64,000 nucleotides of DNA from Shewanella psychrotolerans. GTDB lineage: Bacteria; Pseudomonadota; Gammaproteobacteria; Enterobacterales; Shewanellaceae. The DNA lies in the NCBI RefSeq assembly GCF_019457595.1, contig NZ_CP080419.1, positions 620,001 through 684,000 on the forward strand, in the 5' to 3' direction. Within the stretch, counting starts at the first letter, position 1; the number at the start of each line of letters is the position of its first letter. A program made the translations under genes and the position numbers. The notes under the pieces are model-generated. The model was not told the DNA's origin. It saw nothing but the letters and a program-made list of their open reading frames with translations, and did not search any database. Below are positions 1-64,000 of the stretch, piece by piece.

Positions 1-1
1 G

Positions 2-631
2 AAAGATTTGATGGTTGATTCCTATGTGAAATGGCGCATCAAAGATCATGAAAAATACTATCTTGCCACTAACGGTGGTAACAAGGTTCAAGCTGAGTCT
101 TTATTACAACGTAAGATAAATAACGATTTACGTACTGAGTTTGGTCGCCGCACTATTAGAGATATTGTTTCTGGTAGTCGTGATGAACTGCAACAAGATG
201 CCTTAAGAAATGCGTCTGACAGTGCAAAAGATCTGGGTATCGAAGTTGTTGATGTGCGCGTAAAGCAGATCAATTTGCCAGCAAACGTGAGTTCAAGTAT
301 CTATCAGCGTATGCGTGCTGAACGTACCGCAGTAGCAAAAGAACACCGTGCGCAAGGTAGAGAGCAGTCTGAAATCATTCGTGCTAAGACTGACGCAAGC
401 GTTACGATTCAAATTGCTGAAGCTGAGCGTAAAGCCCTTGCTGTTCGTGGTGAAGGTGATGCGATTGCTGCTAAGATCTATGCGGATGCTTATAATAAAG
501 ATCCTGAGTTTTACTCATTCTTGCGTAGTTTAGAAGCCTATAAAGCCAGCTTTGAAGGTGGATCTAACGTCATGGTGTTAGAGCCAGACAGTGACTTCTT
601 CAAGTATATGAAGCATGCCAACGGCAAATAA
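2..631 (+). CDS. hflC: HflC, membrane protease-modulator subunit (5'-truncated by window edge)
   Basis: This is the C-terminal ~209 residues of HflC, the SPFH/stomatin-family partner of HflK that forms a cage around the FtsH protease at the inner membrane. The visible part carries the SPFH core (MVDSYVKWRIKD) and the alanine/glutamate-rich helical region (RAERTAVAKEHRAQGREQSE, then AEAERKALAVRGEGDA) typical of HflC. It ends with the family's FLRSLEAYKASF segment. The reading frame is open back to the window start, so the N-terminal signal anchor lies outside. hflK is presumably just upstream. Identification is by remembered family sequence and is confident. Confidence 0.93.
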   Translation, partial: KDLMVDSYVKWRIKDHEKYYLATNGGNKVQAESLLQRKINNDLRTEFGRRTIRDIVSGSRDELQQDALRNASDSAKDLGIEVVDVRVKQINLPANVSSSIYQRMRAERTAVAKEHRAQGREQSEIIRAKTDASVTIQIAEAERKALAVRGEGDAIAAKIYADAYNKDPEFYSFLRSLEAYKASFEGGSNVMVLEPDSDFFKYMKHANGK

Positions 632-644
632 GCGTTATAATTTT

Positions 645-673
645 AAAAAGCCCGACTAGTTCGGGCTTTTTTT
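645..673 (+). terminator. Rho-independent terminator after hflC
   Basis: A perfect 11-bp stem (AAAAAGCCCGA / TCGGGCTTTTT) with a CTAGT loop is followed by a T run, 14 bases after the hflC stop codon. It separates hflC from the petABC unit. Confidence 0.9.
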
Positions 674-831
674 ATATGTACTTCAGTAAACAACTAATTT
701 AGATAAAGTTGTTATTTGTTTTTTAGTTACTATACCTGCTAAATATTGAATATATACCCTCCGAGTAGTTGCATATAATCCTCTAGATAGGCTGTTTTGC
801 TTACATAGTTAACTTTGTTCTCTGTTTTACT

Positions 832-860
832 ATGATCTGTCTCTAATTTTTGGCTATAAT
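832..860 (+). promoter_or_regulatory. Possible promoter of petABC
   Basis: A consensus -10 hexamer TATAAT lies at 855-860 in AT-rich DNA about 100 bases before the petA start. No good -35 hexamer sits at the right distance, so support is partial. A short hairpin (TGGGG / CCCCA, 891-905) lies in the predicted leader. The whole 674-957 gap shows nothing else recognisable. Confidence 0.35.
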
Positions 861-957
861 GAGCCCCGCCTCAAATTTGATTTTTGCTCTTTGGGGTAGA
901 ACCCCATTTTCAAAAATTTTTAAAACAAAAATTCCAACACTCTCTGGAGATAAGTGG

Positions 958-1548
958 ATGAGCAATGCGCCAGTCGATACCGGACGTCGCAGATTTCTGA
1001 CCGCAGCAACCGCCGTAGTAGGTGGTGCAGGTGCCGTCGCTGTGGCGGTCCCGTTTATAAAGTCATGGAATCCGAGTGCCAAAGCGAAAGCTGCAGGTGC
1101 GCCGGTTGAAGTAAATATTAGTAAATTAGAGCCGGGTCAGCTGATCCGTGTTGAGTGGCGCGGAAAGCCTGTATGGGTTGTCCGTCGCACAGAAGAGATC
1201 TTAAAAGGTCTTGCCACACATGACGATCAGCTACGAGATCCTAGCTCAAGTGAAGAACAGCAACCTGCTTATGCGCAGAATGCGGTTCGTTCAATTAAGC
1301 CTGAGTATTTTATCGCTGTAGGTCTTTGTACTCACCTAGGTTGTTCTCCTACGTATCTACCAGATACCTTTGGTGAGCAGGTTGAAGGTGTTGCGTCTGG
1401 TTTCTTTTGTCCATGTCATGGTTCTAAGTTTGATATGGCGGGTCGTGTATTCCAAGGCGTACCTGCTCCATTGAACCTTGTTGTTCCACCTCATCAATAT
1501 ATTGATGACGGCAACGTGATTATCGGTGTCGATCAGGGGGCTGCGTAA
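958..1548 (+). CDS. petA: Ubiquinol-cytochrome c reductase Rieske iron-sulfur subunit
   Basis: Rieske subunit of the cytochrome bc1 complex, which passes electrons from ubiquinol to cytochrome c1 at the periplasmic face. It is 196 residues long. A twin-arginine motif (GRRRFL) precedes a hydrophobic, alanine/valine-rich anchor at about residues 12-35. The two [2Fe-2S] ligand boxes are CTHLGC (C124, H126, C129) and CPCHGS (C151, C153, H154), the two inner cysteines forming the usual disulfide. The ATG at 958 is chosen because GGAG lies 8 bases upstream and the protein then has the family length; the frame stays open further upstream but without family similarity. It is first in a tightly packed three-gene operon and overlaps petB by one base. 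Confidence 0.95.
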   Translation: MSNAPVDTGRRRFLTAATAVVGGAGAVAVAVPFIKSWNPSAKAKAAGAPVEVNISKLEPGQLIRVEWRGKPVWVVRRTEEILKGLATHDDQLRDPSSSEEQQPAYAQNAVRSIKPEYFIAVGLCTHLGCSPTYLPDTFGEQVEGVASGFFCPCHGSKFDMAGRVFQGVPAPLNLVVPPHQYIDDGNVIIGVDQGAA

Positions 1549-2762
1549 TGGTTAAGAATATTATTGATTGGATTGATGCACGTATTCCTATGACGGCGAC
1601 CTATAACCGTCATGTCGGACAATATGCGACGCCTACTAACTTTAACTTTTGGTACTTCTTTGGCTCGCTAGCCATGTTGGTACTTGTTAACCAGCTGCTA
1701 ACCGGTATCTGGCTAACCATGAACTATGTACCGACTGCAGAAGGTGCGTTTGCCTCTATCGAATACATCATGCGTGATGTGGAGTATGGCTGGCTATTAC
1801 GTTACATGCACTCAACGGGGGCCTCAGCCTTCTTTGTGGTGATCTACCTGCACATGTTCCGTGGACTGCTCTATGGTTCATACCAAAAGCCAAGAGAACT
1901 ACTCTGGCTGTTTGGGATGTTGATCTTCTTGGTACTGATGGCTGAAGCCTTTATGGGGTATCTGCTGCCATGGGGACAAATGTCTTACTGGGGAGCTCAG
2001 GTCATTATCTCGCTATTTGGCGCGATCCCTGTGATTGGTGATGATCTAACACTTTGGATACGTGGTGACTTCGTTGTTTCTGGCGCGACACTAAATCGTT
2101 TCTTTGCATTGCATGTTATTGCGTTGCCATTAGTTTTGGTTGTGTTGGTATTTCTACACTTAATTGCGTTACATGAAGTGGGTTCTAACAATCCTGACGG
2201 TATCGAAATTAAGAAGAACAAGGATGAGAATGGCTGGCCGAAAGATGGTATCCCATTCCACCCATACTACACAGTGAAAGATATCATGGGCGTCGCTGGC
2301 TTCCTGATTGTCTTCTGCTACGTGCTGTTCTTTATGCCAGAAGGCGGTGGATACTTCCTCGAGAAGCCAAACTTCGAAGCGGCTAATCCGATGAAGACGC
2401 CGGAGCATATTGCGCCAGTATGGTACTTCACGCCATTCTATGCGATTTTGCGTGCGATTCCTGACAAGTTACTAGGTGTTGTCGGCATGGGCTTAGCAAT
2501 TGCTGTGTTGTTCGTATTGCCATGGTTAGATCGTTGTAAGGTTAAATCTGTGCGTTACCGTAGCATGATCCATAAACTGAACATTGGTCAGTTTGCGGTA
2601 TCATTTGTTATCTTAGGATACTTAGGTGCTGTTCCAGCAACGCCAGCGTTAACAATTGCTGCACGTATCTTTACTCTGACATACTTCGGCTTCTTCCTTG
2701 CTTTATGGATTTACAGCAAGAATGAGAAAACTAAGCCTGTACCAGAGAGGTTGACTCACTAA
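1548..2762 (+). CDS. petB: Cytochrome b of the bc1 complex
   Basis: Membrane-embedded cytochrome b, carrying the two b hemes and the quinol oxidation and quinone reduction sites. The 404-residue length fits full-length bacterial cytochrome b rather than the split b6/subunit IV type. Visible hallmarks are the paired histidine helices (LRYMHSTGASAFFVVIYLHM and FFALHVIALPLVLVVLVFLH), the GQMSYWGAQV segment near the Qo site and the PVWYFTPFYAILRAIPDK motif (a PEWY variant written here as PVWY). The start codon overlaps the petA stop (TAATG) and the stop overlaps the petC start, showing translational coupling. The PEWY glutamate appears to be replaced by valine, a variant found in several proteobacterial cytochromes b. 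Confidence 0.95.
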   Translation: MVKNIIDWIDARIPMTATYNRHVGQYATPTNFNFWYFFGSLAMLVLVNQLLTGIWLTMNYVPTAEGAFASIEYIMRDVEYGWLLRYMHSTGASAFFVVIYLHMFRGLLYGSYQKPRELLWLFGMLIFLVLMAEAFMGYLLPWGQMSYWGAQVIISLFGAIPVIGDDLTLWIRGDFVVSGATLNRFFALHVIALPLVLVVLVFLHLIALHEVGSNNPDGIEIKKNKDENGWPKDGIPFHPYYTVKDIMGVAGFLIVFCYVLFFMPEGGGYFLEKPNFEAANPMKTPEHIAPVWYFTPFYAILRAIPDKLLGVVGMGLAIAVLFVLPWLDRCKVKSVRYRSMIHKLNIGQFAVSFVILGYLGAVPATPALTIAARIFTLTYFGFFLALWIYSKNEKTKPVPERLTH

Positions 2763-3463
2763 TGAAGAAATTATTAATTGCATTAGTTACATTGGTGCCA
2801 TCTCTTGCCTTTGCGGCAGGTGGAGCACATGTAGATTTAGAAAGTGCTAACGTCGATCTTAAAGATACAGAGTCACTGCAGCGTGGTTTAGAGTCATTCC
2901 AACAGTACTGCTCTGGTTGTCATAGCACTCAATACCAACGCTATAATCGTGTCGCTGAAGACTTAGGCATTTCACTAGACGATATGCGTAATAAGCATAT
3001 GTTTATTGAGGGCGCTAAAGTTGGCGATCTGATGGAAAACGCAATTCCAGAAGTTTATGCGGCAAAATGGTTTGGCGCAGCGCCTCCAGATTTGACTCTA
3101 GTAGCTCGGGTGCGTGGTGAAGATTGGATCTACACTTACCTGAAGAGCTTCTATCAGGATGATAGTCGTCCTTTTGGCGTAAACAACACAGTATTTCCGT
3201 CAGTGGCCATGCCACACGTACTGGAAGAGCTGCAAGGTTTGCCGGTTAAACAAGAAGATGGCACTTTAGTCACAACGGGCGGTAAGTTAACTGCAGAAGA
3301 GTATGATCAAGTGGTTCGCGATATCACTGGCTTCCTGGTTTATTCGGGTGAGCCAGTCAAACTTGAGCGTGAACGCTTAGGTTGGTGGGTATTGGGCTTC
3401 CTGTTTATTTTCTTTATTGTGGCCTATCTCTTAAAGAAAGAGTATTGGAAAGATGTACACTAA
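2762..3463 (+). CDS. petC: Cytochrome c1 of the bc1 complex
   Basis: Periplasmic cytochrome c1 that accepts electrons from the Rieske centre. The 233-residue precursor begins with a Sec signal peptide (MKKLLIALVTLVPSLAFAAG). A single CxxCH heme site (CSGCH, C50-H54) follows, and a C-terminal membrane anchor (about residues 207-226, VLGFLFIFFIVAYLL) ends in KKEYWKDVH. The probable axial Met lies in the VAMPHVLEE region. It overlaps petB by one base and closes the operon, after which a hairpin terminator follows. The heme count of one and the anchor agree with the c1 family. Confidence 0.95.
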   Translation: MKKLLIALVTLVPSLAFAAGGAHVDLESANVDLKDTESLQRGLESFQQYCSGCHSTQYQRYNRVAEDLGISLDDMRNKHMFIEGAKVGDLMENAIPEVYAAKWFGAAPPDLTLVARVRGEDWIYTYLKSFYQDDSRPFGVNNTVFPSVAMPHVLEELQGLPVKQEDGTLVTTGGKLTAEEYDQVVRDITGFLVYSGEPVKLERERLGWWVLGFLFIFFIVAYLLKKEYWKDVH

Positions 3464-3501
3464 CCCCCAATAAAGGTTAGAATGTATTATCCGCATATTC
3501 T

Positions 3502-3533
3502 AAACGGGGGGCTTTGCCCCTCGTTTGTTTTTT
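3502..3533 (+). terminator. Terminator after petABC
   Basis: AAACGGGGGG pairs with CCCCTCGTTT around a short loop, with one bulge, and is followed by a T-rich tract. It sits between petC and sspA. Confidence 0.75.
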
Positions 3534-3573
3534 GCTTTTTTTAGCTTTTTGATTTTAATTTTGGAGGGTATCA

Positions 3574-4203
3574 ATGGCTGTTGCTGCCAATAAACGCTCA
3601 ATCATGACCCTGTTTTCAGGCGCAGACGATCTCTATAGTCACCAAGTCCGTATTGTCTTGGCTGAAAAAGGAGTAACTGTCGATGTTCTGCAGGTTGACC
3701 CTAGCGAGATGCCTGAAGATCTAATTGAGCTAAATCCATATAATACAGTTCCTACACTCGTTGATCGCGAACTTGTCCTATATAACTCACGCATTATTAT
3801 GGAATATCTAGATGAGCGTTTTCCTCATCCGCCACTAATGCCTGTTTACCCTGTTTCACGTGGTCAAACTCGTTTGATGATGCACCGTATCGAAAATGAC
3901 TGGTACACTTTGGTCGATCGTATCCGTAATGGTGATCGTGCCGACGCTGCTCGTAAACAGTTACAAGAGAGCTTAACGTCTATTTCGCCAATCTTTAATG
4001 AAATGCCTTATTTTATGGCTGAAGAGTTTGGTTTAGCAGATTGTTATTTAGGACCACTACTTTGGCGTTTGCCTGTATTGGGTATCGAACTCGATAGCCG
4101 TACAGCAAAAGAAGTTAAAGCCTATATGACGCGCATTTTTGATCGTGAATCATTTAAAGCATCATTAACAGAAGCCGAGCGCGAAATGCGCATGGGTATC
4201 TAA
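3574..4203 (+). CDS. sspA: Stringent starvation protein A
   Basis: RNA-polymerase-associated regulator with a glutathione-S-transferase fold; in enterobacteria it is needed for acid tolerance and phage P1 late transcription. The 209 residues contain an N-terminal thioredoxin-like half (MTLFSGADDLYSHQVRIVLA, with VPTLVDRELVLYNSRIIMEYL as the GST cis-Pro/SNAIL-like segment) and an all-helical C-terminal half with the conserved FMAEEFGLADCYLGPLLWRL. A strong GGAGGG precedes the ATG. It overlaps sspB by one base, so the two form an operon. The GST catalytic serine/cysteine context is absent, as expected for SspA. Confidence 0.94.
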   Translation: MAVAANKRSIMTLFSGADDLYSHQVRIVLAEKGVTVDVLQVDPSEMPEDLIELNPYNTVPTLVDRELVLYNSRIIMEYLDERFPHPPLMPVYPVSRGQTRLMMHRIENDWYTLVDRIRNGDRADAARKQLQESLTSISPIFNEMPYFMAEEFGLADCYLGPLLWRLPVLGIELDSRTAKEVKAYMTRIFDRESFKASLTEAEREMRMGI

Positions 4204-4658
4204 TGAAGCCGATGACACCTAATCGTCCATATTTGCTACAGGCATACTATGACTGGTTAATGGATAATGAGCTTACTCCGCATGTAGTGGTTGATGCTTA
4301 TGTTCCAGGTACACAAGTGCCGCAGCAATATGTCAAGGATGGACAGATTGTGCTTAATATTACGGCTAGTGCAGTAGGAAACCTTCAGATAGGGCATGAC
4401 TTTATTGAGTTTAATGCTCGTTTTGGCGGCGTACCTCAACAGGTTTTATTGCCTATGGCTTCTATTGTCGCTATCTATGCTCGTGAGAACGGTGCAGGTA
4501 CTGTTTTTGATCAGGAAGAAGCATATCAATTAGAGCCTGAGGCTGAAGAAACAGGTCTGTCGGTTGTTGATGATAAGCCTTCGGTAGAGTCTGCAGATAA
4601 GCCTGCGACGAAAACGGATAAACCTAAACGTCGTAGTCATCTTACCGTCGTTAAATAG
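4203..4658 (+). CDS. sspB: ClpXP specificity-enhancing factor SspB
   Basis: Adaptor that binds ssrA-tagged peptides and delivers them to the ClpXP protease. Residues 1-110 hold the SspB fold (RPYLLQAYYDWLMDNELTPH, and LNITASAVGNLQIGHDFIEF in the peptide-binding groove). A flexible acidic linker follows, and the tail RRSHLTVVK matches the XB peptide (consensus LRVVK-like) that docks on ClpX. Its start overlaps the sspA stop codon. An in-frame ATG three codons downstream is an alternative start. The 151-residue length is normal. Confidence 0.94.
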   Translation: MKPMTPNRPYLLQAYYDWLMDNELTPHVVVDAYVPGTQVPQQYVKDGQIVLNITASAVGNLQIGHDFIEFNARFGGVPQQVLLPMASIVAIYARENGAGTVFDQEEAYQLEPEAEETGLSVVDDKPSVESADKPATKTDKPKRRSHLTVVK

Positions 4659-4674
4659 ACGCTGCATTGTGATG

Positions 4675-4701
4675 AAAACCAGCCAAAAGGCTGGTTTTTT
4701 T
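4675..4701 (+). terminator. Rho-independent terminator after sspB
   Basis: A perfect 10-bp stem (AAAACCAGCC / GGCTGGTTTT) with an AAAA loop and T run lies directly after sspB. Confidence 0.92.
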
Positions 4702-4722
4702 GTCGCTATAAATCTTGCTAGT

Positions 4723-4797
4723 AATACCAATATTCGCCTTTAATGAGTTGCTAAGAAACACCTTGAGTCGATCACTTCCTTATATTGATTGTTATAA
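4723..4797 (-). repeat. Partial copy of dispersed repeat family C
   Basis: The segment from AATACCAATATTCGCC through ATCACTTCCTTATATTGATTG is recognisably similar to the repeat ends at 54.06-54.13 kb and 58.4-58.7 kb (shared core: ATTCGCCTT.AATGAGT, then GATCACTT.CTTATA.TGAT). It is shorter than those copies and lies between the sspB terminator and pabA. Orientation is given as the same as the 54 kb copy's outer end. Confidence 0.6.
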
Positions 4798-4895
4798 TGT
4801 TGCCGTCGATTTCAATTTGATGAATCCTATTTCACTCTGTGTTAGCATCTGCGCCAGTATCCAATCCCCAAAACGTCAGGCCAGCGAACAGTAAT

Positions 4896-5471
4896 ATGAT
4901 CTTAATGATCGACAACTATGATTCTTTTACCTTTAACTTAGTGCAGTATTTTCAGCAGCTAGGGCAAAAAATTGTCGTTAAACGTAATGATGAAATTACA
5001 TTAGATCAGATAGAGGCATTAGCGCCTACGTTGTTAGTGATCTCACCCGGCCCATGTTCGCCGAATGAAGCGGGTATTTCCTTGGCGGCGATTAAATATT
5101 TTGCCGGTAAGTTGCCGATATTAGGAGTCTGTTTGGGGCATCAAGCAATAGCTCAGGCTTTTGGAGCAAGAGTCGTGCGTGCAAAGCGTGTTATGCATGG
5201 CAAAACAAGTGCAATTACTCATCGTAATCTAGGTCTGTTTACTAATCTAAATCAACCGCTCACGGTCACTCGATATCACTCCTTGCTAGTTGATAAAATT
5301 CCTGAGAATTTTGAGCTTGATGCTTGGTTTGACGATCCGCAGCATGGCCGGGAAATTATGGCAATGAGCCATCGTAGTTTGCCCATATATGGTGTGCAGT
5401 TTCATCCTGAGTCAATATTGACTGAGCAAGGGTTAGCGTTACTAAAGAACTTCGTGAACAAATCTTGTTAA
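4896..5471 (+). CDS. pabA: Aminodeoxychorismate/anthranilate synthase glutaminase component
   Basis: Class I glutamine amidotransferase subunit that supplies ammonia to PabB (p-aminobenzoate for folate) and possibly TrpE. The protein opens with the family signature [16 protein letters not shown] and carries the catalytic triad: nucleophile C79 in GVCLGHQ, H170 and E172 in FHPES. The ATG at 4896 gives 191 residues, matching PabA length; an upstream in-frame ATG at 4839 would add 19 residues without family support. No partner gene is adjacent, so the pabA versus trpG choice rests on its isolation from a trp operon. Confidence 0.85.
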
Positions 5472-5642
5472 GCTATGTTGGTTGTTAATCTTTGACCCTA
5501 AAATGTCGATTTTCTTTTCAAACTGTTACAAGATTTATCAGTGATCATCCGCGTTTCTTCGTTATTTTATGATATAAAAGGCAGCAAAATAACTGCCTAT
5601 GTAGCGACAGCTGCTTTTGCAAAATAACGATAAGGAAGCAAG

Positions 5643-8117
5643 ATGAAGGGTGCTTTTCGTGGTTTCGGTCTAAGTTTATTGACCCTTACTATTTTAGGGG
5701 GATGCGCCGCTACTCCCCAAGATGAATCATCTCAGGCGATCAATTCAGTGCCTGTCTCGTTAGTCACACCTCCAACGGTTGAGCAGCAATTAACACTCAA
5801 TCAAATTATGGCTAATCCCGATTGGATGGGGGTTTTCGCTAAAGGTGAATATTGGAGCGATGACAGTCAATCTGTCTATTTTGCCCGTCAGCCTCATAGC
5901 TCAGCAATACTCGATTACTATCAGCAGTCTATCGATGCAAAAAATGCGACGCAGCTTACCATCGAGCAGCTACACCTAGCCGACCAACAACGCGGTGTTT
6001 ATGACACTAGTCGTAGCCAAAAAGCCTATATCTACCAAGGTAACTTGTTCGTTAAGGATTTAGTTACAGGGGGAGTACGTCAATTAACTCGACAGAATAC
6101 CAATGTTGATGGTGTTCGTTTTTTGAAAAATGGTGATATTGCCTATTGGCAGGGGGAGCAAGTATTTAGGATCCACCAAGATACTGGCCTATACGAACAG
6201 ATTGCGAATATCAAAATGGCTAAAGCACCTCAGGGAGTTCAAGAGCCTGATAGCTATATCGCTAAGCAACAGCATAGATTGATCGATTATGTGGCATTGC
6301 AACAAAGCAAGGCTAAGCAAAAAGAGCAATATCAGGCTGAATTGACCAAGTTAGATCCAACCGTTGCGGCTAAGACCTGGTATCTGGGTGATGCAGAGGT
6401 GGTTTCAGAGATGAGTTTGTCACCCGATGGCCGTTATTTGCTACTGTCTCTGGTCGACAAAAGTTACAGCTGGCGCAGCGAACATGACATTATGCCTAAC
6501 TATTTGGGAAGTAAAGGCTATGTTGACTCCGTGCCAGCTAGAGCAAGGGTTGCTGAAGATAATCCGCCTGGTGAGCGCTTAGTGTTGTTGGATTTAGAGT
6601 TGCACAAAAAGCGTGATATCACCATCGAAGGGCTTAAGGGATTCGATGCTGATGTGCTTGGCGCGGTAAAAGCTGAAAACGCTAAGGCTAAAGGAGAGTC
6701 TTATAAAAGCGAAAAAGCACCACGTAAAATCCAACTGATGCAAGATTGGGGTTGGAGTCAAAGTGCTATTCAGTGGCAAAGTGACACTAGTCAAGTTGCC
6801 ATTATGCTTGAAGCCGTTGACAACAAAGATCGTTGGTTAGCTCGAGTCGATTTGAACGCTGGCAAGCTTATTACTGAACATAGGTTGCATGATGACGCTT
6901 GGGTAAACTACAACTTTAATCAGTTTGGCTGGTTACCTAACAGCGATACGCTCTATTATCTTTCTGAAGAAACGGGTTACTCACACCTTTATTTGAAGGC
7001 TAAAGACAGTAAGGCTAAAGCGTTAACTCAAGGCAAGTATGTGGTTAGCGATATTACCTTGGGCCCTAAAGCTAAGTTTATCTACTACAAAGCGAATAAA
7101 GACCATCCAGGCATAGACAACGTCTATCGCGTTGAAATTACGTCAGGTCAAAGTGAGCAGTTGACGAAATGGGATGGTCAGCTTGATTATAGCTTGAGTC
7201 CAGACGGGGCTAAGCTATTGCTTAGTGCATCTCGTCGTACTCAACCAAACGAGTTATTTGTTCAGTCTATTGGCGGTGAGCTAAAGCAGTTGACTCATTA
7301 TACTAGTGACGCGTTTAAGCAATATCCTTGGCAAGCGCCTGAAGTTGTTAAGGTGCCATCGACCCATGGCGCTGATGATATTTATGCTCGGGTGTATTTA
7401 CCGCAAGGTTACAATAAAGCCAATATAGACAAGTATCCTGCTGTTATCTTTAACCACGGGGCCGGTTATCTGCAAAATGCACATTATGGCTTCTCTGGTT
7501 ACTTCCGTGAATTTATGTTCCATAACCTATTAACTCAAAAAGGTTACGTTGTCATGGATATGGATTATAGGGGATCAAAGGGTTATGGACGTGACTGGCG
7601 GACGGCCGTTTATCGCAACATGGGTCATCCTGAAGTGGAAGACTTGAAAGATGGCGTAAGTTGGATGGGCAGCAATGCTAATGTCGATGTTAATCGTGTC
7701 GGTACATACGGTGGTTCATACGGCGGCTTTTTAACATTTATGGCACTATTCACAGAGCCTGATCTGTTCCAAGCGGGGGCTGCATTGCGTCCTGTAACGG
7801 ATTGGGCTCACTATAATGCACCTTATACCTCTAATATCTTAAACACGCCTGATATCGATGCTATCGCTTACGAGCGTAGCTCCCCGATAGAACATGCCGA
7901 AGGATTACAAAAACCGCTGCTAATTATGAGTGGTGTACTTGATGATAACGTGTTCTTTCAAGATAGTGTGCGCTTAGTTCAGCGTTTGATCGAGCTTGAG
8001 AAGCCCATGTTTGAAACTGCGATTTATCCAGTTGAGCCACACGGTTTCCGTCAGCCCTCTAGTTGGTTAGATGAATATCGTCGTATTTTTAAACTCTTCG
8101 AACAAGAGCTTAAATAA
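5643..8117 (+). CDS. S9-family prolyl oligopeptidase-like lipoprotein (DPP-IV type)
   Basis: Predicted secreted serine peptidase of the S9 (dipeptidyl-peptidase/acylaminoacyl-peptidase) group. An N-terminal lipoprotein signal ends in LGGC (Cys at residue 21), so it is probably an outer-membrane or periplasmic lipoprotein. Residues ~80-560 form the beta-propeller (WD40-like SLSPDGRYLLLSL and YSLSPDGAKLLLSA blades). The C-terminal alpha/beta hydrolase holds S692 (YGGSYGG), D767/D768 (VLDDN) and H800 (EPHGF). A GGAAG ribosome site precedes the ATG. The gene stands alone between pabA and an HDOD gene and ends in a hairpin. The natural substrate is unknown; proline-containing peptides are the likely class. 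Confidence 0.88.
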   Translation: MKGAFRGFGLSLLTLTILGGCAATPQDESSQAINSVPVSLVTPPTVEQQLTLNQIMANPDWMGVFAKGEYWSDDSQSVYFARQPHSSAILDYYQQSIDAKNATQLTIEQLHLADQQRGVYDTSRSQKAYIYQGNLFVKDLVTGGVRQLTRQNTNVDGVRFLKNGDIAYWQGEQVFRIHQDTGLYEQIANIKMAKAPQGVQEPDSYIAKQQHRLIDYVALQQSKAKQKEQYQAELTKLDPTVAAKTWYLGDAEVVSEMSLSPDGRYLLLSLVDKSYSWRSEHDIMPNYLGSKGYVDSVPARARVAEDNPPGERLVLLDLELHKKRDITIEGLKGFDADVLGAVKAENAKAKGESYKSEKAPRKIQLMQDWGWSQSAIQWQSDTSQVAIMLEAVDNKDRWLARVDLNAGKLITEHRLHDDAWVNYNFNQFGWLPNSDTLYYLSEETGYSHLYLKAKDSKAKALTQGKYVVSDITLGPKAKFIYYKANKDHPGIDNVYRVEITSGQSEQLTKWDGQLDYSLSPDGAKLLLSASRRTQPNELFVQSIGGELKQLTHYTSDAFKQYPWQAPEVVKVPSTHGADDIYARVYLPQGYNKANIDKYPAVIFNHGAGYLQNAHYGFSGYFREFMFHNLLTQKGYVVMDMDYRGSKGYGRDWRTAVYRNMGHPEVEDLKDGVSWMGSNANVDVNRVGTYGGSYGGFLTFMALFTEPDLFQAGAALRPVTDWAHYNAPYTSNILNTPDIDAIAYERSSPIEHAEGLQKPLLIMSGVLDDNVFFQDSVRLVQRLIELEKPMFETAIYPVEPHGFRQPSSWLDEYRRIFKLFEQELK

Positions 8118-8135
8118 TCCTAGTCCAGCTTAAAT

Positions 8136-8170
8136 AATAAAACGGGTCTCCATTGGCGGCCCGTTTTATT
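8136..8170 (+). terminator. Probable terminator after S9 peptidase gene
   Basis: A perfect 11-bp stem (AATAAAACGGG / CCCGTTTTATT) with a 13-base loop follows the stop codon by 19 bases. The T tract is interrupted. Confidence 0.7.
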
Positions 8171-8258
8171 TGGTATTAATCAATTTTCTTACAAGTCAGT
8201 GATTTGGTGTAATATATGCTAAGTTAACAGCAATTAGACTCCGTGGAGAAAGCGTTAG

Positions 8259-9404
8259 GTGGGTAAATCCGTTTCGGGTGGCGTGCGCCCCGGTATTATT
8301 ATTGAGATAGAACATCGGCTTTTGAAGCAAGTCATCGTAGGTAAGCAAAAAGCTGCCGCATCTATGTTTGATGCACTAGATAGAGAGCTTGAGGGGGATG
8401 CTAATAAGTTAGCCATCGAGCGCGATGCCGTATTTCAGCGTTTGTCTAAACAAATTCAAGCAAAGCAAGTATTTGAAGCGGTATCGGCCCAGTTAATTAC
8501 CACGGTTAATTCCACCCTCGACAATCAATTGGCTTCTCCTGAGTTGTTACTTAAGCACTCAGGGATCAATGAAAATCAGATGTTGGTGCTAGAAACATTG
8601 CATCAAAAGAATTTAGATTTGAACCGTTTACGCCTACTCATCAGTGAGCTTCCTTGGCTGTGTCGAGACTTAACCAATATCGTTAACAGCGCTTCTTTTC
8701 GTCATAAATACCAACAACATTCCGATGTTAAAGTCACCGAGATAAAGTTAGTGCTTAATTTTATCGGTATTGAAAATTTACGAATGTTGATCCCTTATTT
8801 TTGTCTACGTAATTGGCTGCCTACTGGTCATGCTAACTTACTGTGGACAACGCGAAAGCTATGGCGTTACGCCATGTTAACCGGTATTGCAGCCAAAGCA
8901 CTTGCCGAGTTAAATGAGAAAGATGTTGCGTTAGCTTATAGCTGTAGCTTACTACATCAATTGGGAACCTCTGTCGTGTTGAAGAACGGCGCCAAAGTAT
9001 ATGAAAATGTCTGGGGTAATTGGCTTCGAGAAGCTAGCAGTAGTCGAGATAAAGAGCTTTATGACGCGGTTTTGGCGACAGAGTTTCCAGCAGATAACAT
9101 TTATCAACAGGTATTAAAGCATGCACAAAAACTCAATTGGCAACTGCTAAGCTTGCTTAATTTCGAGCAAAGCCCATTGACCCAAGTACAAGCAGAACTA
9201 GACCAGACCCTAAGTTATAGCGAATTATCCGATTATTCGGCATTAGTCGCGCGGGCAAGCTGCTTTGCTAAGGTGTTAATGCTAGAAGAGATGCGGATGA
9301 TTTCGCCTAAAGAAAAACGCTTAATGTTTGATTATTATGAATTATCAGAACAGGAGCATATTCGTCTCAAAGGGCAAAATTATCGAAAGCTCGATTTAAT
9401 TTAG
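8259..9404 (+). CDS. HDOD-domain signalling protein
   Basis: A 381-residue cytoplasmic protein with an HDOD domain (about residues 90-310), the catalytically reduced HD-superfamily fold used in bacterial signalling and regulation. The region LNFIGIENLRMLIPYFCLRNW followed by WRYAMLTGIAAKALAE and LAYSCSLLHQLGTSVVL has the HDOD layout. No second output domain (GGDEF, EAL, kinase) is visible. The GTG at 8259 is chosen because GGAGAA lies 8 bases upstream and no earlier start has such support. Its specific role cannot be told from sequence. Confidence 0.8.
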   Translation: MGKSVSGGVRPGIIIEIEHRLLKQVIVGKQKAAASMFDALDRELEGDANKLAIERDAVFQRLSKQIQAKQVFEAVSAQLITTVNSTLDNQLASPELLLKHSGINENQMLVLETLHQKNLDLNRLRLLISELPWLCRDLTNIVNSASFRHKYQQHSDVKVTEIKLVLNFIGIENLRMLIPYFCLRNWLPTGHANLLWTTRKLWRYAMLTGIAAKALAELNEKDVALAYSCSLLHQLGTSVVLKNGAKVYENVWGNWLREASSSRDKELYDAVLATEFPADNIYQQVLKHAQKLNWQLLSLLNFEQSPLTQVQAELDQTLSYSELSDYSALVARASCFAKVLMLEEMRMISPKEKRLMFDYYELSEQEHIRLKGQNYRKLDLI

Positions 9405-11017
<1,613 letters not shown>

Positions 11018-11027
11018 TAGATAGATT

Positions 11028-11058
11028 AAGCGCGGATAGATTATTCGCGCTTTTTTTT
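11028..11058 (+). terminator. Terminator after argD
   Basis: AAGCGCG pairs with CGCGCTT around an 11-base loop and is followed by a run of eight T residues. astA may therefore have its own promoter or depend on read-through. Confidence 0.85.
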
Positions 11059-11154
11059 GTCAGTAGAAATACTTGAATCTTAGATGCTAAATGCCTGTCT
11101 TATATTTAACAGGGATTTGCATTTGAGTGACGAGCAAAACTGAGGAGACCAAAG

Positions 11155-12174
11155 ATGTTAATTATCCGTCCCATTCGTTCCAGCGATTATGAGGCTCTAT
11201 ATCAAATCGCTGTGGAGTCAGGTCATGGATTCACGTCTTTACCCGTCAATGAAGCGCTATTAAGAAGTAAAATTGCTCGCGTCGAAGCATCATTTGTTAA
11301 ACAGATCGACAAACCATTCGATGAAGGCTATCTAATGGTTCTGGAAGATACCGAGACCGGTGAAGTGGTCGGTACCTGTGGAATCGAAGCTGCGGTTGGC
11401 ATGGTAGATGCCTTTTATCATTATCGATTAGGTACCGAAGTTTACTATTCAGAGCAAATTGGCGTACGCAATGAAGTTGAAACGCTGACGCTATGCCACG
11501 ATTACACTGGCTCTGCTGAGTTATGTACGCTGTTTTTACGTGAATCTTATCGTAAAAATAATAACGGCCGTATGTTGTCACGTAGCCGCTTTCTCTTTTT
11601 AGCGCAACACGCTGCACGTTTTGGTGATGTGGTGATTGCTGAAATGCGTGGCGAGAGCGATACAGAAGGTAATTCACCTTTTTATGGCTGGTTGCAAAAG
11701 AACTTCTTAGGTATCGATTTTGTGCAAGCTGACTATTTGTCTGGTTTAGGGCAAAAGGCGTTTATGGCTGAGATGATGCCTAAAAATGCTGTTTATGTTT
11801 GTTTACTGCCTGAAGAAGCGCAGAAGGTGATTGGTGAAGTACATGCCAATACGCGTCCAGCATTGAATCTACTCCAAGCGGAAGGTTTTAGATGCCGTGG
11901 TTATGTCGATATTTTCGATGGCGGTCCAACGGTTGAATGTAATCTTAACGATATTCGAGCGGTGAGAGAGAGTCGTTTGTTGACCGTGAATGTCGGTGAT
12001 ATGCCTGAATCAAAAAGCTGCTTTATTCTTTCAAATACTTTGTTAGCGGATTATCGCGCTACATCGGCAAATTTGCTGGTCAGTGACGAAACTGATGAAG
12101 TGACAATTTCACCTGAGCTTGCAACTGCATTGATGGTTGCTCAAGGTGAGCAGATCCGTGTCTTGGCAATTTAG
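11155..12174 (+). CDS. astA: Arginine N-succinyltransferase
   Basis: First enzyme of the arginine succinyltransferase pathway: succinyl-CoA + L-arginine to N2-succinylarginine. The 339-residue length and start MLIIRPIRSSDYEALYQIA are typical of AstA, a GNAT-related fold. Conserved stretches such as GTCGIEAAVG, RSRFLFLAQ, AEMRGESD and FDGGPTVECN are seen. The ATG follows a GAGGAG-like site (ctgaggagacc). Only 9 bases separate it from astD, so the two are co-transcribed. No astB or astE is found in the window. Confidence 0.94.
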   Translation: MLIIRPIRSSDYEALYQIAVESGHGFTSLPVNEALLRSKIARVEASFVKQIDKPFDEGYLMVLEDTETGEVVGTCGIEAAVGMVDAFYHYRLGTEVYYSEQIGVRNEVETLTLCHDYTGSAELCTLFLRESYRKNNNGRMLSRSRFLFLAQHAARFGDVVIAEMRGESDTEGNSPFYGWLQKNFLGIDFVQADYLSGLGQKAFMAEMMPKNAVYVCLLPEEAQKVIGEVHANTRPALNLLQAEGFRCRGYVDIFDGGPTVECNLNDIRAVRESRLLTVNVGDMPESKSCFILSNTLLADYRATSANLLVSDETDEVTISPELATALMVAQGEQIRVLAI

Positions 12175-12183
12175 GGAATTACA

Positions 12184-13644
12184 ATGAGTCAATTTATTAA
12201 CGGCCAGTGGGTTGCCGGTCTTGGTCACGATGTGACATCGAAAAACCCTGCTAATAATGAAATTATTTGGAATAGCAAAACCGCGACACCAGAGCAAGTT
12301 AACAGCGCTGTTGAAGCTGCCCGTAATGTACAGTTTGATTGGTTTATGCTTGGCTTTGAGGGGCGTTTAGCGATTGTTGAGGCTTACCGTGATCAGCTTG
12401 AGGCTAACAAGGCTGAGATCGCAGAAACCATTGCTCAAGAAACGGGTAAACCTCAGTGGGAAACGGCGACTGAAGCGGGAGCCATGATTGGTAAAATTGG
12501 GCTTTCAGTTGCGGCGTACAATAAGCGTACTGGCACCAGTGAAAGCGACACGCCAGCAGGGCGCGCCGTGCTGCGTCATAAGCCACACGGTGTTGTTGCG
12601 GTATTTGGGCCATACAACTTCCCAGGTCATCTACCTAATGGTCATATTGTGCCAGCATTGCTTGCCGGTAATACCGTGGTATTTAAGCCTTCAGAACTTA
12701 CCCCCAAAACGGCTGAGCTAATGCTTAAGCTTTGGCAGCAAGCAGGGCTTCCTGCTGGTGTGATTAACTTAGTTCAGGGGGAAGTCGAAACGGGTAAGGC
12801 ATTAGCCTCTCATCCACAAATCGACGGCCTGTTCTTTACTGGTAGTTCACGCACTGGCCATATTTTACATCAACAATATGCCGGTCACCCAGGTAAGATC
12901 TTAGCCTTAGAGATGGGCGGTAATAATCCGCTTATCATCAAAGGGGTTGAAGATACTAAAGCCGCTGTTCATGACATTATTCAGTCGGCTTACATCTCTT
13001 CGGGTCAGCGTTGTACCTGTGCTCGTCGTTTATACCTAGAGAAGGGAACTCAAGGGGATGCACTATTAGCGGAACTGATAAAAGCCGTTAAGCAGATAAA
13101 AGTGGGTCCTTGGAATGCTCAGCCTCAGCCGTTTATGGGATCGATGATCTCTGAAGCTGCGGCTAAAGGTATGATTGAAGCTCAGCGCAATTTAATCAAC
13201 TTAGGTGGTACTGCTTTGGTTGAACTGACTCATCTTGAGGCGGGTACAGGCTTAGTTTCTCCCGGTCTTGTCGATGTCACTCAGGTGATTGAACTGCCAG
13301 ATGAAGAGTATTTTGGCCCATTGTTACAAGTGGTTCGCTACAGCGACTTTGACGAAGCGATAAAGCTGGCCAACGATACCCGTTATGGTCTTTCTGCTGG
13401 TATTTTGGCCGATAGCCGTGATGATTATGAGTATTTCCTCGCGCGTATTCGGGCTGGCATCGTTAACTGGAATAAACAGATCACTGGCGCGTCAGGCGCG
13501 GCCCCATTTGGTGGTGTCGGAGCGTCGGGTAACCATAGGGCAAGTGCATTCTATGCCGCCGATTACTGTGCTTACCCTGTTGCTTCGGTTGAAGCCGATG
13601 CGGTCAGTCTGCCGGCAACCTTAAGTCCAGGCTTAACTGTTTAA
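12184..13644 (+). CDS. astD: Succinylglutamate-semialdehyde dehydrogenase
   Basis: NAD-dependent aldehyde dehydrogenase that oxidises N-succinylglutamate 5-semialdehyde in the fourth step of arginine succinyltransferase catabolism. The 486 residues show the ALDH cofactor region (VFKPSELTP), the general-base glutamate E243 in LEMGGNNP and the catalytic C277 in [10 protein letters not shown]. The C-terminal [17 protein letters not shown] matches AstD. It sits 9 bases after astA in the same unit and is followed by a strong terminator. Confidence 0.94.
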
Positions 13645-13653
13645 TATGAAATT

Positions 13654-13685
13654 ATGGGATATCTTATTGAGATATCCCATTTTTA
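13654..13685 (+). terminator. Terminator after astD
   Basis: A perfect 10-bp stem (ATGGGATATC / GATATCCCAT) with a 7-base loop is followed by T residues. Confidence 0.88.
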
Positions 13686-13802
13686 TAGCTCGTACATTAA
13701 AGAGATGACGCTGTACTCTGGTTAGTTGATATCGTGATAACAATAATACTAACGTGGCGTGAGCTAATGATTAGCACTAGGATACCGTTGAGGATTAAAT
13801 TA

Positions 13803-14600
13803 ATGCACACAGATGTAAATAAGCTATTTGCTTCCTTATGGGAAGACTATGTTGAGATGACACCTTCGGCCGCGAAAGTACACCAATTGCTGGCTAAGGG
13901 TGACGATATTATTAACGATCATATTGCGCTACGTACCTTTAATATTGATAAAGTAAACTTGAGCGTGTTAGCCAAGCATTTCGAGTCAATCGGATATGTA
14001 GCATGTGGTGATTATCACTTCGAAGCGAAGAAGTTAAAGGCGAAGCACTTTGAGCATTCAGATCCGACTCAGCCCAAAGTCTTCATTTCTGAGTTGATGG
14101 TTGAAGCGTTTAGTCCTGAGCTACAATCCACCATAAAAGGCTTGGTTGACCAAGTTGAAGTGGCAGCAACTACTGCGGATAACTTCTTATATTCTGGTCG
14201 CCACTGGGAATTAGACTCTAGCACCTATGAAGCATTGCTTGCTGAAAGTGAATACGCCGCATGGGTAGCCGCATTTGGTTATCGTGCTAACCACTTTACG
14301 GTGTCGATTAACCATCTGCCAGGTTATCACACCATAGTTGAAGTGAATGATGCGCTTAAGCAGGCTGGCTTTGTGCTTAACAGCGTCGGTGGGGAAGTGA
14401 AAGGTTCTGCTGAGGTGTTACTTGAGCAATCTTCAACCATGGCAGATAAGATTGATGTCGCCTTTAAAGACACTGTAAAGCGTATTCCAAGCTGTTTCTA
14501 TGAGTTTGCTCTACGTTACCCTAAAGCAGACGGCGAGCTCTACACGGGCTTTGTGGCAGCTTCTGCTGACAAGATCTTTGAAAGCACCAATGCGATGTAA
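13803..14600 (+). CDS. DUF1338 family protein (HglS-like dioxygenase fold)
   Basis: A 265-residue member of DUF1338, a VOC-like metalloenzyme family. The characterised larger member HglS (2-oxoadipate dioxygenase/decarboxylase) acts in lysine catabolism. Candidate metal ligands are the His in NDHIALRTF, the His in NHFTVSINH and the Glu in CFYEFALRYP, the usual H-H-E arrangement. The ATG at 13803 is chosen because GAGGAT lies 8 bases upstream and the family start (HTDVNKLFASLW) follows; an open extension to 13734 lacks support. Being next to arginine catabolism genes suggests amino-acid breakdown, but the substrate is not shown. Confidence 0.78.
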   Translation: MHTDVNKLFASLWEDYVEMTPSAAKVHQLLAKGDDIINDHIALRTFNIDKVNLSVLAKHFESIGYVACGDYHFEAKKLKAKHFEHSDPTQPKVFISELMVEAFSPELQSTIKGLVDQVEVAATTADNFLYSGRHWELDSSTYEALLAESEYAAWVAAFGYRANHFTVSINHLPGYHTIVEVNDALKQAGFVLNSVGGEVKGSAEVLLEQSSTMADKIDVAFKDTVKRIPSCFYEFALRYPKADGELYTGFVAASADKIFESTNAM

Positions 14601-14620
14601 GCATATTGCTTAAAAAAACA

Positions 14621-14648
14621 AAGCCGATATTAATTTATCGGCTTTTTT
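14621..14648. terminator. Bidirectional terminator between DUF1338 gene and sensor kinase
   Basis: A 9-bp stem (AAGCCGATA / TATCGGCTT) has A residues on the left and T residues on the right, so it can stop transcription from both convergent genes. Confidence 0.88.
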
Positions 14649-14678
14649 AACGATAAAACTGCTGGTTAACGATGAAAG

Positions 14679-16013
14679 CTATAGCTTTTTAAACTCCAAG
14701 CAGATCTTTAATCCACCAAGATCGTGGCTTCGATCGAAGTCCAGCTTAATCTCATATTGCTCGGCAATATCTTTGACGATCGAAAGACCTAAACCATGAC
14801 CCATAATGTCTTCGTCTAAGCGTTTTCCTCTGCCAGTAAGCTGTGAAAGTTCATCATTAGCAACCCCTGGACCGTCGTCTTCAATAGTGAACTCAATAGT
14901 GTCTCCCTTGTTGATGACGTTGATGAAAACTTGTGACTTTGCCCATTTGTAGGCGTTATCGAGCAAGTTACCTATCAACTCCATGCCATCTTCACGGTGG
15001 ATAGGTAGGCGTGAAACCGCATCGGGAATGTCAAACTGACAAATCACCTGTTTTGTTTGATGTACTTTATCCAGTGTTTGAGTGAGGTCGAGCAGATCTT
15101 TTGGCAGTTGCATTTGCGCAGCTGGCAGCATGTCGCCTGTTATTCTTGCCGCAGCCAATTTGCGTTCGATCATCTTGTGAATTTGATCTAGTTGCTTTTG
15201 CAGCGCAATGGCCGAGTCTGGATCTTTCAACCCCAGCGTTTCAACTTGCTGTTGCATTACCGCGAGTGGCGTCTTCAAGCCATGACTAAGGTTCCCTAAG
15301 TTATTGCGGCTACGCTCCATCTGTTTGCTCGCGTATTGCAATAACTCGTTATATGTCTCGGCAATCGGCGTAAGTTCGGGGGGGATCTTGTTAACATCCA
15401 AGGAGGTGATTTCGCCCTCGCGAAGTCTTATTAAGGCTTGCTGCATAGCACTTATCGGTTTAAACGATTGCCTTAAAACAATAAAAATACCGCAAACCAT
15501 GGCGACTAACATGGCGAGGTTAACCCCTAACTTAGTACCGTAGACTTGGGTGAACACTTGACGGCCAATACTTAAGTCTTGAGCAACGGTCAGGGTCGTT
15601 TGTATATTCGCGCTCTTGCTACTTATGCCGATTGAAAGTAGTTGAATATCGTGATTTTGTGGGCCTTTGGTTTGCCAAACCCGAGTTTGACCTTTGGTAA
15701 GAGGACGAACATCGAGGCGCTGATCCCACAGGGAGCGTGATCTTAGTTCGATATCATCCACATTGAGTTGGTAATAGCGGCCAGAATAGACAGGTTTATA
15801 GAAACTGGAGAGCTGGCTATTGTCTATGCTTATCTCGCCATCTTCAAAGGTGATGGCAACCAATACTTGCTGCAGATCTTCCTCTAAGCGGGCAATAATA
15901 GAGTCGTGAAACGCTTGGCGCAACATAGACTCAAAAATGACAATCGCCACGAAGGTGGAGATGATCACTAAAGCTGATAACCAAAGGCTTAGCCGAGTCC
16001 GAATCGATATCAT
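14679..16013 (-). CDS. Sensor histidine kinase, PhoQ/QseC-like
   Basis: Inner-membrane two-component sensor of 444 residues. A first membrane helix (about 8-28) is followed by a ~135-residue periplasmic domain, a second helix (about 165-185) and a HAMP-like linker. The phospho-accepting H244 lies in NLSHGLKTPLAV. The ATPase domain has N box NLLDNAYKWA, G1 box DDGPGV and G2 box GHGLGLSIV. It overlaps the upstream response-regulator gene by 4 bases, so the pair is one operon. The PhoQ-like H-box context (SHGLKTPL) supports a PhoPQ-type family; the signal is not known. Confidence 0.88.
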   Translation of the reverse strand: MISIRTRLSLWLSALVIISTFVAIVIFESMLRQAFHDSIIARLEEDLQQVLVAITFEDGEISIDNSQLSSFYKPVYSGRYYQLNVDDIELRSRSLWDQRLDVRPLTKGQTRVWQTKGPQNHDIQLLSIGISSKSANIQTTLTVAQDLSIGRQVFTQVYGTKLGVNLAMLVAMVCGIFIVLRQSFKPISAMQQALIRLREGEITSLDVNKIPPELTPIAETYNELLQYASKQMERSRNNLGNLSHGLKTPLAVMQQQVETLGLKDPDSAIALQKQLDQIHKMIERKLAAARITGDMLPAAQMQLPKDLLDLTQTLDKVHQTKQVICQFDIPDAVSRLPIHREDGMELIGNLLDNAYKWAKSQVFINVINKGDTIEFTIEDDGPGVANDELSQLTGRGKRLDEDIMGHGLGLSIVKDIAEQYEIKLDFDRSHDLGGLKICLEFKKL

Positions 16014-16684
16014 TGTTTCAGGCCGTGAAAGATATATCCTTGACCTCGGCGAGTTTCGATAGCGGTTTTTCCGAGCTTTTTACGTAAATGGGTAACGTAA
16101 ACTTCGACGACATTGCTCTCTTTTTCATCATCAAACTGATATAGCTTGTCGGTCAACTGTGCTTTAGAGAGTAGCTTTTTTGGGGACATCAAGAAGATTT
16201 TCAGTAACCGAAATTCCATGGCGGTAAGCTCAAAATTATGCTCCCCCACCATCACACTTTGCTGATTCTCATCTAAGACAACGCCTTCGAAGCTCAGTTC
16301 TTTGGTTGGCGTGTTGGTTTTGCCATGGGCGCGATTGATCAGAGCATGGATCCGTGCCAGTAACTCTTGGGTATGGAATGGTTTTCCAAGGTAATCGTCA
16401 GCGCCAGCATTAAAGCCTTCGACCTTTTCGTGCCACTGACTGCGCGCCGTCAACATGATGACAGGTGTGTTTAGTCCTTGAGTACGCCACTTTTGCAGTA
16501 GATCTAATCCATTGCCGTCGGGGAGGCCAATATCAAGAATGATGCAATCATAGTGAGTCTCTTTAGTCAGGTAGTCTGCTTCACTGACTTTATCGGTGAC
16601 GTCTGTGACATAGCCAGCCTGTTTGAGCTGCTTTGCGAGCTCTTCAACTAAAAGGGGGTTATCTTCAACGAGCAGCAATTTCAT
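16010..16684 (-). CDS. Response regulator, OmpR/PhoP family
   Basis: DNA-binding partner of the kinase just downstream. The receiver domain (residues 1-120) has the acidic pocket in LLVEDN, the phospho-acceptor D51 in ILDIGLPDG and the switch lysine in LGKPFHTQEL. The C-terminal winged helix ends in YVTHLRKKLGKTAIETRRGQ. The start chosen (MKLLLVEDNP, 224 residues) is the family start; an in-frame ATG three codons earlier is also possible and lies closer to the AGGT sequence. It overlaps the kinase by 4 bases. Confidence 0.9.
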   Translation of the reverse strand: MKLLLVEDNPLLVEELAKQLKQAGYVTDVTDKVSEADYLTKETHYDCIILDIGLPDGNGLDLLQKWRTQGLNTPVIMLTARSQWHEKVEGFNAGADDYLGKPFHTQELLARIHALINRAHGKTNTPTKELSFEGVVLDENQQSVMVGEHNFELTAMEFRLLKIFLMSPKKLLSKAQLTDKLYQFDDEKESNVVEVYVTHLRKKLGKTAIETRRGQGYIFHGLKQ

Positions 16685-16792
16685 AGTAAGCATCTACCTA
16701 TTTTAGGTTGTGAGTGACTAGCTGAACGCGCGATTTATGTCGCGTTACTAACAAGATAATACACTCTTTAATTTCGCGGATGTAGCTTAAGG

Positions 16793-17131
16793 CTATTTTT
16801 TGTCAATTCGACAAGCAATGGGGAGTTGCGTGTATTGTTGAGGTTTACCTGTAGTCGCATCAATACTCAAAGAGATCATCTCACCAGCATCACTACGCAG
16901 CTGTAAATCATAATGCCAGTTGCCTTGGTTTTGATAAAGGTGAGCGTCGAGTAATTTACCCGCGCAGTATCGTTTCATATGGGTAAGGGCGAAATCAAGC
17001 GAGACGATTTTTCCTTCGCTCACAAGTTGTTTGGCTTGATTATGTTCTACTTCGATAAGCGGCTGCGCCTGAATCGACGAGACAGATAAGAGTGAGGGCA
17101 TTAATACGCTAACAAAGTATATCGGTTTCAC
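16793..17131 (-). CDS. PepSY-domain periplasmic protein
   Basis: A small exported protein of about 112 residues. A GTG start at 17131 with AGGA 8 bases upstream gives a clean signal peptide (VKPIYFVSVLMPSLLSVSSIQA). The rest is one PepSY-like domain (VSLDFALTHMKRY... NWHYDLQLRSDAGEMISLSI). An upstream TTG at 17161 is open but would place the coding start inside the crp terminator. Small PepSY proteins are often encoded beside PhoPQ-like sensor operons, as here, and may tune the sensor or inhibit proteases. That role is inferred. Confidence 0.7.
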   Translation of the reverse strand: MKPIYFVSVLMPSLLSVSSIQAQPLIEVEHNQAKQLVSEGKIVSLDFALTHMKRYCAGKLLDAHLYQNQGNWHYDLQLRSDAGEMISLSIDATTGKPQQYTQLPIACRIDKK

Positions 17132-17142
17132 TAACGCTGTCC

Positions 17143-17172
17143 TAAAAAAATAGCCTGACAAGATGTCAGGCC
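17143..17172 (-). terminator. Rho-independent terminator of crp
   Basis: Read on the minus strand, an 8-bp perfect stem (GCCTGACA on the plus strand at 17153 and TGTCAGGC at 17164) is followed by CTATTTTTTT. It lies 40 bases past the crp stop codon. Confidence 0.88.
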
Positions 17173-17211
17173 ACTTTATATAAGATCTATTAAATCTAAC
17201 TTAATACTAGC

Positions 17212-17847
17212 TTAGCGAGTACCATATACCACGATTGTTTTACCGTGTGCTTGAATAAGATTTTGTTCTTCAAGCATTTTAAGAATACGGCCAACGGTTT
17301 CACGTGAACAACCCACGATCTGACCAATCTCTTGACGAGTGATCTTGATCTGCATTCCGTCAGGATGGGTCATCGCATCAGGTTGCTTAGCTAAGTGTAA
17401 TAATGTCTGCGCAATGCGGCCAGCAACATCAAGGAAGGCTAGATCGCCCACTTTTTGGCTGGTGCTTTGTAGACGATAAGCCATTTGTGAAGACAGTTTC
17501 ATTAAGATTTCAGGATTAACTTGGATAAGTTGCTTGAATTTCTTGTATGAGATTTCTGCAATTTCACATGCTTGTTTAGCGCGAACCCATGCAGTACGCT
17601 CAGCTTGTTCTTCGAACAAACCTAGTTCACCGATAAAGTCACCTTGGTTAAGGTAAGAGAGGATCATCTCTTTACCTTCTTCATCTTTAATCAAGACAGC
17701 GACAGAGCCTTTAACGATATAATACAAAGTATCAGAGTCTTCACCTGCATGGATCAGAGTGCTTTTGGCTGGGTATTTATGAATGTGACAGTGTGATAAA
17801 AACCATTCCAAAGTTGGATCCGGTTTAGGCTTACCAATCAGAGCCAT
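17212..17847 (-). CDS. crp: cAMP receptor protein
   Basis: Global regulator that binds cAMP; in Shewanella it controls anaerobic respiration as well as carbon use. The 211 residues comprise a cyclic-nucleotide domain ([12 protein letters not shown] and [18 protein letters not shown] forming the phosphate-binding cassette, with the E and R ligands), the C-helix dimer interface and the helix-turn-helix [20 protein letters not shown]. The gene is preceded by GAGGAA and by a good promoter candidate. The neighbours prkB, yheU, yheT, yheS and yheV also lie near crp in E. coli. Confidence 0.97.
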
Positions 17848-17880
17848 GCCTGTGTTCCTCGACTGATTAATGTAAATACA

Positions 17881-17910
17881 AGAATATGCTAAATAAGCAG
17901 ACTACGTCAA
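17881..17910 (-). promoter_or_regulatory. Candidate crp promoter
   Basis: On the minus strand, TTGACG (17905-17910) and TATTCT (17881-17886) are separated by 18 bases and lie about 35-60 bases upstream of the crp start. Confidence 0.5.
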
Positions 17911-18307
17911 TTGAGCTGAAAAAACCTCGTTGGAGATCAAACTTTGCCATAAAGATGCAAGGCGTTACTCAATTCTACTACCATTTAGATATGGAGGTTT
18001 ATTTTGATACATTAGTAATATATGTCAACTAATACCTTAAAAACCGCATGTTATTTGCCTGACAATGCTGCGTAAATCACATCTAACTTAGCCTTACAGT
18101 CTTTACCATACCTCACAGTCCTTACCATAATGTGACCACAGGAAGATTAAATGCATTTTAATGTGCTTTTCTCTCGACTTGAGAGGTCAATTATTGCTAA
18201 CGTAATTTTGGATTCTAGTTATGTAGATGTAAGATTGAAGCTGCCAAACGTTGTGGTTGAACCATTTAGTGCTTACATGGCGTGAATGGCCTAGGAGAAA
18301 AGATACC
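17911..18307. other. Intergenic region between crp and Sel1-repeat gene
   Basis: A 397-bp non-coding stretch between divergent genes. It contains an imperfect 15-bp tandem repeat (ACAGTCTTTACCATA at 18096 and ACAGTCCTTACCATA at 18115, period 19, one mismatch). No other gene or clear operator is recognised. Confidence 0.55.
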
Positions 18308-19087
18308 GTGAAAATTAATGCTTGGATAATGGCCGTTGTATTATTGGCCGGCATGTCAGTCAGTCAAGGTGTGTTGGCATTTTCCCTTCCGCAGACAGAG
18401 CAATCGTTGAAAGCAAGCAAGTTAGCCCATATTCAGCTAAAAGCGACTCTGGGAGAGTCTGAGGCGCAATTTCTACTTGGTTTAATGTATCTGTCTGGTC
18501 GTTTTGTCGAACAAGATCAAAATCTTGGGGTTAAGTGGGTTATTAAGGCTGCCGAGCAAGGGCATCTAAAAGCTGCCCAAACTATTGCCGATTTGGCCTT
18601 TGATGGCAAAATTATCAAACGGGATCTGATCTTAGCTGAACATTGGTATCAGCAACTTGCAGATAAAGATGATAAGTGGGCGCAATTTCGCCTTGGTTTT
18701 ATTTATGCCGCCGGTGGTCAAGGAATTGAACGTAACTGCGGTAAGGCTGTTGACCGATTTCTGGCTGTAGGTGATGACGTTTCTCTAGGAAATGTTGTAT
18801 GGATATTGTCTACGTGTCCCGAATCTGAGTATCGTAATGGTGATATGGCCATTGAAATAGGTAAAGGATTGGTTGCGGCTAATAATCAAGACCCGACTAA
18901 TTTAGATAACTTAGCTGCAGCGTATGCGGAAATTGGTGATTATACCGCCGCGATCAATACGCAGCAGCGTGCTATTGAAGCACTGAAACAAACCGCTGAG
19001 TACAATCGCTATGATGAGTTTGAAGCAAGATTGCACCATTATCAGCAACAAAAACCCTATCGTGAAGTGATCCCTTTGGGTGAGTAG
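18308..19087 (+). CDS. Sel1/TPR-repeat secreted protein
   Basis: A 259-residue exported protein. The GTG at 18308 has AGGAG 10 bases upstream and gives a signal peptide (INAWIMAVVLLAGMSVSQGVLA). Sel1-like repeats follow: EAQFLLGLMYLSGRFV, GVKWVIKAAEQGHLKAAQTI and AQFRLGFIYAAGGQGI. A TPR-like unit comes later (NLDNLAAAYAEIGDYTAAI). Such repeats mediate protein contacts, and no catalytic residues are evident. The partner is unknown. Confidence 0.72.
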   Translation: MKINAWIMAVVLLAGMSVSQGVLAFSLPQTEQSLKASKLAHIQLKATLGESEAQFLLGLMYLSGRFVEQDQNLGVKWVIKAAEQGHLKAAQTIADLAFDGKIIKRDLILAEHWYQQLADKDDKWAQFRLGFIYAAGGQGIERNCGKAVDRFLAVGDDVSLGNVVWILSTCPESEYRNGDMAIEIGKGLVAANNQDPTNLDNLAAAYAEIGDYTAAINTQQRAIEALKQTAEYNRYDEFEARLHHYQQQKPYREVIPLGE

Positions 19088-19111
19088 TTACTTAACTCCA
19101 GCTTATGTTAT

Positions 19112-19145
19112 ACGCCAATGTCGAAAGAGGTTGGCGTTTTTATTT
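19112..19145 (+). terminator. Terminator after Sel1-repeat gene
   Basis: ACGCCAA pairs with TTGGCGT around a 12-base loop and is followed by a T-rich tract. Confidence 0.82.
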
Positions 19146-19271
19146 GCTCAAAATTAATGGCCGTTTGTCTTTGGTATTCGATGAATTTACTGACGGGAAT
19201 GATAAGAGAGGGAGATTAGGTACGCTAGCATACTCAAGGAAGCAAACAGATCAAGATGGGGGAATTCACTC

Positions 19272-19328
19272 CCAAGAGTATACTAACTATCAGTCTTTCG
19301 CCTGAAATCCCGATAACCAAGAGTATAC
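19272..19328. repeat. 12-bp direct repeat pair
   Basis: CCAAGAGTATAC occurs at 19272-19283 and again at 19317-19328, 45 bases apart, in the otherwise featureless gap before prkB. Its meaning is unknown. Confidence 0.5.
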
Positions 19329-19378
19329 GCTGACAGACTTAAACGAAGCTTAAGTTAATTCACCTGCATTCGGTATCA

Positions 19379-20266
19379 TTATTCATTATCTAAATCGAGC
19401 AGATGCTGTCTCTTCTCTAATAGATCACGGATCAGTGGCGTTAATATCAACTCCATTGCCAATGACATCTTACCGCCGGGCACCACTAAGGTATTAATTC
19501 GAGACATAAACGAGCCATCTATCATTTTTAAGTAATAGGGAAAGTCGACATTTTTTATGCCGCGGAAACGAATGACGACAAAGCTTTCATCTAAGCTAGG
19601 GATCGTTTTTGCGCTAAACGGGTTCGAGGTGTCTACCGTCGGCACGCGTTGAAAATTAATATGAGTGCGTGAAAACTGTGGTGTCATGTGATTAATATAA
19701 TCATCCATGCTGCGCACAATTGACCCCATCACCTTTTCACGGCTGTGGCCTCTGTCAGAGGTGTCTCTAATGATTTTTTGGATCCACTCAAGATTGACAA
19801 TCGGTACCATGCCAATAAGCAGATCGACATGTTGAGCGACATTGCAGTCCTCAGTGACCACGCCACCATGTAACCCTTCGTAATAGAGCATATCGGTATT
19901 TTCTGGCAGTGGTCGCCACTGAGTGAAAGTACCTGGCATTTGATTAAAGGGAACCGCCTCGTCAAAGGTGTGTAAGTAGGAGCGAGTCTCTCCCTGACCG
20001 GTTGCGCTATAGTCTCTAAAACACTGCTCTAGCTTCGCGAAGTCATTGGCTTCGGGGCCAAAATAGCTAATGTTTTTATTTTCATTTTGAGACTGACGAA
20101 TTTTCAGTTCCATCTCTGGGCGGGTGTAGTGATGAAAGCTGTCTCCCTCGATCACGGCAGCATTGATTCCGAGCTGACGGAATATGTGACTGAATGCTGT
20201 TGTGGTGGTGGTTGTGCCTGCTCCAGAGGAGCCTGTAACGGCAATAATAGGATGTTTAGCTGACAT
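19379..20266 (-). CDS. prkB: Phosphoribulokinase-family kinase PrkB
   Basis: P-loop kinase of the phosphoribulokinase/uridine kinase superfamily, 295 residues. The Walker A region is GSSGAGTTTTT near the N-terminus, and the family's YYEGLHGGVV and DTSDRGHSREKV segments are present. Close relatives occur in enterobacteria and Vibrionales next to crp and yheU, in organisms lacking RuBisCO, so a Calvin-cycle role is unlikely. The true substrate is not established. An AGGT ribosome site precedes the ATG. It is downstream of, and probably co-transcribed with, yheT-yheU. Confidence 0.88.
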   Translation of the reverse strand: MSAKHPIIAVTGSSGAGTTTTTTAFSHIFRQLGINAAVIEGDSFHHYTRPEMELKIRQSQNENKNISYFGPEANDFAKLEQCFRDYSATGQGETRSYLHTFDEAVPFNQMPGTFTQWRPLPENTDMLYYEGLHGGVVTEDCNVAQHVDLLIGMVPIVNLEWIQKIIRDTSDRGHSREKVMGSIVRSMDDYINHMTPQFSRTHINFQRVPTVDTSNPFSAKTIPSLDESFVVIRFRGIKNVDFPYYLKMIDGSFMSRINTLVVPGGKMSLAMELILTPLIRDLLEKRQHLLDLDNE

Positions 20267-20366
20267 TTATTTACCTAAGAAATGCTGAAATAGACACCGT
20301 TGCACAGCAGCGGTGGAGCAATAGTTATACGGCACAGACCCGTTAAAGGTCAATCTTCCTGTTCAT

Positions 20367-20612
20367 TCATGGGTGCTGCGCAAGCGTGTTATCTTTGTGT
20401 CGAATCGCAATAGATTCGTCATCTTCACTGTATTCCACCACAAGTTCAGAGCGTGATAATGCTTGCTTACATTGAGCAATGGCTATTGACATTGCGTGAT
20501 CATCCATCGTAACAAAACTACCATCTTCCATCTGGGTCAGCAGAAACTCTTTTATTAAATTTTCCAATGTGGCTTGGGGAAGCTGCAATAACGACTGATA
20601 TGGCACTAACAT
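20367..20612 (-). CDS. yheU: UPF0270 family protein YheU
   Basis: An 81-residue protein of unknown function in the YheU/UPF0270 family, recognised by MLVPYQSLLQLPQATLENLI and the acidic LVVEYSEDDESIAI stretch. It is preceded by AAGGAT 8 bases before the ATG and starts just past the yheT stop, so both belong to one operon. The gene order yheT-yheU-prkB is conserved among gammaproteobacteria. Confidence 0.85.
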   Translation of the reverse strand: MLVPYQSLLQLPQATLENLIKEFLLTQMEDGSFVTMDDHAMSIAIAQCKQALSRSELVVEYSEDDESIAIRHKDNTLAQHP

Positions 20613-20617
20613 GGTTT

Positions 20618-21592
20618 TTATCCTTGGCCGAACAGAAAGTGGAGAATACGTTTTTCTAAATAGTATTTGGGATGCAAGGGGCTACCTCCATCAATAAAGC
20701 CAACGTGCCCCCCGTTGCTATGCAGTTCATAGGTGACTGCTGGGGCTAAATCATCGTGGGCTGGGATCACTTCATCATTCATAAAGGGATCATCTTTAGC
20801 GTGAATGACCAATGTTGGCTTGGTGATGTGGCGCAAATAGGGTAGACCGCTGGCACGCTGGTAATAATCTTCAACGCTAGTAAATCCATGCAGTGGTGCT
20901 GTCACCTTATCATCAAACTGATGAAACGTAGTTAATTGTGCGACTTCTGCTTGAGTAACGGGCATTTGCGCCGTTAGGTTGGGTACGCTGAGCTTATCAT
21001 GCACTTTTTGCTGTAGCTGCTTTATTAAGTAGCTTTGATAAATCTTTGAAAACCCGCTCTTAAGCCTTGTCGCACAGGCGCCGAGTTGCAGTGGTGCCGA
21101 TACGATCACTCCTGCGTTAACCAGACTTGCCTCTCTGTACTCACCTAAATATTTGGTCAATACATTACCGCCAAGACTATAACCTACTGCCGATATTGGG
21201 CTATCAGGATATTGCGTCGCAATCATGGTTAGCGTGGTCTGTAAGTCTTGGGTATCGCCACTGTGATAACTGCGAGCCAGACGGTTGGTGACACCTGAGC
21301 AACTTCTATGGTGATGGACGACTGCGCATACCCCTTTGTCAGCCATCATGTTCAGCAGGCGTCGAATATAATGTGAGTCAGCGCTTCCCTCTAGGCCATG
21401 AACCAGTATGACTATAGGGTTACCTTGAGTGGGGGGGCTTAACCAATCGAGATCGATAAAATCGCCATCATCTAGCTCCAACCGTTGCCTTGTTAGTTCA
21501 GGTCTGTCCACCTTAGTCAGTACTGGCAATATTGTTTGAATATGAGGGTTTCTCGCCCACCATGGTGGCGTAAATAGAGGCTTTGTCATCAT
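20618..21592 (-). CDS. yheT: Alpha/beta hydrolase YheT
   Basis: A 324-residue hydrolase of the YheT/EMB8 family. It opens with FTPPWWARNPHIQTILP, has the oxyanion segment ILVHGLEGS, the nucleophile elbow VGYSLGGNVL (Ser), the acid region VIHAKDDPFM (Asp) and the catalytic-His segment SNGGHVGFIDG. The substrate is undefined; short acyl esters are typical for the family. The first two codons are both ATG, so the start is uncertain by one residue. First gene of the yheT-yheU-prkB unit. Confidence 0.88.
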   Translation of the reverse strand: MMTKPLFTPPWWARNPHIQTILPVLTKVDRPELTRQRLELDDGDFIDLDWLSPPTQGNPIVILVHGLEGSADSHYIRRLLNMMADKGVCAVVHHHRSCSGVTNRLARSYHSGDTQDLQTTLTMIATQYPDSPISAVGYSLGGNVLTKYLGEYREASLVNAGVIVSAPLQLGACATRLKSGFSKIYQSYLIKQLQQKVHDKLSVPNLTAQMPVTQAEVAQLTTFHQFDDKVTAPLHGFTSVEDYYQRASGLPYLRHITKPTLVIHAKDDPFMNDEVIPAHDDLAPAVTYELHSNGGHVGFIDGGSPLHPKYYLEKRILHFLFGQG

Positions 21593-21724
21593 TGGCTATT
21601 GCTGAATATTAAAACGTGTGTTTAATTATGAGAAGTAACGCTAGTGTAACACAGATCCTTGGACTGAAATTAAGGCACCTTTTGGCCTAACATCGACAGC
21701 GTAATATTAAGGATAGCGGAGACA

Positions 21725-22231
21725 ATGAATAGACGTACGTTTTTAGTCACGGCTCTCGCGGGTACCGGAGCGCTGGCGCTCGGGGTTAATCTCTACAGTC
21801 CTTCTTACGTGGGGGTGAACAAGCACCTTAATAGCGAACATCAGCTGCTATTTAGTTTATTGGTTCCGGTGTTTCTCGATGGTGCCTTGCCACAAACCGA
21901 ATCCTTACGTGTAGCGGCGCAGAATCGCACTATAGACGCGATTGTCGCAACGATGGCATTGCTACCAACAGACGCCCGCGATGAGCTAGAACAGCTGCTA
22001 ACTCTGCTTGAGTCTCGCTTAGGATTATTGCTCCTTACTGGCAGTATGACCCCCCTGTTGCTTCGAACGCCTAATGAGCTTATTGAGATGTTAGAAAAAT
22101 GGCGATCGAGTTATCTCGATATGATGGTGACGGCCTACCAAGGATTAAGGGAGTTGGTGGTGGCCAGTTATTATGCTTGTCCCGAACATTGGGGGCGATT
22201 AAATTATGAGAAGCCCATCTTGTTCAGTTAA
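21725..22231 (+). CDS. Tat-leader small subunit of a GMC-type dehydrogenase
   Basis: A 168-residue protein starting MNRRTFLVTALAGTGALALG, a twin-arginine signal. The remainder is helical with no cofactor motif. It is followed after 62 bases by a GMC oxidoreductase that has no signal peptide of its own. This layout matches the gamma/alpha subunits of FAD-dependent glucose dehydrogenase and related sugar-alcohol dehydrogenases, where the small Tat-bearing subunit carries the flavoprotein out as a passenger. A GGAG site is present upstream. Function is inferred from context and size. Confidence 0.65.
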   Translation: MNRRTFLVTALAGTGALALGVNLYSPSYVGVNKHLNSEHQLLFSLLVPVFLDGALPQTESLRVAAQNRTIDAIVATMALLPTDARDELEQLLTLLESRLGLLLLTGSMTPLLLRTPNELIEMLEKWRSSYLDMMVTAYQGLRELVVASYYACPEHWGRLNYEKPILFS

Positions 22232-22293
22232 CCCGCTATCGTTAGTTTGTTACTTAATAATATAAAAAGAGTATTCAGCTCGGAGGCAGAGTC

Positions 22294-23886
22294 TTGGCCA
22301 TACAAGATCCCATAGTAGAAGGTTTAGCCAAGGGCTGGAATCATATTGATGCCAGCCAAGTTAGCGCTCCCTTAACGCTCGAAGCCGACGTGGTTATTGT
22401 TGGTAGCGGCGCAGGCGGCGGCGTTGCTGCCGAGATCATGGCTGAAGCTGGCTTATCGGTGATCATTGTCGAAGGCGGGCCACTGAAGTCGTCCGAGAGC
22501 TTTAATATGGAGGAGCGACGAGCCTATCCAAACCTCTATCAACAAGCCGCGTCGATGAAAACCAAAGATAAAGCGATTGGGATATTTCAAGGCCGGGCGG
22601 TGGGAGGTTCAACCACAGTTAATTGGACTACATCGATCCGTACTCCTGATCACGCATTAGCGTTTTGGGCAAAAGAGAAGTCTGTTAAGGGGCTATCCAC
22701 AGAAACGCTCGCCCCTTGGTTTGCCAAGATGGAGCAGCGACTCAATATCAGCAAATGGGAGTTTGAGCCTAATCGTAACAATATGGCACTAAAGCAGGGA
22801 TGTGAGGCATTAGGTTGGGAGTATACAGTGATCAAGCGCAATGTAGCTGGTTGCTGGAATACTGGCTATTGCGGCATGGGGTGCCCAGTTAATGCGAAGC
22901 AATCGATGTTGGTGACTACCATTCCTGCAGCGTTAGAGCGTGGAGCCACCTTAGTTAGTCGTGCCAAAGTGGCCAAAATTGAATATCACCAAGATAAAAT
23001 TTTTGGATTGAAGGCCCAAGCACTGAGTCAAACATTAACGCCTACTGGGGTTGAGTTGTTATTTAAGGCCAAACATTACATCTTGAGTGCGGGCGCCATT
23101 CATACTCCAGCCTTGATGATGCGATCTAAACTACCTGACCCCTACGGCATTATCGGCAAACGGACCTTTTTACACCCAACGGTACTGAGTGGTGCGTTGT
23201 TTAACGATGCGATTAACGGCCATAGTGGTGCGCCGCAATCTATCTATTCCGATCAATTTGTTTGGCAAAATGGGGCCGCTGGCGATCTGGGTTATAAATT
23301 GGAAGTACCGCCAGTGCACCCGATTTTAATTGCATCGAAAACCTTAGGTTACGGCCAAAGCCATGCGGATTTGATGGCACAGTTTAATCAACTTCAAGTC
23401 ACTATTGCATTGGTCAGAGATGGTTATCATCCCGATAGCCAAGGTGGACAGGTGGAATTAACTGATCACGGATTTACCCTAGACTACCCTCTCAACAATG
23501 CCTTCTGGGAAGCGGCTCGACGGGCATTTGCCAGCATGGCTGAGCTTCAATTTGCCGCTGGTGCCGAAAAAGTATTACCCATCAGCGAAGGCATGTCGAT
23601 GCTATCAAGTTGGCCCCAAGCTAAAAAAGCGATTGCAGAGATGACCTTAGCACCGCTAAAAACCATAGTGGCGAGTGCACATGTGATGGGAGGTTGCCCA
23701 ATGGGAGAAGACCCTAAGATGTCGATGGTGAACAGCGAAGGGCGCTCACATTATTTTGACAATCTGTCGGTGATGGATGGCTCGTTATTTCCAACCAGCT
23801 TAGGCGCTAATCCGCAGCTGTCAATTTATGGGATCACTGCAAGAAACGCGACACTGCTGGCGCAGGAGCTTAAATTAAAAAGCTGA
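22294..23886 (+). CDS. GMC-family FAD-dependent dehydrogenase, large subunit
   Basis: Flavoprotein of the glucose-methanol-choline family, 530 residues. The TTG start at 22294 has GGAGG 7 bases upstream. The FAD-binding Rossmann motif is VVIVGSGAGGGVAAEIM (about 33-49), GRAVGGSTTVNW is the second FAD motif, and the C-terminal SAHVMGGCPMGEDP and MDGSLFPTSLGANPQLS form the GMC_C active-site region. Cysteines C187, C193 and C197 make a CX5CX3C pattern like that ligating a [3Fe-4S] cluster in FAD-glucose dehydrogenases; long-chain alcohol oxidases have similar cysteines. No cytochrome subunit is adjacent. The substrate is unknown. Confidence 0.82.
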   Translation: MAIQDPIVEGLAKGWNHIDASQVSAPLTLEADVVIVGSGAGGGVAAEIMAEAGLSVIIVEGGPLKSSESFNMEERRAYPNLYQQAASMKTKDKAIGIFQGRAVGGSTTVNWTTSIRTPDHALAFWAKEKSVKGLSTETLAPWFAKMEQRLNISKWEFEPNRNNMALKQGCEALGWEYTVIKRNVAGCWNTGYCGMGCPVNAKQSMLVTTIPAALERGATLVSRAKVAKIEYHQDKIFGLKAQALSQTLTPTGVELLFKAKHYILSAGAIHTPALMMRSKLPDPYGIIGKRTFLHPTVLSGALFNDAINGHSGAPQSIYSDQFVWQNGAAGDLGYKLEVPPVHPILIASKTLGYGQSHADLMAQFNQLQVTIALVRDGYHPDSQGGQVELTDHGFTLDYPLNNAFWEAARRAFASMAELQFAAGAEKVLPISEGMSMLSSWPQAKKAIAEMTLAPLKTIVASAHVMGGCPMGEDPKMSMVNSEGRSHYFDNLSVMDGSLFPTSLGANPQLSIYGITARNATLLAQELKLKS

Positions 23887-23945
23887 TTTAAGCTAACCTG
23901 CTGACTGAATTGAGCACTTAAACTGCACGTCCGAATTGGACTTGT

Positions 23946-24380
23946 TTAGCTCAACTCGGGGTAGAGGTTAACATCTATACCAAATAGGCTCAGATAGCGT
24001 GGCAGATTATGTGAGGTGTCTTCTGCCGCGCACTGTCTTAATTTATGTAAAATTAGCCCTTGTTCTTTACGCTCTAGCATCAATTCAACATCTAACATTT
24101 GCTGATATTCATTTTCTGTTAAATTGTTTTTACTTAACTTTCTAAGACGGCGGTAAGGTTGTAATATCCGCTGCTCCCAACAGTCTATCTGTGCAAAAAG
24201 TTGCTGCCATGCGTCGGTGCTGAGCCAATAACGTTGGCTGTCTAGCCAATGAGCGAGCAGCAGCAGATTAACGTTAACGCCGTGTGCGTCTTGTAATTTA
24301 AGACACGCTTCCTGCAGCTTGGCATAAAGCCCATCACACTCTTGCCATAGCGACAAATCGAAGTGATTAAGATAGGTCAT
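23946..24380 (-). CDS. TIGR02444 family protein
   Basis: A 144-residue helical protein of unknown function that matches the TIGR02444/DUF2390 pattern (LWQECDGLYAKLQEACLKLQ, GVNVNLLLLAHWLDSQ). The ATG at 24380 is preferred because AAGG lies 9 bases upstream; the ATG three codons earlier has no spacing. It lies directly downstream of yheS on the same strand, 51 bases after it, so co-transcription is likely. Confidence 0.7.
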   Translation of the reverse strand: MTYLNHFDLSLWQECDGLYAKLQEACLKLQDAHGVNVNLLLLAHWLDSQRYWLSTDAWQQLFAQIDCWEQRILQPYRRLRKLSKNNLTENEYQQMLDVELMLERKEQGLILHKLRQCAAEDTSHNLPRYLSLFGIDVNLYPELS

Positions 24381-24431
24381 TATTGTCATCCTTGTTACAA
24401 ATAAATGTTTAGAGCAGTAGCTACTTGTAGG

Positions 24432-26345
24432 CTAGCTTAATTCAGCTTTGACACTTTGCTCTACCGTTTCTATTTCTTCTTGCAGTTCAAGCCATTCAAG
24501 TTCACTCTCTTCGAGGGCTTGAGTTAGCTTAGTTCGCTCGCTTAATACGTCGGTGAGCTTGGCTTTATTATCGGCATCATACAAGCTCGTGTCTGCGAGC
24601 ATGTTCTCAAGTTCGCTTAATCTTTCAGTATACTGCTGTTGGCTTTTTTCCAGTTTGCTTTGCACTTTCTTCATGGGCGAAAGTTTTTGTCTTAATTCTG
24701 CTTCGAGGCGTTTTTGCAATTTTTTATCTTGGGCTGGTGATGCCTCTAGCGCTGTTTCGTTCTTACTTTCACTCTTGGCGGCATCGAGTAACCACTGATG
24801 ATAGTCATCGAGATCGCCATCGAAACTGCGTACTTCACCTTGGTCGACCAGGTAATAATCACTGCAGCTGAGACGCAACAGATGCCTATCGTGAGACACA
24901 ATGATCATCGCGCCTTCGAACGATTGTAGTGCCATGGTTAGCGCATGACGCATCTCAAGATCTAAATGGTTGGTGGGTTCATCGAGCAGTAATAGGTTAG
25001 GGCGTTGCCACACCAGCAGCGCTAACACTAAGCGCGCCTTTTCTCCCCCAGAGAAGGGGCGAACAGGAGCGAGCGCCATATCACCGTTAAAACCAAAGCC
25101 GCCTAAGAAGTCGCGCAGCTCCTGTTCTCTGTGATTAGGTGATAGACGACTTAGATGCTGCAGTGGCGAATCATCTAAGCGTAGAAATTCAATTTGATGC
25201 TGAGCGAAGTAACCAATATTAAGCCCGGGATTGGTTTCATAGATGCCACTCATGGGCTTGAGTTGTTCTGACAATAGCTTAATGAGCGTCGATTTACCCG
25301 CGCCATTACGACCAAGTAGGCCGATACGCGCCCCTGGGACTAAGTTTAGGTGTACATGATTTAAGATGGCTTTATCGCCATAGCCCACGGAGACCTGCTC
25401 CATTTTTACTAAGGGGTTAGGCAGTGCTTCAGGTGGTCTGAACTCCATATAAAATGGACTATCGGCTTTTGAGGGTAACAGCTCGGTCATGCGTTCGAGG
25501 GCTTTTAGGCGACTCTGCGCTTGTTTAGCCTTACTGGCTTTATAGCGGAAACGGTCGACAAATGACTGCATGTGCGAGCGCTCTTTCTGTTGGCGATCAA
25601 AAGCCACTTGCTGCTGCGCCATACGCTCGGCTCTAATACGTTCAAAGGCGCTGTAATTACCTTTGTAGTAGTTGAGTTTCTGGTGCTCTACATGGACTAT
25701 CTCATCGACAATCCCATCGATAAAGTCCCTATCATGACTGATTAAGATCAGCGTGCCCTGATAAGACTTAATCCAACCTTCAAGCCAATACATGGTATCT
25801 AAATCTAAGTGGTTGGTTGGCTCATCGAGGAGTAGCAGTTCTGCGCGACACAATAGTGCTTGGGCCAAGTTAAGGCGCATGCGCCAACCACCGGAAAAGC
25901 TCTTAACGGGATTTTTTTGCTCAGTTTCACTAAACCCCAGGCCTGCTAATAAGCTCGCAGCACGAGAATGAATAGCATAACCGCCAATGGCATCAATTTT
26001 TCCATGGAGTAGCGCAATCGCATGACCATCGTCATCGAGTTGGGCTTGATGTAGTTGCTGCTCAAGCTGACGATATTCTCGGTCACCATCGATAACATAT
26101 TCTAGTGCACTGACATCCAGCGCTGGTGTTTCCTGTGCCACTGTGGATATTTGCCAGCCGCTTGGCACGTTGATCTCACCCTTATCTAAGCTCAAGTGCC
26201 CTAAAATTAAGGCGAGTAGTGATGACTTACCTGTGCCATTGGCGCCAACCAACCCCACTTTATGGCCGGGATAGATGGTTAGTGACGTTTCGTCCAATAA
26301 GGTTTTGGTGCCACGAATAAGCTGCGCTTGAGTAATGGTGATCAT
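24432..26345 (-). CDS. yheS: ABC-F ATPase YheS
   Basis: Soluble ABC-F protein of 637 residues, the same length as E. coli YheS. It has two nucleotide-binding domains: Walker A GANGTGKSSL and GRNGAGKSTL, signatures SGGWRMR and SGGEKAR, and Walker B LLLLDEPTNHLDL in both. A charged linker lies between them, and a C-terminal coiled-coil region (about 530-637) is rich in Lys/Glu. ABC-F proteins act on ribosomes stalled by antibiotics or difficult peptides rather than in transport. The ATG at 26345 gives the family start MITITQAQLIRG. It is near yheT and yheU as in other gammaproteobacteria. Confidence 0.92.
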   Translation of the reverse strand: MITITQAQLIRGTKTLLDETSLTIYPGHKVGLVGANGTGKSSLLALILGHLSLDKGEINVPSGWQISTVAQETPALDVSALEYVIDGDREYRQLEQQLHQAQLDDDGHAIALLHGKIDAIGGYAIHSRAASLLAGLGFSETEQKNPVKSFSGGWRMRLNLAQALLCRAELLLLDEPTNHLDLDTMYWLEGWIKSYQGTLILISHDRDFIDGIVDEIVHVEHQKLNYYKGNYSAFERIRAERMAQQQVAFDRQQKERSHMQSFVDRFRYKASKAKQAQSRLKALERMTELLPSKADSPFYMEFRPPEALPNPLVKMEQVSVGYGDKAILNHVHLNLVPGARIGLLGRNGAGKSTLIKLLSEQLKPMSGIYETNPGLNIGYFAQHQIEFLRLDDSPLQHLSRLSPNHREQELRDFLGGFGFNGDMALAPVRPFSGGEKARLVLALLVWQRPNLLLLDEPTNHLDLEMRHALTMALQSFEGAMIIVSHDRHLLRLSCSDYYLVDQGEVRSFDGDLDDYHQWLLDAAKSESKNETALEASPAQDKKLQKRLEAELRQKLSPMKKVQSKLEKSQQQYTERLSELENMLADTSLYDADNKAKLTDVLSERTKLTQALEESELEWLELQEEIETVEQSVKAELS

Positions 26346-26521
26346 TGCGGTTGATTTGATACTACATGGAGACAATTGGAGGAGGATAATAGCGTAGAAA
26401 CGGCTATTTTAGCCACTCTTTAGGCGGAACTATTTCCAACTAATTGGAGTCTTTTTGATCTGCTTATGGCAAAATGCGTCCATCAACACAGCTATTGTTA
26501 TGTCAGCAGGTTAATTGCAGC

Positions 26522-26722
26522 GTGAGTAGAATCAGAGTCAAGAAACGTTTTGTTGCTGGGGCAAAGTGCCCTAAATGTAAAGCGGCCGACACCATTGTTT
26601 TGTTTAAAGAGCAGGGCGTTGAGACGGTTGAGTGTGTCGAATGCGACTATCGCGACCAGCAAACCGAAGAGCAAGTGGCCGCAAAGGCAACAGGCAGCGT
26701 GATCGGAGTGTTTAAGCCATAG
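26522..26722 (+). CDS. yheV: Zinc-ribbon protein YheV
   Basis: A 66-residue protein with two CxxC pairs (KCPKCKA and CVECDYR) forming a likely zinc ribbon, ending GSVIGVFKP like E. coli YheV (also 66 residues). The GTG at 26522 is chosen over the upstream ATG at 26474 because it gives the family start (SRIRVKKRFVAGAKCP). It is divergent from yheS. The function is unknown. Confidence 0.82.
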   Translation: MSRIRVKKRFVAGAKCPKCKAADTIVLFKEQGVETVECVECDYRDQQTEEQVAAKATGSVIGVFKP

Positions 26723-26750
26723 CCGCGCCGAGTCTACTCTATGCTAGACG

Positions 26751-27062
26751 CTAGTCTCTAAAACCATCTTGCAAGAATAGATGCCGAGTTTGGTTAAAGC
26801 GTGATTCGTCGGTGTCGATGAAATCGATGGCAAGTTGCGCATTCTCTTGGCGAAACTTGTCTAGTTTGGCTATCTCATATTCATTCATTACGATATTCAT
26901 CGCTTCAATAGTCCATTCGCATTCACCTAGGCCAATATCGACTTCATCGGGCTCATAATGGCTTACCATCCAATCTTGTAATTGCTCGGCTGAGATCTGC
27001 TTGTTTTTCCACTGCATTAGTTGTTCAACTAGCTGAGTCTTACTGATGTTATTTTTTGTCAT
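26751..27062 (-). CDS. Conserved hypothetical protein
   Basis: A 103-residue acidic, mostly helical protein (TKTQ-type start MTKNNISKTQLVEQLMQWKN). I do not recognise a family. There is no signal peptide, membrane segment or metal motif. The codon pattern resembles the neighbours and it stands alone between yheV (convergent) and a chemoreceptor gene. Confidence 0.6.
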   Translation of the reverse strand: MTKNNISKTQLVEQLMQWKNKQISAEQLQDWMVSHYEPDEVDIGLGECEWTIEAMNIVMNEYEIAKLDKFRQENAQLAIDFIDTDESRFNQTRHLFLQDGFRD

Positions 27063-27185
27063 AGCGCTAAAACGTTGTCTCTACAATAGGGTCATTCAAT
27101 GGCGGCTAGGATAACCATTAATGACCTAAGATGCGACGGCTTAAGCAAGGTTAAGTACTTAAGCCGTTTGGCTGGCAATGGCTCA

Positions 27186-29108
27186 CTAAAACTTAAATCG
27201 TGATACCAATTCGTTTAGCTGCACCGCCATCTCTCGCAGATCGCTACAATCTAAAGAGGTCTGGCGTACGACTTCACTGCTGGCGCTTGAGATATCCGCA
27301 ATCGCGGTAACATGGGGATTAATCTCCCCGACCACATTCGATTGTTCACCAGTTGCGGTTGCGATCTGCGCGCTCATCTCATTCATTGCCAAAATATTCT
27401 CAGAGATACTTTGTAAGTGTTCGCCAGAGGTGATCGCCTCCTGCTGGCTATGTTCACTAAGTTCGGTACTCTGGGCAATGGCTTCAACGACATCGCGGGT
27501 TTTCGTTTGCAGCTTTTCGATGATATGACGAATATCTTCAGTTGATGCGTGGCTGCGTGATGCCAAGGTTCGCACTTCGTCGGCGACCACCGCAAAGCCG
27601 CGTCCTTGTTCGCCGGCTCTAGCGGCCTCAATGGCAGCGTTGAGCGCCAGCAGGTTCGTTTGTTCAGACACCGCTCGGATCACTTCTAACACGGTATCAA
27701 TGGAGTTGGCATCTTCCGCCAGCTGACTAATGGTTTGGCTGGTATGGTTGAGCTGCTCGCTCATGGTGGCGACACTGGCTATGGTGTTTTGTACCGACAG
27801 ATTGCCTTGGCTAACGGATTCACCTGCGACTTGTGCATTTTGCGCGGCATTATTTGCACTGCCTGCGATCTCTTCGGCTGTCATACCCATTTCATGGATT
27901 GCGGTAGCCACTTGTTCAATTTTGCTCACCTGCTCATTGATCTCATGTTCCATATGTTTGGCTTGATTATCTATGCGCTCGACGGCATCAAACAGATCAT
28001 TTCCGGTTGCAGAAACGCTTTGTAAAGTTTTACTTAAATAGCTGACAAATTGGTTGTATCCCTCGGCCATACTGCCTGTTTCATCTTGTCGGGTGTCATC
28101 GAGTCGTATGCTCAGGTCGCCTTCTCCTTCACCGATCGCTTTGAGTATCTTGGCTAGCTCACCAAATGGGGCGATCAAGCGATTGATTAACCAAGTACTG
28201 CTGACCATGATAATCAGTGAGAGCACAAGCCCCATCACCACTAACGACCAAGTTGCATCATTGATCGGGCCATATAGCTCGTCTTTAGGAATTTCAGCGA
28301 CGAGGTACCAACCTATGGTGTCGAGATAACGACTTGCCACTAGTGTATCTACACCGTTTTTGCGGTATTCAGAGGTCGCAAACAGTTTTTGATTCATCAA
28401 TTGGCTAATATCGATATCACCCAGTTCGCTAACACTCTTACCCACGTTGGCGGTATCGGCGTGGATTTTGATTATCCCTTTACCGTCGGTTAAAAAAACT
28501 AAGCCATTCTCACCGATATGATACTGCCTAACATTGTTGGCTAAGCTGTCCAGTGATAGGCCAACCCCCGCCGCCCCGCTAGCTTGACCATCTATTTTTA
28601 CTAGATAATTGATAAATAATGTCAAAGTATGGTTAAGGTCATCGACATCAATGGCGAAATCATATTCTTTACCACTGGCGAGAAAGTTATAGAACCATTT
28701 ATCGCGACTGTCTGTTGGCGAAATAGTTTTAAATAAGCCCTCGTGAGTAAAGTAGTTGCCTGTATTTTTAGAGACTAAGAAAGCGGTAATGGTATTGAAT
28801 TTTTGCTGAATATTCGCAAGCGACTCAATAAGCTCAGGTTGAATTTCTTTAGGTTCGCTTTGGTTAATATAAGATTGATATTTAAGATTATTTGCCATCA
28901 CTTTAGCGATGGTTATCGGCGTTAACAGTTGACCATTGACGTCATTAGCAACCTCGCCAAGTACAGCCGGTAGCTCTCGGTTAAGGGTACCGTCTAAGAT
29001 GATATTACGGCTATTCGTCATCGCATAGAGACTAATTAAAAAGATGGATAAAACCACTGAGATGATAGTAGCGAGTACCACTTTTTGGCGAATATTGAGT
29101 GTTAACAT
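27186..29108 (-). CDS. Methyl-accepting chemotaxis protein, dCache type
   Basis: Transmembrane chemoreceptor of 640 residues. An N-terminal helix (about 8-30) leads into a ~250-residue periplasmic double-Cache sensor (with [20 protein letters not shown] and [15 protein letters not shown]), then a second helix (about 285-305, [16 protein letters not shown]). HAMP follows, then the signalling domain with the hairpin tip [20 protein letters not shown]. Ligands for dCache domains are usually small organic or amino acids; the specific one is not evident. A GGAG site is 9 bases upstream of the ATG. Confidence 0.92.
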
Positions 29109-29365
29109 AGCGCTTTCTCCTTATGTGAAAATAAGTATAGGAGAGAAACGCCATGCTGGAGTGGAATGTTTACATAGAACTGACTGATAAGTTTAGGGTT
29201 AATTGCGGCAAGTGAGCAGATCCAAAAGTAACAGCTCTTAGATCGCGATGGTGAAATGCAGACTCAGATCTAGGCTTGTTATCGGATGTGGTATGGATCG
29301 CAATCAATGAAAAATAGTTGTTAATAGCGGTTACAACTGTTGCGTTGTTAAAGGGCTCGCGGTAG

Positions 29366-29399
29366 TTTGATGTGTTTTTTTATCTTGGATCACATCAAA
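29366..29399 (+). promoter_or_regulatory. Inverted repeat bracketing the POT transporter start site
   Basis: TTTGATGTG (29366-29374) and CACATCAAA (29391-29399) form a perfect 9-bp inverted repeat. The right arm ends on the A of the proposed ATG, and the only Shine-Dalgarno-like GGAT lies in the 16-base loop. It could be an operator or an mRNA hairpin that controls initiation. Confidence 0.45.
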
Positions 29400-30832
29400 T
29401 GAATAATAAAGTCACATCCAATCCTGGCAGTAATACAAAAACCGTATTTCCGCGGATGTTCTGGATCGCTAACGGGGTCGAACTACTTGAGCGCGCCGCC
29501 TATTATGGCGTATTTATTGTTATCACTCTCTATCTATCGCGTATTTTGGGCTTTAGCGATGTCGAAGCGGCTTGGCTTGCGGGCTCCTTCTCGGCCGGTC
29601 TCTATTTCTTACCGACATTCAGTGGTGCTCTGGCCGATAAAATCGGTTTCAGGGGCGCCTTGTTGCTGGCGTTTGGCCTATTGACTATAGGTTATGCGTC
29701 ATTAGCCATTTTCCCCATGTTAATCGAGACCCAGGGGCTGGTGGAATACGGTAAAGACACGGTTTACCATGGCTTAAGAGAAGCCGATATTCGCTGGGCG
29801 ATTATTCCTATCTTAATTATTATCATGATCGGTGGCTCTTTTATTAAAGCGGTGATCACAGGAACCGTAGCCTTATCGACCACCGCAGAAACCCGTGCCA
29901 AAGGGTTCTCTATTTTCTATATGATGGTCAACATAGGGGCGTTTTCAGGTAAGACCGTGGTTAAACCGCTACGTGAATCGATGGGCGATATGGGGCTCAT
30001 TAACCTCAACTACTTCGCCGCCACCATGACCTTTATCGCCTTTGTCAGTATTTTCTTGTTCTTCAAAAGTACCGACAATAATCGCTCTGGTAAGAGCCTA
30101 GGCCAAATCTGGCAAGCATTAACGAAAGTGCTGTCTAATGGTCGTTTAATTTCACTTACCGTGATTATCTCTGGTTTTTGGATGGTGCAACATCAGCTTT
30201 ATGCCACTATGCCAAAATATGTACTGCGCATGGCTGGCGAAGGCTCTTCGCCGTCTTGGTACGCTAACGTGAATCCGCTGGTGGTGTTTTTGTGCGTCAG
30301 TGTCGTGACCGCAATGATGGCTAAACGCAGCGCACTATCATCGATGACTATTGGTATGTTTATCATGCCAGTATCGGCACTGTTAATGGCATCGGGCAAT
30401 ATGTTTGCTGGCAGTGAAACTATTTTAGGCATGCATCCTATTGCGGCGATGATGATCATAGGGATCGTGTTTCAAGGTTTAGCTGAGTGTTTTATTTCGC
30501 CTCGCTTCTTGGAATATTTTTCACTGCAGGCACCTAAGGGCGAAGAAGGTTTGTACTTGGGCTTCTCACATCTACACTCGTTTATCAGTTCACTGCTGGG
30601 TTTTGGTCTGTCAGGATATCTGCTCGAAGCATATTGCCCCGATCCTCGCACCTTTAGTGACCACGCTTTGTGGGTTGAAGCATCATCCCATGCACACTAC
30701 ATATGGTACGTTTTTGCCGGTATTGCGAGTGTTTCAGCTGTCTCTTTGATTATCTATGGCGCGGTAATTAAACGTCTCGATGCCAAAGACAGTAATAGCG
30801 ATAATGATGAGGGCGAATTAGCAACCGCATAA
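29399..30832 (+). CDS. POT/PTR2-family proton-coupled peptide transporter (MFS)
   Basis: Twelve-helix major facilitator of about 477 residues. The N-terminal VELLERAAYYGVFI is the ExxERxxYY motif of proton-dependent oligopeptide transporters. Later helices include a conserved MIGGSFIKAVITGTVA region and FQGLAECFISPRFLEYF (the family's EEL/EF segment). The ATG at 29399 is favoured over a TTG at 29372 inside the upstream inverted repeat. It probably imports di-/tripeptides with protons. It ends in a soluble acidic tail. A terminator follows. Confidence 0.82.
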   Translation: MNNKVTSNPGSNTKTVFPRMFWIANGVELLERAAYYGVFIVITLYLSRILGFSDVEAAWLAGSFSAGLYFLPTFSGALADKIGFRGALLLAFGLLTIGYASLAIFPMLIETQGLVEYGKDTVYHGLREADIRWAIIPILIIIMIGGSFIKAVITGTVALSTTAETRAKGFSIFYMMVNIGAFSGKTVVKPLRESMGDMGLINLNYFAATMTFIAFVSIFLFFKSTDNNRSGKSLGQIWQALTKVLSNGRLISLTVIISGFWMVQHQLYATMPKYVLRMAGEGSSPSWYANVNPLVVFLCVSVVTAMMAKRSALSSMTIGMFIMPVSALLMASGNMFAGSETILGMHPIAAMMIIGIVFQGLAECFISPRFLEYFSLQAPKGEEGLYLGFSHLHSFISSLLGFGLSGYLLEAYCPDPRTFSDHALWVEASSHAHYIWYVFAGIASVSAVSLIIYGAVIKRLDAKDSNSDNDEGELATA

Positions 30833-30844
30833 CGTCTCCTATCT

Positions 30845-30892
30845 AAGCCCTGCGCCGCAGTACGACTCGCTAACTTTGGTGCAGGGCTTTTA
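30845..30892 (+). terminator. Terminator after POT transporter
   Basis: AAGCCCTGC pairs with GCAGGGCTT around a long loop and is followed by TTT. Confidence 0.65.
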
Positions 30893-30942
30893 TGGATTAA
30901 TCTCTTTAACCTCACTTGCCTAACGCACTTTAGTTAAAACAT

Positions 30943-30951
30943 TGCTATAAT
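30943..30951 (+). promoter_or_regulatory. Extended -10 promoter of dbpA
   Basis: TGCTATAAT (30943-30951) is a perfect extended -10 element. It implies a leader of about 145 bases before the dbpA GTG start. No clear -35 is needed for this type. Confidence 0.5.
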
Positions 30952-31101
30952 CGCCGCCAATACAGGGCAGGACTTAACGCATTTGGTCATCATAGATGTG
31001 GTTGGGTTAGCTAGCCTATCTACAAGCGATAACATTCGATTAGCTGCGCAAGCACGATTAATACTCGGCCTAGCTCAGCATGATCCGACTAGGAAAATAC
31101 C

Positions 31102-32505
31102 GTGAGCCAAGCCGATAAAAACACTGCGACTGCGTTTAATAGCCTGCCGTTAAAACCAGAGTTACTCGATACCTTAACCACCATCGGCTTTGAATCGATG
31201 ACGCCTATTCAGGCGCAAAGTCTCCCCGCGATCCTAAATGGCGAAGATGTCATTGGTCAGGGTAAAACAGGCTCAGGCAAAACCGCCGCCTTTGGTTTAG
31301 GTCTGCTTAACAAACTTGATGTAAAACGTTTTCGTATTCAGGCGTTAGTTATGTGTCCAACCCGTGAATTGGCCGACCAAGTGGCTGCCGATCTGCGTAC
31401 TTTGGCGCGTGGTATCCATAACATTAAGATTCTGACTCTGTGTGGCGGTGTGCCTATGGGGCCACAAATCGGCTCACTAGAACATGGTGCTCATATTATT
31501 GTTGGTACACCGGGTCGTATTATCGATCATCTCGATCGTGGTCGCTTAGATCTTGAAAACGTGAACATGTTAGTCCTCGATGAAGCCGATCGTATGTTAG
31601 AGATGGGTTTTCAAAAGGAGCTAGACGCTATCATGTTTGAAGTCCCGCGTGAACGTCAGACTTTGCTGTTTAGTGCCACTTTCCCTGAGCAAATTCAAAC
31701 CATTAGTGAGCAGTTCTTGGTTAATCCGGTAATGGTTAAAGTGGAAGGTAAGCATGACGGTAACACCATTGATCAGCATTTTTATGAGTGCGGTAATAAC
31801 AACGATCGCATGAAAGCCTTACGTCTGCTGCTACTGCACCATAAGCCTGAAAGCGCTGTAGTGTTCTGTAATACCAAACGCGAAACCAAAGATGTGGCCG
31901 CTAAATTGGCTAATGATGGCTTTAGTGTTGTCGCACTTCACGGTGATTTAGAGCAGCGCGATCGTGATCAGATGTTACTTCGATTCGCTAACAAGAGTGC
32001 CAGCGTGATGGTGGCAACTGACGTAGCCGCTCGCGGACTCGATATCGATGCGCTGGATATGGTGGTTAACTACCATGTTGCCTACGATACCGAAGTGCAT
32101 ATTCACCGTATCGGCCGCACAGGTCGCGCGGGCAGTAAAGGCGCTGCGCACACTTTTTATAATCATGAAGATGGCTATAAGATCGCACTGCTTGAAGATG
32201 AGATCGGCCGTGACATCGTGGATGAGGCGCTACCGAGCGAAAGCTTACTCGATACCTATCCACCTCAGCCTCGCATGGTGACGATTCAAATCGACGGTGG
32301 CAAGAAGAACAAAGTTCGTCCAGGCGATATCTTAGGTTGCCTAACGGGTGACAACGGCATCGAAGGCACCGAAGTGGGTAAAATTAAGATCACCGAATTC
32401 CGCTCATATGTTGCTGTCGATCGTAAAGTGCTGAATAAGGCACTTAACAAGATAACTAAAGGCAAGCTTAAAGGTAAGAGTTATCGCGCATGGGAACTGC
32501 GCTAA
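31102..32505 (+). CDS. dbpA: DEAD-box RNA helicase DbpA
   Basis: ATP-dependent RNA helicase that acts on 23S rRNA helix 92 during large-subunit assembly. The 467 residues include the Q motif (TPIQAQSLP), Walker A GQGKTGSGKT, DEAD ([12 protein letters not shown]), SAT (FSATFP) and [10 protein letters not shown]. The C-terminal domain (about 390-467, RMVTIQIDGGKKNKVRPGDI through KLKGKSYRAWEL) is the DbpA RNA-binding RRM that gives rRNA specificity. The GTG start has AGGAAAA upstream. It ends in a strong terminator, beyond which the accessory region begins. Confidence 0.94.
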   Translation: MSQADKNTATAFNSLPLKPELLDTLTTIGFESMTPIQAQSLPAILNGEDVIGQGKTGSGKTAAFGLGLLNKLDVKRFRIQALVMCPTRELADQVAADLRTLARGIHNIKILTLCGGVPMGPQIGSLEHGAHIIVGTPGRIIDHLDRGRLDLENVNMLVLDEADRMLEMGFQKELDAIMFEVPRERQTLLFSATFPEQIQTISEQFLVNPVMVKVEGKHDGNTIDQHFYECGNNNDRMKALRLLLLHHKPESAVVFCNTKRETKDVAAKLANDGFSVVALHGDLEQRDRDQMLLRFANKSASVMVATDVAARGLDIDALDMVVNYHVAYDTEVHIHRIGRTGRAGSKGAAHTFYNHEDGYKIALLEDEIGRDIVDEALPSESLLDTYPPQPRMVTIQIDGGKKNKVRPGDILGCLTGDNGIEGTEVGKIKITEFRSYVAVDRKVLNKALNKITKGKLKGKSYRAWELR

Positions 32506-32571
32506 CTTATCGTATTAGCTAACGATTAGGCTAGCCAGCAGTGAGTGTGTAACATTCATATAGATTCGATG

Positions 32572-32602
32572 AAAGGAGCTAACTAACGTTAGCTCCTTTT
32601 TT
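32572..32602 (+). terminator. Terminator after dbpA
   Basis: AAAGGAGCTAA pairs with TTAGCTCCTTT around CTAACG and is followed by a T run. It marks the end of the conserved left backbone. Confidence 0.9.
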
Positions 32603-32691
32603 GTTGTCTGGTGTTTGGCGGGGGCAGTTCATCGAGATATCCTATCTCTTTGTTTGAGCAGCGTTTGGCAGCATGTTTAGTTGTTGAGAGA

Positions 32692-32870
32692 GTTTGAAGG
32701 TCGACCCTCATTGAAGCTTATTGCCTGCCGCAGGCTTAATGTGCAGCTACGTCCGTGACACGCTGTGCGCCATCCCTGGCCGCTCTGCGGTTTCATCCAT
32801 GAAACAGAAGGTCACTGGTGTATCTACACTCGGTATCTAACGTCTCTTCGATTTGGCCGTGTTTGGTGTG
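32692..32870 (-). repeat. Family A multi-hairpin repeat, copy A1
   Basis: Minus-oriented copy: it runs from TTTGAAGGTCGACCC through the 13-base palindrome GCCTGCCGCAGGC, an outer arm at GTGCAGCTACG, two inner hairpins (around CATCCCTGG and TTTCATCCATGAAA) and the returning arm, and ends with TATCTAACGTCTCTTCG. The same order of parts is found in copies A2-A7. No convincing gene lies in it despite an open frame. The 190 bases to the next repeat show nothing recognisable. Confidence 0.8.
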
Positions 32871-33063
32871 AAGAGGGAATGAAAAAGCTGTTTTGGTTTT
32901 GCCCCGAAGTGAGTCGGTGGTCAGCCTGTAAATCGCAAACTTACTGCTCTACAATTTCTTATCTAGGTCCTGTTTGGGCTATTCACCACAAGAAGTAGAA
33001 ACTGGACAGATATACAGTCATATTTAAATTATGTGACTTTTGGGTGATTTTAAGTCTAAATCC

Positions 33064-33162
33064 GTGCGCGTTTTGCCGTTGTTGATATTATAACTTCCAT
33101 TAAAATCAACTAATTGCATCCATTGTTAAGTAGATAATAGGTTTGGAAAACGCGCATGCGCA
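33064..33162. repeat. Family B repeat, copy B1
   Basis: A GTGCGCGTTTT at the left and AAAACGCGCATGCGCA at the right form terminal inverted repeats around ~70 bases of AT-rich DNA containing GATAATAGGTTT. The right end includes the palindrome GCGCATGCGC. Related units lie at 33224 and 48585. Confidence 0.65.
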
Positions 33163-33223
33163 TTTTTCCAGATGGTATATTTAGCAAAATGCTGATAAGT
33201 TCATTACATACAGATAGTTAACT

Positions 33224-33267
33224 GTGCGCGTTTTCACTGGTCCAACGAGGTAAACGCGCATGCGCAC
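33224..33267. repeat. Family B repeat, copy B2 (short)
   Basis: GTGCGCGTTT and AAACGCGCATGCGCAC enclose only 18 bases. The sequence after it, CACTAATAAAATGTT, closely matches that after B3 (CACTATACAAATGTT), so the two loci share a junction here. Confidence 0.65.
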
Positions 33268-33680
33268 TAATAAAATGTTCTTGACCTGCGGTAGACGATT
33301 TTTAGCAAAAAAGAAGTGATATTTAAGTCTAGCCGAAGGAATAGATAGAGCCAAACGCGATGGAAGAAACGCCTTATTTATGATAGCTTGAAGGCACTTG
33401 CTAAGGCTCGTAAAGCGAAGCTTTAAAGAGACCTGCAATTGACTTCAAGTAAAGAAGCGATGCTTCCCTCACGCCGCAGGGGGGCATCAATTAAGCCCCA
33501 AGGGCATGGAATATGAACTCACGGATTGAGTAGCGATAACCGCCTCTCTCCGAAAGTAAAGAACAACCCATTACACGAGACCTTCGGCTCGTGAATCACG
33601 ATCGTTAGGTGCTATTGATTACAAGCTAGTACTGATGTAACCCAGTCCCCCCTATTGAGTTATAAGGAGAAAAAACCAAC
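33268..33680. other. Leader/intergenic region before the PKD lipoprotein gene
   Basis: A 413-bp non-coding stretch. It contains a stable hairpin (CACGAG / CTCGTG, 33574-33593, with a CTTCGG tip) and, at 33604-33612, GTTAGGTGC, which fits the integron crossover core GTTRRRY. If recombination used that core, the cassette would start at about 33605, 76 bases before the gene. No complementary left half of an attC was found upstream. Confidence 0.45.
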
Positions 33681-35534
33681 ATGGACTTTAGTTATAAATT
33701 ATTCATTCTATTTTTTACCCTATTCGGACTATCTGCTTGCGGTGGCTCTAGCGACAAAGTCAATAGCCCACCAATTGCCAATGCAGGTATTGATCAAACT
33801 ATTACTGAAAGAAGCTCCATTACTCTTTACGGTACTGGTTCTGATGAAGACGGGGATATAGTAAGTTACCATTGGTCGCAAATTAGCGGTTCCATGGTAG
33901 AAACATCAAGCACAGATATAACTGCTGTATCCTTTGTAACACCAAGTGTAGATACTGAAGAAGTAATAGTGTTTGAGCTTACCGTGACAGATAATGAAGG
34001 GGCAACAGCATCAGATACTGTAGATATAACGATAACCCCGATATTATTTCCTGTTAATGCAGGGGAAGATAAAACATACTTTAATTACGAAAGTTTTAAC
34101 TTAAATTGTAATCCGAATGATACAGATATCGGCAATCTAAATTTTTTTTGGAAGCAATTGGAAGGTCCTGAGTTAAAATTAAGTGATACAACCGCATGTT
34201 CTCCACAACTACAGCTATCCGATTATGATGGCATCTATACTTTTGAGCTTACCGTGTCTGATGATTATGACACCAATGTGAGTACGGTAAATATCTCCAG
34301 TAAAAAGTATAGCGGTGAACGTTCACAAAACAAATATCCAATACCTATGGCGGATTGGTACAGCACTAATAGCGCAGTTCGTCAGTTTACATATGACGAA
34401 CCTTTAAAATCTTTAACCTCTGACGGACAATATTTATACGCTCTGTTAAGTAACAAACTCCTTGTCTTGGAAGATAATGGCACTGAAATAATTGAGATAA
34501 ACAGCTATAGCGGGGAGTACTTACAGTTTGGTTTTGCGAACAAACACCTTTATTTAGTAGGCTCTTATGGCATTGATGTTATTGATGCGAGTAACCCATT
34601 ATCGCTGCTATTAGTTGCTCAATACCCTATTACTCTCCGTGCTTCAGATCCTTTCTATTTATCTTCACAATATGCTTATATACCTCATAACGGAGATGTT
34701 TGTGAAATGTGTGAAAATGAAGGCTTTGATGAGCTATATGATGCAATAGATATTAGTATGCCAAATGATCCACAGTACATTCGCAGATTCGGTAATACTT
34801 TTGGTGTTGATGTAAACGGTGATTACTATGTTTGGGGGGATTGTTCATTGGTTACAGCTACAGCAGAGCCTGTAAGTGTATGGAAAGATGACGCTGATGG
34901 TTGCGACCAGTTTTTAGATGCCGACTCCGGCTGGCCTGATTCAATTTTAGTGAATGATGGAGCTGTTTATCGGATAGATGATAGTCAAAGTGATTTGCGA
35001 GTTTACGATGTACATAATAGAAAGCTTACATTATCTCAAATACATTTTGAGAATTTTAAAATTTTGAGTAGTGATCAGTTATTTGGCCAGTACATGGTAA
35101 GTGGGAACTATTATTTAAATAGCTTAAATATTAAAAATCCTTTTGAACCAAAACATTTTGCCCGATATAAAGTGCCTGACGAGCTAGTTAGTATGATTGA
35201 AAAGGACGATACATTATACGGTATTGATACTGAAGGGGGCCTGATTGCGGTAGATACGCAGTTAATTAAACTTAATCAAGTAACTTCTAATGTCGCCGAA
35301 ATTGAAGTAGACAAAGCCCTAATTATTAATTACCAGTATACTGCGTTATCAGAAATTGACGGAGATTGCCGTGTAACATCAGGGTACTGCCGCGTTGAGT
35401 TTGACAAAGCTAACAATATGTTAAGCGTTGTATGGCAACCAACAGATATAGGAGAGCAAGAAATGCTTCTATATATAGGAAATAAAAACTATACAGTATC
35501 AGCAAGAGAAAGAGTTATAGTAATTGCGCCGTGA
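33681..35534 (+). CDS. PKD-domain lipoprotein with LVIVD-type repeats (integron cassette cargo)
   Basis: Predicted surface or periplasmic lipoprotein, 617 residues. The signal peptide ends in the lipobox GLSACGG. Residues ~32-120 and ~125-210 are two PKD/K319-like immunoglobulin folds (GIDQTITERSSITLYGTGSD, ELTVTDNEGATASDTVDI). From ~240 the protein has beta-propeller-like repeats (YLYALLSNKLLVLED, HLYLVGSYGIDVIDASNP) of LVIVD type. An AAGGAG site precedes the ATG by 10 bases. It is AT-richer than the neighbours and is followed by an attC-like site, suggesting transfer as a cassette. Function is unknown; adhesion or binding is plausible. Confidence 0.75.
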   Translation: MDFSYKLFILFFTLFGLSACGGSSDKVNSPPIANAGIDQTITERSSITLYGTGSDEDGDIVSYHWSQISGSMVETSSTDITAVSFVTPSVDTEEVIVFELTVTDNEGATASDTVDITITPILFPVNAGEDKTYFNYESFNLNCNPNDTDIGNLNFFWKQLEGPELKLSDTTACSPQLQLSDYDGIYTFELTVSDDYDTNVSTVNISSKKYSGERSQNKYPIPMADWYSTNSAVRQFTYDEPLKSLTSDGQYLYALLSNKLLVLEDNGTEIIEINSYSGEYLQFGFANKHLYLVGSYGIDVIDASNPLSLLLVAQYPITLRASDPFYLSSQYAYIPHNGDVCEMCENEGFDELYDAIDISMPNDPQYIRRFGNTFGVDVNGDYYVWGDCSLVTATAEPVSVWKDDADGCDQFLDADSGWPDSILVNDGAVYRIDDSQSDLRVYDVHNRKLTLSQIHFENFKILSSDQLFGQYMVSGNYYLNSLNIKNPFEPKHFARYKVPDELVSMIEKDDTLYGIDTEGGLIAVDTQLIKLNQVTSNVAEIEVDKALIINYQYTALSEIDGDCRVTSGYCRVEFDKANNMLSVVWQPTDIGEQEMLLYIGNKNYTVSARERVIVIAP

Positions 35535-35592
35535 TTTTATTGTATAGATACAAGTGCGTTGCATTTGAAAATTGATACTATCATTAATCAGC

Positions 35593-35692
35593 AACTAACA
35601 AGCCAAGTCAATGGGACAATTTTTAGCTGACTCCGTCGCTACGTTCCTAATTTTAGCCAGCTTGAAAATTGCCCATGCTTGGGGCGTTACTG
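35593..35692 (+). other. attC-like integron recombination site (attC1)
   Basis: An imperfect palindrome has the attC layout: TAAC at 35596 pairs with GTTA at 35686, CCAAG (35603) with CTTGG (35678), ATGGG (35611) with CCCAT (35672), CAATTTT (35617) with AAAATTG (35665) and AGCTG (35625) with CAGCT (35658). Unpaired bases lie mostly on one side, as in extrahelical-base attC sites. It lies 58 bases after the cargo gene. The last bases of the core (GTTACTG) deviate from GTTRRRY, which would be expected if they belong to the flank. Confidence 0.72.
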
Positions 35693-35710
35693 ATCTAATA
35701 TTATAACGCA

Positions 35711-35980
35711 TTCTGTCCAAAAATATTTCAGCTTGTGCTAGTCACACAATTAACGCTCAATCGAAGAGACGATAGATATCTGTGTAAACACATTTGTGAC
35801 CTTCCGAGGCATGGATGCCGAGGTAGAGCTCACATGGAAGTGCTCAAACAACATCCCTGTCTAACGGCCAGTTCGGCATCCATGCCTCTCGTTCATAGGC
35901 ACGAAGCTTTGCTTCATTCACCGTGTCACAAATGTGTTTGCACATAAGCCTGCCGCAGGCAATTCAAAACCATGAAGTCC
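35711..35980 (+). repeat. Family A repeat, copy A2
   Basis: Plus-oriented long copy starting TTCTGTCCAAAAAT. It continues through AATCGAAGAGACGATAGATA, the outer arms GTGTAAACACATTTGTGAC (35782) and GTCACAAATGTGTTTGCAC (35925, 18 of 19 paired) and the palindrome GCCTGCCGCAGGC (35948). The interior between the arms is longer than in other copies and includes a GGCATGGATGCC hairpin. The whole 35.5-36.46 kb gap is made of attC1, A2, A3 and short spacers. Confidence 0.8.
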
Positions 35981-36066
35981 AACGCTGCCATCAGCGAAGT
36001 AAAAACCTATGCAGCTAAAGGTTACAAGCTAAAAAAGCCAATACCTTCATTCGAAGGTCTAAATAC

Positions 36067-36236
36067 TTTTGTCCAAAAATAAGTCAGATTGCGCTAGTCA
36101 TACAATTAACGCTAAATCGAAGAGAGGGGGCACAAAAGGCCGTTTACTCACATTCATGTGATCACGACATTGGTGCATCCATACATTTCACCCATCGCAG
36201 GTGATAGGCTCACCATGAAGCCATGGTTCAAAACCC
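36067..36236 (+). repeat. Family A repeat, copy A3 (degenerate)
   Basis: It shares with A2 the 55-base lead from TTTTGTCCAAAAATA to ACGCTAAATCGAAGAGA, then diverges. The outer arms are poorly kept, but the right end with CATGAAGCCATGGTTCAAAA preserves the terminal hairpin. Confidence 0.65.
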
Positions 36237-36400
36237 ACATTTAAAATGGCAAAGGCCGTTAAATCCTCCAATCGAAAACAGCTAAAAATATCTCTCAGCC
36301 GCACCAACACTTGAGGTCGCTCCTTCACACGTGACCCATAGGGACATGGGAAGTATCAATATGAGCCCCTAGTCCTGACATTTATGAAGCAAAGCGAATC

Positions 36401-36423
36401 GCTGCGACAGATTTTGTCGTAGG
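36401..36423. promoter_or_regulatory. Operator candidate O1 upstream of WYL gene
   Basis: GCTGCGAC, seven bases, GTCGTAGG is an inverted repeat (6 of 8 pairs) 42 bases before the WYL start codon. It matches 19 of 23 positions with O2 at 37462. The two sites being upstream of both genes of the pair makes it a likely binding site for the regulator itself. Confidence 0.6.
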
Positions 36424-36465
36424 TGAGTAGTATGCTGTTGATATAGCTCATCAAGGGAACTCTGA

Positions 36466-37494
36466 ATGCAAACCAATATCCAGCGTCAGCTTAAGATGCT
36501 TGAGCTGATCCCTAGGCATCCCAGACGGATCACGGCCAATAGGATCACCGAGCACCTCAAAGATTTGAACTTCGATGTGGGGCTGCGCACTGTGCAGCGC
36601 GAACTCAAGGCCATGTATGAGATGGGGCTGTTCGGCCTGGAGATGGACGACAGGTGCAAGCCCTTCGGTTGGTCGGTCGCCGCCTGTTGGCAGGGGATGA
36701 ACCTTACCCTGATGGACCGTCATGTGGCCTTGGCGTTTTTCACGTTGAAACATAACGCTCGTCAACTGTTGCCGCCCGATAGCCTCAAACAGCTGGCGCC
36801 CTATTTCGATCGCGCCGATCAGGTGCTGGGCAGCGACTCGGACAGATCTTGGCTCTACTGGGCTTGTCGCGTGGCTCAGTTGCCTGAGCCTCTGCCCTTG
36901 ATGCTTATCGAGCAAGATCCACAGGTGCTGGCGACGGTGCAGGAGGCCTTGCTGCAAAAGCGTCAGATAGCCTGTCAGCTTAAGCGTTTTATCAAGGGAG
37001 AGGTGCATTGGGTGGACTATTCACCGATAAATCTGCAAGGGATTAAGATTAGCGATGGCGTGGCCTTGCTGGTGTTTACCATCGGCAGCTTTCACACCAA
37101 GCTCTACGCCCGGCCTATAGATTCTGTTCGTCATGTACGCCTGCTCGACACTCCTGTGATGACTCGCGAAAACTTTGCGGATGCGTTGCACGACGGGGTG
37201 CGTCAGCCAGAGTGGATCAATATCGATCTGCTATTTTCACCCTCGGCTAACTTTATTCTCAGGCAGGCTAAGCTCGCCGCCGATCAACATATCGAGCGTC
37301 TTGATGATGGCCGTTATCGAGTGCAGGCTAAAGTGAAGGATACTCCCAGGCTCAGGGCCTTTCTGTGGGAGATGGCCGATAGCGTCGAAGTGGTGGCGCC
37401 GCCCAAGCTCAGGGCGCATTTTAGCCGCTTGGCAATCAAGCTAAATCAACAATATCAAACTGCTGCGACGGAGTTTGTCGCAGCTGCGGGGTAA
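36466..37494 (+). CDS. WYL-domain transcriptional regulator (YafY-like)
   Basis: A 342-residue DNA-binding protein. The N-terminal winged helix (residues 1-60, IQRQLKMLELIPRHPRRITA with RTVQRELKAMYEMGLFGLEM) is followed by a WYL core (about 140-220, RQIACQLKRFIKGEVHWVDY then YSPINLQGIKISDGVALLVF) and a WCX C-terminal extension (from ~250). WYL proteins sense ligands, often nucleic-acid related, and control DNA-damage or phage-defence genes. AAGGGA lies 8 bases before the ATG. It is 32 bases upstream of an ftsZ-like gene on the same strand, and operator candidates flank it. The gene looks GC-richer than the backbone. Confidence 0.85.
   Translation: MQTNIQRQLKMLELIPRHPRRITANRITEHLKDLNFDVGLRTVQRELKAMYEMGLFGLEMDDRCKPFGWSVAACWQGMNLTLMDRHVALAFFTLKHNARQLLPPDSLKQLAPYFDRADQVLGSDSDRSWLYWACRVAQLPEPLPLMLIEQDPQVLATVQEALLQKRQIACQLKRFIKGEVHWVDYSPINLQGIKISDGVALLVFTIGSFHTKLYARPIDSVRHVRLLDTPVMTRENFADALHDGVRQPEWINIDLLFSPSANFILRQAKLAADQHIERLDDGRYRVQAKVKDTPRLRAFLWEMADSVEVVAPPKLRAHFSRLAIKLNQQYQTAATEFVAAAG
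37462..37484. promoter_or_regulatory. Operator candidate O2 between WYL gene end and ftsZ-like gene
   Basis: GCTGCGAC, GGAGTTT, GTCGCAGC is a perfect 8-bp inverted repeat that overlaps the last codons of the WYL gene and ends 42 bases before the ftsZ-like start codon. The same spacing separates O1 from the WYL start. It may drive or repress a separate transcript for the downstream gene. Confidence 0.6.
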
Positions 37495-37526
37495 GCTAGG
37501 TCGAGTCATCAAATGGAGGCTTTACC

Positions 37527-38660
37527 ATGTTCGATCTCATTCCCCAAGGCGGTTATCTGCCGAAGATTTTGGTTGTTGGTGTAGGCGGTTGTGGCTGCAA
37601 TACCATTAATCAACTCAGTCAGGCCGAGCTCAGTGACGCGGTGCAGCTGGTGGCGGTCAACACAGATGCTCAGTCGCTGGCCAGTGCCCAGTGTACGAGT
37701 CGATTACAGATAGGCGATCATAGCACCCGCGGATTAGGCGCAGGCGCCGACCCAGATAAAGGCTTGGCCGCCGCGCAGGAGTCGGAAAAAGAGATCGGCG
37801 AGCTGGTGGGCGCTGCCGACTTAGTATTTATTACCGGCGGCATGGGCGGCGGTACGGGCACTGGGGCCATGCCTTTTATCGCGGCAGTGGTGAAGCGGCT
37901 TGGTAAGCCTCTGGTGGCTGTGGTTACCACTCCCTTTGACTTCGAGGGTGATCAGCGTAATCGTGTCGCCCAGCAAGGCGTCGATAGGTTGTCAGCTCAG
38001 GCCAATAGTTTGATAGTGCTGCCCAATGATAGGTTGGTGGCCATGTTGGATGAGAAGGTCACCCTAGTGAATGCTTTTAGTCAGAGCAATCGAGTGCTGC
38101 AGGATGTATTGCAGGGGCTGACGGTCACCATCAGCCAATCTGGGCTTATCAATATCGATCTCAACGACTTCGTCACCGTGGTGAGCCATCAAGGGCGGGC
38201 GGCCATGAGCGTTGCAAGACAGCAGGCGGGCGATGCCTTGGCCGACACGGTTGCCCATGCGCTTAATCATCCGCTACTGGAAGAGATGGATCTGTCCCGT
38301 GCCAAAGGCGCTATCGTTAGCGTGGTGGCAACCGAGGCGATTGAGCTAAACCAATACCATGCCATCGGCGCCTTGGTGCAGCAACATCTCGACAGGCAGG
38401 CACAGGTGATCATAGGCCTGTCGATTGTGCCCGAGCTTGAGTGTGAGCTTGAGTTGATGGTTATCGCCACAGGTATACCGGCAAAGGAGGAGCGCCTCAC
38501 TCTTGGGGAGCGTTTCGATAATGCCGAACTGGTTAACATCACCGACTTTCTCAAGGAGAAGGAAGAGGCGCAAGAGCAGGGCGAGCGGCCCTATGAGATG
38601 CGTCCTGATATATATGACACTCCGACCTTTATTTGCACTAGCTCACTAAAAAATAGATGA
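37527..38660 (+). CDS. FtsZ-like tubulin-family GTPase (probable second FtsZ)
   Basis: A 377-residue protein with the whole FtsZ core. It has an N-terminal nucleotide site ILVVGVGGCGCNTIN, the tubulin signature GGMGGGTGTGAMP (GGGTGTG at 107-113), TTPFDFEG, and the T7 synergy loop NIDLND (209-214) with the catalytic aspartates, so GTPase and polymerising ability look intact. After the core only ~40 residues remain, ending DIYDTPTFI (361-369), a weak echo of the FtsZ tail motif DIPAFL, without the long linker or a basic ending. The true division FtsZ would normally be in the dcw cluster, absent here. GGAGG precedes the ATG. It is probably controlled by the adjacent WYL regulator. Confidence 0.85.
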   Translation: MFDLIPQGGYLPKILVVGVGGCGCNTINQLSQAELSDAVQLVAVNTDAQSLASAQCTSRLQIGDHSTRGLGAGADPDKGLAAAQESEKEIGELVGAADLVFITGGMGGGTGTGAMPFIAAVVKRLGKPLVAVVTTPFDFEGDQRNRVAQQGVDRLSAQANSLIVLPNDRLVAMLDEKVTLVNAFSQSNRVLQDVLQGLTVTISQSGLINIDLNDFVTVVSHQGRAAMSVARQQAGDALADTVAHALNHPLLEEMDLSRAKGAIVSVVATEAIELNQYHAIGALVQQHLDRQAQVIIGLSIVPELECELELMVIATGIPAKEERLTLGERFDNAELVNITDFLKEKEEAQEQGERPYEMRPDIYDTPTFICTSSLKNR

Positions 38661-38803
38661 GCCAAGCTGCCGACAGGGCTCTCAAAGCGTTTGTTTCGTC
38701 TATTTGGTCTATTTTCCCTGTTGCCATGTCATACGCCTCTCCATGCCGAACGCCATGCTGTCGGTAAATTCCCAAGCTAAGTCAACGCTAGTGCCTGACC
38801 AAT

Positions 38804-38833
38804 AAAAAAGCCCGTCAAATGACAGGCTTATTT
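38804..38833 (-). terminator. Terminator of rhlE-like gene
   Basis: On the minus strand, GCCTGTCA and TGACGGGC pair with one mismatch and are followed by a T run (plus-strand AAAAAAG at 38804). The rest of the 38661-38868 gap shows nothing notable. Confidence 0.8.
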
Positions 38834-38868
38834 TGCTATTAGCGGTCGTATGTCCGCTATCTGTGAGC

Positions 38869-40338
38869 TTAGGCTTTTGTAGCCGCTTGGCTCGGGCGGC
38901 GAGTGCGACGGCGTGCTGGTGCGTTACCATCTCTGTGTTCGCTCTTGCCTTGGTAAGGACTCTTGCTTTGTCCTTGCCCTTGACGGTCTTGACCTTGACG
39001 ATCTTGGCTCTGGCCTTCGGCGCTAGGTTTGCTGGCTGCGCCACTGCGACGTTTACTTTGGCCTTCGCGGTTGGCTTGCGGCTTATCGTCATTGCGGTTG
39101 TGTCCACCACTATTACGCGGTGGGCGGTTGCCGCTTGGCTTAGCATTACGCGGGCCACGGTTTTGGTTATGACGCTTAGGCGTTAAGTCAGTCTCTGGCA
39201 GTTTGTGAGTCGATTCAAACCCAGCCACTTCGGTACGTGGCAAGTTTTTACCAATAAGGCGTTCAATATCCGCTAGCAGTTTAAACTCTTCGCTGCTCAC
39301 CAGAGAGATCGCTTTACCATCGGCACCCGCACGGCCAGTACGACCAATGCGATGCACATAATCCTCTGGTACGTTTGGCAGGTCAAAATTGACGACTTGC
39401 GGTAGTTGGTCGATATCGAGACCACGAGCGGCGATATCGGTCGCCACTAACACTCGTACTTCACCGGTTTTAAAGTTGGCGAGGGCTTTGGTTCGTGCGC
39501 CTTGGCTCTTATTGCCATGGATCGCAGCAGCGGTGATACCTTTGGCATCTAAGCTCTTGGCTAAACGGTTGGCACCGTGTTTGGTGCGACTAAACACCAG
39601 TACTTGTTGCCAATCGTTTTGCTTAATTAGTTGTACTAGTGCAGCTGACTTTTGAGTTTTGTCTACAGGACAAACTAGCTGCTCTACAGTGTTAGCCGTG
39701 GTGTTACGTGGCGTCACCGAGATCTCGACGGGGTTATTCACTAAGCCTTTGGCTAAGGTGCGGATCTCATTGGAGAAGGTGGCCGAAAACATTAGGTTTT
39801 GGCGCTTTGGCGGCAATATGGCCAATACCTTTTTGATATCGTGAATAAAGCCCATGTCCAGCATGCGGTCGGCTTCGTCGAGCACTAAGACTTCGAGTTG
39901 GCTAAAGCTTAAGGCTCTTTGATTATAAAGATCGAGCAAACGTCCTGGGGTTGCCACCAAAATATCGACACCACGATTAAGTTGGCTGATCTGTGGGCTA
40001 ATTCCCACACCACCAAATACCACTGCACTGCGAAGCGGCAGGTATTTACCGTATGTGGTGACGCTCTCTGCGATTTGTGCGGCGAGCTCTCGTGTTGGTG
40101 TTAATACCAAGGCGCGCACTTGTTTCGCGCGAGCACGCTCGCCTTTGCTCAATAGTTCTAGCAGTGGCAGGGTAAAGCCCGCCGTCTTGCCCGTGCCGGT
40201 TTGTGCCGCCGCCATTACATCCTTGCCTTCTAACACTGCAGGTATTGCCTGTGCTTGGATAGGAGAGGGTGTTTCATAACCTTTGTGGGCTACAGCTTTT
40301 AAGATTGGGGCGGATAAACCTAGGGAGGTAAAACTCAT
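38869..40338 (-). CDS. rhlE: DEAD-box RNA helicase, RhlE family
   Basis: ATP-dependent RNA helicase of 489 residues. Q motif [11 protein letters not shown], Walker [14 protein letters not shown] ([12 protein letters not shown]), SAT (FSATFS) and [10 protein letters not shown] are present. The tail (about 385-489) is long, basic and low in complexity, rich in Arg, Gly, Asn, Gln and repeated QDRQGQ units; such tails bind RNA non-specifically and support cold growth. The start [13 protein letters not shown] at 40338 is the family start; an 11-residue upstream extension is unsupported. The gene is backbone-like and separates the WYL/ftsZ-like pair from the psr cluster. Confidence 0.87.
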
Positions 40339-40754
40339 AGATGGGTCTCTTGGGGCTGCCAAGGGCAGCAAAATTTCAGGTGCCAGGTACGCTGGCGGGC
40401 GTGCATCTTACAGGATCTGCTTAATAATCGCTAATTATTCGGTGAAACTAGGCGAGCAAACGTACAGTTAAAAGATTACGTTGGGTCTTTCGTGTGGATA
40501 AAAGTATAGGCTAATCGCTCTGAAAGTGTAAAAAGCAGTGAGTGATCGTCGCTTGCATCGCGGCGGCATGGTGAATATTTGCTTAGCGGGTTAAGTAAAA
40601 TCAATTTAATGCTATTATTCTGTCGCTCATGATTGAGTTTTGTGCAAAGGAGACTACAATAGCCGCCTTTCTGCTTTACATCATTTTTATGTCAGCAGCA
40701 CCCAACCCATATTGATAGCGAACTAGACACTCGAAGATCGAATTAGGAAATACA
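40339..40754. other. Divergent intergenic region between rhlE and the DUF3622-like gene
   Basis: A 416-bp non-coding region holding promoters for both neighbours. Apart from the promoter candidate at 40633-40660, no repeat, RNA or operator is recognised. Confidence 0.5.
40633..40660 (+). promoter_or_regulatory. Candidate promoter of the DUF3622-like gene
   Basis: TTGAGT (40633-40638) and TACAAT (40655-40660) are spaced by 16 bases, about 95 bases upstream of the start codon. Confidence 0.4.
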
Positions 40755-41075
40755 ATGACGCAACAAAAGAAATACGGTCTTCGTGTGATCGAAGCCGAAG
40801 GTACATGGACTGCACAAGTGACTCGCCGCATGACTGCACGTAAGACGGTTGTCTCTAAATCTCAAAAAGGTTTCGCTACCGAAGCAGAAGCCAATGAGTG
40901 GGGCAATAAAGCATTACAACAGATTGTTGAAAATCTCATGGTGCGTAACGAACGTCGTGCTAAGCAACGCGCGGAGCGCGATCAGGCTTTGGCCGAGAAG
41001 GATGCTGCTGCCGAGAAATGGCGCGCCGAACACGATGCAGATGAAGACGACATCTACGACGAAGACGACAAATAA
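40755..41075 (+). CDS. DUF3622-like small protein
   Basis: A 106-residue protein. The N-terminal half (YGLRVIEAEGTWTAQVTRRM, ARKTVVSKSQKGFATEAEA) resembles DUF3622, a small domain of unknown function from marine gammaproteobacteria. The second half is a charged helix (RNERRAKQRAERDQALAEKD) ending in a very acidic tail. The basic-then-acidic layout could suit nucleic-acid or ribosome contact, but this is a guess. It has its own terminator. Confidence 0.65.
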   Translation: MTQQKKYGLRVIEAEGTWTAQVTRRMTARKTVVSKSQKGFATEAEANEWGNKALQQIVENLMVRNERRAKQRAERDQALAEKDAAAEKWRAEHDADEDDIYDEDDK

Positions 41076-41096
41076 AATCCTGTCGGCCAGTTGATG

Positions 41097-41135
41097 AAAA
41101 AGCCCAGAGGATGCTATGCATCTCTGGGCTTTTTT
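41097..41135 (+). terminator. Terminator after DUF3622-like gene
   Basis: AAAAAGCCCAGAG pairs with CTCTGGGCTTTTT, extended inward by GATG/CATC with a bulge, and is followed by T residues. Confidence 0.92.
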
Positions 41136-41216
41136 GTGTCTAACATTAAGTCATTTAGGTTTGCTGCTAGCTTACTTACTGCTTAGCCTAGCGTGACCTT
41201 AAGAGTGCAAACAATA

Positions 41217-42158
41217 TTAGCTAATATAACTCTGCCCTGCATATAGCACAAAGTGTCTCAGCGCCAGCACCCCGGTGAGGCTACAGCAAGCCACCGCGAT
41301 CATCACGCCCTTGCTGTGGCGCGTCTGTGATGGCATCAGCATGGTGAGCAGTGGGATGGCAAAACCGATACCGACCACACCGACCCAGAAGACACTTGCC
41401 CACACACCTGTAGTGAGTGACACCAGCGCCGCTGCAGCTGCACCGCCCTTGAAGTAGAGGGCGCAGAACAGCATGAACAGGAACATGATCTCGCTTAGCA
41501 TCACGGGCAGTTCTAGGCCGTGCATCTTACCCAGATTCGCATCATGGGGGTGAGTGTTAAACATCAGCAGCGCGCCAACGGCGTTGGCTGCGGCGCCTGC
41601 AGACAGACCCGATACCAAAAAGAGTGCCGGTAGCACAGCCGTGTTTAACATCGGGTAGGCGTTCATCGCTGAGATGAGGAAGCCTGTATAGGCACCGACA
41701 CCAATGGCGAGCACAAATAACACCACTTCCATCACCTTTCTAAATGGCATTAATGCGTGTGCCACTGGCACTAGGAAGCCCAATTTCCACTTAGGCAGCT
41801 CATCTCGCAACACAATTAAGGAGTAGGCGATCCCTATGGGTGAGTAAGCTAACAAAGCCAGCACCCCTATGGACATTACCGAGCTCAAGTTGTAGTTGAT
41901 TAGAATAAGCCAGAAATCAAATGGCTTAGTTAAATCAAATATTAAGCAGGCAAGACCGACAGAGATAGCCACTGGGCTGATAATCGCCGCCGCTTTTAAT
42001 ATTGCACTCTCTACCGACTTATCTTTGCTGTACCAGCGCAGACCTATGCCGATCAGGATGGAGCCTGCCGAGAGGCCTGCCATAAACAGGTAGACCGCGA
42101 TAATCCAGTTCCAGGTGACTGGATCATATTGCGCCATATCGCCCCAGGTATTGTTCAT
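41217..42158 (-). CDS. psrC: Polysulfide/thiosulfate reductase membrane subunit (NrfD family)
   Basis: Integral membrane quinol-oxidising subunit, 313 residues with about eight hydrophobic helices (for example WIIAVYLFMAGLSAGSILIG at the start). Its size and NrfD-like sequence match PsrC rather than the shorter cytochrome-b type PhsC. It has no heme motif. It would pass electrons from menaquinol to PsrB. It overlaps psrB by 4 bases and is the last gene of the operon. Confidence 0.85.
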   Translation of the reverse strand: MNNTWGDMAQYDPVTWNWIIAVYLFMAGLSAGSILIGIGLRWYSKDKSVESAILKAAAIISPVAISVGLACLIFDLTKPFDFWLILINYNLSSVMSIGVLALLAYSPIGIAYSLIVLRDELPKWKLGFLVPVAHALMPFRKVMEVVLFVLAIGVGAYTGFLISAMNAYPMLNTAVLPALFLVSGLSAGAAANAVGALLMFNTHPHDANLGKMHGLELPVMLSEIMFLFMLFCALYFKGGAAAAALVSLTTGVWASVFWVGVVGIGFAIPLLTMLMPSQTRHSKGVMIAVACCSLTGVLALRHFVLYAGQSYIS

Positions 42159-42727
42159 GACTGTATCCCCCCTCGTTTAGTTGGAATGCGATAAACCCTG
42201 GGTTTAGTACCCAGATGGGTTTTCTCCTGATAGGTCGCTTTAGTGTTGATCAGTTTGGCCACCTCGCTGCTTGGATCGTTGGCATCGCCAAAGGTGAGTG
42301 CATCGGTGGGACACACGGTCACGCAGGCTGGCAGTTCGCCGCGGGCTAGGCGGGTATCCTTACAGAAGTTACACTTGTCGGCCGCCTTGGTTTCAGGGTT
42401 AATGAAACGTACCTTGTAGGGACAGGCCGCCACACAGTACATACAGCCGACGCACTTATCTTCTTTGATTGAGACCAGTCCATCTTCGCCCACATAGGCC
42501 GCGCCTGTCGGACAGACGGTGACACAAGGCGCGTTTTCACATTGCTGACAGGAGACGCGGTTGTATTTAAAGTGCAGGTGCGGGGCATCGCCAAAGGGGC
42601 CTTCGACCCGCACTTGCAGACGGGTGACCCCTTCTGGGGTACCGTTTTCGCTGCGACAGGCGACGCTACAGGCCTGGCAGCCGATGCAGCGATTCTCGTC
42701 GTGCACCATTACATATCTTTTACTCAT
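42155..42727 (-). CDS. psrB: Polysulfide/thiosulfate reductase iron-sulfur subunit
   Basis: Ferredoxin-like electron-transfer subunit, 190 residues, with four cysteine clusters for [4Fe-4S] centres: CIGCQACSVAC, CQQCENAPCVTVCP, CVGCMYCVAACP and CNFCKDTRLARGELPACVTV. There is no signal sequence, as it is exported with the Tat-bearing catalytic subunit. AGGAG lies 6 bases upstream of the ATG. It is 12 bases after psrA and overlaps psrC, giving the operon order psrA-psrB-psrC. Confidence 0.9.
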   Translation of the reverse strand: MSKRYVMVHDENRCIGCQACSVACRSENGTPEGVTRLQVRVEGPFGDAPHLHFKYNRVSCQQCENAPCVTVCPTGAAYVGEDGLVSIKEDKCVGCMYCVAACPYKVRFINPETKAADKCNFCKDTRLARGELPACVTVCPTDALTFGDANDPSSEVAKLINTKATYQEKTHLGTKPRVYRIPTKRGGIQS

Positions 42728-42739
42728 ACTGGACTCCTA

Positions 42740-45022
42740 TTAGATCTTCGCTAGCGTGATGCCAGTAGTGTGAATATTCATGCCGCAGACAGGCGCCGTT
42801 TTGTTTGGCAGCAGGTTACCGCAGTGAACCCCTTTGCCGGTCGCTCTGGATAGCTCTTTGTTTTTAGAGCCGAAGCCCATGTAGGCGAACACGGTATCCT
42901 GACGAATACCCAGAGTGACCAGGGCGGTACCTTCTTCGCTGCCGACACTGCTGGTGAGACGTATCTTATCGCCGCTGGCGATCCCTAAGCGTCCTGCGGT
43001 GATAGGGTGGATCCACACGCCGTTGTCAGACATCAGGTTGGCCAGCATGGGCACGTTGTGGGTGGCACCATTGGTGTGCACCGCTACCTTGCCCTGAATA
43101 AAGTAGAGTTCGTTGTCCTGTTTGAGTTTGACTGGACGATACTTAATGACTCCGCGACCGGCGGCCATCTGCTCGACCTTATCTGAGCTGAGTTCTATCT
43201 TGCCGCTAGGGGTCTTGAAGCTCATGGCGCTGGCATAGGTGCCGTCGTCATCGGTAGGTTTAGCATTGGGATACTGCTTCACGAACGCCGCTACCATAGC
43301 GGGTTCACGCAGCATTAGCGGCTTGCCGTAGCTGACATAGCCCTTCTCTTTAATTTCATTTAAGCGTGCCACGTCACGATCGACTTGCAGCAGTTGCAGG
43401 CTTTCCATGTTTTCCCATGGGAAGTATTGCCCTAGACCCATCTCATGGCCTAATTCTTTGAAGATCTGCCAGCTTGGCTTAGTGTTGCCTATGGTCTCAA
43501 CCACACGTTGACGCACGTAGTAGGCTGGACTCTTGCCTGACTTGTCGGCGATCTCTTCGTCCCGTTCCAGATAGGTGGATTCGGGGAGAATGATGTCGGC
43601 GTAGGCCGCCGTTTCGCTGATATAAACATCACAGCTGACCACAAACTCGAGTTTCTTCAGGGTCTCAACCACCAAGGCTCTGTCTGTCATGGTCTGCATC
43701 GGGTTGGTGCGGCTCATCACCCAGGCTCTAAGCTGATAGGGTTTGGCTGCTAAGGTGGCATCGAGAATGGTTTGATAGATACCGCCTGATGACCACATCA
43801 TGGCGTACTGCTCATCTACCTGGTCGATACGCTTGGCTTGAGGCTTAGGCATGCCTTCGACACCGGGTTTACCTAAACCTGGAGCGACCTTGTCACCGGC
43901 AAACTTGTTGTAAGTTTTAGCCTTCTTACCCAGGTAGAGGCCGCCCTTGCGCTCAATGTTGCCGATTAACACGTTGGCGGCAAACAGGGCGCGGCGCATC
44001 TCAAACTCTTCTGGTGTGAAGGTGGCGCGGTGACCAAAGTCCACTACGGCATGGGGCGCCTTGCCGGCAAACTCATGGGCGATGCGGCGAATGTCCTTGG
44101 CGGGCACGTCGCTGATCCCTTCGGCCCATTCTGGAGTGTAGGCTTTGACCTCCTTGGCGAAGGCATCAAATCCTTCCACGTGGCGCTCGATAAAGGCCTG
44201 GTCGTAGAGGTTGTCGTAGATCAGCACATGGCACAGGGCTAGCGCGACGGTGACATCCGTACCCGGACGTATGGCAAACCATTCGTCCGCTTTGTCGGCG
44301 ACCACGGAGAAGCGTGGTTCGAATACCACTAACTTGGCGCCTTTATCCATCTGCGCCTTCATCATGCCGCGAGTCTCGGACATGTTGATCCCTTCATAGA
44401 GATTGTGACCGAAGTTGATGATGTATTTGGAGTTGCCTAAGTCACGCTTCACTTTAGTGCCAAACATCGCCTTGGCGGCAATCACATAACCACCCGGGCA
44501 GGTAGTGGCATGGGTAAAGGTATTGGGTGAGCCAAATGCCTTGGCTAAATGGAACAGGTGGCCTGAGAGTGAGCCTGATTTAGAGGAGAAGGCCACGGCC
44601 TCTGGGCCATGATCTTGCTTAATCAGATTGAGCTTCTGAGCGATCGTCTTATAGGCCTCTTGCCAGCTGATCTCTTCCCATTTGCCTTCACCGCGCTCGC
44701 CGACCCGGCGAAGCGGTTTGACGATACGCTGCGGATCATACAGCAGGCTGTGACCGGCGCCGCCTCGGGCGCAAACTTTACCGCCAAAAGACTTGGCTTC
44801 CTTATTACCGCTAATAAATACATTCTTGTCATCGACGACTCGTGCCGAAATAGGACAACGTGTCGAGCACATTTCACAAATACTGGCGACTTCCTTGCCC
44901 ACCCCTTTTAAGGGTTTCTGCTCCAGCGCAGCTAAAGAACCGGGTAATAATGTCGCTAGTGCACAGCTTGCTCCCCCTGCGCCAGCACCCTTAATAAACG
45001 TTCGTCTATCAAGCTTTATCAT
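42740..45022 (-). CDS. psrA: Polysulfide/thiosulfate reductase molybdopterin catalytic subunit
   Basis: Periplasmic molybdopterin guanine dinucleotide oxidoreductase of 760 residues, the size of PsrA/PhsA (TtrA is much longer). A Tat signal (DRRTFIKGAGAGGASCALA) is followed by an N-terminal [4Fe-4S] site (C49, C52, C56, C84). The likely molybdenum ligand is C175 in HATTCPGG; a Cys ligand is typical of PsrA/PhsA. The ATG at 45022 is chosen because AGGAGG lies 6 bases upstream; an earlier in-frame ATG overlaps that site. Substrate could be polysulfide or thiosulfate; the neighbouring ThsS/ThsR-like pair favours thiosulfate. Confidence 0.87.
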   Translation of the reverse strand: MIKLDRRTFIKGAGAGGASCALATLLPGSLAALEQKPLKGVGKEVASICEMCSTRCPISARVVDDKNVFISGNKEAKSFGGKVCARGGAGHSLLYDPQRIVKPLRRVGERGEGKWEEISWQEAYKTIAQKLNLIKQDHGPEAVAFSSKSGSLSGHLFHLAKAFGSPNTFTHATTCPGGYVIAAKAMFGTKVKRDLGNSKYIINFGHNLYEGINMSETRGMMKAQMDKGAKLVVFEPRFSVVADKADEWFAIRPGTDVTVALALCHVLIYDNLYDQAFIERHVEGFDAFAKEVKAYTPEWAEGISDVPAKDIRRIAHEFAGKAPHAVVDFGHRATFTPEEFEMRRALFAANVLIGNIERKGGLYLGKKAKTYNKFAGDKVAPGLGKPGVEGMPKPQAKRIDQVDEQYAMMWSSGGIYQTILDATLAAKPYQLRAWVMSRTNPMQTMTDRALVVETLKKLEFVVSCDVYISETAAYADIILPESTYLERDEEIADKSGKSPAYYVRQRVVETIGNTKPSWQIFKELGHEMGLGQYFPWENMESLQLLQVDRDVARLNEIKEKGYVSYGKPLMLREPAMVAAFVKQYPNAKPTDDDGTYASAMSFKTPSGKIELSSDKVEQMAAGRGVIKYRPVKLKQDNELYFIQGKVAVHTNGATHNVPMLANLMSDNGVWIHPITAGRLGIASGDKIRLTSSVGSEEGTALVTLGIRQDTVFAYMGFGSKNKELSRATGKGVHCGNLLPNKTAPVCGMNIHTTGITLAKI

Positions 45023-45032
45023 GGTTTCCTCC

Positions 45033-45054
45033 TTCATCTGCCTGAGCAGATGAA
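45033..45054 (-). promoter_or_regulatory. Leader hairpin at the psrA ribosome site
   Basis: A perfect 9-bp stem (TTCATCTGC / GCAGATGAA) with a CTGA loop directly abuts the psrA Shine-Dalgarno sequence. It may affect translation or be an operator. Confidence 0.45.
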
Positions 45055-45134
45055 ATCACACACTGTTATTGGTTTTTGTTCCCTCCCGCAGGAGGTCTGA
45101 GGCTATTGTTATCCCATATGAAATACAGGGGTAT

Positions 45135-45148
45135 TGTGGTAAACCACA
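45135..45148. promoter_or_regulatory. Inverted repeat in the psrA promoter region
   Basis: TGTGGT, AA, ACCACA is a perfect palindrome about 115 bases upstream of psrA. It is a plausible regulator site (ThsR-like or other), unassigned. The rest of the 295-bp gap has no further clear signal. Confidence 0.4.
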
Positions 45149-45317
45149 TAGGAAGAACAGGCGTGATCTGGCGCAACGATTTTTAGCGCAAATGTAAAAA
45201 AAATGTGACCTTTACTCACGCTTAGAGGAAGGTCGGAGGGGGAACCGCTGGGTGATAAAGGGCAGGGCTAACAGCCAGACTGAGCCGAGTAAAAAGTCAG
45301 AAAGTGTATTTTAAGCA

Positions 45318-45905
45318 TCAGATTTGGCTGTATTTTGCCAGTTCTGCCAGGTTGTGTACCTTGAGCTTTTTCATCACGTTAGAACGGTGTACTTCTATGG
45401 TGCGCAGCGATAAATAGAGTGCCTCGGAAAGTTGCTTGTTGGTTTTACCTTGAATCAACAGTTCCAGCACTTGATGTTCACGCTCGCTGAGGGTCGCTAG
45501 GTTTTGGCTCAGTTGCAGTGCTTCGAAGGCCTTCTGGCTGCGGAGCATGCTCTTGTCGATGGCAGCGGCCAAGGCTTGACCCGAAACAGGTTTTTGGAAG
45601 AAGTCGCAGGCGCCTTGGCGAAAGGCGTTGACCGCCATGGGCAGATCGCCATGGCCAGTTAAAAAGATCACTCCCAAGGGGCTGTTGATCTCGTTCAGGC
45701 GCTGATGAAGAGCCTGGCCTGTGATAGCCGGCATACGACTGTCGAGCACGACACATCCCGCCTGATTTAAATCGATTTTGTCTAAGAAGTCGAGGCCAGA
45801 GACAAAGGTGGTGAGTTGATAACCAAACTGGTGCAGCATAAAGCTCAGCGAATCGAGCACAGCTTCATCATCGTCGACCAAGTAGAGGGGCAGGGTTTGT
45901 GACAT
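45318..45905 (-). CDS. thsR: Response regulator, FixJ/NarL type (ThsR/TtrR-like)
   Basis: Response regulator of 195 residues. The receiver has LVDDDEAVLDSL, phospho-acceptor Asp in VVLDSRMPAITG, and KPVSGQ with the conserved lysine. The LuxR-type helix-turn-helix (about 130-190) includes LSEREHQVLELLIQGKTNKQ and LSLRTIEVHRSNVMKKL. The start at 45905 is chosen because AGGAG is 6 bases upstream; a longer N-terminus lacks support. It sits between the psrABC operon and the divergently encoded kinase. Regulators of this type in Shewanella (ThsR, TtrR) activate thiosulfate or tetrathionate reductase genes. Confidence 0.82.
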   Translation of the reverse strand: MSQTLPLYLVDDDEAVLDSLSFMLHQFGYQLTTFVSGLDFLDKIDLNQAGCVVLDSRMPAITGQALHQRLNEINSPLGVIFLTGHGDLPMAVNAFRQGACDFFQKPVSGQALAAAIDKSMLRSQKAFEALQLSQNLATLSEREHQVLELLIQGKTNKQLSEALYLSLRTIEVHRSNVMKKLKVHNLAELAKYSQI

Positions 45906-45984
45906 GGGATCTCCTGAGTCAGTTTTATCTAGCCTAGCGTCTTGACGGACAAGCGGCAAAAATGGCGTCGGGGCCTTTGAGACA

Positions 45985-45999
45985 GATCACTAAATGATC
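45985..45999. promoter_or_regulatory. Palindrome in the thsR-thsS divergent promoter region
   Basis: GATCA, CTAAA, TGATC is a perfect inverted repeat midway between the two divergent genes. It could be a shared control site; the binder is unknown. Confidence 0.35.
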
Positions 46000-46083
46000 A
46001 TTTTCTGATGCTGGTACTAGAGGGAGTTTGCACCGCTTCACATCAAAGTGTTGGCTTCTTGCTTAGAGTAGGGCTTGGATTAA

Positions 46084-47961
46084 GTGATTGGGCGCGCGAT
46101 GAAAAGGCAATTCGGTAAATGGTTAGTATCTTGTCTGCGCACTGGCTGGCTGAGCCTGTTTGTGTTCTGCCTGTTACTGAGCTCCAGTGTCTGCGCCGAA
46201 GGGGAAAAGCAAGATCGCGCAGATCTTATCCATCTCAGGGTCGGGGTGTTGGCTAATCACGGGGTGCAGAAGGGAATTGATCGCTGGCAGCCCATGATGG
46301 ATTATCTTTCTCAAGAGGTGCCTGGCACCCATTTTGAGGTGGTGCCGGTAGATTTCGATGAGATGAGCCGCCAACTGCTGGCCCATGAGCTGCAGTTTAT
46401 CGTCACCAACCCTGGACAATACTTAAACCTCAGCAATAAATTTCCGCTTTCCTGGTTGGCGACCATGAAGAGCCACATGCATGGCGGTGCCACCTTTGCC
46501 ATCGGCTCCACCATTATCGTGCGCGCCGACAGTCAGATTTATACCCTGCAAGATCTCGAAGGCAAACATCTGGTGGCCAGTGATCCTCAGGCGTTGGGGG
46601 GCTATCAGGCCGCCATAGGTCTGCTGCATAAGATGGGGTATCGCCCTGAGAACTACTTCGGCTCGCTGCGCTTTCTGGGATTCCCGCTGGAACCCATTGT
46701 CTATCAGGTGCGCGACGCGACCGTCGATGCCGCTATCACTCCCTTCTGTACGCTGGAGGAGATGATTGAGGAGGGGTTGGTAAACAAAGAAGATTTTCGA
46801 GTGATCCACCCCACGATGCCTGTGGGCTATGAATGCCTGGTGAGTACCCAGCTTTATCCTAACTGGTCATTTGCCGCTGCCGATACCGTGCCCTCGACCA
46901 TTACTCAAAAGATCACCCAGGCACTGTTTGCCTTGCCTTCGGATCATCCGGCCGCCATTCAGGCCAAGACGCTGGGCTGGACAGCGCCCATCAGTCAGCT
47001 CAGGGTGATCAAACTGTTCAAAGAGTTACAACTCAAGGCGCCACCGCCGCCGCTGCACTATACGGTATTAAAGTGGATGGAGAAGAACAAGGAGTGGGGA
47101 CTGACGCTGCTACTGCTGTTTCTGGTGTCCACCGTCTATCACCTCTGGCTGGAATATAAGTTCAGGCAGAAGAGTGACTTTTTGATCGATACCGAGCGCC
47201 AGCTCAAGGATAAGGCGCTGCAGGTAGAGCGGATGAAGAGCGCGGCGATCCTCGGCGAGATTGGCTCGGGTTTGGCCCATGAGCTGAACCAGCCTATCGC
47301 CGCCATTACCCAATATAGCGAAGGCGGCATGATGCAGCTCAACCGTCATGGTGATGCCGACTCAGAGATCTACGAGCTGCTGGCAAAGATCAACGCTCAG
47401 TCTACTCGGGCAGGTGCCGTGGTGCACCGCATTCGAGGTCTGCTTCAGCGGCGTAAATCCCAGTATGAAGAGCTGTCCCTCGATGAGCTGGTCACCAACA
47501 CCTTGGCGCTGTTTCGCCGCGAGTTTCAGCAGCAGGGAGTTGTCCTCACTCAGGAGGTTCAGGGCGCGTCCTATCATCTGTGCGGCGATAGCGTCGGCTT
47601 GAATCAGGTGCTGGTGAATCTGATTAAAAACAGTCTCGATGCCATGGCCGAGATGCATTCAGAGCGGGAGAAGCGGCTGCTACTTAGCCTTGATTATGGT
47701 GAGCAGCAGGTGAGCCTCAAGCTGGTGGATAATGGCCCCGGTCTCAAGGGCAAGGCGCAAGATCTTATGGCCTCTTTCTACTCGACTAAAGACGACGGCT
47801 TGGGGCTGGGGCTTGCCATCTGCTGCGACGTGATGCGTCAGCACAAGGGCAAGTTCACCATAGATAATTGCGCCGATCACACCGATCTTCCTTGGAAGGA
47901 GGGATGCGTGGTGAGTTTAACTTTACCAAGAAAGTTGGGGGCTTGTGAGAAGGGAAGTTAG
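46084..47961 (+). CDS. thsS: Sensor histidine kinase with PhnD-like periplasmic domain (ThsS/TtrS-like)
   Basis: Membrane sensor of 625 residues. A signal/anchor (about 10-38) precedes a PhnD/substrate-binding-like periplasmic domain (LRVGVLANHGVQKGIDRWQP, LQFIVTNPGQYL, GSTIIVRADS). A second helix (about 340-360, LTLLLLFLVSTVYHLWL) follows. The kinase part has H box GLAHELNQPIAAITQYS, N box NLIKNSLDAM, DNGPGLKG and GLGLGLAICC. This architecture is that of TtrS/ThsS sensors of tetrathionate/thiosulfate. Start could be the GTG at 46084 or the ATG at 46099; neither has a strong ribosome site. Adjacent to psrABC and thsR. Confidence 0.83.
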   Translation: MIGRAMKRQFGKWLVSCLRTGWLSLFVFCLLLSSSVCAEGEKQDRADLIHLRVGVLANHGVQKGIDRWQPMMDYLSQEVPGTHFEVVPVDFDEMSRQLLAHELQFIVTNPGQYLNLSNKFPLSWLATMKSHMHGGATFAIGSTIIVRADSQIYTLQDLEGKHLVASDPQALGGYQAAIGLLHKMGYRPENYFGSLRFLGFPLEPIVYQVRDATVDAAITPFCTLEEMIEEGLVNKEDFRVIHPTMPVGYECLVSTQLYPNWSFAAADTVPSTITQKITQALFALPSDHPAAIQAKTLGWTAPISQLRVIKLFKELQLKAPPPPLHYTVLKWMEKNKEWGLTLLLLFLVSTVYHLWLEYKFRQKSDFLIDTERQLKDKALQVERMKSAAILGEIGSGLAHELNQPIAAITQYSEGGMMQLNRHGDADSEIYELLAKINAQSTRAGAVVHRIRGLLQRRKSQYEELSLDELVTNTLALFRREFQQQGVVLTQEVQGASYHLCGDSVGLNQVLVNLIKNSLDAMAEMHSEREKRLLLSLDYGEQQVSLKLVDNGPGLKGKAQDLMASFYSTKDDGLGLGLAICCDVMRQHKGKFTIDNCADHTDLPWKEGCVVSLTLPRKLGACEKGS

Positions 47962-48061
47962 CCGGTTGGGGCTAATCGGCAAATTAGCCTTGTTACCGTT
48001 GATTACATTAGTTGTAGTTTGAGTTTAGTTACTTAGTTGTAGCGTTAACCTGAGTTGTAAC

Positions 48062-48213
48062 CAATAGCCTGCGGCTCGCTTATGTGCAGATACGCCTGTG
48101 ACACGCTGTGCGCCATCCTTGGCCGCTCTACGGTTTCATCCCTGAAACCGAAGGTCACAGGCGTATCTACACTGGGTATCTAACGTCTCTTCGATTTGAC
48201 GGTATTGGGTGCG
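48062..48213 (-). repeat. Family A repeat, copy A4
   Basis: Outer arms GTGCAGATACGCCTGTGAC and GTCACAGGCGTATCTACAC pair at 18 of 19 positions. Inside are two hairpins, GCCATCCTTGGC and GGTTTCATCCCTGAAACC. It ends in GTATCTAACGTCTCTTCGA. It is closely similar to A1 but with different, still paired, arm bases. Confidence 0.85.
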
Positions 48214-48248
48214 AGTAGCGTTTGGTTGCATGTCTATTTGTCAAGTGA

Positions 48249-48430
48249 GTTTGAAGGTCGACCCTTCATGGCTACTTATCACCTGCGGTGAGCGAATGTG
48301 CGAACACTTCTGCGACACGCCACGAGCACAATCCCTGTGGGCTCTACGCCAGCATCCATGCTGGCAAAGGCCGCAGCCGCGTTCACACTTGGTATCTAAC
48401 TTTCTCCGATTTGGCTGCATTTGGTGTGCG
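48249..48430 (-). repeat. Family A repeat, copy A5
   Basis: It runs from GAAGGTCGACCCTTC (hairpin) through a CACCTGCGGTG hairpin, an outer arm GTGCGAACACTTCTGCG, two inner hairpins (one GCCAGCATCCATGCTGGC, 8 bp), the returning arm CGCAGCCGCGTTCACAC and TATCTAACTTTCTCCGA. It shares the family plan with largely different stem sequence. Lies 35 bases after A4, same orientation. Confidence 0.8.
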
Positions 48431-48584
48431 TTGCTAGTTCAAAAGCTGCCCCTTTATTAGTTACAGGCAATAAGCTGGAAAGCACAGTGAAGAGTCTCTT
48501 GGCCAACTTTTACGAATCGATAAGTAATAATCACGAATGACATTCGATTCAACATCAATACCAATGCTCACTTTGCTCATTTCT

Positions 48585-48710
48585 GTGCGCGTTTACCCAG
48601 TAATACTCTGGTAGAGTGTTTATAAATCAATAGCTTTTCTTCAGCAAAAATTAAATAATAGGTTTATTAAATGTGCATGCGTGTTTTGCCAAATACGTGC
48701 GCATGCGCAC
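48585..48710. repeat. Family B repeat, copy B3
   Basis: It starts GTGCGCGTTTACC, contains AATAATAGGTTT as in B1, and ends with GTGCATGCGTG and GTGCGCATGCGCAC, which form an imperfect hairpin. It lies directly before the second cargo gene and is followed by CACTATACAAATGTT. Confidence 0.62.
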
Positions 48711-48741
48711 TATACAAATGTTAGCTGCCAAGGAGAGTAAA

Positions 48742-49422
48742 TTGATCGATGGAGTAACCTTAACAGCATCCGGTATTTTGGCTTTATTGATTAATGTAAT
48801 TGGAGTCTTTTGGTTAAAAGAGCGCCTCAAGCAGTCTATCGGTCACGAATACAGTAAAAAATTAGAAGCTTTCAAGAAAGAAATTCAATCTGAGTTACAG
48901 CATGAACAGCAAGTTTTTAACCTAGGCGCTATGTCTCATATGGCTGGGACGGTGTTTGATAAGCATGTTGAGTTTTCAGAGCTATATATTGAAAAGGTTA
49001 TGGAAGCTTTTCATTATTTAAGAAGTAATCGTGATAGTGAAAAAGCCATAGGATTCGCAGGTGACTTGACCAAATTGAGATTTAAGTTTTCAGCATGGCT
49101 TACGAATGACATTGATCTACAACTAATCAAATTTGAAGACAAGCTTCGCACCTTGGGCGCTAATAGTGAATATATAAAAATGCCCAAGGGTGAAGGAACC
49201 AACCAGGAGCATAGAGATCAGGCAGCTCGAGAGTTGTTAGAAATTCTGTCTGCATTTACGTCCTGGAAAGAGCCATCAAGTAACCATCCAGAGGTTCAAC
49301 TTAATTACATTCAGAACTCATTGCGTGATGTGCTCGGTGTGAACAAATTAGTAAAAATAAGAGAGCTGATTGTTCAGAATGCGAATAGTCAGCTAACAAA
49401 CAAAGGCAGTCAGACGCGCTAA
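48742..49422 (+). CDS. Membrane-anchored coiled-coil hypothetical protein (integron cassette cargo)
   Basis: A 226-residue protein of unknown family. An N-terminal membrane helix (ASGILALLINVIGVFWL) is followed by a charged coiled-coil stretch (QSIGHEYSKKLEAFKKEIQS) and a helical soluble part, without catalytic motifs. The TTG at 48742 is chosen because AGGAG lies 6 bases upstream; the ATG at 48718 has no ribosome site and would straddle the cassette boundary. Its stop codon lies within an attC-like site, as is usual for integron cassette genes. AT-rich compared with flanks. Confidence 0.68.
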   Translation: MIDGVTLTASGILALLINVIGVFWLKERLKQSIGHEYSKKLEAFKKEIQSELQHEQQVFNLGAMSHMAGTVFDKHVEFSELYIEKVMEAFHYLRSNRDSEKAIGFAGDLTKLRFKFSAWLTNDIDLQLIKFEDKLRTLGANSEYIKMPKGEGTNQEHRDQAARELLEILSAFTSWKEPSSNHPEVQLNYIQNSLRDVLGVNKLVKIRELIVQNANSQLTNKGSQTR

Positions 49423-49449
49423 CGCGCGCTGCTGCTTTGGGCGTTACCG
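49394..49449 (+). other. attC-like integron recombination site (attC2)
   Basis: Short attC-type palindrome: TAAC (49394) pairs with GTTA (49443), CAAAG (49401) with CTTTG (49435), and CAG (49407) with CTG (49432), leaving G49406 unpaired. An inner ACGCG/CGCG stem caps it. The stop codon of the upstream gene is inside it. Core bases after the crossover (GTTACCG) deviate from GTTRRRY. Confidence 0.65.
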
Positions 49450-49514
49450 TATATCAGCTTGCCATACTTTCCCTAATAAGAATCATCACTTTAAGAGCTT
49501 TGACTCTAACCCAT

Positions 49515-49692
49515 TTCTGTCCAAGAATGTTTTTAAAGCTAGGCTGTGCAATAACGTTAAATCGAAGAGACGATAGATACTGGTGTTTGCACATGAGGTC
49601 ACTCCATCACATCCATGTGATCGTGACATTGGTACATCCATTTACTGCACCCGCCGGGCAGGTGATTGGTTGCCATGAAGGTATGCTTTTCA
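49515..49692 (+). repeat. Family A repeat, copy A6
   Basis: It begins TTCTGTCCAAGAATG, continues through TTAAATCGAAGAGACGATAG and GTGTTTGCACATGAGGTCAC, then has a shortened or decayed interior, CCGCCGGGCAGG and CCATGAAGGTATGC. Plus orientation, like A2. An open frame across it is not believed to be a gene. Confidence 0.75.
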
Positions 49693-49750
49693 GTCTCTCT
49701 AATTAATTCAAATTTGGGTCAAAGCTAAACCCATAGCAGCAAACAATAAG

Positions 49751-49924
49751 GTCAAGTCGAAGAGACGATAGATACTGGTGTAAACACGTTTTTGGCCTTC
49801 GAAATCAGGGATGATTTCGCAGAGCCCACAGGGACGTGCTTGTGGCGTGCCAAAAACGTGTTTGCACGTCCCCCGCCGGGCAGGCGTTAGACAGCCATGA
49901 AGGTGCGACCTTCAAAACGTTAGC
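49751..49924 (+). repeat. Family A repeat, copy A7
   Basis: Best-formed copy. Arms GTGTAAACACGTTTTTGGC (49778-49796) and GCCAAAAACGTGTTTGCAC (49849-49867) pair at 18 of 19 positions. Inner hairpins are GAAATCA / TGATTTC (49801-49818) and CCACA / TGTGG (49826-49845). Then come a GC-rich hairpin CCGCCGGGCAGG and the terminal GAAGG / CCTTC hairpin. In addition, GGGACGTGC (49831) is a perfect complement of GCACGTCCC (49864). Confidence 0.88.
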
Positions 49925-50028
49925 AAACACAACCCCCAGCAGTGGCTACAGTCATTAACCTAGCCACATGAAGACTGCATGAAATCCATCAAAATCCAAC
50001 AAACCTGACACCTTAAAACCAAACTCGA

Positions 50029-50053
50029 TAAAAACTGAGTTCCCAGTTTTTTT
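50029..50053 (+). terminator. Hairpin terminator upstream of cydD
   Basis: AAAACTG and CAGTTTT pair around AGTTCC and are followed by TTT. It could stop transcripts from the cassette region before cydDC. The other bases of the 49925-50186 gap hold the FNR-like site and presumably the cydD promoter. Confidence 0.55.
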
Positions 50054-50065
50054 GATCTAGCTCAA
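50052..50065 (+). promoter_or_regulatory. FNR/EtrA-like site upstream of cydDC
   Basis: TTGAT, CTAG, CTCAA matches the FNR consensus TTGAT-N4-ATCAA at 9 of 10 fixed bases, 122 bases before cydD. It fits the known oxygen control of cydDC in E. coli. Confidence 0.5.
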
Positions 50066-50186
50066 TTTTTGTGAGCCTCATAACATTTACGTTAGCCGCT
50101 ATTTATTCCCTGTTGATTGCCTGCGATACTTCACCAATATTGAATATGCCTCCTCTTGCCCTTAAACCCGTTCTCTTCGGAGCCCC

Positions 50187-51998
50187 ATGGATAAAAGCTT
50201 AGAAAAAGTATTGTCTCGTTGGTTGAAACAACAAAAATCGACTTGTGGTATCTACCTCAACCTAACTGTCATGTTGGGTGTACTGACGGGATTTGCCTTG
50301 GTAGCGCAAGCTTATCTACTCGCGACTATGTTGCAGGGTATGATCATCGAGTCTTTGCCTAAAACCCAGTTTATTAACCACTTTTATGCCTTGCTTGGTG
50401 TTATCGTGCTTCGAGCCTTATTAGCCTATGGGCGAGAACGGGTTAGCTTTAAGGCTGGCTGTCTATTAAGGGGCGCGATTCGTAAAGCCGTTTTAGATAA
50501 GTTAACCGACCTTGGGCCTATCTTTATTAAGGGAAGACCCGCAGGAAGCTGGGCGAGTATTGTATTAGAGCAGGTCGAAGATCTGCATGACTTTTACGCT
50601 AAGTATTTGCCGCAAATGATGTTAGCTGGGTTTATTCCGTTAACGATTTTAGCCGTGGTGTTTCCCATTAACTGGGCGGCGGGCATCATCTTGTTAGCGA
50701 CGGCGCCACTTATTCCACTATTTATGATCCTAGTGGGTATGGGCGCAGCCGATGCTAATCGCAAAAATTTTAGCGCGCTGGCGAAGCTCAGTGGCCACTT
50801 TATGGATCGTCTTAAAGGGATGAGCACCATCAAGCTTTTTTATCGCGGTGGCAATGAAGTCAAGGTGATTGAAACGGCTTCAGAAGAGTTCCGTGAGCGT
50901 ACGATGTCGGTTTTACGGTTGGCATTTTTAAGCTCTGCGGTACTTGAGTTTTTCGCCGCGGTATCGATAGCCGTGTTGGCGGTCTATTTTGGTTTTAGTT
51001 TTCTCGATCATTTAGATTTTGGTCATTATGGCGCTGGGCTAACGCTATTTACTGGCTTGTTTGTGCTTATTTTAGCACCAGAGTTCTATCAGCCACTGCG
51101 TGATATGGGGACCCATTATCACGCCAAAGCCCAAGCAATTGGCGCTGCAGAAGCCTTGATGGAGCTCCTTAACCATCAAGTTGAAGCAGACAAGCCGCCT
51201 ACAGCATTACAGCCTTTTTCTGCCAGAGCACCACTACAGCTAGTGATGCAAGATGTCATCGTTAATAGTCTCGATGGCAAAAGGTTAGTCGGGCCTATAA
51301 ATTTAGAATTACACGCCGGAAAACATATCGCACTCGTTGGTCCAAGCGGTGCGGGTAAGAGTAGTTTACTTAATATGTTACTCGGCTTTTTACCCTATCA
51401 AGGCTCAGTATTGGTCAACGGTGTTGAATTGAGTCAACTCGATAAAGTGAGTTATCGCCGTCATTTGGCGTGGCTTGGGCAAGAGCCGCAACTGTTTCAC
51501 GGCACGATCCGCGACAATATTGCAATGAGTGACCCAGAGATGAGTGATGAGACCATTTTGTCACTGCTCGATAAAGCCAACATTCGTGACTTTGTCGATA
51601 AACAAGTATTGGGGCTGTCCCATCCTATTGGTGAGCAAAGTGGAGGGGTTTCTGTTGGCCAGGCCCAGCGTTTATGTCTTGCCAGAGCATTAGGTCAAGA
51701 CGCCAAACTGTTTTTACTCGACGAACCCACAGCAAGCTTAGATAGCCACAGCGAGCAAGCGGTGTTGTCTGCCTTAACGCAAGCGATGAGCTGTGCATCC
51801 TCATTGATGGTGACTCACAGATTGGACTCCTTAGCTCAGATGGACACTATTTTTGTGTTAGACAAAGGGCTTGTGGTGCAACAGGGGAGTTATAGCGATT
51901 TAGCCCGTCAGGTCGGGGTATTTCGCGATATGTGCCACGATCAACAAGAGATAGAACCAGTGGCAGTAAAAGGAACAGAAGATGAGGTGCGACTATGA
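50187..51998 (+). CDS. cydD: Thiol/heme-linked ABC exporter subunit CydD
   Basis: Half of the heterodimeric ABC exporter CydDC, needed for assembly of cytochrome bd oxidase and reported to export glutathione/cysteine. The 603 residues comprise a six-helix membrane domain (to ~330) and an ATPase domain with Walker A GPSGAGKSSL, signature SVGQAQRL and Walker B LFLLDEPTASLD. The signature starts S-V-G rather than L-S-G-G, as often in CydD. It overlaps cydC by 4 bases (ATGA). The cydAB genes are not in the window. Confidence 0.92.
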   Translation: MDKSLEKVLSRWLKQQKSTCGIYLNLTVMLGVLTGFALVAQAYLLATMLQGMIIESLPKTQFINHFYALLGVIVLRALLAYGRERVSFKAGCLLRGAIRKAVLDKLTDLGPIFIKGRPAGSWASIVLEQVEDLHDFYAKYLPQMMLAGFIPLTILAVVFPINWAAGIILLATAPLIPLFMILVGMGAADANRKNFSALAKLSGHFMDRLKGMSTIKLFYRGGNEVKVIETASEEFRERTMSVLRLAFLSSAVLEFFAAVSIAVLAVYFGFSFLDHLDFGHYGAGLTLFTGLFVLILAPEFYQPLRDMGTHYHAKAQAIGAAEALMELLNHQVEADKPPTALQPFSARAPLQLVMQDVIVNSLDGKRLVGPINLELHAGKHIALVGPSGAGKSSLLNMLLGFLPYQGSVLVNGVELSQLDKVSYRRHLAWLGQEPQLFHGTIRDNIAMSDPEMSDETILSLLDKANIRDFVDKQVLGLSHPIGEQSGGVSVGQAQRLCLARALGQDAKLFLLDEPTASLDSHSEQAVLSALTQAMSCASSLMVTHRLDSLAQMDTIFVLDKGLVVQQGSYSDLARQVGVFRDMCHDQQEIEPVAVKGTEDEVRL

Positions 51999-53803
51999 AG
52001 CGTAACGGCGTGGCGCATCTGCTACCATTTTTAAAGCTGTTTCGGCGCCAATGGCTGATGATGCTTATTGGTTTAACTTTGAGTATTACCACCTTAATGG
52101 CGGGTATTGGCTTGTTGTCACTGTCTGGCTGGTTTTTATCGGCCACTGCGGTGGCGGGCCTCAGTGTGGCAACGGCGCAGGCATTTAACTATTTTACCCC
52201 AGCCGGCGGCGTGCGCTTCTTGTCGATAGCTCGTACCGCCAGTCGTTATGGCGAGCGTCTTGCTACCCATGAAGCCACCTTCAAGTTACTGACAACCCTT
52301 CGTTGCTGGGCATGGCGCAAGCTAATGCCACTCAGTGCCAGTGATCTTCAAGGGGTGCGTAGGGGCGATCTGCTTAATCGCTTGGTATCAGACATCGATA
52401 CGCTCGATCACCTCTATCTGCGTTTAGTGACCCCAATGGCGGCCTCACTATTGATGATCGCCGCGCTCTATCTGTTCCTCGGTTGGTTTGATTCAACCCT
52501 GGCATTGACCCTGTGCAGTCTGTTGTTGATGTTGTGGGTGCTGTTACCGTTAACGTTTTACCAGTTGGGGCATAAGCCCGGCATTGAGCAACTGGATGCT
52601 AAGCGTCATTTTAGGGTGCTCATGCTCGAATATCTGCAGGGGCAATCTGAGCTAACCCTGTTTGGCGCAGTGACGCGTTTTCGTGGCGAATTAGATAAGG
52701 CTCAGTCGCGACTCTTTGCCAGTCAGGCTGCGATGGCCAATGTTACCGCGCTGAGTCAGGCCGCGTTAGTCTTATCTCACGGCTTGGCTGTTGTTACTTT
52801 GCTTTATTTGGCCGCCGATGGGGTTGGCGATAACCTGCCGCCAGGCCCCATGCTTGCTCTCGTTGTATTTTCGACCTTAGCCTGTATCGAGATGTTGATG
52901 CCACTGGCTGGAGCATTTCAGCATCTGTCTGCCTGTGTTTCAGCGGCTGAACGTGTTAATCAGTTGGTAGATAAAACACCTAGTATTGAGTTTGATGAAA
53001 CCTCGCATCGGCAAGTCACCCAAGGTGCGCTAGTGCTTAAAGATATTGATTTTGGTTATCTTGCTGGGCATAAGGTGCTCAATGGGATCAATTTAACCAT
53101 CAAAGCGGGCGAAAAAGTTGCGTTACTTGGGCAAACGGGCTGTGGTAAATCGAGCCTGTTGTCGTTAATTACCCGAGAGTGGCAGCAACAAGCGGGTGAG
53201 CTGACTTTAGATGGGCAACCTATTGATCGCTACAGTGAACGTGAACTGCGCCGCGGTATGACAGTGGTGAGTCAACGTATTTATCTGTTTACTGGAACGC
53301 TGCGAGATAACTTAACCTTAGCTCAGCTTGATGAGATACCCCAAGGCTTAACCCGTGCAGAGACAAAGGCAGCCGTTGCCGCTAATGACCTTAAGCTGAT
53401 AGAGGTACTAAATCGAGTCGGACTAGCCACATTGACTCAAGGTGATAAGCCGCTAGATACTTGGATTGGTGAGGGCGGGCGTCAGCTTTCTGGAGGTGAA
53501 CAGCGCCGTATCGGTGTCGCCCGAGCTCTGCTGCGTGATGCGCCGCTACTGTTACTCGATGAGCCAACAGAGGGGCTAGATCAACGCACCGAGCGAGAGA
53601 TAATGGCGCTATTGTTAGCATTTGCACAAGATAAAACTCTAGTGATGATAAGCCATCGTCTAACGGCAATGGCACAGATGGATAGGATCCACCTGATGGA
53701 CAATGGGGTGATTCGTTGCAGTGGCAACCATCAAACTTTGTTGCAACAAGATACGCATTACGCCAGTTTGCATCGAAGATTGCACAGCCCAAATGTGGGT
53801 TAA
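51995..53803 (+). CDS. cydC: Thiol/heme-linked ABC exporter subunit CydC
   Basis: Second half of CydDC, 602 residues. The membrane domain starts LLPFLKLFRRQWLMMLIGL. The ATPase domain has Walker A GQTGCGKSSLL, a canonical signature LSGGEQRRI and Walker B LLLLDEPTEGLD. It is translationally coupled to cydD. A short convergent gene begins 7 bases after its stop. Confidence 0.92.
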   Translation: MKRNGVAHLLPFLKLFRRQWLMMLIGLTLSITTLMAGIGLLSLSGWFLSATAVAGLSVATAQAFNYFTPAGGVRFLSIARTASRYGERLATHEATFKLLTTLRCWAWRKLMPLSASDLQGVRRGDLLNRLVSDIDTLDHLYLRLVTPMAASLLMIAALYLFLGWFDSTLALTLCSLLLMLWVLLPLTFYQLGHKPGIEQLDAKRHFRVLMLEYLQGQSELTLFGAVTRFRGELDKAQSRLFASQAAMANVTALSQAALVLSHGLAVVTLLYLAADGVGDNLPPGPMLALVVFSTLACIEMLMPLAGAFQHLSACVSAAERVNQLVDKTPSIEFDETSHRQVTQGALVLKDIDFGYLAGHKVLNGINLTIKAGEKVALLGQTGCGKSSLLSLITREWQQQAGELTLDGQPIDRYSERELRRGMTVVSQRIYLFTGTLRDNLTLAQLDEIPQGLTRAETKAAVAANDLKLIEVLNRVGLATLTQGDKPLDTWIGEGGRQLSGGEQRRIGVARALLRDAPLLLLDEPTEGLDQRTEREIMALLLAFAQDKTLVMISHRLTAMAQMDRIHLMDNGVIRCSGNHQTLLQQDTHYASLHRRLHSPNVG

Positions 53804-53809
53804 CTGAGG

Positions 53810-53986
53810 TTAACCTAAGCGTTTAGCAAACTCTAAATAGCGTAGTACTTCGGCTTCGCTGAAAAGGTAGTCATCACCCTCGGCGATATTCGATAGCAGG
53901 TTTTCTCGGGCGTAGCGTTTAATGGTCGCGGGTGTTTTATCGAGTAGGGTGCAGACTTCATCGAGAGTCAGTTGTTTTTCGCTCAT
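53810..53986 (-). CDS. Small MerR/excisionase-like HTH protein
   Basis: A 58-residue protein consisting almost only of a helix-turn-helix (LTLDEVCTLLDKTPATIKRYARENLLS) and a short wing (YLFSEAEVLRYLEFAKRL), as in MerR-like or excisionase folds. The ATG at 53986 has GGAAG 6 bases upstream. A longer open frame to 54064 would encode CGAIQRRSRK from repeat C2 and is rejected. It is convergent with cydC. Target unknown. Confidence 0.68.
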   Translation of the reverse strand: MSEKQLTLDEVCTLLDKTPATIKRYARENLLSNIAEGDDYLFSEAEVLRYLEFAKRLG

Positions 53987-54003
53987 GCTAGGCTTCCTAT
54001 TTG

Positions 54004-54132
54004 GATGTTTTGGCTTCCTACTTCTGCGTTGAATGGCCCCACAAGGGAACAAGCATTCCATCATACATTCGCCTTGAATGAGTGGCCAAAAAACACGCTG
54101 AGTAGATCACTTTCTTATACTGATCGGTATTA
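54004..54132 (-). repeat. Dispersed repeat family C, copy C2
   Basis: About 129 bases that match the reverse complement of 58414-58540 over most of their length (shared: GTATAAGAAAGTGATC, TTGTTCCCTTGTG, CGCAGAAGTAGGAAGC). Only one terminal inverted repeat (TTTCTTATACTGATCGG) is seen, so the copy looks partial. Confidence 0.82.
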
Positions 54133-54160
54133 AGTATAGGAGCTGATCTGCAACGCAGTT

Positions 54161-54196
54161 AAAAATAAAAAAGCCAGTGATGTGAATCACTGGCTT
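54161..54196 (-). terminator. Terminator of putA
   Basis: A 10-bp stem (AAGCCAGTGA / TCACTGGCTT) with a TGTGAA loop and a long A tract on the plus strand (a T tract for the minus-strand transcript). Confidence 0.9.
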
Positions 54197-54224
54197 TAAT
54201 GTACAAGCGGTTTAAAACAGCTTA

Positions 54225-57200
54225 TTACTCGTCGCTATCGCCTAAGGAAAGTAGCGTCGCATTACCACCGATTGCAGTGATGTTGTTGGTGCGGGTTTTC
54301 TCGGTTACGAAACGAGTTAAGTAGTGTGGGCCGCCCGCTTTCGGGCCAGTACCAGAAAGACCTTGACCACCAAATGGCTGTACGCCAACCACTGCGCCTA
54401 TCTGGTTACGGTTAATATACACATTACCCACGTTAACCTTATCGGCCACTTCTAGCGCATGACCTTCGTTGCGGCTGTGGATGCCTAATGTTAAACCAAA
54501 GCCGGTAGAGTTAATTTCATCGATAACCTTTGGCAGATCGGAGGCTTTATAGCGGATCACGTGCAAGATCGGACCAAAGTGTTCTTTCTCAAGCACCTTG
54601 ATTGAATCGATCTCTACCGCTGTCGGTGCCACGAAGTGACCATTTTCGCTGCCCGCTGGCAGCTCCAACTGGTTGATCAGACGACCCACCTGTTTGATAT
54701 GATCGATATGGGCATTGAGGTTTGCCTTAGCGGTGGCATCAATCACTGGACCCACATCGGTTTTGACGAAACTTGGGTCACCTATGGTCAGTTCGTTCAT
54801 CGCGCCTTTCATTACGTCGATAACGCGCTCTGCAATATCTTCTTGTAAGAACAACACGCGCAGTGCCGAGCAGCGTTGGCCTGCACTGGTAAATGAGGAA
54901 GAAATCACATCGTTAACTACTTGCTCAGGTTGTGAGGTTGAATCGACAACCATGGCATTTTGGCCACCTGTTTCGGCGATGAGCGGAATGATCGCACCAT
55001 CACGCTGGGCTAGCGTCAGATTGATGCGTTTAGCCGTAACCGTAGACCCCGTAAAGCAGACGCCACCGATACGTTCATCAGCGGTGATCGTTGCACCAAC
55101 CGTTGCACCAGTCCCCGGTAGGAATTGCAGCGCTTCTTTCGGTATACCCGCTTGGTGAGCGAGTTGCACTGCGCGGTAGCCAACGATAGAGGTTTGTTCG
55201 GCAGGTTTAGCTACAACCGTGTTACCTGCGGCTAGCGCCGCAGCGACCTGACCTAGGAAGATCGCCAGTGGGAAGTTCCACGGGCTGATACAGACGAATA
55301 CGCCGCGACCTTGTAGGAATAGCTCATTAAGTTCACCCGTTGGGCCTGGCAGTAGTTCAGGCTTCGCCATCATCTTCTTTGCTTGTACTGCGTAGTAGCG
55401 ACAAAAATCAACCGCTTCGCGAACTTCATCGATGCCATCTTGAATGCTCTTACCCGCTTCGCGAGTACAAAGTGCAATAAGCTCTTCACGATTTTCTTCT
55501 AACAGATCGGCGAGTTTTTGTAGTGCATTAGCACGAACCTCTACTGGCGTTGAACACCAGTTACCAAAGGCATTATGAGCACTGGCGAGTGCCTGCTCAA
55601 CGGCTTGGTTGTTGGCAAATGCGACTTTACCAACCACCTTAGTGGTATCGAATGGGCTGACGACTTCAATGGTTTCACCACTGAGGGTTTCGCCGTTAAC
55701 GATTGGACCTGCCGACCAGCTAGTGTCTTTAAACTTGTCTAAAGCCGCGAAGAATGGCTCTGACTCTGAAATGATATTCATGTTGATTCCCTTAGAGTTT
55801 TTACGCTCAGTACCAAATATATCTTCTGGCTGAACTATCTTGTTATTAGCTAGGGTTTTGTAGCCTTGTAGGGTCGTCAAAGGATGGACAACCAAAGATT
55901 CAATCGGTGTCTTAGGGTCGACTAACTTGTGTACAAACGAGGTGTTAGCCCCATTTTCAAGTAAGCGACGAACTAAATAGGGCAGTAGATCTTTATGGGC
56001 ACCCACTGGGGCATAAATACGAACCGTACTGACACCGCTTTCTGCAAGCAGTGTGTCGTATAGCTCTTCGCCCATGCCATGTAAGCGCTGGAATTCATAT
56101 GAGCGATCGCCCGCCATATCTGAAATAGCGGCAACGGTTTGGGCGTTGTGGCTGGCAAACTGAGGATAGATGGCACCACGAGTGGCATCAGACAATAGGT
56201 AGCGCGCGCAGGCAAGGTATGACACATCGGTGCCCGCTTTGCGCGTGTAAAGTGGGTAGCCACTCTCACCCGCGACTTGTGCCCATTTTAGCTCGCTGTC
56301 CCAGTAAGCGCCTTTGACTAGACGCACAGGGATCTCATCGCCTTGATTTTTAGATAAGCGGGTAAGCCAACATAATACTGGTAGAGCGCGCTTAGAGTAG
56401 GCCTGAACGACGATACCGAGTAATCCCCATCCCTTGGCTGCATCTGAGTTATATAGCTTTTCAAACAGTTTTAGCGATAGCTCTAGACGGTCGACCTCTT
56501 CGGCATCGATAGATACGCCGACATTGAGACTACGAGCTTGAATGACGAGCTTGATTAAGGTGTCATATAGCTCTGTCATGGTTCTGTCTTCGTTAGCCAC
56601 TTCATAACGAGGATGTAGCGCAGACAGCTTGATAGAAATCGTTGGGCGTGGTGCCTCGGTTTCGTCGTAGTTTTCAGCGCCTAGGGTTGCGATGGCATTT
56701 GAGTAGTCATCGAAATACTTTTGCGCATCCTTCATTGTGAGTGCCGCTTCACCTAGCATGTCATAGCTATGGGTGTAGCCGAGCTTACGTTTGTTAACGC
56801 TATTTTTAAGTGCTTCTTTTACTGTGCGTCCAAGTACGAATTGCTTACCCATGATCTTCATAGCGGCAAGCATGGCTTGACGGATCACAGGTTCGCCTAA
56901 ACGGTTGACTAAGCGGTTAAGTAAGCTGCTCGGTTTACCGTCGATATTTTTATCTAGATTAACGATCTTACCCGTGAGCATCAGTCCCCAAGTCGAAGCG
57001 TTAACCAGTGTCGAATCACTCTTGCTGAGATGCTCGTCCCACTTGGCGCCAGAGAGCTTATCTTCGATCAATGCATCTGCAGTTTCCGCATCAGGAATAC
57101 GCAGCAGGGCTTCGGCTAAACACATCAGGATAATGCCTTCCTGTGTTTCTAGGCTATATTGCTGCAAGAAAGCATCGATACCGACCATAAGGCCTTTTTT

Positions 57201-57404
57201 ATCGTATTGGCGGACCTTACTGACTAAATCATGGGCGCGCTGAGTGACTCGCTGGATCTCTGCTTCACTTGATGGAACCAGTTTAATCAGTTCAGCGAGG
57301 TATTGCTCTTCATCGACAATATAGTTGTTGGTGATCGCTTGAAAAAGCTCATCTAGGGTAGCTGAGTCGTATCGACCAGTTAGAACTTCACTTGCTTGGA
57401 ACAT
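54225..57404 (-). CDS. putA: Bifunctional proline dehydrogenase / P5C dehydrogenase PutA
   Basis: Converts proline to glutamate in two steps (FAD-linked PRODH, then NAD-linked ALDH) with internal channelling. The 1059 residues hold PRODH from ~200-500 (ISIKLSALHPRY, SIDAEEVDRLELSL, RLVKGAYWDSE) and P5CDH from ~570 (AGNTVVAKPAEQTSI, AETGGQNAMVVD with the general base, SAGQRCSALRVL with the catalytic Cys). It has no N-terminal ribbon-helix-helix, so it is not the DNA-binding trifunctional form of E. coli. The ATG at 57404 has GGAAG 8 bases upstream. It stands alone with a terminator. Confidence 0.94.
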   Translation of the reverse strand: MFQASEVLTGRYDSATLDELFQAITNNYIVDEEQYLAELIKLVPSSEAEIQRVTQRAHDLVSKVRQYDKKGLMVGIDAFLQQYSLETQEGIILMCLAEALLRIPDAETADALIEDKLSGAKWDEHLSKSDSTLVNASTWGLMLTGKIVNLDKNIDGKPSSLLNRLVNRLGEPVIRQAMLAAMKIMGKQFVLGRTVKEALKNSVNKRKLGYTHSYDMLGEAALTMKDAQKYFDDYSNAIATLGAENYDETEAPRPTISIKLSALHPRYEVANEDRTMTELYDTLIKLVIQARSLNVGVSIDAEEVDRLELSLKLFEKLYNSDAAKGWGLLGIVVQAYSKRALPVLCWLTRLSKNQGDEIPVRLVKGAYWDSELKWAQVAGESGYPLYTRKAGTDVSYLACARYLLSDATRGAIYPQFASHNAQTVAAISDMAGDRSYEFQRLHGMGEELYDTLLAESGVSTVRIYAPVGAHKDLLPYLVRRLLENGANTSFVHKLVDPKTPIESLVVHPLTTLQGYKTLANNKIVQPEDIFGTERKNSKGINMNIISESEPFFAALDKFKDTSWSAGPIVNGETLSGETIEVVSPFDTTKVVGKVAFANNQAVEQALASAHNAFGNWCSTPVEVRANALQKLADLLEENREELIALCTREAGKSIQDGIDEVREAVDFCRYYAVQAKKMMAKPELLPGPTGELNELFLQGRGVFVCISPWNFPLAIFLGQVAAALAAGNTVVAKPAEQTSIVGYRAVQLAHQAGIPKEALQFLPGTGATVGATITADERIGGVCFTGSTVTAKRINLTLAQRDGAIIPLIAETGGQNAMVVDSTSQPEQVVNDVISSSFTSAGQRCSALRVLFLQEDIAERVIDVMKGAMNELTIGDPSFVKTDVGPVIDATAKANLNAHIDHIKQVGRLINQLELPAGSENGHFVAPTAVEIDSIKVLEKEHFGPILHVIRYKASDLPKVIDEINSTGFGLTLGIHSRNEGHALEVADKVNVGNVYINRNQIGAVVGVQPFGGQGLSGTGPKAGGPHYLTRFVTEKTRTNNITAIGGNATLLSLGDSDE

Positions 57405-57515
57405 AGTAATAACTTCCACCTGGACCTAATTTAGGGACAGTTTTGGCTTGAACAAAATGTATGTGTTAAGACGCTTATTATTTTTTGTATACAATCTGGC
57501 GCCTTTTTCGCGCCG

Positions 57516-57521
57516 ATTATA
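57516..57521 (-). promoter_or_regulatory. Candidate -10 element of putA
   Basis: TATAAT on the minus strand lies ~115 bases upstream of the putA start. A GC-rich hairpin (GGCGC...GCGCC, 57498-57514) lies just downstream in the leader. Confidence 0.4.
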
Positions 57522-57667
57522 CCTCCAAAATGTGATAAGGAACACTGTTGTGATCGGGAATGTGAACTTTGCTTGGTCTGGTCGGTGGAGACTGTGCGCC
57601 AACCCAGTGTTTACGCGGCTTTGGGGAAATATGGATGTTGTCGATTTGTTATCATTTTTGAGGTAAA

Positions 57668-57700
57668 ACAAAAAAGCCAGCAATCAAAGTGCTGGCTTTT
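57668..57700 (-). terminator. Terminator of the SH3-domain gene
   Basis: AAAAGCCAGCA and TGCTGGCTTTT form an 11-bp stem 20 bases past the stop codon, with A residues on the plus-strand side. Confidence 0.9.
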
Positions 57701-57719
57701 AATCTATTATCGCTTGGGA

Positions 57720-58295
57720 TCACCAGCGATTCTTTTGACGACGGCGAGGTCTAGGGAGGTAGGCAATAATAACGCCTAAGATTAATCCAATACCTGCGAT
57801 CATCCCGCCTTGCTTGAGCTGTTCAAAACGCTCGTTATTTTGTATCTGTGTCAATTCACGCACTGCGCTATCACGTTCGTTACTGGCGATAGAAAGCTGC
57901 TCTTCGGCACTTGCGAGTTGTGAACGTAGTTGGCGAATGGTTTGATCGCTATTATTGGTTTGTGCTTTAAGCTCGTCGAGTTCAGCCTGAACCGTTTCTA
58001 GCTTAGCCTCCACTTCAGGAAGTTGCACCCTAAAGCTCTTATCACTAGCAACCAACTTTCCGTCGACCCAGCCTTCACGGCCCTTATGGTCAATAATTTT
58101 TACGTAGTCATCTTGAGTCTCACCTAGGTAGGTGATGGGTTGGCCTGCTTCGACACTGCCTAAGATACGATACTGAGTCCCTGGGCCGCCATGGAGGAAG
58201 GTGAAGACGTTATCCGAAATATATCGGGTTTGCTCAGCTGCCAAAAGAGTGGGCGACAGCAACATCAGTGCAACGATAGATAGTAGTCTTAACAC
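57720..58295 (-). CDS. SH3-domain membrane protein (TIGR04211/YgiM-like)
   Basis: A 191-residue protein like E. coli YgiM. The signal peptide (LRLLSIVALMLLSPTLLAAE) is followed by a bacterial SH3 domain (about 22-90, TRYISDNVFTFLHGGPGTQY, GWVDGKLVAS). A coiled coil (about 95-155) and a C-terminal membrane helix (MIAGIGLILGVIIAYLP) with a basic tail RPRRRQKNRW follow. The start is GTG at 58295. The domain probably faces the periplasm and may bind the cell wall. Function is not established. Confidence 0.84.
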   Translation of the reverse strand: MLRLLSIVALMLLSPTLLAAEQTRYISDNVFTFLHGGPGTQYRILGSVEAGQPITYLGETQDDYVKIIDHKGREGWVDGKLVASDKSFRVQLPEVEAKLETVQAELDELKAQTNNSDQTIRQLRSQLASAEEQLSIASNERDSAVRELTQIQNNERFEQLKQGGMIAGIGLILGVIIAYLPRPRRRQKNRW

Positions 58296-58413
58296 TTTGA
58301 GTTCTCTTCAACGAAATATTGCCACATGCTAGGGATTTAGACACAATTTTGCAAGGGTTAGTTAAATTGAACCTAGGATAACAAAGGTATCTCAAACAGG
58401 CTTTTATTTTGCT

Positions 58414-58689
58414 GATAGCAATCAGTATAAGAAAGTGATCGCCTCAGGGTGTTTCTGGCAACTTACTCAAGACGAATGGATGACAGAATGGTTGTTCCCT
58501 TGTGAGGCCATTTAACGCAGAAGTAGGAAGCTAAAAACACGCCTAACAGGCGAGTTTTAGCACTTTTGATGCTGTGTTAACGAGTTTGCCCCTAGAACAA
58601 GTATGCGCTTCACTCGTTGCTGAGCGATCGCATCTTTATACTAATGGGTATAACAGCTTTATATTCCCTTTCTTATACTGATTGATATC
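58414..58689. mobile_element. MITE-like element of repeat family C (copy C3)
   Basis: Terminal inverted repeats of 22 bp with one mismatch (GATAGCAATCAGTATAAGAA at 58414 and CTTTCTTATACTGATTGATA at 58668) bound 276 bp without coding capacity. The left ~125 bp match copy C2 in inverse order. Within, GCCTAACAGGC is a small hairpin. No target-site duplication was identified with confidence. Confidence 0.6.
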
Positions 58690-58745
58690 ATCTTCAAATT
58701 GCTTTTGTTAGGGGGCGTAGATGTTGGTATTTAGTCGCGCTAAAA

Positions 58746-58775
58746 CAAAAAAGGAAGCCGATTGGCTTCCTTTTT
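58746..58775 (-). terminator. Terminator of pit
   Basis: GGAAGCC and GGCTTCC with flanking AAAAA/TTTTT form a 12-bp stem around GATT, directly past the pit stop codon. Confidence 0.92.
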
Positions 58776-58800
58776 AGATATATCTCTATATTAAGATCAA

Positions 58801-60069
58801 TTATCCGAAGATACCCTTGATCATAAAGAAGAACACGATAGAGAGCGCCGCACCAGCAGGTAGTGTAACCACCCAAGATACCACGATATTGCGTACAACA
58901 CCGATATTAATAGCTGCAATACCGCGAGCCATACCGACACCTAATACCGCACCGACTAAGGTTTGTGTAGTAGATATAGGAAGACCAGTACCAGATGCAA
59001 TGACAACGGTAGACGCTGCTGCTAATTCGGCTGCAAAGCCACGGCTAGGTGTCAGGTGAGTGATGTTCTTACCAATGGTTTGCATTACGCGCTTACCAAA
59101 GATAGCCAGACCCATGACGATACCGACCGCACCAAGTGGCAGAATCCACCAAACAAGCGGTGCTTTGCTGCTGATCTCGCCGCCACTGTTAACGACAGAT
59201 ACAACCGCTGCTAGCGGGCCAATGGCGTTAGCAACATCGTTTGAACCGTGAGCGAAAGCCATACAACATGCCGTCACCACCATTAAGATAGCGAAGACTT
59301 TCTCTACATTACCAAACTGAGTTTGACGATCGGCTTTGTCGCTCATTTTCAGGCGCTTGATGGCAATCATACCCGCTAAGCCAACCAATACGGCAATACC
59401 TATCGCTAGGGCATAGGCTTCAAGGTTTGAAAAGTGAAGACCAACGTGTTTAAGCCCTTTCTTGATGGTCACAAGTGACATAACAAAGCCAGCGAGTGCC
59501 ATATAGAAAGGCACATAACGTTTAGCATTTTCGAGAGGCTTATCGGTATTGAAAATCAGCTTTTGCACACTTTGGAATATCATAAAGGCGATAAAACCAG
59601 AGATAGCGGGTGTGACAATCCATGAGCCAACAATACCAAATACTTTACCCCAAGCGACAGAATCTGCACTCACACCAACAGAGGCGAAACCAACGATTGC
59701 ACCTACGATAGAGTGTGTTGTTGATACAGGCCAGCCTAATGCTGAAGCGACGACTAGCCAGATACCTGCTGCAAGCAGAGAGGCAATCATACCGTATACC
59801 AGTAGTTCTGGAGAGTCGATGAAGTAAGCCGAATCGATAATCCCTTTACGGATCGTGCTTGTGACTTCACCACCTGCTAGATAAGCACCAGCAAACTCGA
59901 AGATCATTGCAATAATGATCGCTTGTTTAATAGTAATAGCGTTAGAACCTACAGAGGTTCCCATAGCATTAGCGACATCGTTCGCGCCAATACCCCACGC
60001 CATTAAAAATCCAAATGCGGCTGCAATAGCAATAAGCCATGGCCCATTGGTGACTAATACATCAACCAT
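58801..60069 (-). CDS. pit: Inorganic phosphate transporter, PiT family
   Basis: Membrane transporter of 422 residues with about 10-11 helices. It shows the two inverted PiT signature repeats: AWGIGANDVANAMGTSVGS near the N-terminus and FAHGSNDVANAIGPLAAVVS later, each with a GAND/GSND motif, and PVSTTHSIVGA / PISTTQTLVGAVLG. It imports phosphate (or metal phosphate) with cations. It follows the DUF47 gene by 24 bases on the same strand, and the two form the common DUF47-pit operon. Confidence 0.92.
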   Translation of the reverse strand: MVDVLVTNGPWLIAIAAAFGFLMAWGIGANDVANAMGTSVGSNAITIKQAIIIAMIFEFAGAYLAGGEVTSTIRKGIIDSAYFIDSPELLVYGMIASLLAAGIWLVVASALGWPVSTTHSIVGAIVGFASVGVSADSVAWGKVFGIVGSWIVTPAISGFIAFMIFQSVQKLIFNTDKPLENAKRYVPFYMALAGFVMSLVTIKKGLKHVGLHFSNLEAYALAIGIAVLVGLAGMIAIKRLKMSDKADRQTQFGNVEKVFAILMVVTACCMAFAHGSNDVANAIGPLAAVVSVVNSGGEISSKAPLVWWILPLGAVGIVMGLAIFGKRVMQTIGKNITHLTPSRGFAAELAAASTVVIASGTGLPISTTQTLVGAVLGVGMARGIAAINIGVVRNIVVSWVVTLPAGAALSIVFFFMIKGIFG

Positions 60070-60093
60070 GTTGATACCTTGATAACTTGTGTT

Positions 60094-60774
60094 TTAGACG
60101 CGAGCTAACATTAGCTCTAGGCGGGAACCGACGCGCTCAGCAAGATCTGCTAAGTCTCCAACCCACTCAATTATCTTATAGAGGAACATCACATCGATAG
60201 GATTTAGCTCATTTTCAATGCTAAATAACTGACGACGGATCTTGATTTGTAGATCATCGGTATCTTCCTCGATCTGGTCGAGTTCACCGATCATTTTAGC
60301 GACAAGATCTACCTCACGTCCGCGAAAACCAGTTTCAAGTAGGTCATCGAGTTCGTTAATGGCTTGTTTTGCCTGCGCTACCGCGTCTAAACAACGCTGT
60401 AGATATGCAGAAAAAGGCTCTTGTATTGCTTCTGGGACAAGTAGTTGACGGCCAATGATTCGGCCTGAAATGTCTTTCGCTTTATTAGCGATCTTATCTT
60501 GCTGGGTAAGTAGCTCCAGTAAGTCAGTTCTTTCAACTGGCATAAATAAGCCACCAGGCAGAGTCAGACGGATCTCTCTTTTGAGTTCATCTGCTTCTCT
60601 TTCCGCTTGGCTGATTTGCTTGCGAAGTTGAACAGCTTTGTCCCAGTCGCCTGCGACAGTAGCTTCAAAAAATGGCACTAGAATCGACGCACAATCGTGC
60701 ACTTTATCTATGTGTTCTTGTAACGGTTTTATTGGCGATTTTGCAAACACGCCCAAAATAGAGTTTACTGGCAT
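60094..60774 (-). CDS. PhoU-like DUF47 (TIGR00153) protein
   Basis: A 226-residue, all-helical cytoplasmic protein of the DUF47 family, related to PhoU. Conserved blocks are SILGVFAKSPIKPLQEH, CASILVPFFEA, QAEREADELKREIRLTLPGG and EEDTDDLQIKIRRQLFSIE. DUF47 proteins pair with PiT transporters and are thought to govern their activity or assembly. First gene of the operon. Confidence 0.88.
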   Translation of the reverse strand: MPVNSILGVFAKSPIKPLQEHIDKVHDCASILVPFFEATVAGDWDKAVQLRKQISQAEREADELKREIRLTLPGGLFMPVERTDLLELLTQQDKIANKAKDISGRIIGRQLLVPEAIQEPFSAYLQRCLDAVAQAKQAINELDDLLETGFRGREVDLVAKMIGELDQIEEDTDDLQIKIRRQLFSIENELNPIDVMFLYKIIEWVGDLADLAERVGSRLELMLARV

Positions 60775-60847
60775 TGCCGTGTACCTATTTAGGTTATTCC
60801 ACTGTTGGAAAATGCGGGCGCATGTTAACCCAAGCGTCCGCGTATTG

Positions 60848-60879
60848 AAACTGTGTTTTTATATAAAAACCCACAGTTT
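60848..60879. promoter_or_regulatory. Large palindrome upstream of the DUF47-pit operon
   Basis: AAACTGTG and CACAGTTT flank the self-complementary GTTTTTATATAAAAAC, giving a nearly continuous hairpin about 75-105 bases upstream of the DUF47 start. It could be an operator or part of the leader. Confidence 0.45.
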
Positions 60880-61027
60880 TTATTCTAACGAGTTATATAT
60901 AAACTTCAAAGCATAATCCTAAAGGGCATTTATTACAGCAATATTACACTATGAAGGCTTGATTAAATTATAATTAAACTTTCATGACATCTTCTGATTG
61001 GTTAATCAAAAAGTGAGCAATTGGCGA

Positions 61028-62512
61028 ATGGAAGCCGAAATAGAACTTAAACTATTTTTCCCCGAAAAAGCACGAGAAGCCTTGGTTTCGCTGCTAGATA
61101 GTCTACCCCATAGTGAGCCAAAAGGATCAAAACATCTTAGTAATAGTTACTTCGATACCCCAGAGTTACAATTGCGTCATTGGGACATGGGATTGCGAAT
61201 TCGTGGCTGTGACGGCTGTTTTGAGCAAACAATAAAGACGGCGGGCAGTGTGGTTGGCGGGGTTCATTCTCGTCCCGAATACAATATTGATATTGATCAA
61301 GTAAAGGTCAATTTATCACTTTTCCCTGAGAAGATTTGGCCAATCGGTGCAAATATTGAGCAGGTTGAACAGCAATTACAGTCATTGTTTGATACCGATT
61401 TTATCCGGATGAAATGGCATGTTTACCTGCAAGATAGCTTAGTGGAAGTGGCACTCGATATCGGTAAAATCTCCGCGAATGGGCTGAGTGAGCCGATCTG
61501 TGAGTTAGAATTTGAACTGCTCGCAGGCGATACTCAGGCACTATTAATTCTTGCAGAAGGTGTTGCTAAACAGATCCCCACTAGACTCGGACGAGCTAGC
61601 AAGGCCGAGCGAGGTTATCGTCTTGCTGCAATGGCGAGTCCGCTACAATTAGAGGCGTTGGAGTTTATTCAGTTAGGTCAAGTTAACGATCTAAAGCAGG
61701 CATTTGTTACCTTGTTGAGCACAGGTCTGGAACGTTGGCAGTTGCTCGAGGCGATGCTGTTGGAGTCTAGGGACTCTGTTGAGCAATTGCCGTTACTTAG
61801 CTATAGGTTGCGAGCTTGCGTGCGTCTTATTCGTTGTTCATTATCTCAATTTGAGCTATTGGATAGTGAGCTAAACCATGAGTTTGATTGTATTGAGCGT
61901 CATCTTGAGTATGTCGAACCAGGTTTGAGCTTAGCGGAGATCCTTGATAATGATGCGGCTTTACTTGCTAGTTTACCCCAAGCACAGCAGATATCCGTTG
62001 CTGCGAATCAAGGCTTAGCGGAATTAAATATGCCTAATGCAATAGATGCCATGCTCGCTGATACTTGTTATGGGCACCTGCAACTTAAACTAGTTAACCT
62101 GCTGTTTGAGTGCAAGGCTGGTAAAATTAATGTGGATATCGGTATGGGGCTACAACACTTTGCCGATAAGATGCAGGAGGCATCTTGGCAACGTATTACG
62201 CAGTTGATGCCCTCAAAAGCCGATCTCAACAGTGAAGATTATCAATCATTTGCCCAGGCGCTGGATGAAAGTATCTTTGTCGGGGTTGCTTATGGTGAGC
62301 TTTATGATGCTAAGGCGAGAGATCAGTTTCGAGCGCCGTGGCGAGACTTAGTGCTGGGGATCAGAACCTTAGCCGCTTATCGTTGTATTAATCTGCTTAG
62401 TCACCAGCTGGGGATTGATATGCAAGAGTGGCTCGACAATAAAGAGCATAGTTTGTTATTTGCGATGGAACATTCGAGACGTTCGGCGCTGAAAGCGCAT
62501 CCCTATTGGTAG
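61028..62512 (+). CDS. ygiF: CYTH/CHAD-domain inorganic triphosphatase (YgiF-like)
   Basis: Predicted inorganic triphosphatase of 494 residues. The N-terminal CYTH domain (1-200) starts MEAEIELKLFF with the ExExK signature and has FDTPELQLRHWDMGLRIRG and the acidic CELEFELL strand. The CHAD domain (about 230-494) contains RLRACVRLIRC helices that bind polyphosphate. The ATG at 61028 places the signature at the N-terminus as in YgiF; alternative GTG (61013) and TTG (60998) starts are in frame. It is transcribed divergently from the DUF47-pit phosphate operon, a sensible phosphate-metabolism context. Confidence 0.85.
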   Translation: MEAEIELKLFFPEKAREALVSLLDSLPHSEPKGSKHLSNSYFDTPELQLRHWDMGLRIRGCDGCFEQTIKTAGSVVGGVHSRPEYNIDIDQVKVNLSLFPEKIWPIGANIEQVEQQLQSLFDTDFIRMKWHVYLQDSLVEVALDIGKISANGLSEPICELEFELLAGDTQALLILAEGVAKQIPTRLGRASKAERGYRLAAMASPLQLEALEFIQLGQVNDLKQAFVTLLSTGLERWQLLEAMLLESRDSVEQLPLLSYRLRACVRLIRCSLSQFELLDSELNHEFDCIERHLEYVEPGLSLAEILDNDAALLASLPQAQQISVAANQGLAELNMPNAIDAMLADTCYGHLQLKLVNLLFECKAGKINVDIGMGLQHFADKMQEASWQRITQLMPSKADLNSEDYQSFAQALDESIFVGVAYGELYDAKARDQFRAPWRDLVLGIRTLAAYRCINLLSHQLGIDMQEWLDNKEHSLLFAMEHSRRSALKAHPYW

Positions 62513-62586
62513 ATCAGCTGATAACTAATGTCTTTATAACTTAAGTCTTGATGGTTTAAGCCTTGAGGTCTAAATTCATGATAAAT

Positions 62587-62621
62587 AAAGCCCTGATGAC
62601 GTTATGCTGTCAGGGCTTTTT
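62587..62621. terminator. Terminator between ygiF and the K+ channel gene
   Basis: AAAGCCCTGA pairs with TCAGGGCTTT around a 13-base loop, flanked by A and T residues, and serves the convergent genes. Confidence 0.88.
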
Positions 62622-62629
62622 AGTTTTCA

Positions 62630-63424
62630 TTAGCTTTGTTTGTCATTCACCTGTTGTTTTAATTCGGCTATTTGTTTTATTAACTCTTGTTGATTCTGCT
62701 CCATTCTAGCCAGGGCTAGTTCCAACTCGCAGCGTATCTCTTTGCTCTGAACTTCCATTTTTTCGTGCTCGTCGGGAGCAATAAAGATGGATGCCATATA
62801 ACCCGAAATTACCCCAAAGAAGCTGACGCCACAAATAATAACGATGCCGCCAATAAAATGCCCAACCGTGGTGACAGGATAGTAGTCGCCATAACCAACC
62901 GTTGAAATCGTCACTAATGACCACCAGATAGCATCTTCGGCGGTGTGGATGTTAGCACCGGGTTCGCCACTTTCGACAATCAAAATAAGCACTGAGGCGA
63001 AGGTTAATATGGTGACCATCGCGACCAATAAACTGGCTAATGTCGCTTGACGTCGCTGCTTCATCATAGGGACCAAAATTGAGCGGGTCATTCTAATTAA
63101 TCTAATAACGCGCAATATTTGGAACAGACGTGCCATTCTGAGGGGTTCGACGGCTGGAATACTGGCAATAAGGTCGATCCAGTTATGCTTGATGTAATCG
63201 AGTTTGCTGTCGGCGCGGTATAAGTTGATTAAGAAATAGCTAATAAAAATGGTACAGATACTGGTATCAACAAACAGGAGTACTCGACGGGTTTCACTCT
63301 CTAGTTTGGCGAAGGTTAGCATCAACACTATGATCACAGAAATAAGTGACAATACCATCATCGCCAACTGAAATGGCGTTGGAGCCTGATTGATTGGAAG
63401 CAACCAGCGCTTTTTTTCTGCCAT
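62630..63424 (-). CDS. Voltage-gated potassium channel-like protein
   Basis: Six-helix cation channel of 264 residues. An arginine-rich S4-like helix (RMARLFQILRVIRLIRMTRS) precedes a pore with the selectivity filter TISTVGYGDYYP, the K+ signature. The inner helix (GGIVIICGVSFFGVISGYMA) is followed by a cytoplasmic coiled coil (about 220-264). The outer S1-S4 region is shorter than in eukaryotic Kv channels but usual for bacterial ones. Physiological role unknown. Confidence 0.85.
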   Translation of the reverse strand: MAEKKRWLLPINQAPTPFQLAMMVLSLISVIIVLMLTFAKLESETRRVLLFVDTSICTIFISYFLINLYRADSKLDYIKHNWIDLIASIPAVEPLRMARLFQILRVIRLIRMTRSILVPMMKQRRQATLASLLVAMVTILTFASVLILIVESGEPGANIHTAEDAIWWSLVTISTVGYGDYYPVTTVGHFIGGIVIICGVSFFGVISGYMASIFIAPDEHEKMEVQSKEIRCELELALARMEQNQQELIKQIAELKQQVNDKQS

Positions 63425-63490
63425 AAAATAAACCCTTAGTTTTGGTCAAATCGAGTTTTGACTCTTTGTCGGTGGTTTCGACTAGTTAGT

Positions 63491-63823
63491 TTATTCTTTT
63501 CCATCTACAAAATGAACCAAGTCGTCAAGTACTCTGCGCTTGATTTCCAGTTGCTCACTCGCATCGAGCTGGTATTTTTCTGCCAGTTTTTCATAGTCAT
63601 CTAGGCTTAATGAGACGGTGAGACGGGGCCGCTTGGGGCGTTTGGTGACCGACAGACCTAAGATCGCACGTATTTGATCCGACGGGCTGACACCTGAATC
63701 GAGTGCTGCTTTACGGATAGAATATTGAAATTTTTCATCAAGATCGAAGGCGACTTGAGTTGCTTTAGCGGCTTTTTGATTTTGCAGCCATTGCTCTGGA
63801 AGTGGATTTTTGCTTTTAGTCAT
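63491..63823 (-). CDS. Conserved hypothetical protein, possible ribbon-helix-helix type
   Basis: A 110-residue charged protein without membrane segment. The C-terminal part, RPRLTVSLSLDDYEKLAEKY, has the strand-helix look of ribbon-helix-helix proteins, and the middle FDLDEKFQYSIRKAALDSGV could be a second unit. The family is not recognised. AAGGTG precedes the ATG. It is downstream of the partial gene at the window end, on the same strand. Confidence 0.6.
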   Translation of the reverse strand: MTKSKNPLPEQWLQNQKAAKATQVAFDLDEKFQYSIRKAALDSGVSPSDQIRAILGLSVTKRPKRPRLTVSLSLDDYEKLAEKYQLDASEQLEIKRRVLDDLVHFVDGKE

Positions 63824-63903
63824 TAACTCACCTTAGGTCGTATCGCCTATTGATTATTCAACGGCATAATGTCGCCCGCTCCAACATTATGCACCATCTG
63901 TTG

Positions 63904-64000
63904 TCATGTTTTACCAGGCCAGTATTCGCGGATATCACTTAAGGGGCGATATAGAGTAAGCATGACATCGGTTTCACCACCCTCATAGACCTCGACCTCA
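63904..64000 (-). CDS. C-terminal end of an unidentified protein (truncated by window edge)
   Basis: The minus strand is open from the window edge to a TGA at 63904-63906, encoding a tail with VMLTLYRPLSDIREYWPGKT. The family cannot be told from 31 residues. It would be the gene upstream of the hypothetical gene at 63491, with an 80-base gap. Confidence 0.55.
   Translation of the reverse strand, partial: EVEVYEGGETDVMLTLYRPLSDIREYWPGKT

Follow-up and report, generated by a model that had tools for sequence, protein, structure and literature searches.

A diverged WYL-family regulator paired with a second FtsZ in Shewanella psychrotolerans: a putative two-gene module with duplicated operators

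Bacterial division generally relies on a single FtsZ, and is usually blocked under stress by small inhibitors, such as SulA and DidA. Among the closest described regulatory systems, as set out in the available parts of the cited papers, two WYL proteins form the heterodimer PafBC, which serves many repair genes and the LexA/RecA-independent DNA-damage promoters of mycobacteria, with the consensus tTGTCRgtg-8 nt-TannnT (PMC5656591), where a -26 motif replaces the -35 contact (PMC11804915). DriD of Caulobacter crescentus, which combines wHTH, WYL and WCX domains, binds a site which overlaps the -35 region at a fixed distance to a poor -10 element, and its target gene didA acts on cell division (PMC12340889, PMC4211646). 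SiwR of Mycobacterium smegmatis is a homodimeric activator with adjacent targets and a 19-bp palindrome 5′ of the -10 element, and has been linked to genotoxic stress (PMC10693628). These three activators bind over or between the -35 and -10 elements (PMC12340889, PMC11804915, PMC10693628). The defence-linked WYL-WCX homodimers BrxR and CapW recognise palindromes located upstream of their own operon or a neighbouring one (PMC9122601, PMC9122588), with the CapW boxes overlapping the -10 element (PMC9122588) and BrxR R-BOX1 located downstream of it (PMC9122601). Finally, in haloarchaea, the transcription factor CdrS controls a second FtsZ, FtsZ2 (PMC7439475). An initial sequence-only reading of the locus presented here knew of no described WYL-FtsZ system, and literature searches of part of the open-licence papers likewise found none.

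The locus is situated in a 64-kb stretch of the S. psychrotolerans genome, hereafter the window, and comprises the following features:

36401-36423 (core 36403-36421), plus strand: operator 1, 23-bp inverted repeat GCTGCGACAGATTTTGTCGTAGG, 5′ of the WYL gene (sequence, pattern search, homologue conservation)
36431-36436, plus strand: predicted -10 element TATGCT (TANNNT) for the WYL gene (fixed spacing to operator 1)
36466-37494, plus strand: WYL-family regulator gene, 342 aa, with HTH, diverged WYL region and WCX (ORF list, profiles, homologues)
37462-37484 (core 37464-37482), plus strand: operator 2, 23-bp inverted repeat GCTGCGACGGAGTTTGTCGCAGC, 5′ of ftsZ2 in the last WYL codons (pattern search)
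37492-37497, plus strand: predicted -10 element TAAGCT (TANNNT) for ftsZ2, overlapping the WYL stop codon (fixed operator spacing)
37514-37519, plus strand: likely ftsZ2 ribosome-binding site TGGAGG (from the sequence)
37527-38660, plus strand: ftsZ2, second FtsZ, 377 aa (Tubulin and FtsZ_C, TIGR00065, PDB FtsZ chains)
37578-37601, plus strand: first glycine box GVGGCGCN with diagnostic Cys, canonical GVGGGGGN (alignment)
37845-37865, plus strand: tubulin signature GGGTGTG, GTP binding (alignment)
38151-38168, plus strand: T7-loop catalytic motif NIDLND (alignment)
38616-38636, plus strand: C-terminal peptide DTPTFIC, aligned with the anchor DIPAFLR of canonical FtsZ (alignment)

The ORF coordinates agree exactly with the arrangement first reported, in which the WYL regulator is followed 32 bases later by an FtsZ-like gene, as measured on the sequence and the ORF list. 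The duplicated operator was also recovered, with the two 23-bp repeats identical at 19/23 positions and each ending 42 bases 5′ of an ATG, the second within the 3′ end of the WYL coding sequence. A canonical ftsZ gene is present separately in the same genome (C1:429181), its product sharing 38% identity with that of ORF 37527-38660, which therefore represents a second FtsZ.

The regulator combines a WCX domain (Pfam; Bitscore: 40.8; cut-off: 23.9) with an N-terminal HTH_12 domain scoring just under its cut-off (Bitscore: 19.4; cut-off: 21.4), the combination that characterizes WYL-domain transcription factors. The Pfam WYL domain (PF13280) found no match in the regulator up to E = 1, nor in six of its relatives up to 0.1, while a more distant protein (P0087) does match it. 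A PADLOC WYL model matches the regulator over positions 148-321 (e-value: 3e-12). Searching PDB sequences with the single regulator protein returned nothing up to E = 1, and a profile search revealed weak similarity to WYL proteins over their C-terminal, WCX-side region, including DriD (8tp8; e-value: 0.002). The Tyr-Leu of the WYL motif is not retained, the regulator family having VALL in place of sequences such as VLYL in PF13280-positive relatives. These relatives also contain an HR[IM]-like motif, the Arg of which is not aligned in the family. On its domain matches, the protein is best called a diverged WYL-family regulator. Given the divergence of the WYL pocket, ssDNA sensing may not apply to it.

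The ftsZ2 translated product matches the Pfam Tubulin (Bitscore: 146.5) and FtsZ_C (Bitscore: 63.1) domains and exceeds the equivalog cut-off of TIGR00065 (Bitscore: 308.1; cut-off: 295.2), while sharing approximately 38-40% amino acid identity with the canonical FtsZ of the genus. It contains both GTPase motifs, GGGTGTG and NxDxxD, and the corresponding GGGTG[TS]G and N-x-D-x-x-D patterns are present in 52/52 different FtsZ2 relatives. The glycine-box position occupied by Gly in 16/16 canonical FtsZ proteins is likewise Cys in all 52. A C-terminal P-x-x-x-R is observed in 51/52 relatives (49 by script and two by eye); in the anchor-like peptide of the window's FtsZ2, Cys replaces the conserved Arg. 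A phylogeny of 75 FtsZ rows, 68 of them different, was constructed with an 80%-identical S. aquimarina relative included and the window's own FtsZ2 absent. A single branch with 100/100 support separates the 16 canonical from the 59 FtsZ2 rows, placing the FtsZ2 family, in this tree, outside the canonical division FtsZ lineage of the order. Both genes of the pair are under purifying selection, with dN/dS values of 0.07-0.22 in 10/11 comparisons for FtsZ2 (the remaining one, 0.44, involving few changes) and 0.02-0.11 for the regulator in the 10 of 11 comparisons that were computable.

Intact copies of the regulator and ftsZ2 are present in 32/152 Shewanellaceae genomes (orthologue thresholds: regulator ≥53% identity; FtsZ2 E ≤ 1e-75), and by coordinates they are direct neighbours sharing a strand in all 32. 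Strain ANA-3 (locus L113) is one example of a carrier. None of the 152 genomes contains just one intact gene. Both are broken in one genome (G003), while S. morhuae (G006, locus L119) retains regulator remnants and lacks ftsZ2, within the neighbourhood that harbours an intact pair in S. glacialipiscicola. In seven genomes, other WYL proteins gave just weak matches, below 30% identity. Among 23 loci, at least eight different flanking contexts were observed. The pair is also found in Thalassotalea, Colwellia, Alteromonas and further relatives, and in 6/6 loci from these genera and others the two genes are convergent, with an operator-like site preceding both. A search for the pairing in other genomes, one of the checks that the sequence-only reading had proposed, was thus favourable. 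The identities of the WYL and FtsZ2 proteins correlate (r = 0.93 over 253 pairs), a value that shared descent alone could also yield. The WYL and ftsZ2 genes travel together. In one genus (g38), which we take to be Aeromonas-like, the WYL gene and operator are kept with no adjacent ftsZ2 and a single FtsZ, and, within the order, no fewer than five second FtsZ genes have neither this WYL gene within 6 kb nor the operator.

The core palindrome TGCGAC-N7-GTCGCA (≤1 mismatch) occurs twice in the window, whereas 100 shuffles averaged 0.11 matches (sd 0.35) and one of them reached two. Across the whole genome, there are five near-matches against ten for the reversed control pattern. The ftsZ2 operator is the only exact match, another of the five precedes the WYL gene, and only these two sites combine the correct spacing with a clear downstream gene. 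These matches suggest a regulon dedicated to the regulator and ftsZ2 genes, in favour of the two-gene module proposed below. In 13 genomes, a wider regulon is not supported, with 115 near-matches in total versus 141 for the reversed control, near-matches slightly exceeding the genome's own control in 6/13. One extra operator-like site, among the matches listed for the 13 genomes, adjoins a umuC-like gene.

The operator consensus, TGCGwCA-N5-TGTCGCA, is also seen with regulators of just ~35% identity. In a diverged Shewanella clade, operator 2 is located beyond the WYL stop codon, and its conservation there does not, therefore, stem from coding. The operator is conserved upstream of homologous pairs, this clade included, so that this second check from the sequence-only reading was likewise favourable. 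In a genus presumed to be Oceanimonas-like (g29), ftsZ2 lacks a separate operator, the highest scores being 7-9 out of 12 in 12/12 loci, with TANNNT absent from the three loci that score 9. In G488, it is the WYL gene that has none.

A TANNNT element is located at +9 from the 19-bp core in 79/82 operators (next best offset: 23/82), and in 26/29 when near-copies are removed (next best offset: 6/29). An 83rd site (locus L079) fits this spacing too, while CANNNT is found in its place at 3/82 sites, all 5′ of ftsZ2 in Alteromonas-like genomes. The operator and -10-like element together read TGTCG-N11-TANNNT, an arrangement newly noted in this analysis, and the predicted 23-bp operator ends seven bases 5′ of TANNNT. 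No -35 hexamer was detected, the mean best match to TTGACA (2.45/6) falling below the mean of 2000 shuffles (2.85), 99.6% of which equalled or exceeded it, nor is an extended -10 conserved in the operator promoters. With neither element, the bare promoter is expected to be weak.

The fixed -10 spacing and the absence of a -35 hexamer suggest that the regulator is an activator rather than a repressor. The predicted operator placement fits that of the activators PafBC, DriD and SiwR, as far as the available parts of the cited papers describe them, with a fixed distance to the -10 element and no good -35, and the promoter layout favours an activator of this type over a BrxR/CapW-type repressor. 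The TGTCR-N11-TANNNT spacing is the same as that of PafBC (PMC5656591), which differs from the single WYL protein, full palindrome and two local targets of the pair. With DriD-DidA the pair shares the domain type of the regulator, a predicted site across the -35 region at a fixed distance to the -10 element, and a target with a putative role in division. However, DidA is an FtsN-binding inhibitor rather than an FtsZ, and DriD has several scattered targets and no self-regulation, whereas here regulator and target genes are neighbours and the genome has no excess of near-matches over the reversed control. SiwR resembles the pair in its single regulator, adjacent targets and 19-bp palindrome, but its targets, as described, are of the DinB superfamily on the opposite strand, with no FtsZ. 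The haloarchaeal CdrS-ftsZ2 system is similar in that a second FtsZ is placed under a transcription factor, and differs in being archaeal with a ribbon-helix-helix regulator of an unrelated family (PMC7439475).

We consider it on balance probable that the locus constitutes a self-contained two-gene module, in which the WYL-family regulator switches on both itself and a second FtsZ dedicated to the module, probably upon DNA damage or a similar stress. This retains the one regulator and two matched operators of the original proposal, and refines it in that the promoter layout favours activation over repression. By analogy with PafBC and DriD, a regulator dimer would bind a signal, perhaps ssDNA or another nucleic acid, cover the -35 region and recruit the housekeeping RNA polymerase to the weak promoters, which would result in a positive-feedback switch and rapid FtsZ2 production. 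The retained motifs suggest that FtsZ2 is able to bind and hydrolyse GTP; its C-terminal peptide may attach it to the divisome anchors at the membrane, and it may then join the Z-ring alongside ordinary FtsZ and delay or remodel constriction until the stress is over. A more tentative and somewhat doubtful extension is that these steps amount to an SOS-independent checkpoint with an FtsZ as its effector. In this view, ssDNA or some other nucleic acid of damage or phage origin would be sensed by the WYL protein, which would switch on its own gene and ftsZ2 through PafBC-style promoter rescue in Gammaproteobacteria, and FtsZ2 would enter the Z-ring, where division would be held or redirected.

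A phage or plasmid origin of the pair was not supported. In viral contigs, 37 stretches fitted the pattern of a WYL relative and none was confirmed, and the FtsZ matches in phage (23) and plasmid (71) records are all below 60% identity, the best plasmid matches (37-38%) being on large Pseudoalteromonas replicons. LexA control, for which the consensus is CTGT-N8-ACAG, was rejected, as 15 sites with one mismatch occur in the window against 22.4 expected, with none in the promoters of the pair. SulA is encoded in 148/152 Shewanellaceae genomes, including 31/32 pair carriers (the exception being a 52% complete assembly), so that the module fills no obvious gap and a role as SulA replacement is not supported.

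The same operators could instead serve an autorepressor of the BrxR/CapW type, seated over the -35 region of both promoters until a ligand releases ftsZ2. The palindrome, autoregulation and paired boxes recall R-BOX1 and R-BOX2 of BrxR in the available account (PMC9122601), PADLOC WYL models match the regulator, and an operator across the -35 region could obstruct polymerase. However, the CapW boxes and R-BOX1 are described as lying on and downstream of the -10 element, respectively, while the predicted operators do neither, ending before the -10-like element. Mere blocking, furthermore, does not require the fixed distance seen in 79/82 sites, and a promoter lacking both a -35 hexamer and a conserved extended -10 should be weak without a repressor. 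BrxR and CapW are linked to defence systems; here, the partner gene encodes an FtsZ, which gave no match when PADLOC was run on the pair proteins, and the flanking genes differ between lineages. We regard repression as unlikely.

Two other explanations concern the function of FtsZ2. It may act not as a brake but as a decoy or back-up when the normal FtsZ is attacked by phage inhibitors, SulA or toxins, so that division resumes or the inhibitor is absorbed. The catalytic motifs and anchor-like peptide of its relatives are those that a working replacement would retain, its identity to the FtsZ of the genus is low, an FtsZ-binding phage protein is known in T7 Gp0.4 (PMC13423816), and BrxR-family WYL regulators frequently adjoin defence systems (PMC9122601), as the available parts of these papers state. 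The variable flanking genes between lineages, the absence of a PADLOC match for FtsZ2 and of a WYL relative in viral contigs weigh against this role, which appears rather unlikely. Alternatively, FtsZ2 may be a redundant paralogue under mild control by growth conditions, such as temperature or pressure, with the WYL protein sensing a metabolite and not damage, in line with the diverged pocket residues, the presence of SulA in carriers and the presumably marine habitat of many named carriers. Co-loss, shared relocation as a unit, the dedicated operator and the PafBC-like promoter spacing suggest a switch rather than a housekeeping function, making a redundant paralogue improbable.

We judge the pair to be a genuine variant of putative WYL-based division control, of which searches of part of the open-licence literature found no description. 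The layout shared with PafBC spans phyla, with family regulators only ~35% identical to each other, and as both predicted targets are known and adjacent, the single-gene WYL activator mode is directly testable. If a second FtsZ is conserved and regulated on its own, some bacteria would exchange or blend the very polymer of the ring, and such an FtsZ together with its regulator would provide cells with an inducible means of altering division. If the checkpoint reading is true, this would represent the first dedicated stress-inducible tubulin-family override of the bacterial Z-ring.

The genome harbouring the window consists of a single contig of 4.37 Mb, and the ORF list places the two genes of interest as follows:

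36466-37494, + strand, WYL-family regulator gene (342 aa)
37527-38660, + strand, ftsZ2, starting 32 bases 3′ of the regulator gene and encoding a second FtsZ (FtsZ2; 377 aa)

An ordinary ftsZ is located elsewhere in this genome, its product sharing 38% amino acid identity with FtsZ2. Among 152 searched Shewanellaceae genomes, the regulator (full-length, at least 53% identical) and FtsZ2 (E ≤ 1e-75) are intact in the same 32, by their coordinates adjacent and on one strand in every case, and none of the 152 has just one gene of the pair intact. Both genes are present and both broken in G003, only remnants of the regulator are found in G006, and seven more genomes show weak matches only (<30% identity), to other WYL proteins. 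At least eight flanking-gene contexts occur among 23 loci (the window and 22 named Shewanella loci), with the two genes remaining side by side. The S. morhuae locus (L119) has the flanks of that of S. glacialipiscicola (L112), with ftsZ2 gone and the regulator split in two pieces; here loss of one gene accompanies decay of the other. Across the comparisons made, purifying selection acts on both genes, and they diverge in a correlated manner. The regulator and ftsZ2 are thus one unit.

The pairing extends beyond the family. A regulator profile search of 394 genomes of the order recovered relatives in 54 (E ≤ 1e-30), and an FtsZ profile search of the same genomes identified, among the matches listed, at least 22 second FtsZ genes adjoining the regulator, one in G193 that has a related WYL gene some 1.4 kb away, and at least five with no regulator within 6 kb (G332, G480, G198, G275 and G245); more second copies are possible among lower scores. 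Tandem Shewanella pairs make up 22 of the 28 named loci; the genes are convergent in two Thalassotalea, Alteromonas hispanica and Colwellia hornerae, and the FtsZ-like gene is absent from a Colwellia MAG locus (L120), as from S. morhuae. A Paraferrimonas contig encodes both proteins (P0031 and P0074), and all twelve loci of genus g29 have the regulator ahead of ftsZ2, as in the window. In an unrooted 75-row tree with 68 different rows and several long branches, a single branch with a support of 100/100 separates FtsZ2 from canonical FtsZ.

Other FtsZ arrangements were also observed. Genus g38 (L083, L085-L092 and L168) retains the regulator and operator, with no FtsZ within 1.5 kb in 9/9 loci (for L168, none within 6 kb) and, among the matches listed, a single FtsZ per genome; the partner may have been lost here, or the regulator may have come to control other targets. 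Large Pseudoalteromonas replicons encode a further FtsZ, 37-38% identical to FtsZ2 in plasmid records H1-H4 and 35% in H8, and a similar copy in G245 (C2, L156) has neither such an operator nor a WYL neighbour. The only FtsZ matches of one Shewanella genome (G054:C1:1557772-1558688) are two abutting pieces, possibly through a frameshift or assembly error. G084, which has no match to the regulator, carries an additional FtsZ-like match (C1:967454-968383) that shares 27% identity with FtsZ2 and falls within an open frame of 554 aa.

The sequence-only reading had proposed a two-gene module with a duplicated operator 42 bases before each start, and this 23-bp inverted repeat (36401-36423 and 37462-37484; 19-bp core TGCGwCA-N5-TGTCGCA) reads exactly as claimed. 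It is likewise conserved before homologous pairs. When the best site per short upstream stretch was scored, ignoring sequence 3′ of the site, in a scheme set up after viewing the upstream sequences, 82 sites reached at least 9/12. The predicted -10 element TANNNT starts exactly nine bases past the core in 79 of these (next best offset: 23/82), and in 26/29 once near-copies are removed (every other offset: at most 6/29); the three remaining sites read CATGCT, CATGCT and CATTCT. As a scale, 160-base draws from the same loci, real sites included, reach 9/12 in 764 of 5000 cases, 146 of them with TANNNT. An operator-like site precedes both genes in all six Alteromonas/Colwellia-like convergent pairs examined, four of which are at named loci. 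Standing outside the 82 are L079, which begins at a contig end and whose site fits operator and spacing when scored, the G488 regulator (best score 7) and the ftsZ2 upstream regions of g29 (12 loci; best 7-9/12, the three 9s lying inside the regulator coding end without TANNNT). No operator was found in the 160 bases upstream of the five FtsZ genes lacking a nearby regulator (best 6-8/12). In the window the second predicted -10, TAAGCT, overlaps the WYL stop codon; in a diverged Shewanella clade operator 2 sits 3′ of that codon, and coding constraint is therefore no explanation there. No -35 lies 15-19 bases before the -10, where the hexamer agrees with TTGACA less closely than shuffled sequence does. 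These patterns predict that the operator is a promoter element, and the original observation is real and better supported than could be shown from the window.

In 11/11 g29 loci (L072-L078, L080-L082 and L084), the operator's place before ftsZ2 is taken by a hairpin that resembles a terminator (GGGCTGA...TCAGCCC, then a run of Ts) and may control read-through. Genome-wide, five near-matches to the operator occur, and ten to a reversed control pattern. One site (L173; G000:C1:2196423-2196441) has one mismatch and a correctly spaced TATAAT. Situated 93 bases beyond a umuC-like ORF, it faces no obvious gene and could be chance; the two other extra matches fall inside ORFs.

The accessible text of reports on other WYL proteins allows the geometry to be compared. 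The mycobacterial damage promoter of PafBC reads tTGTCRgtg-8 nt-TannnT, with 11 bases from TGTCR to TANNNT, as in the present operators (PMC5656591). DriD binds over the -35 at a single distance from poor -10 elements (PMC12340889, preprint), and the palindrome bound by SiwR, 19 bp long, lies upstream of the -10 (PMC10693628), whereas the repressor CapW binds on the -10 (PMC9122588) and R-BOX1 of BrxR lies behind it (PMC9122601). The likeness to PafBC, DriD and SiwR favours, but does not prove, activation, and the regulator is probably an activator. Since the regulator does not retain the WYL signature and has no PF13280 match, ssDNA sensing could be proposed by analogy only. A damage or nucleic acid signal has about an even chance of being correct.

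Each of 52 different FtsZ2 relatives, a set to which the window's copy, read separately by alignment, does not belong, contains GGGTG[TS]G and the catalytic NxDxxD, and 51 have a C-terminal P-x-x-x-R peptide like the canonical DIPAFLR (49 by script, two by eye), the G193 protein being the sole exception. One position of the first glycine box holds cysteine in 52/52 and glycine in 16/16 canonical FtsZ proteins. The retained motifs and peptide predict an active, anchored GTPase rather than a dead poison, and an active role in the ring appears somewhat favoured; on sequence grounds its effect on division could equally be that of a brake, of a remodeller or of a back-up. In the window's FtsZ2 the peptide reads DTPTFIC, and the loss of arginine may weaken the anchor.

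No description of a WYL-FtsZ pair was found in the accessible text of the listed open-licence papers on second FtsZ genes or on WYL and division, including PMC4211646, PMC12340889, PMC7159879, PMC7641849, PMC5512222 and PMC7824862, nor any mention of a second FtsZ in that of a Shewanella benthica FtsZ paper (PMC11362102); other FtsZ-like families have been described, one of them in vWA operons (PMC2875224). We regard the pair as a putative new form of division control by a WYL regulator. SulA is encoded by 148/152 Shewanellaceae genomes, 31/32 pair carriers among them, and the WYL-FtsZ2 module would therefore constitute an additional layer.
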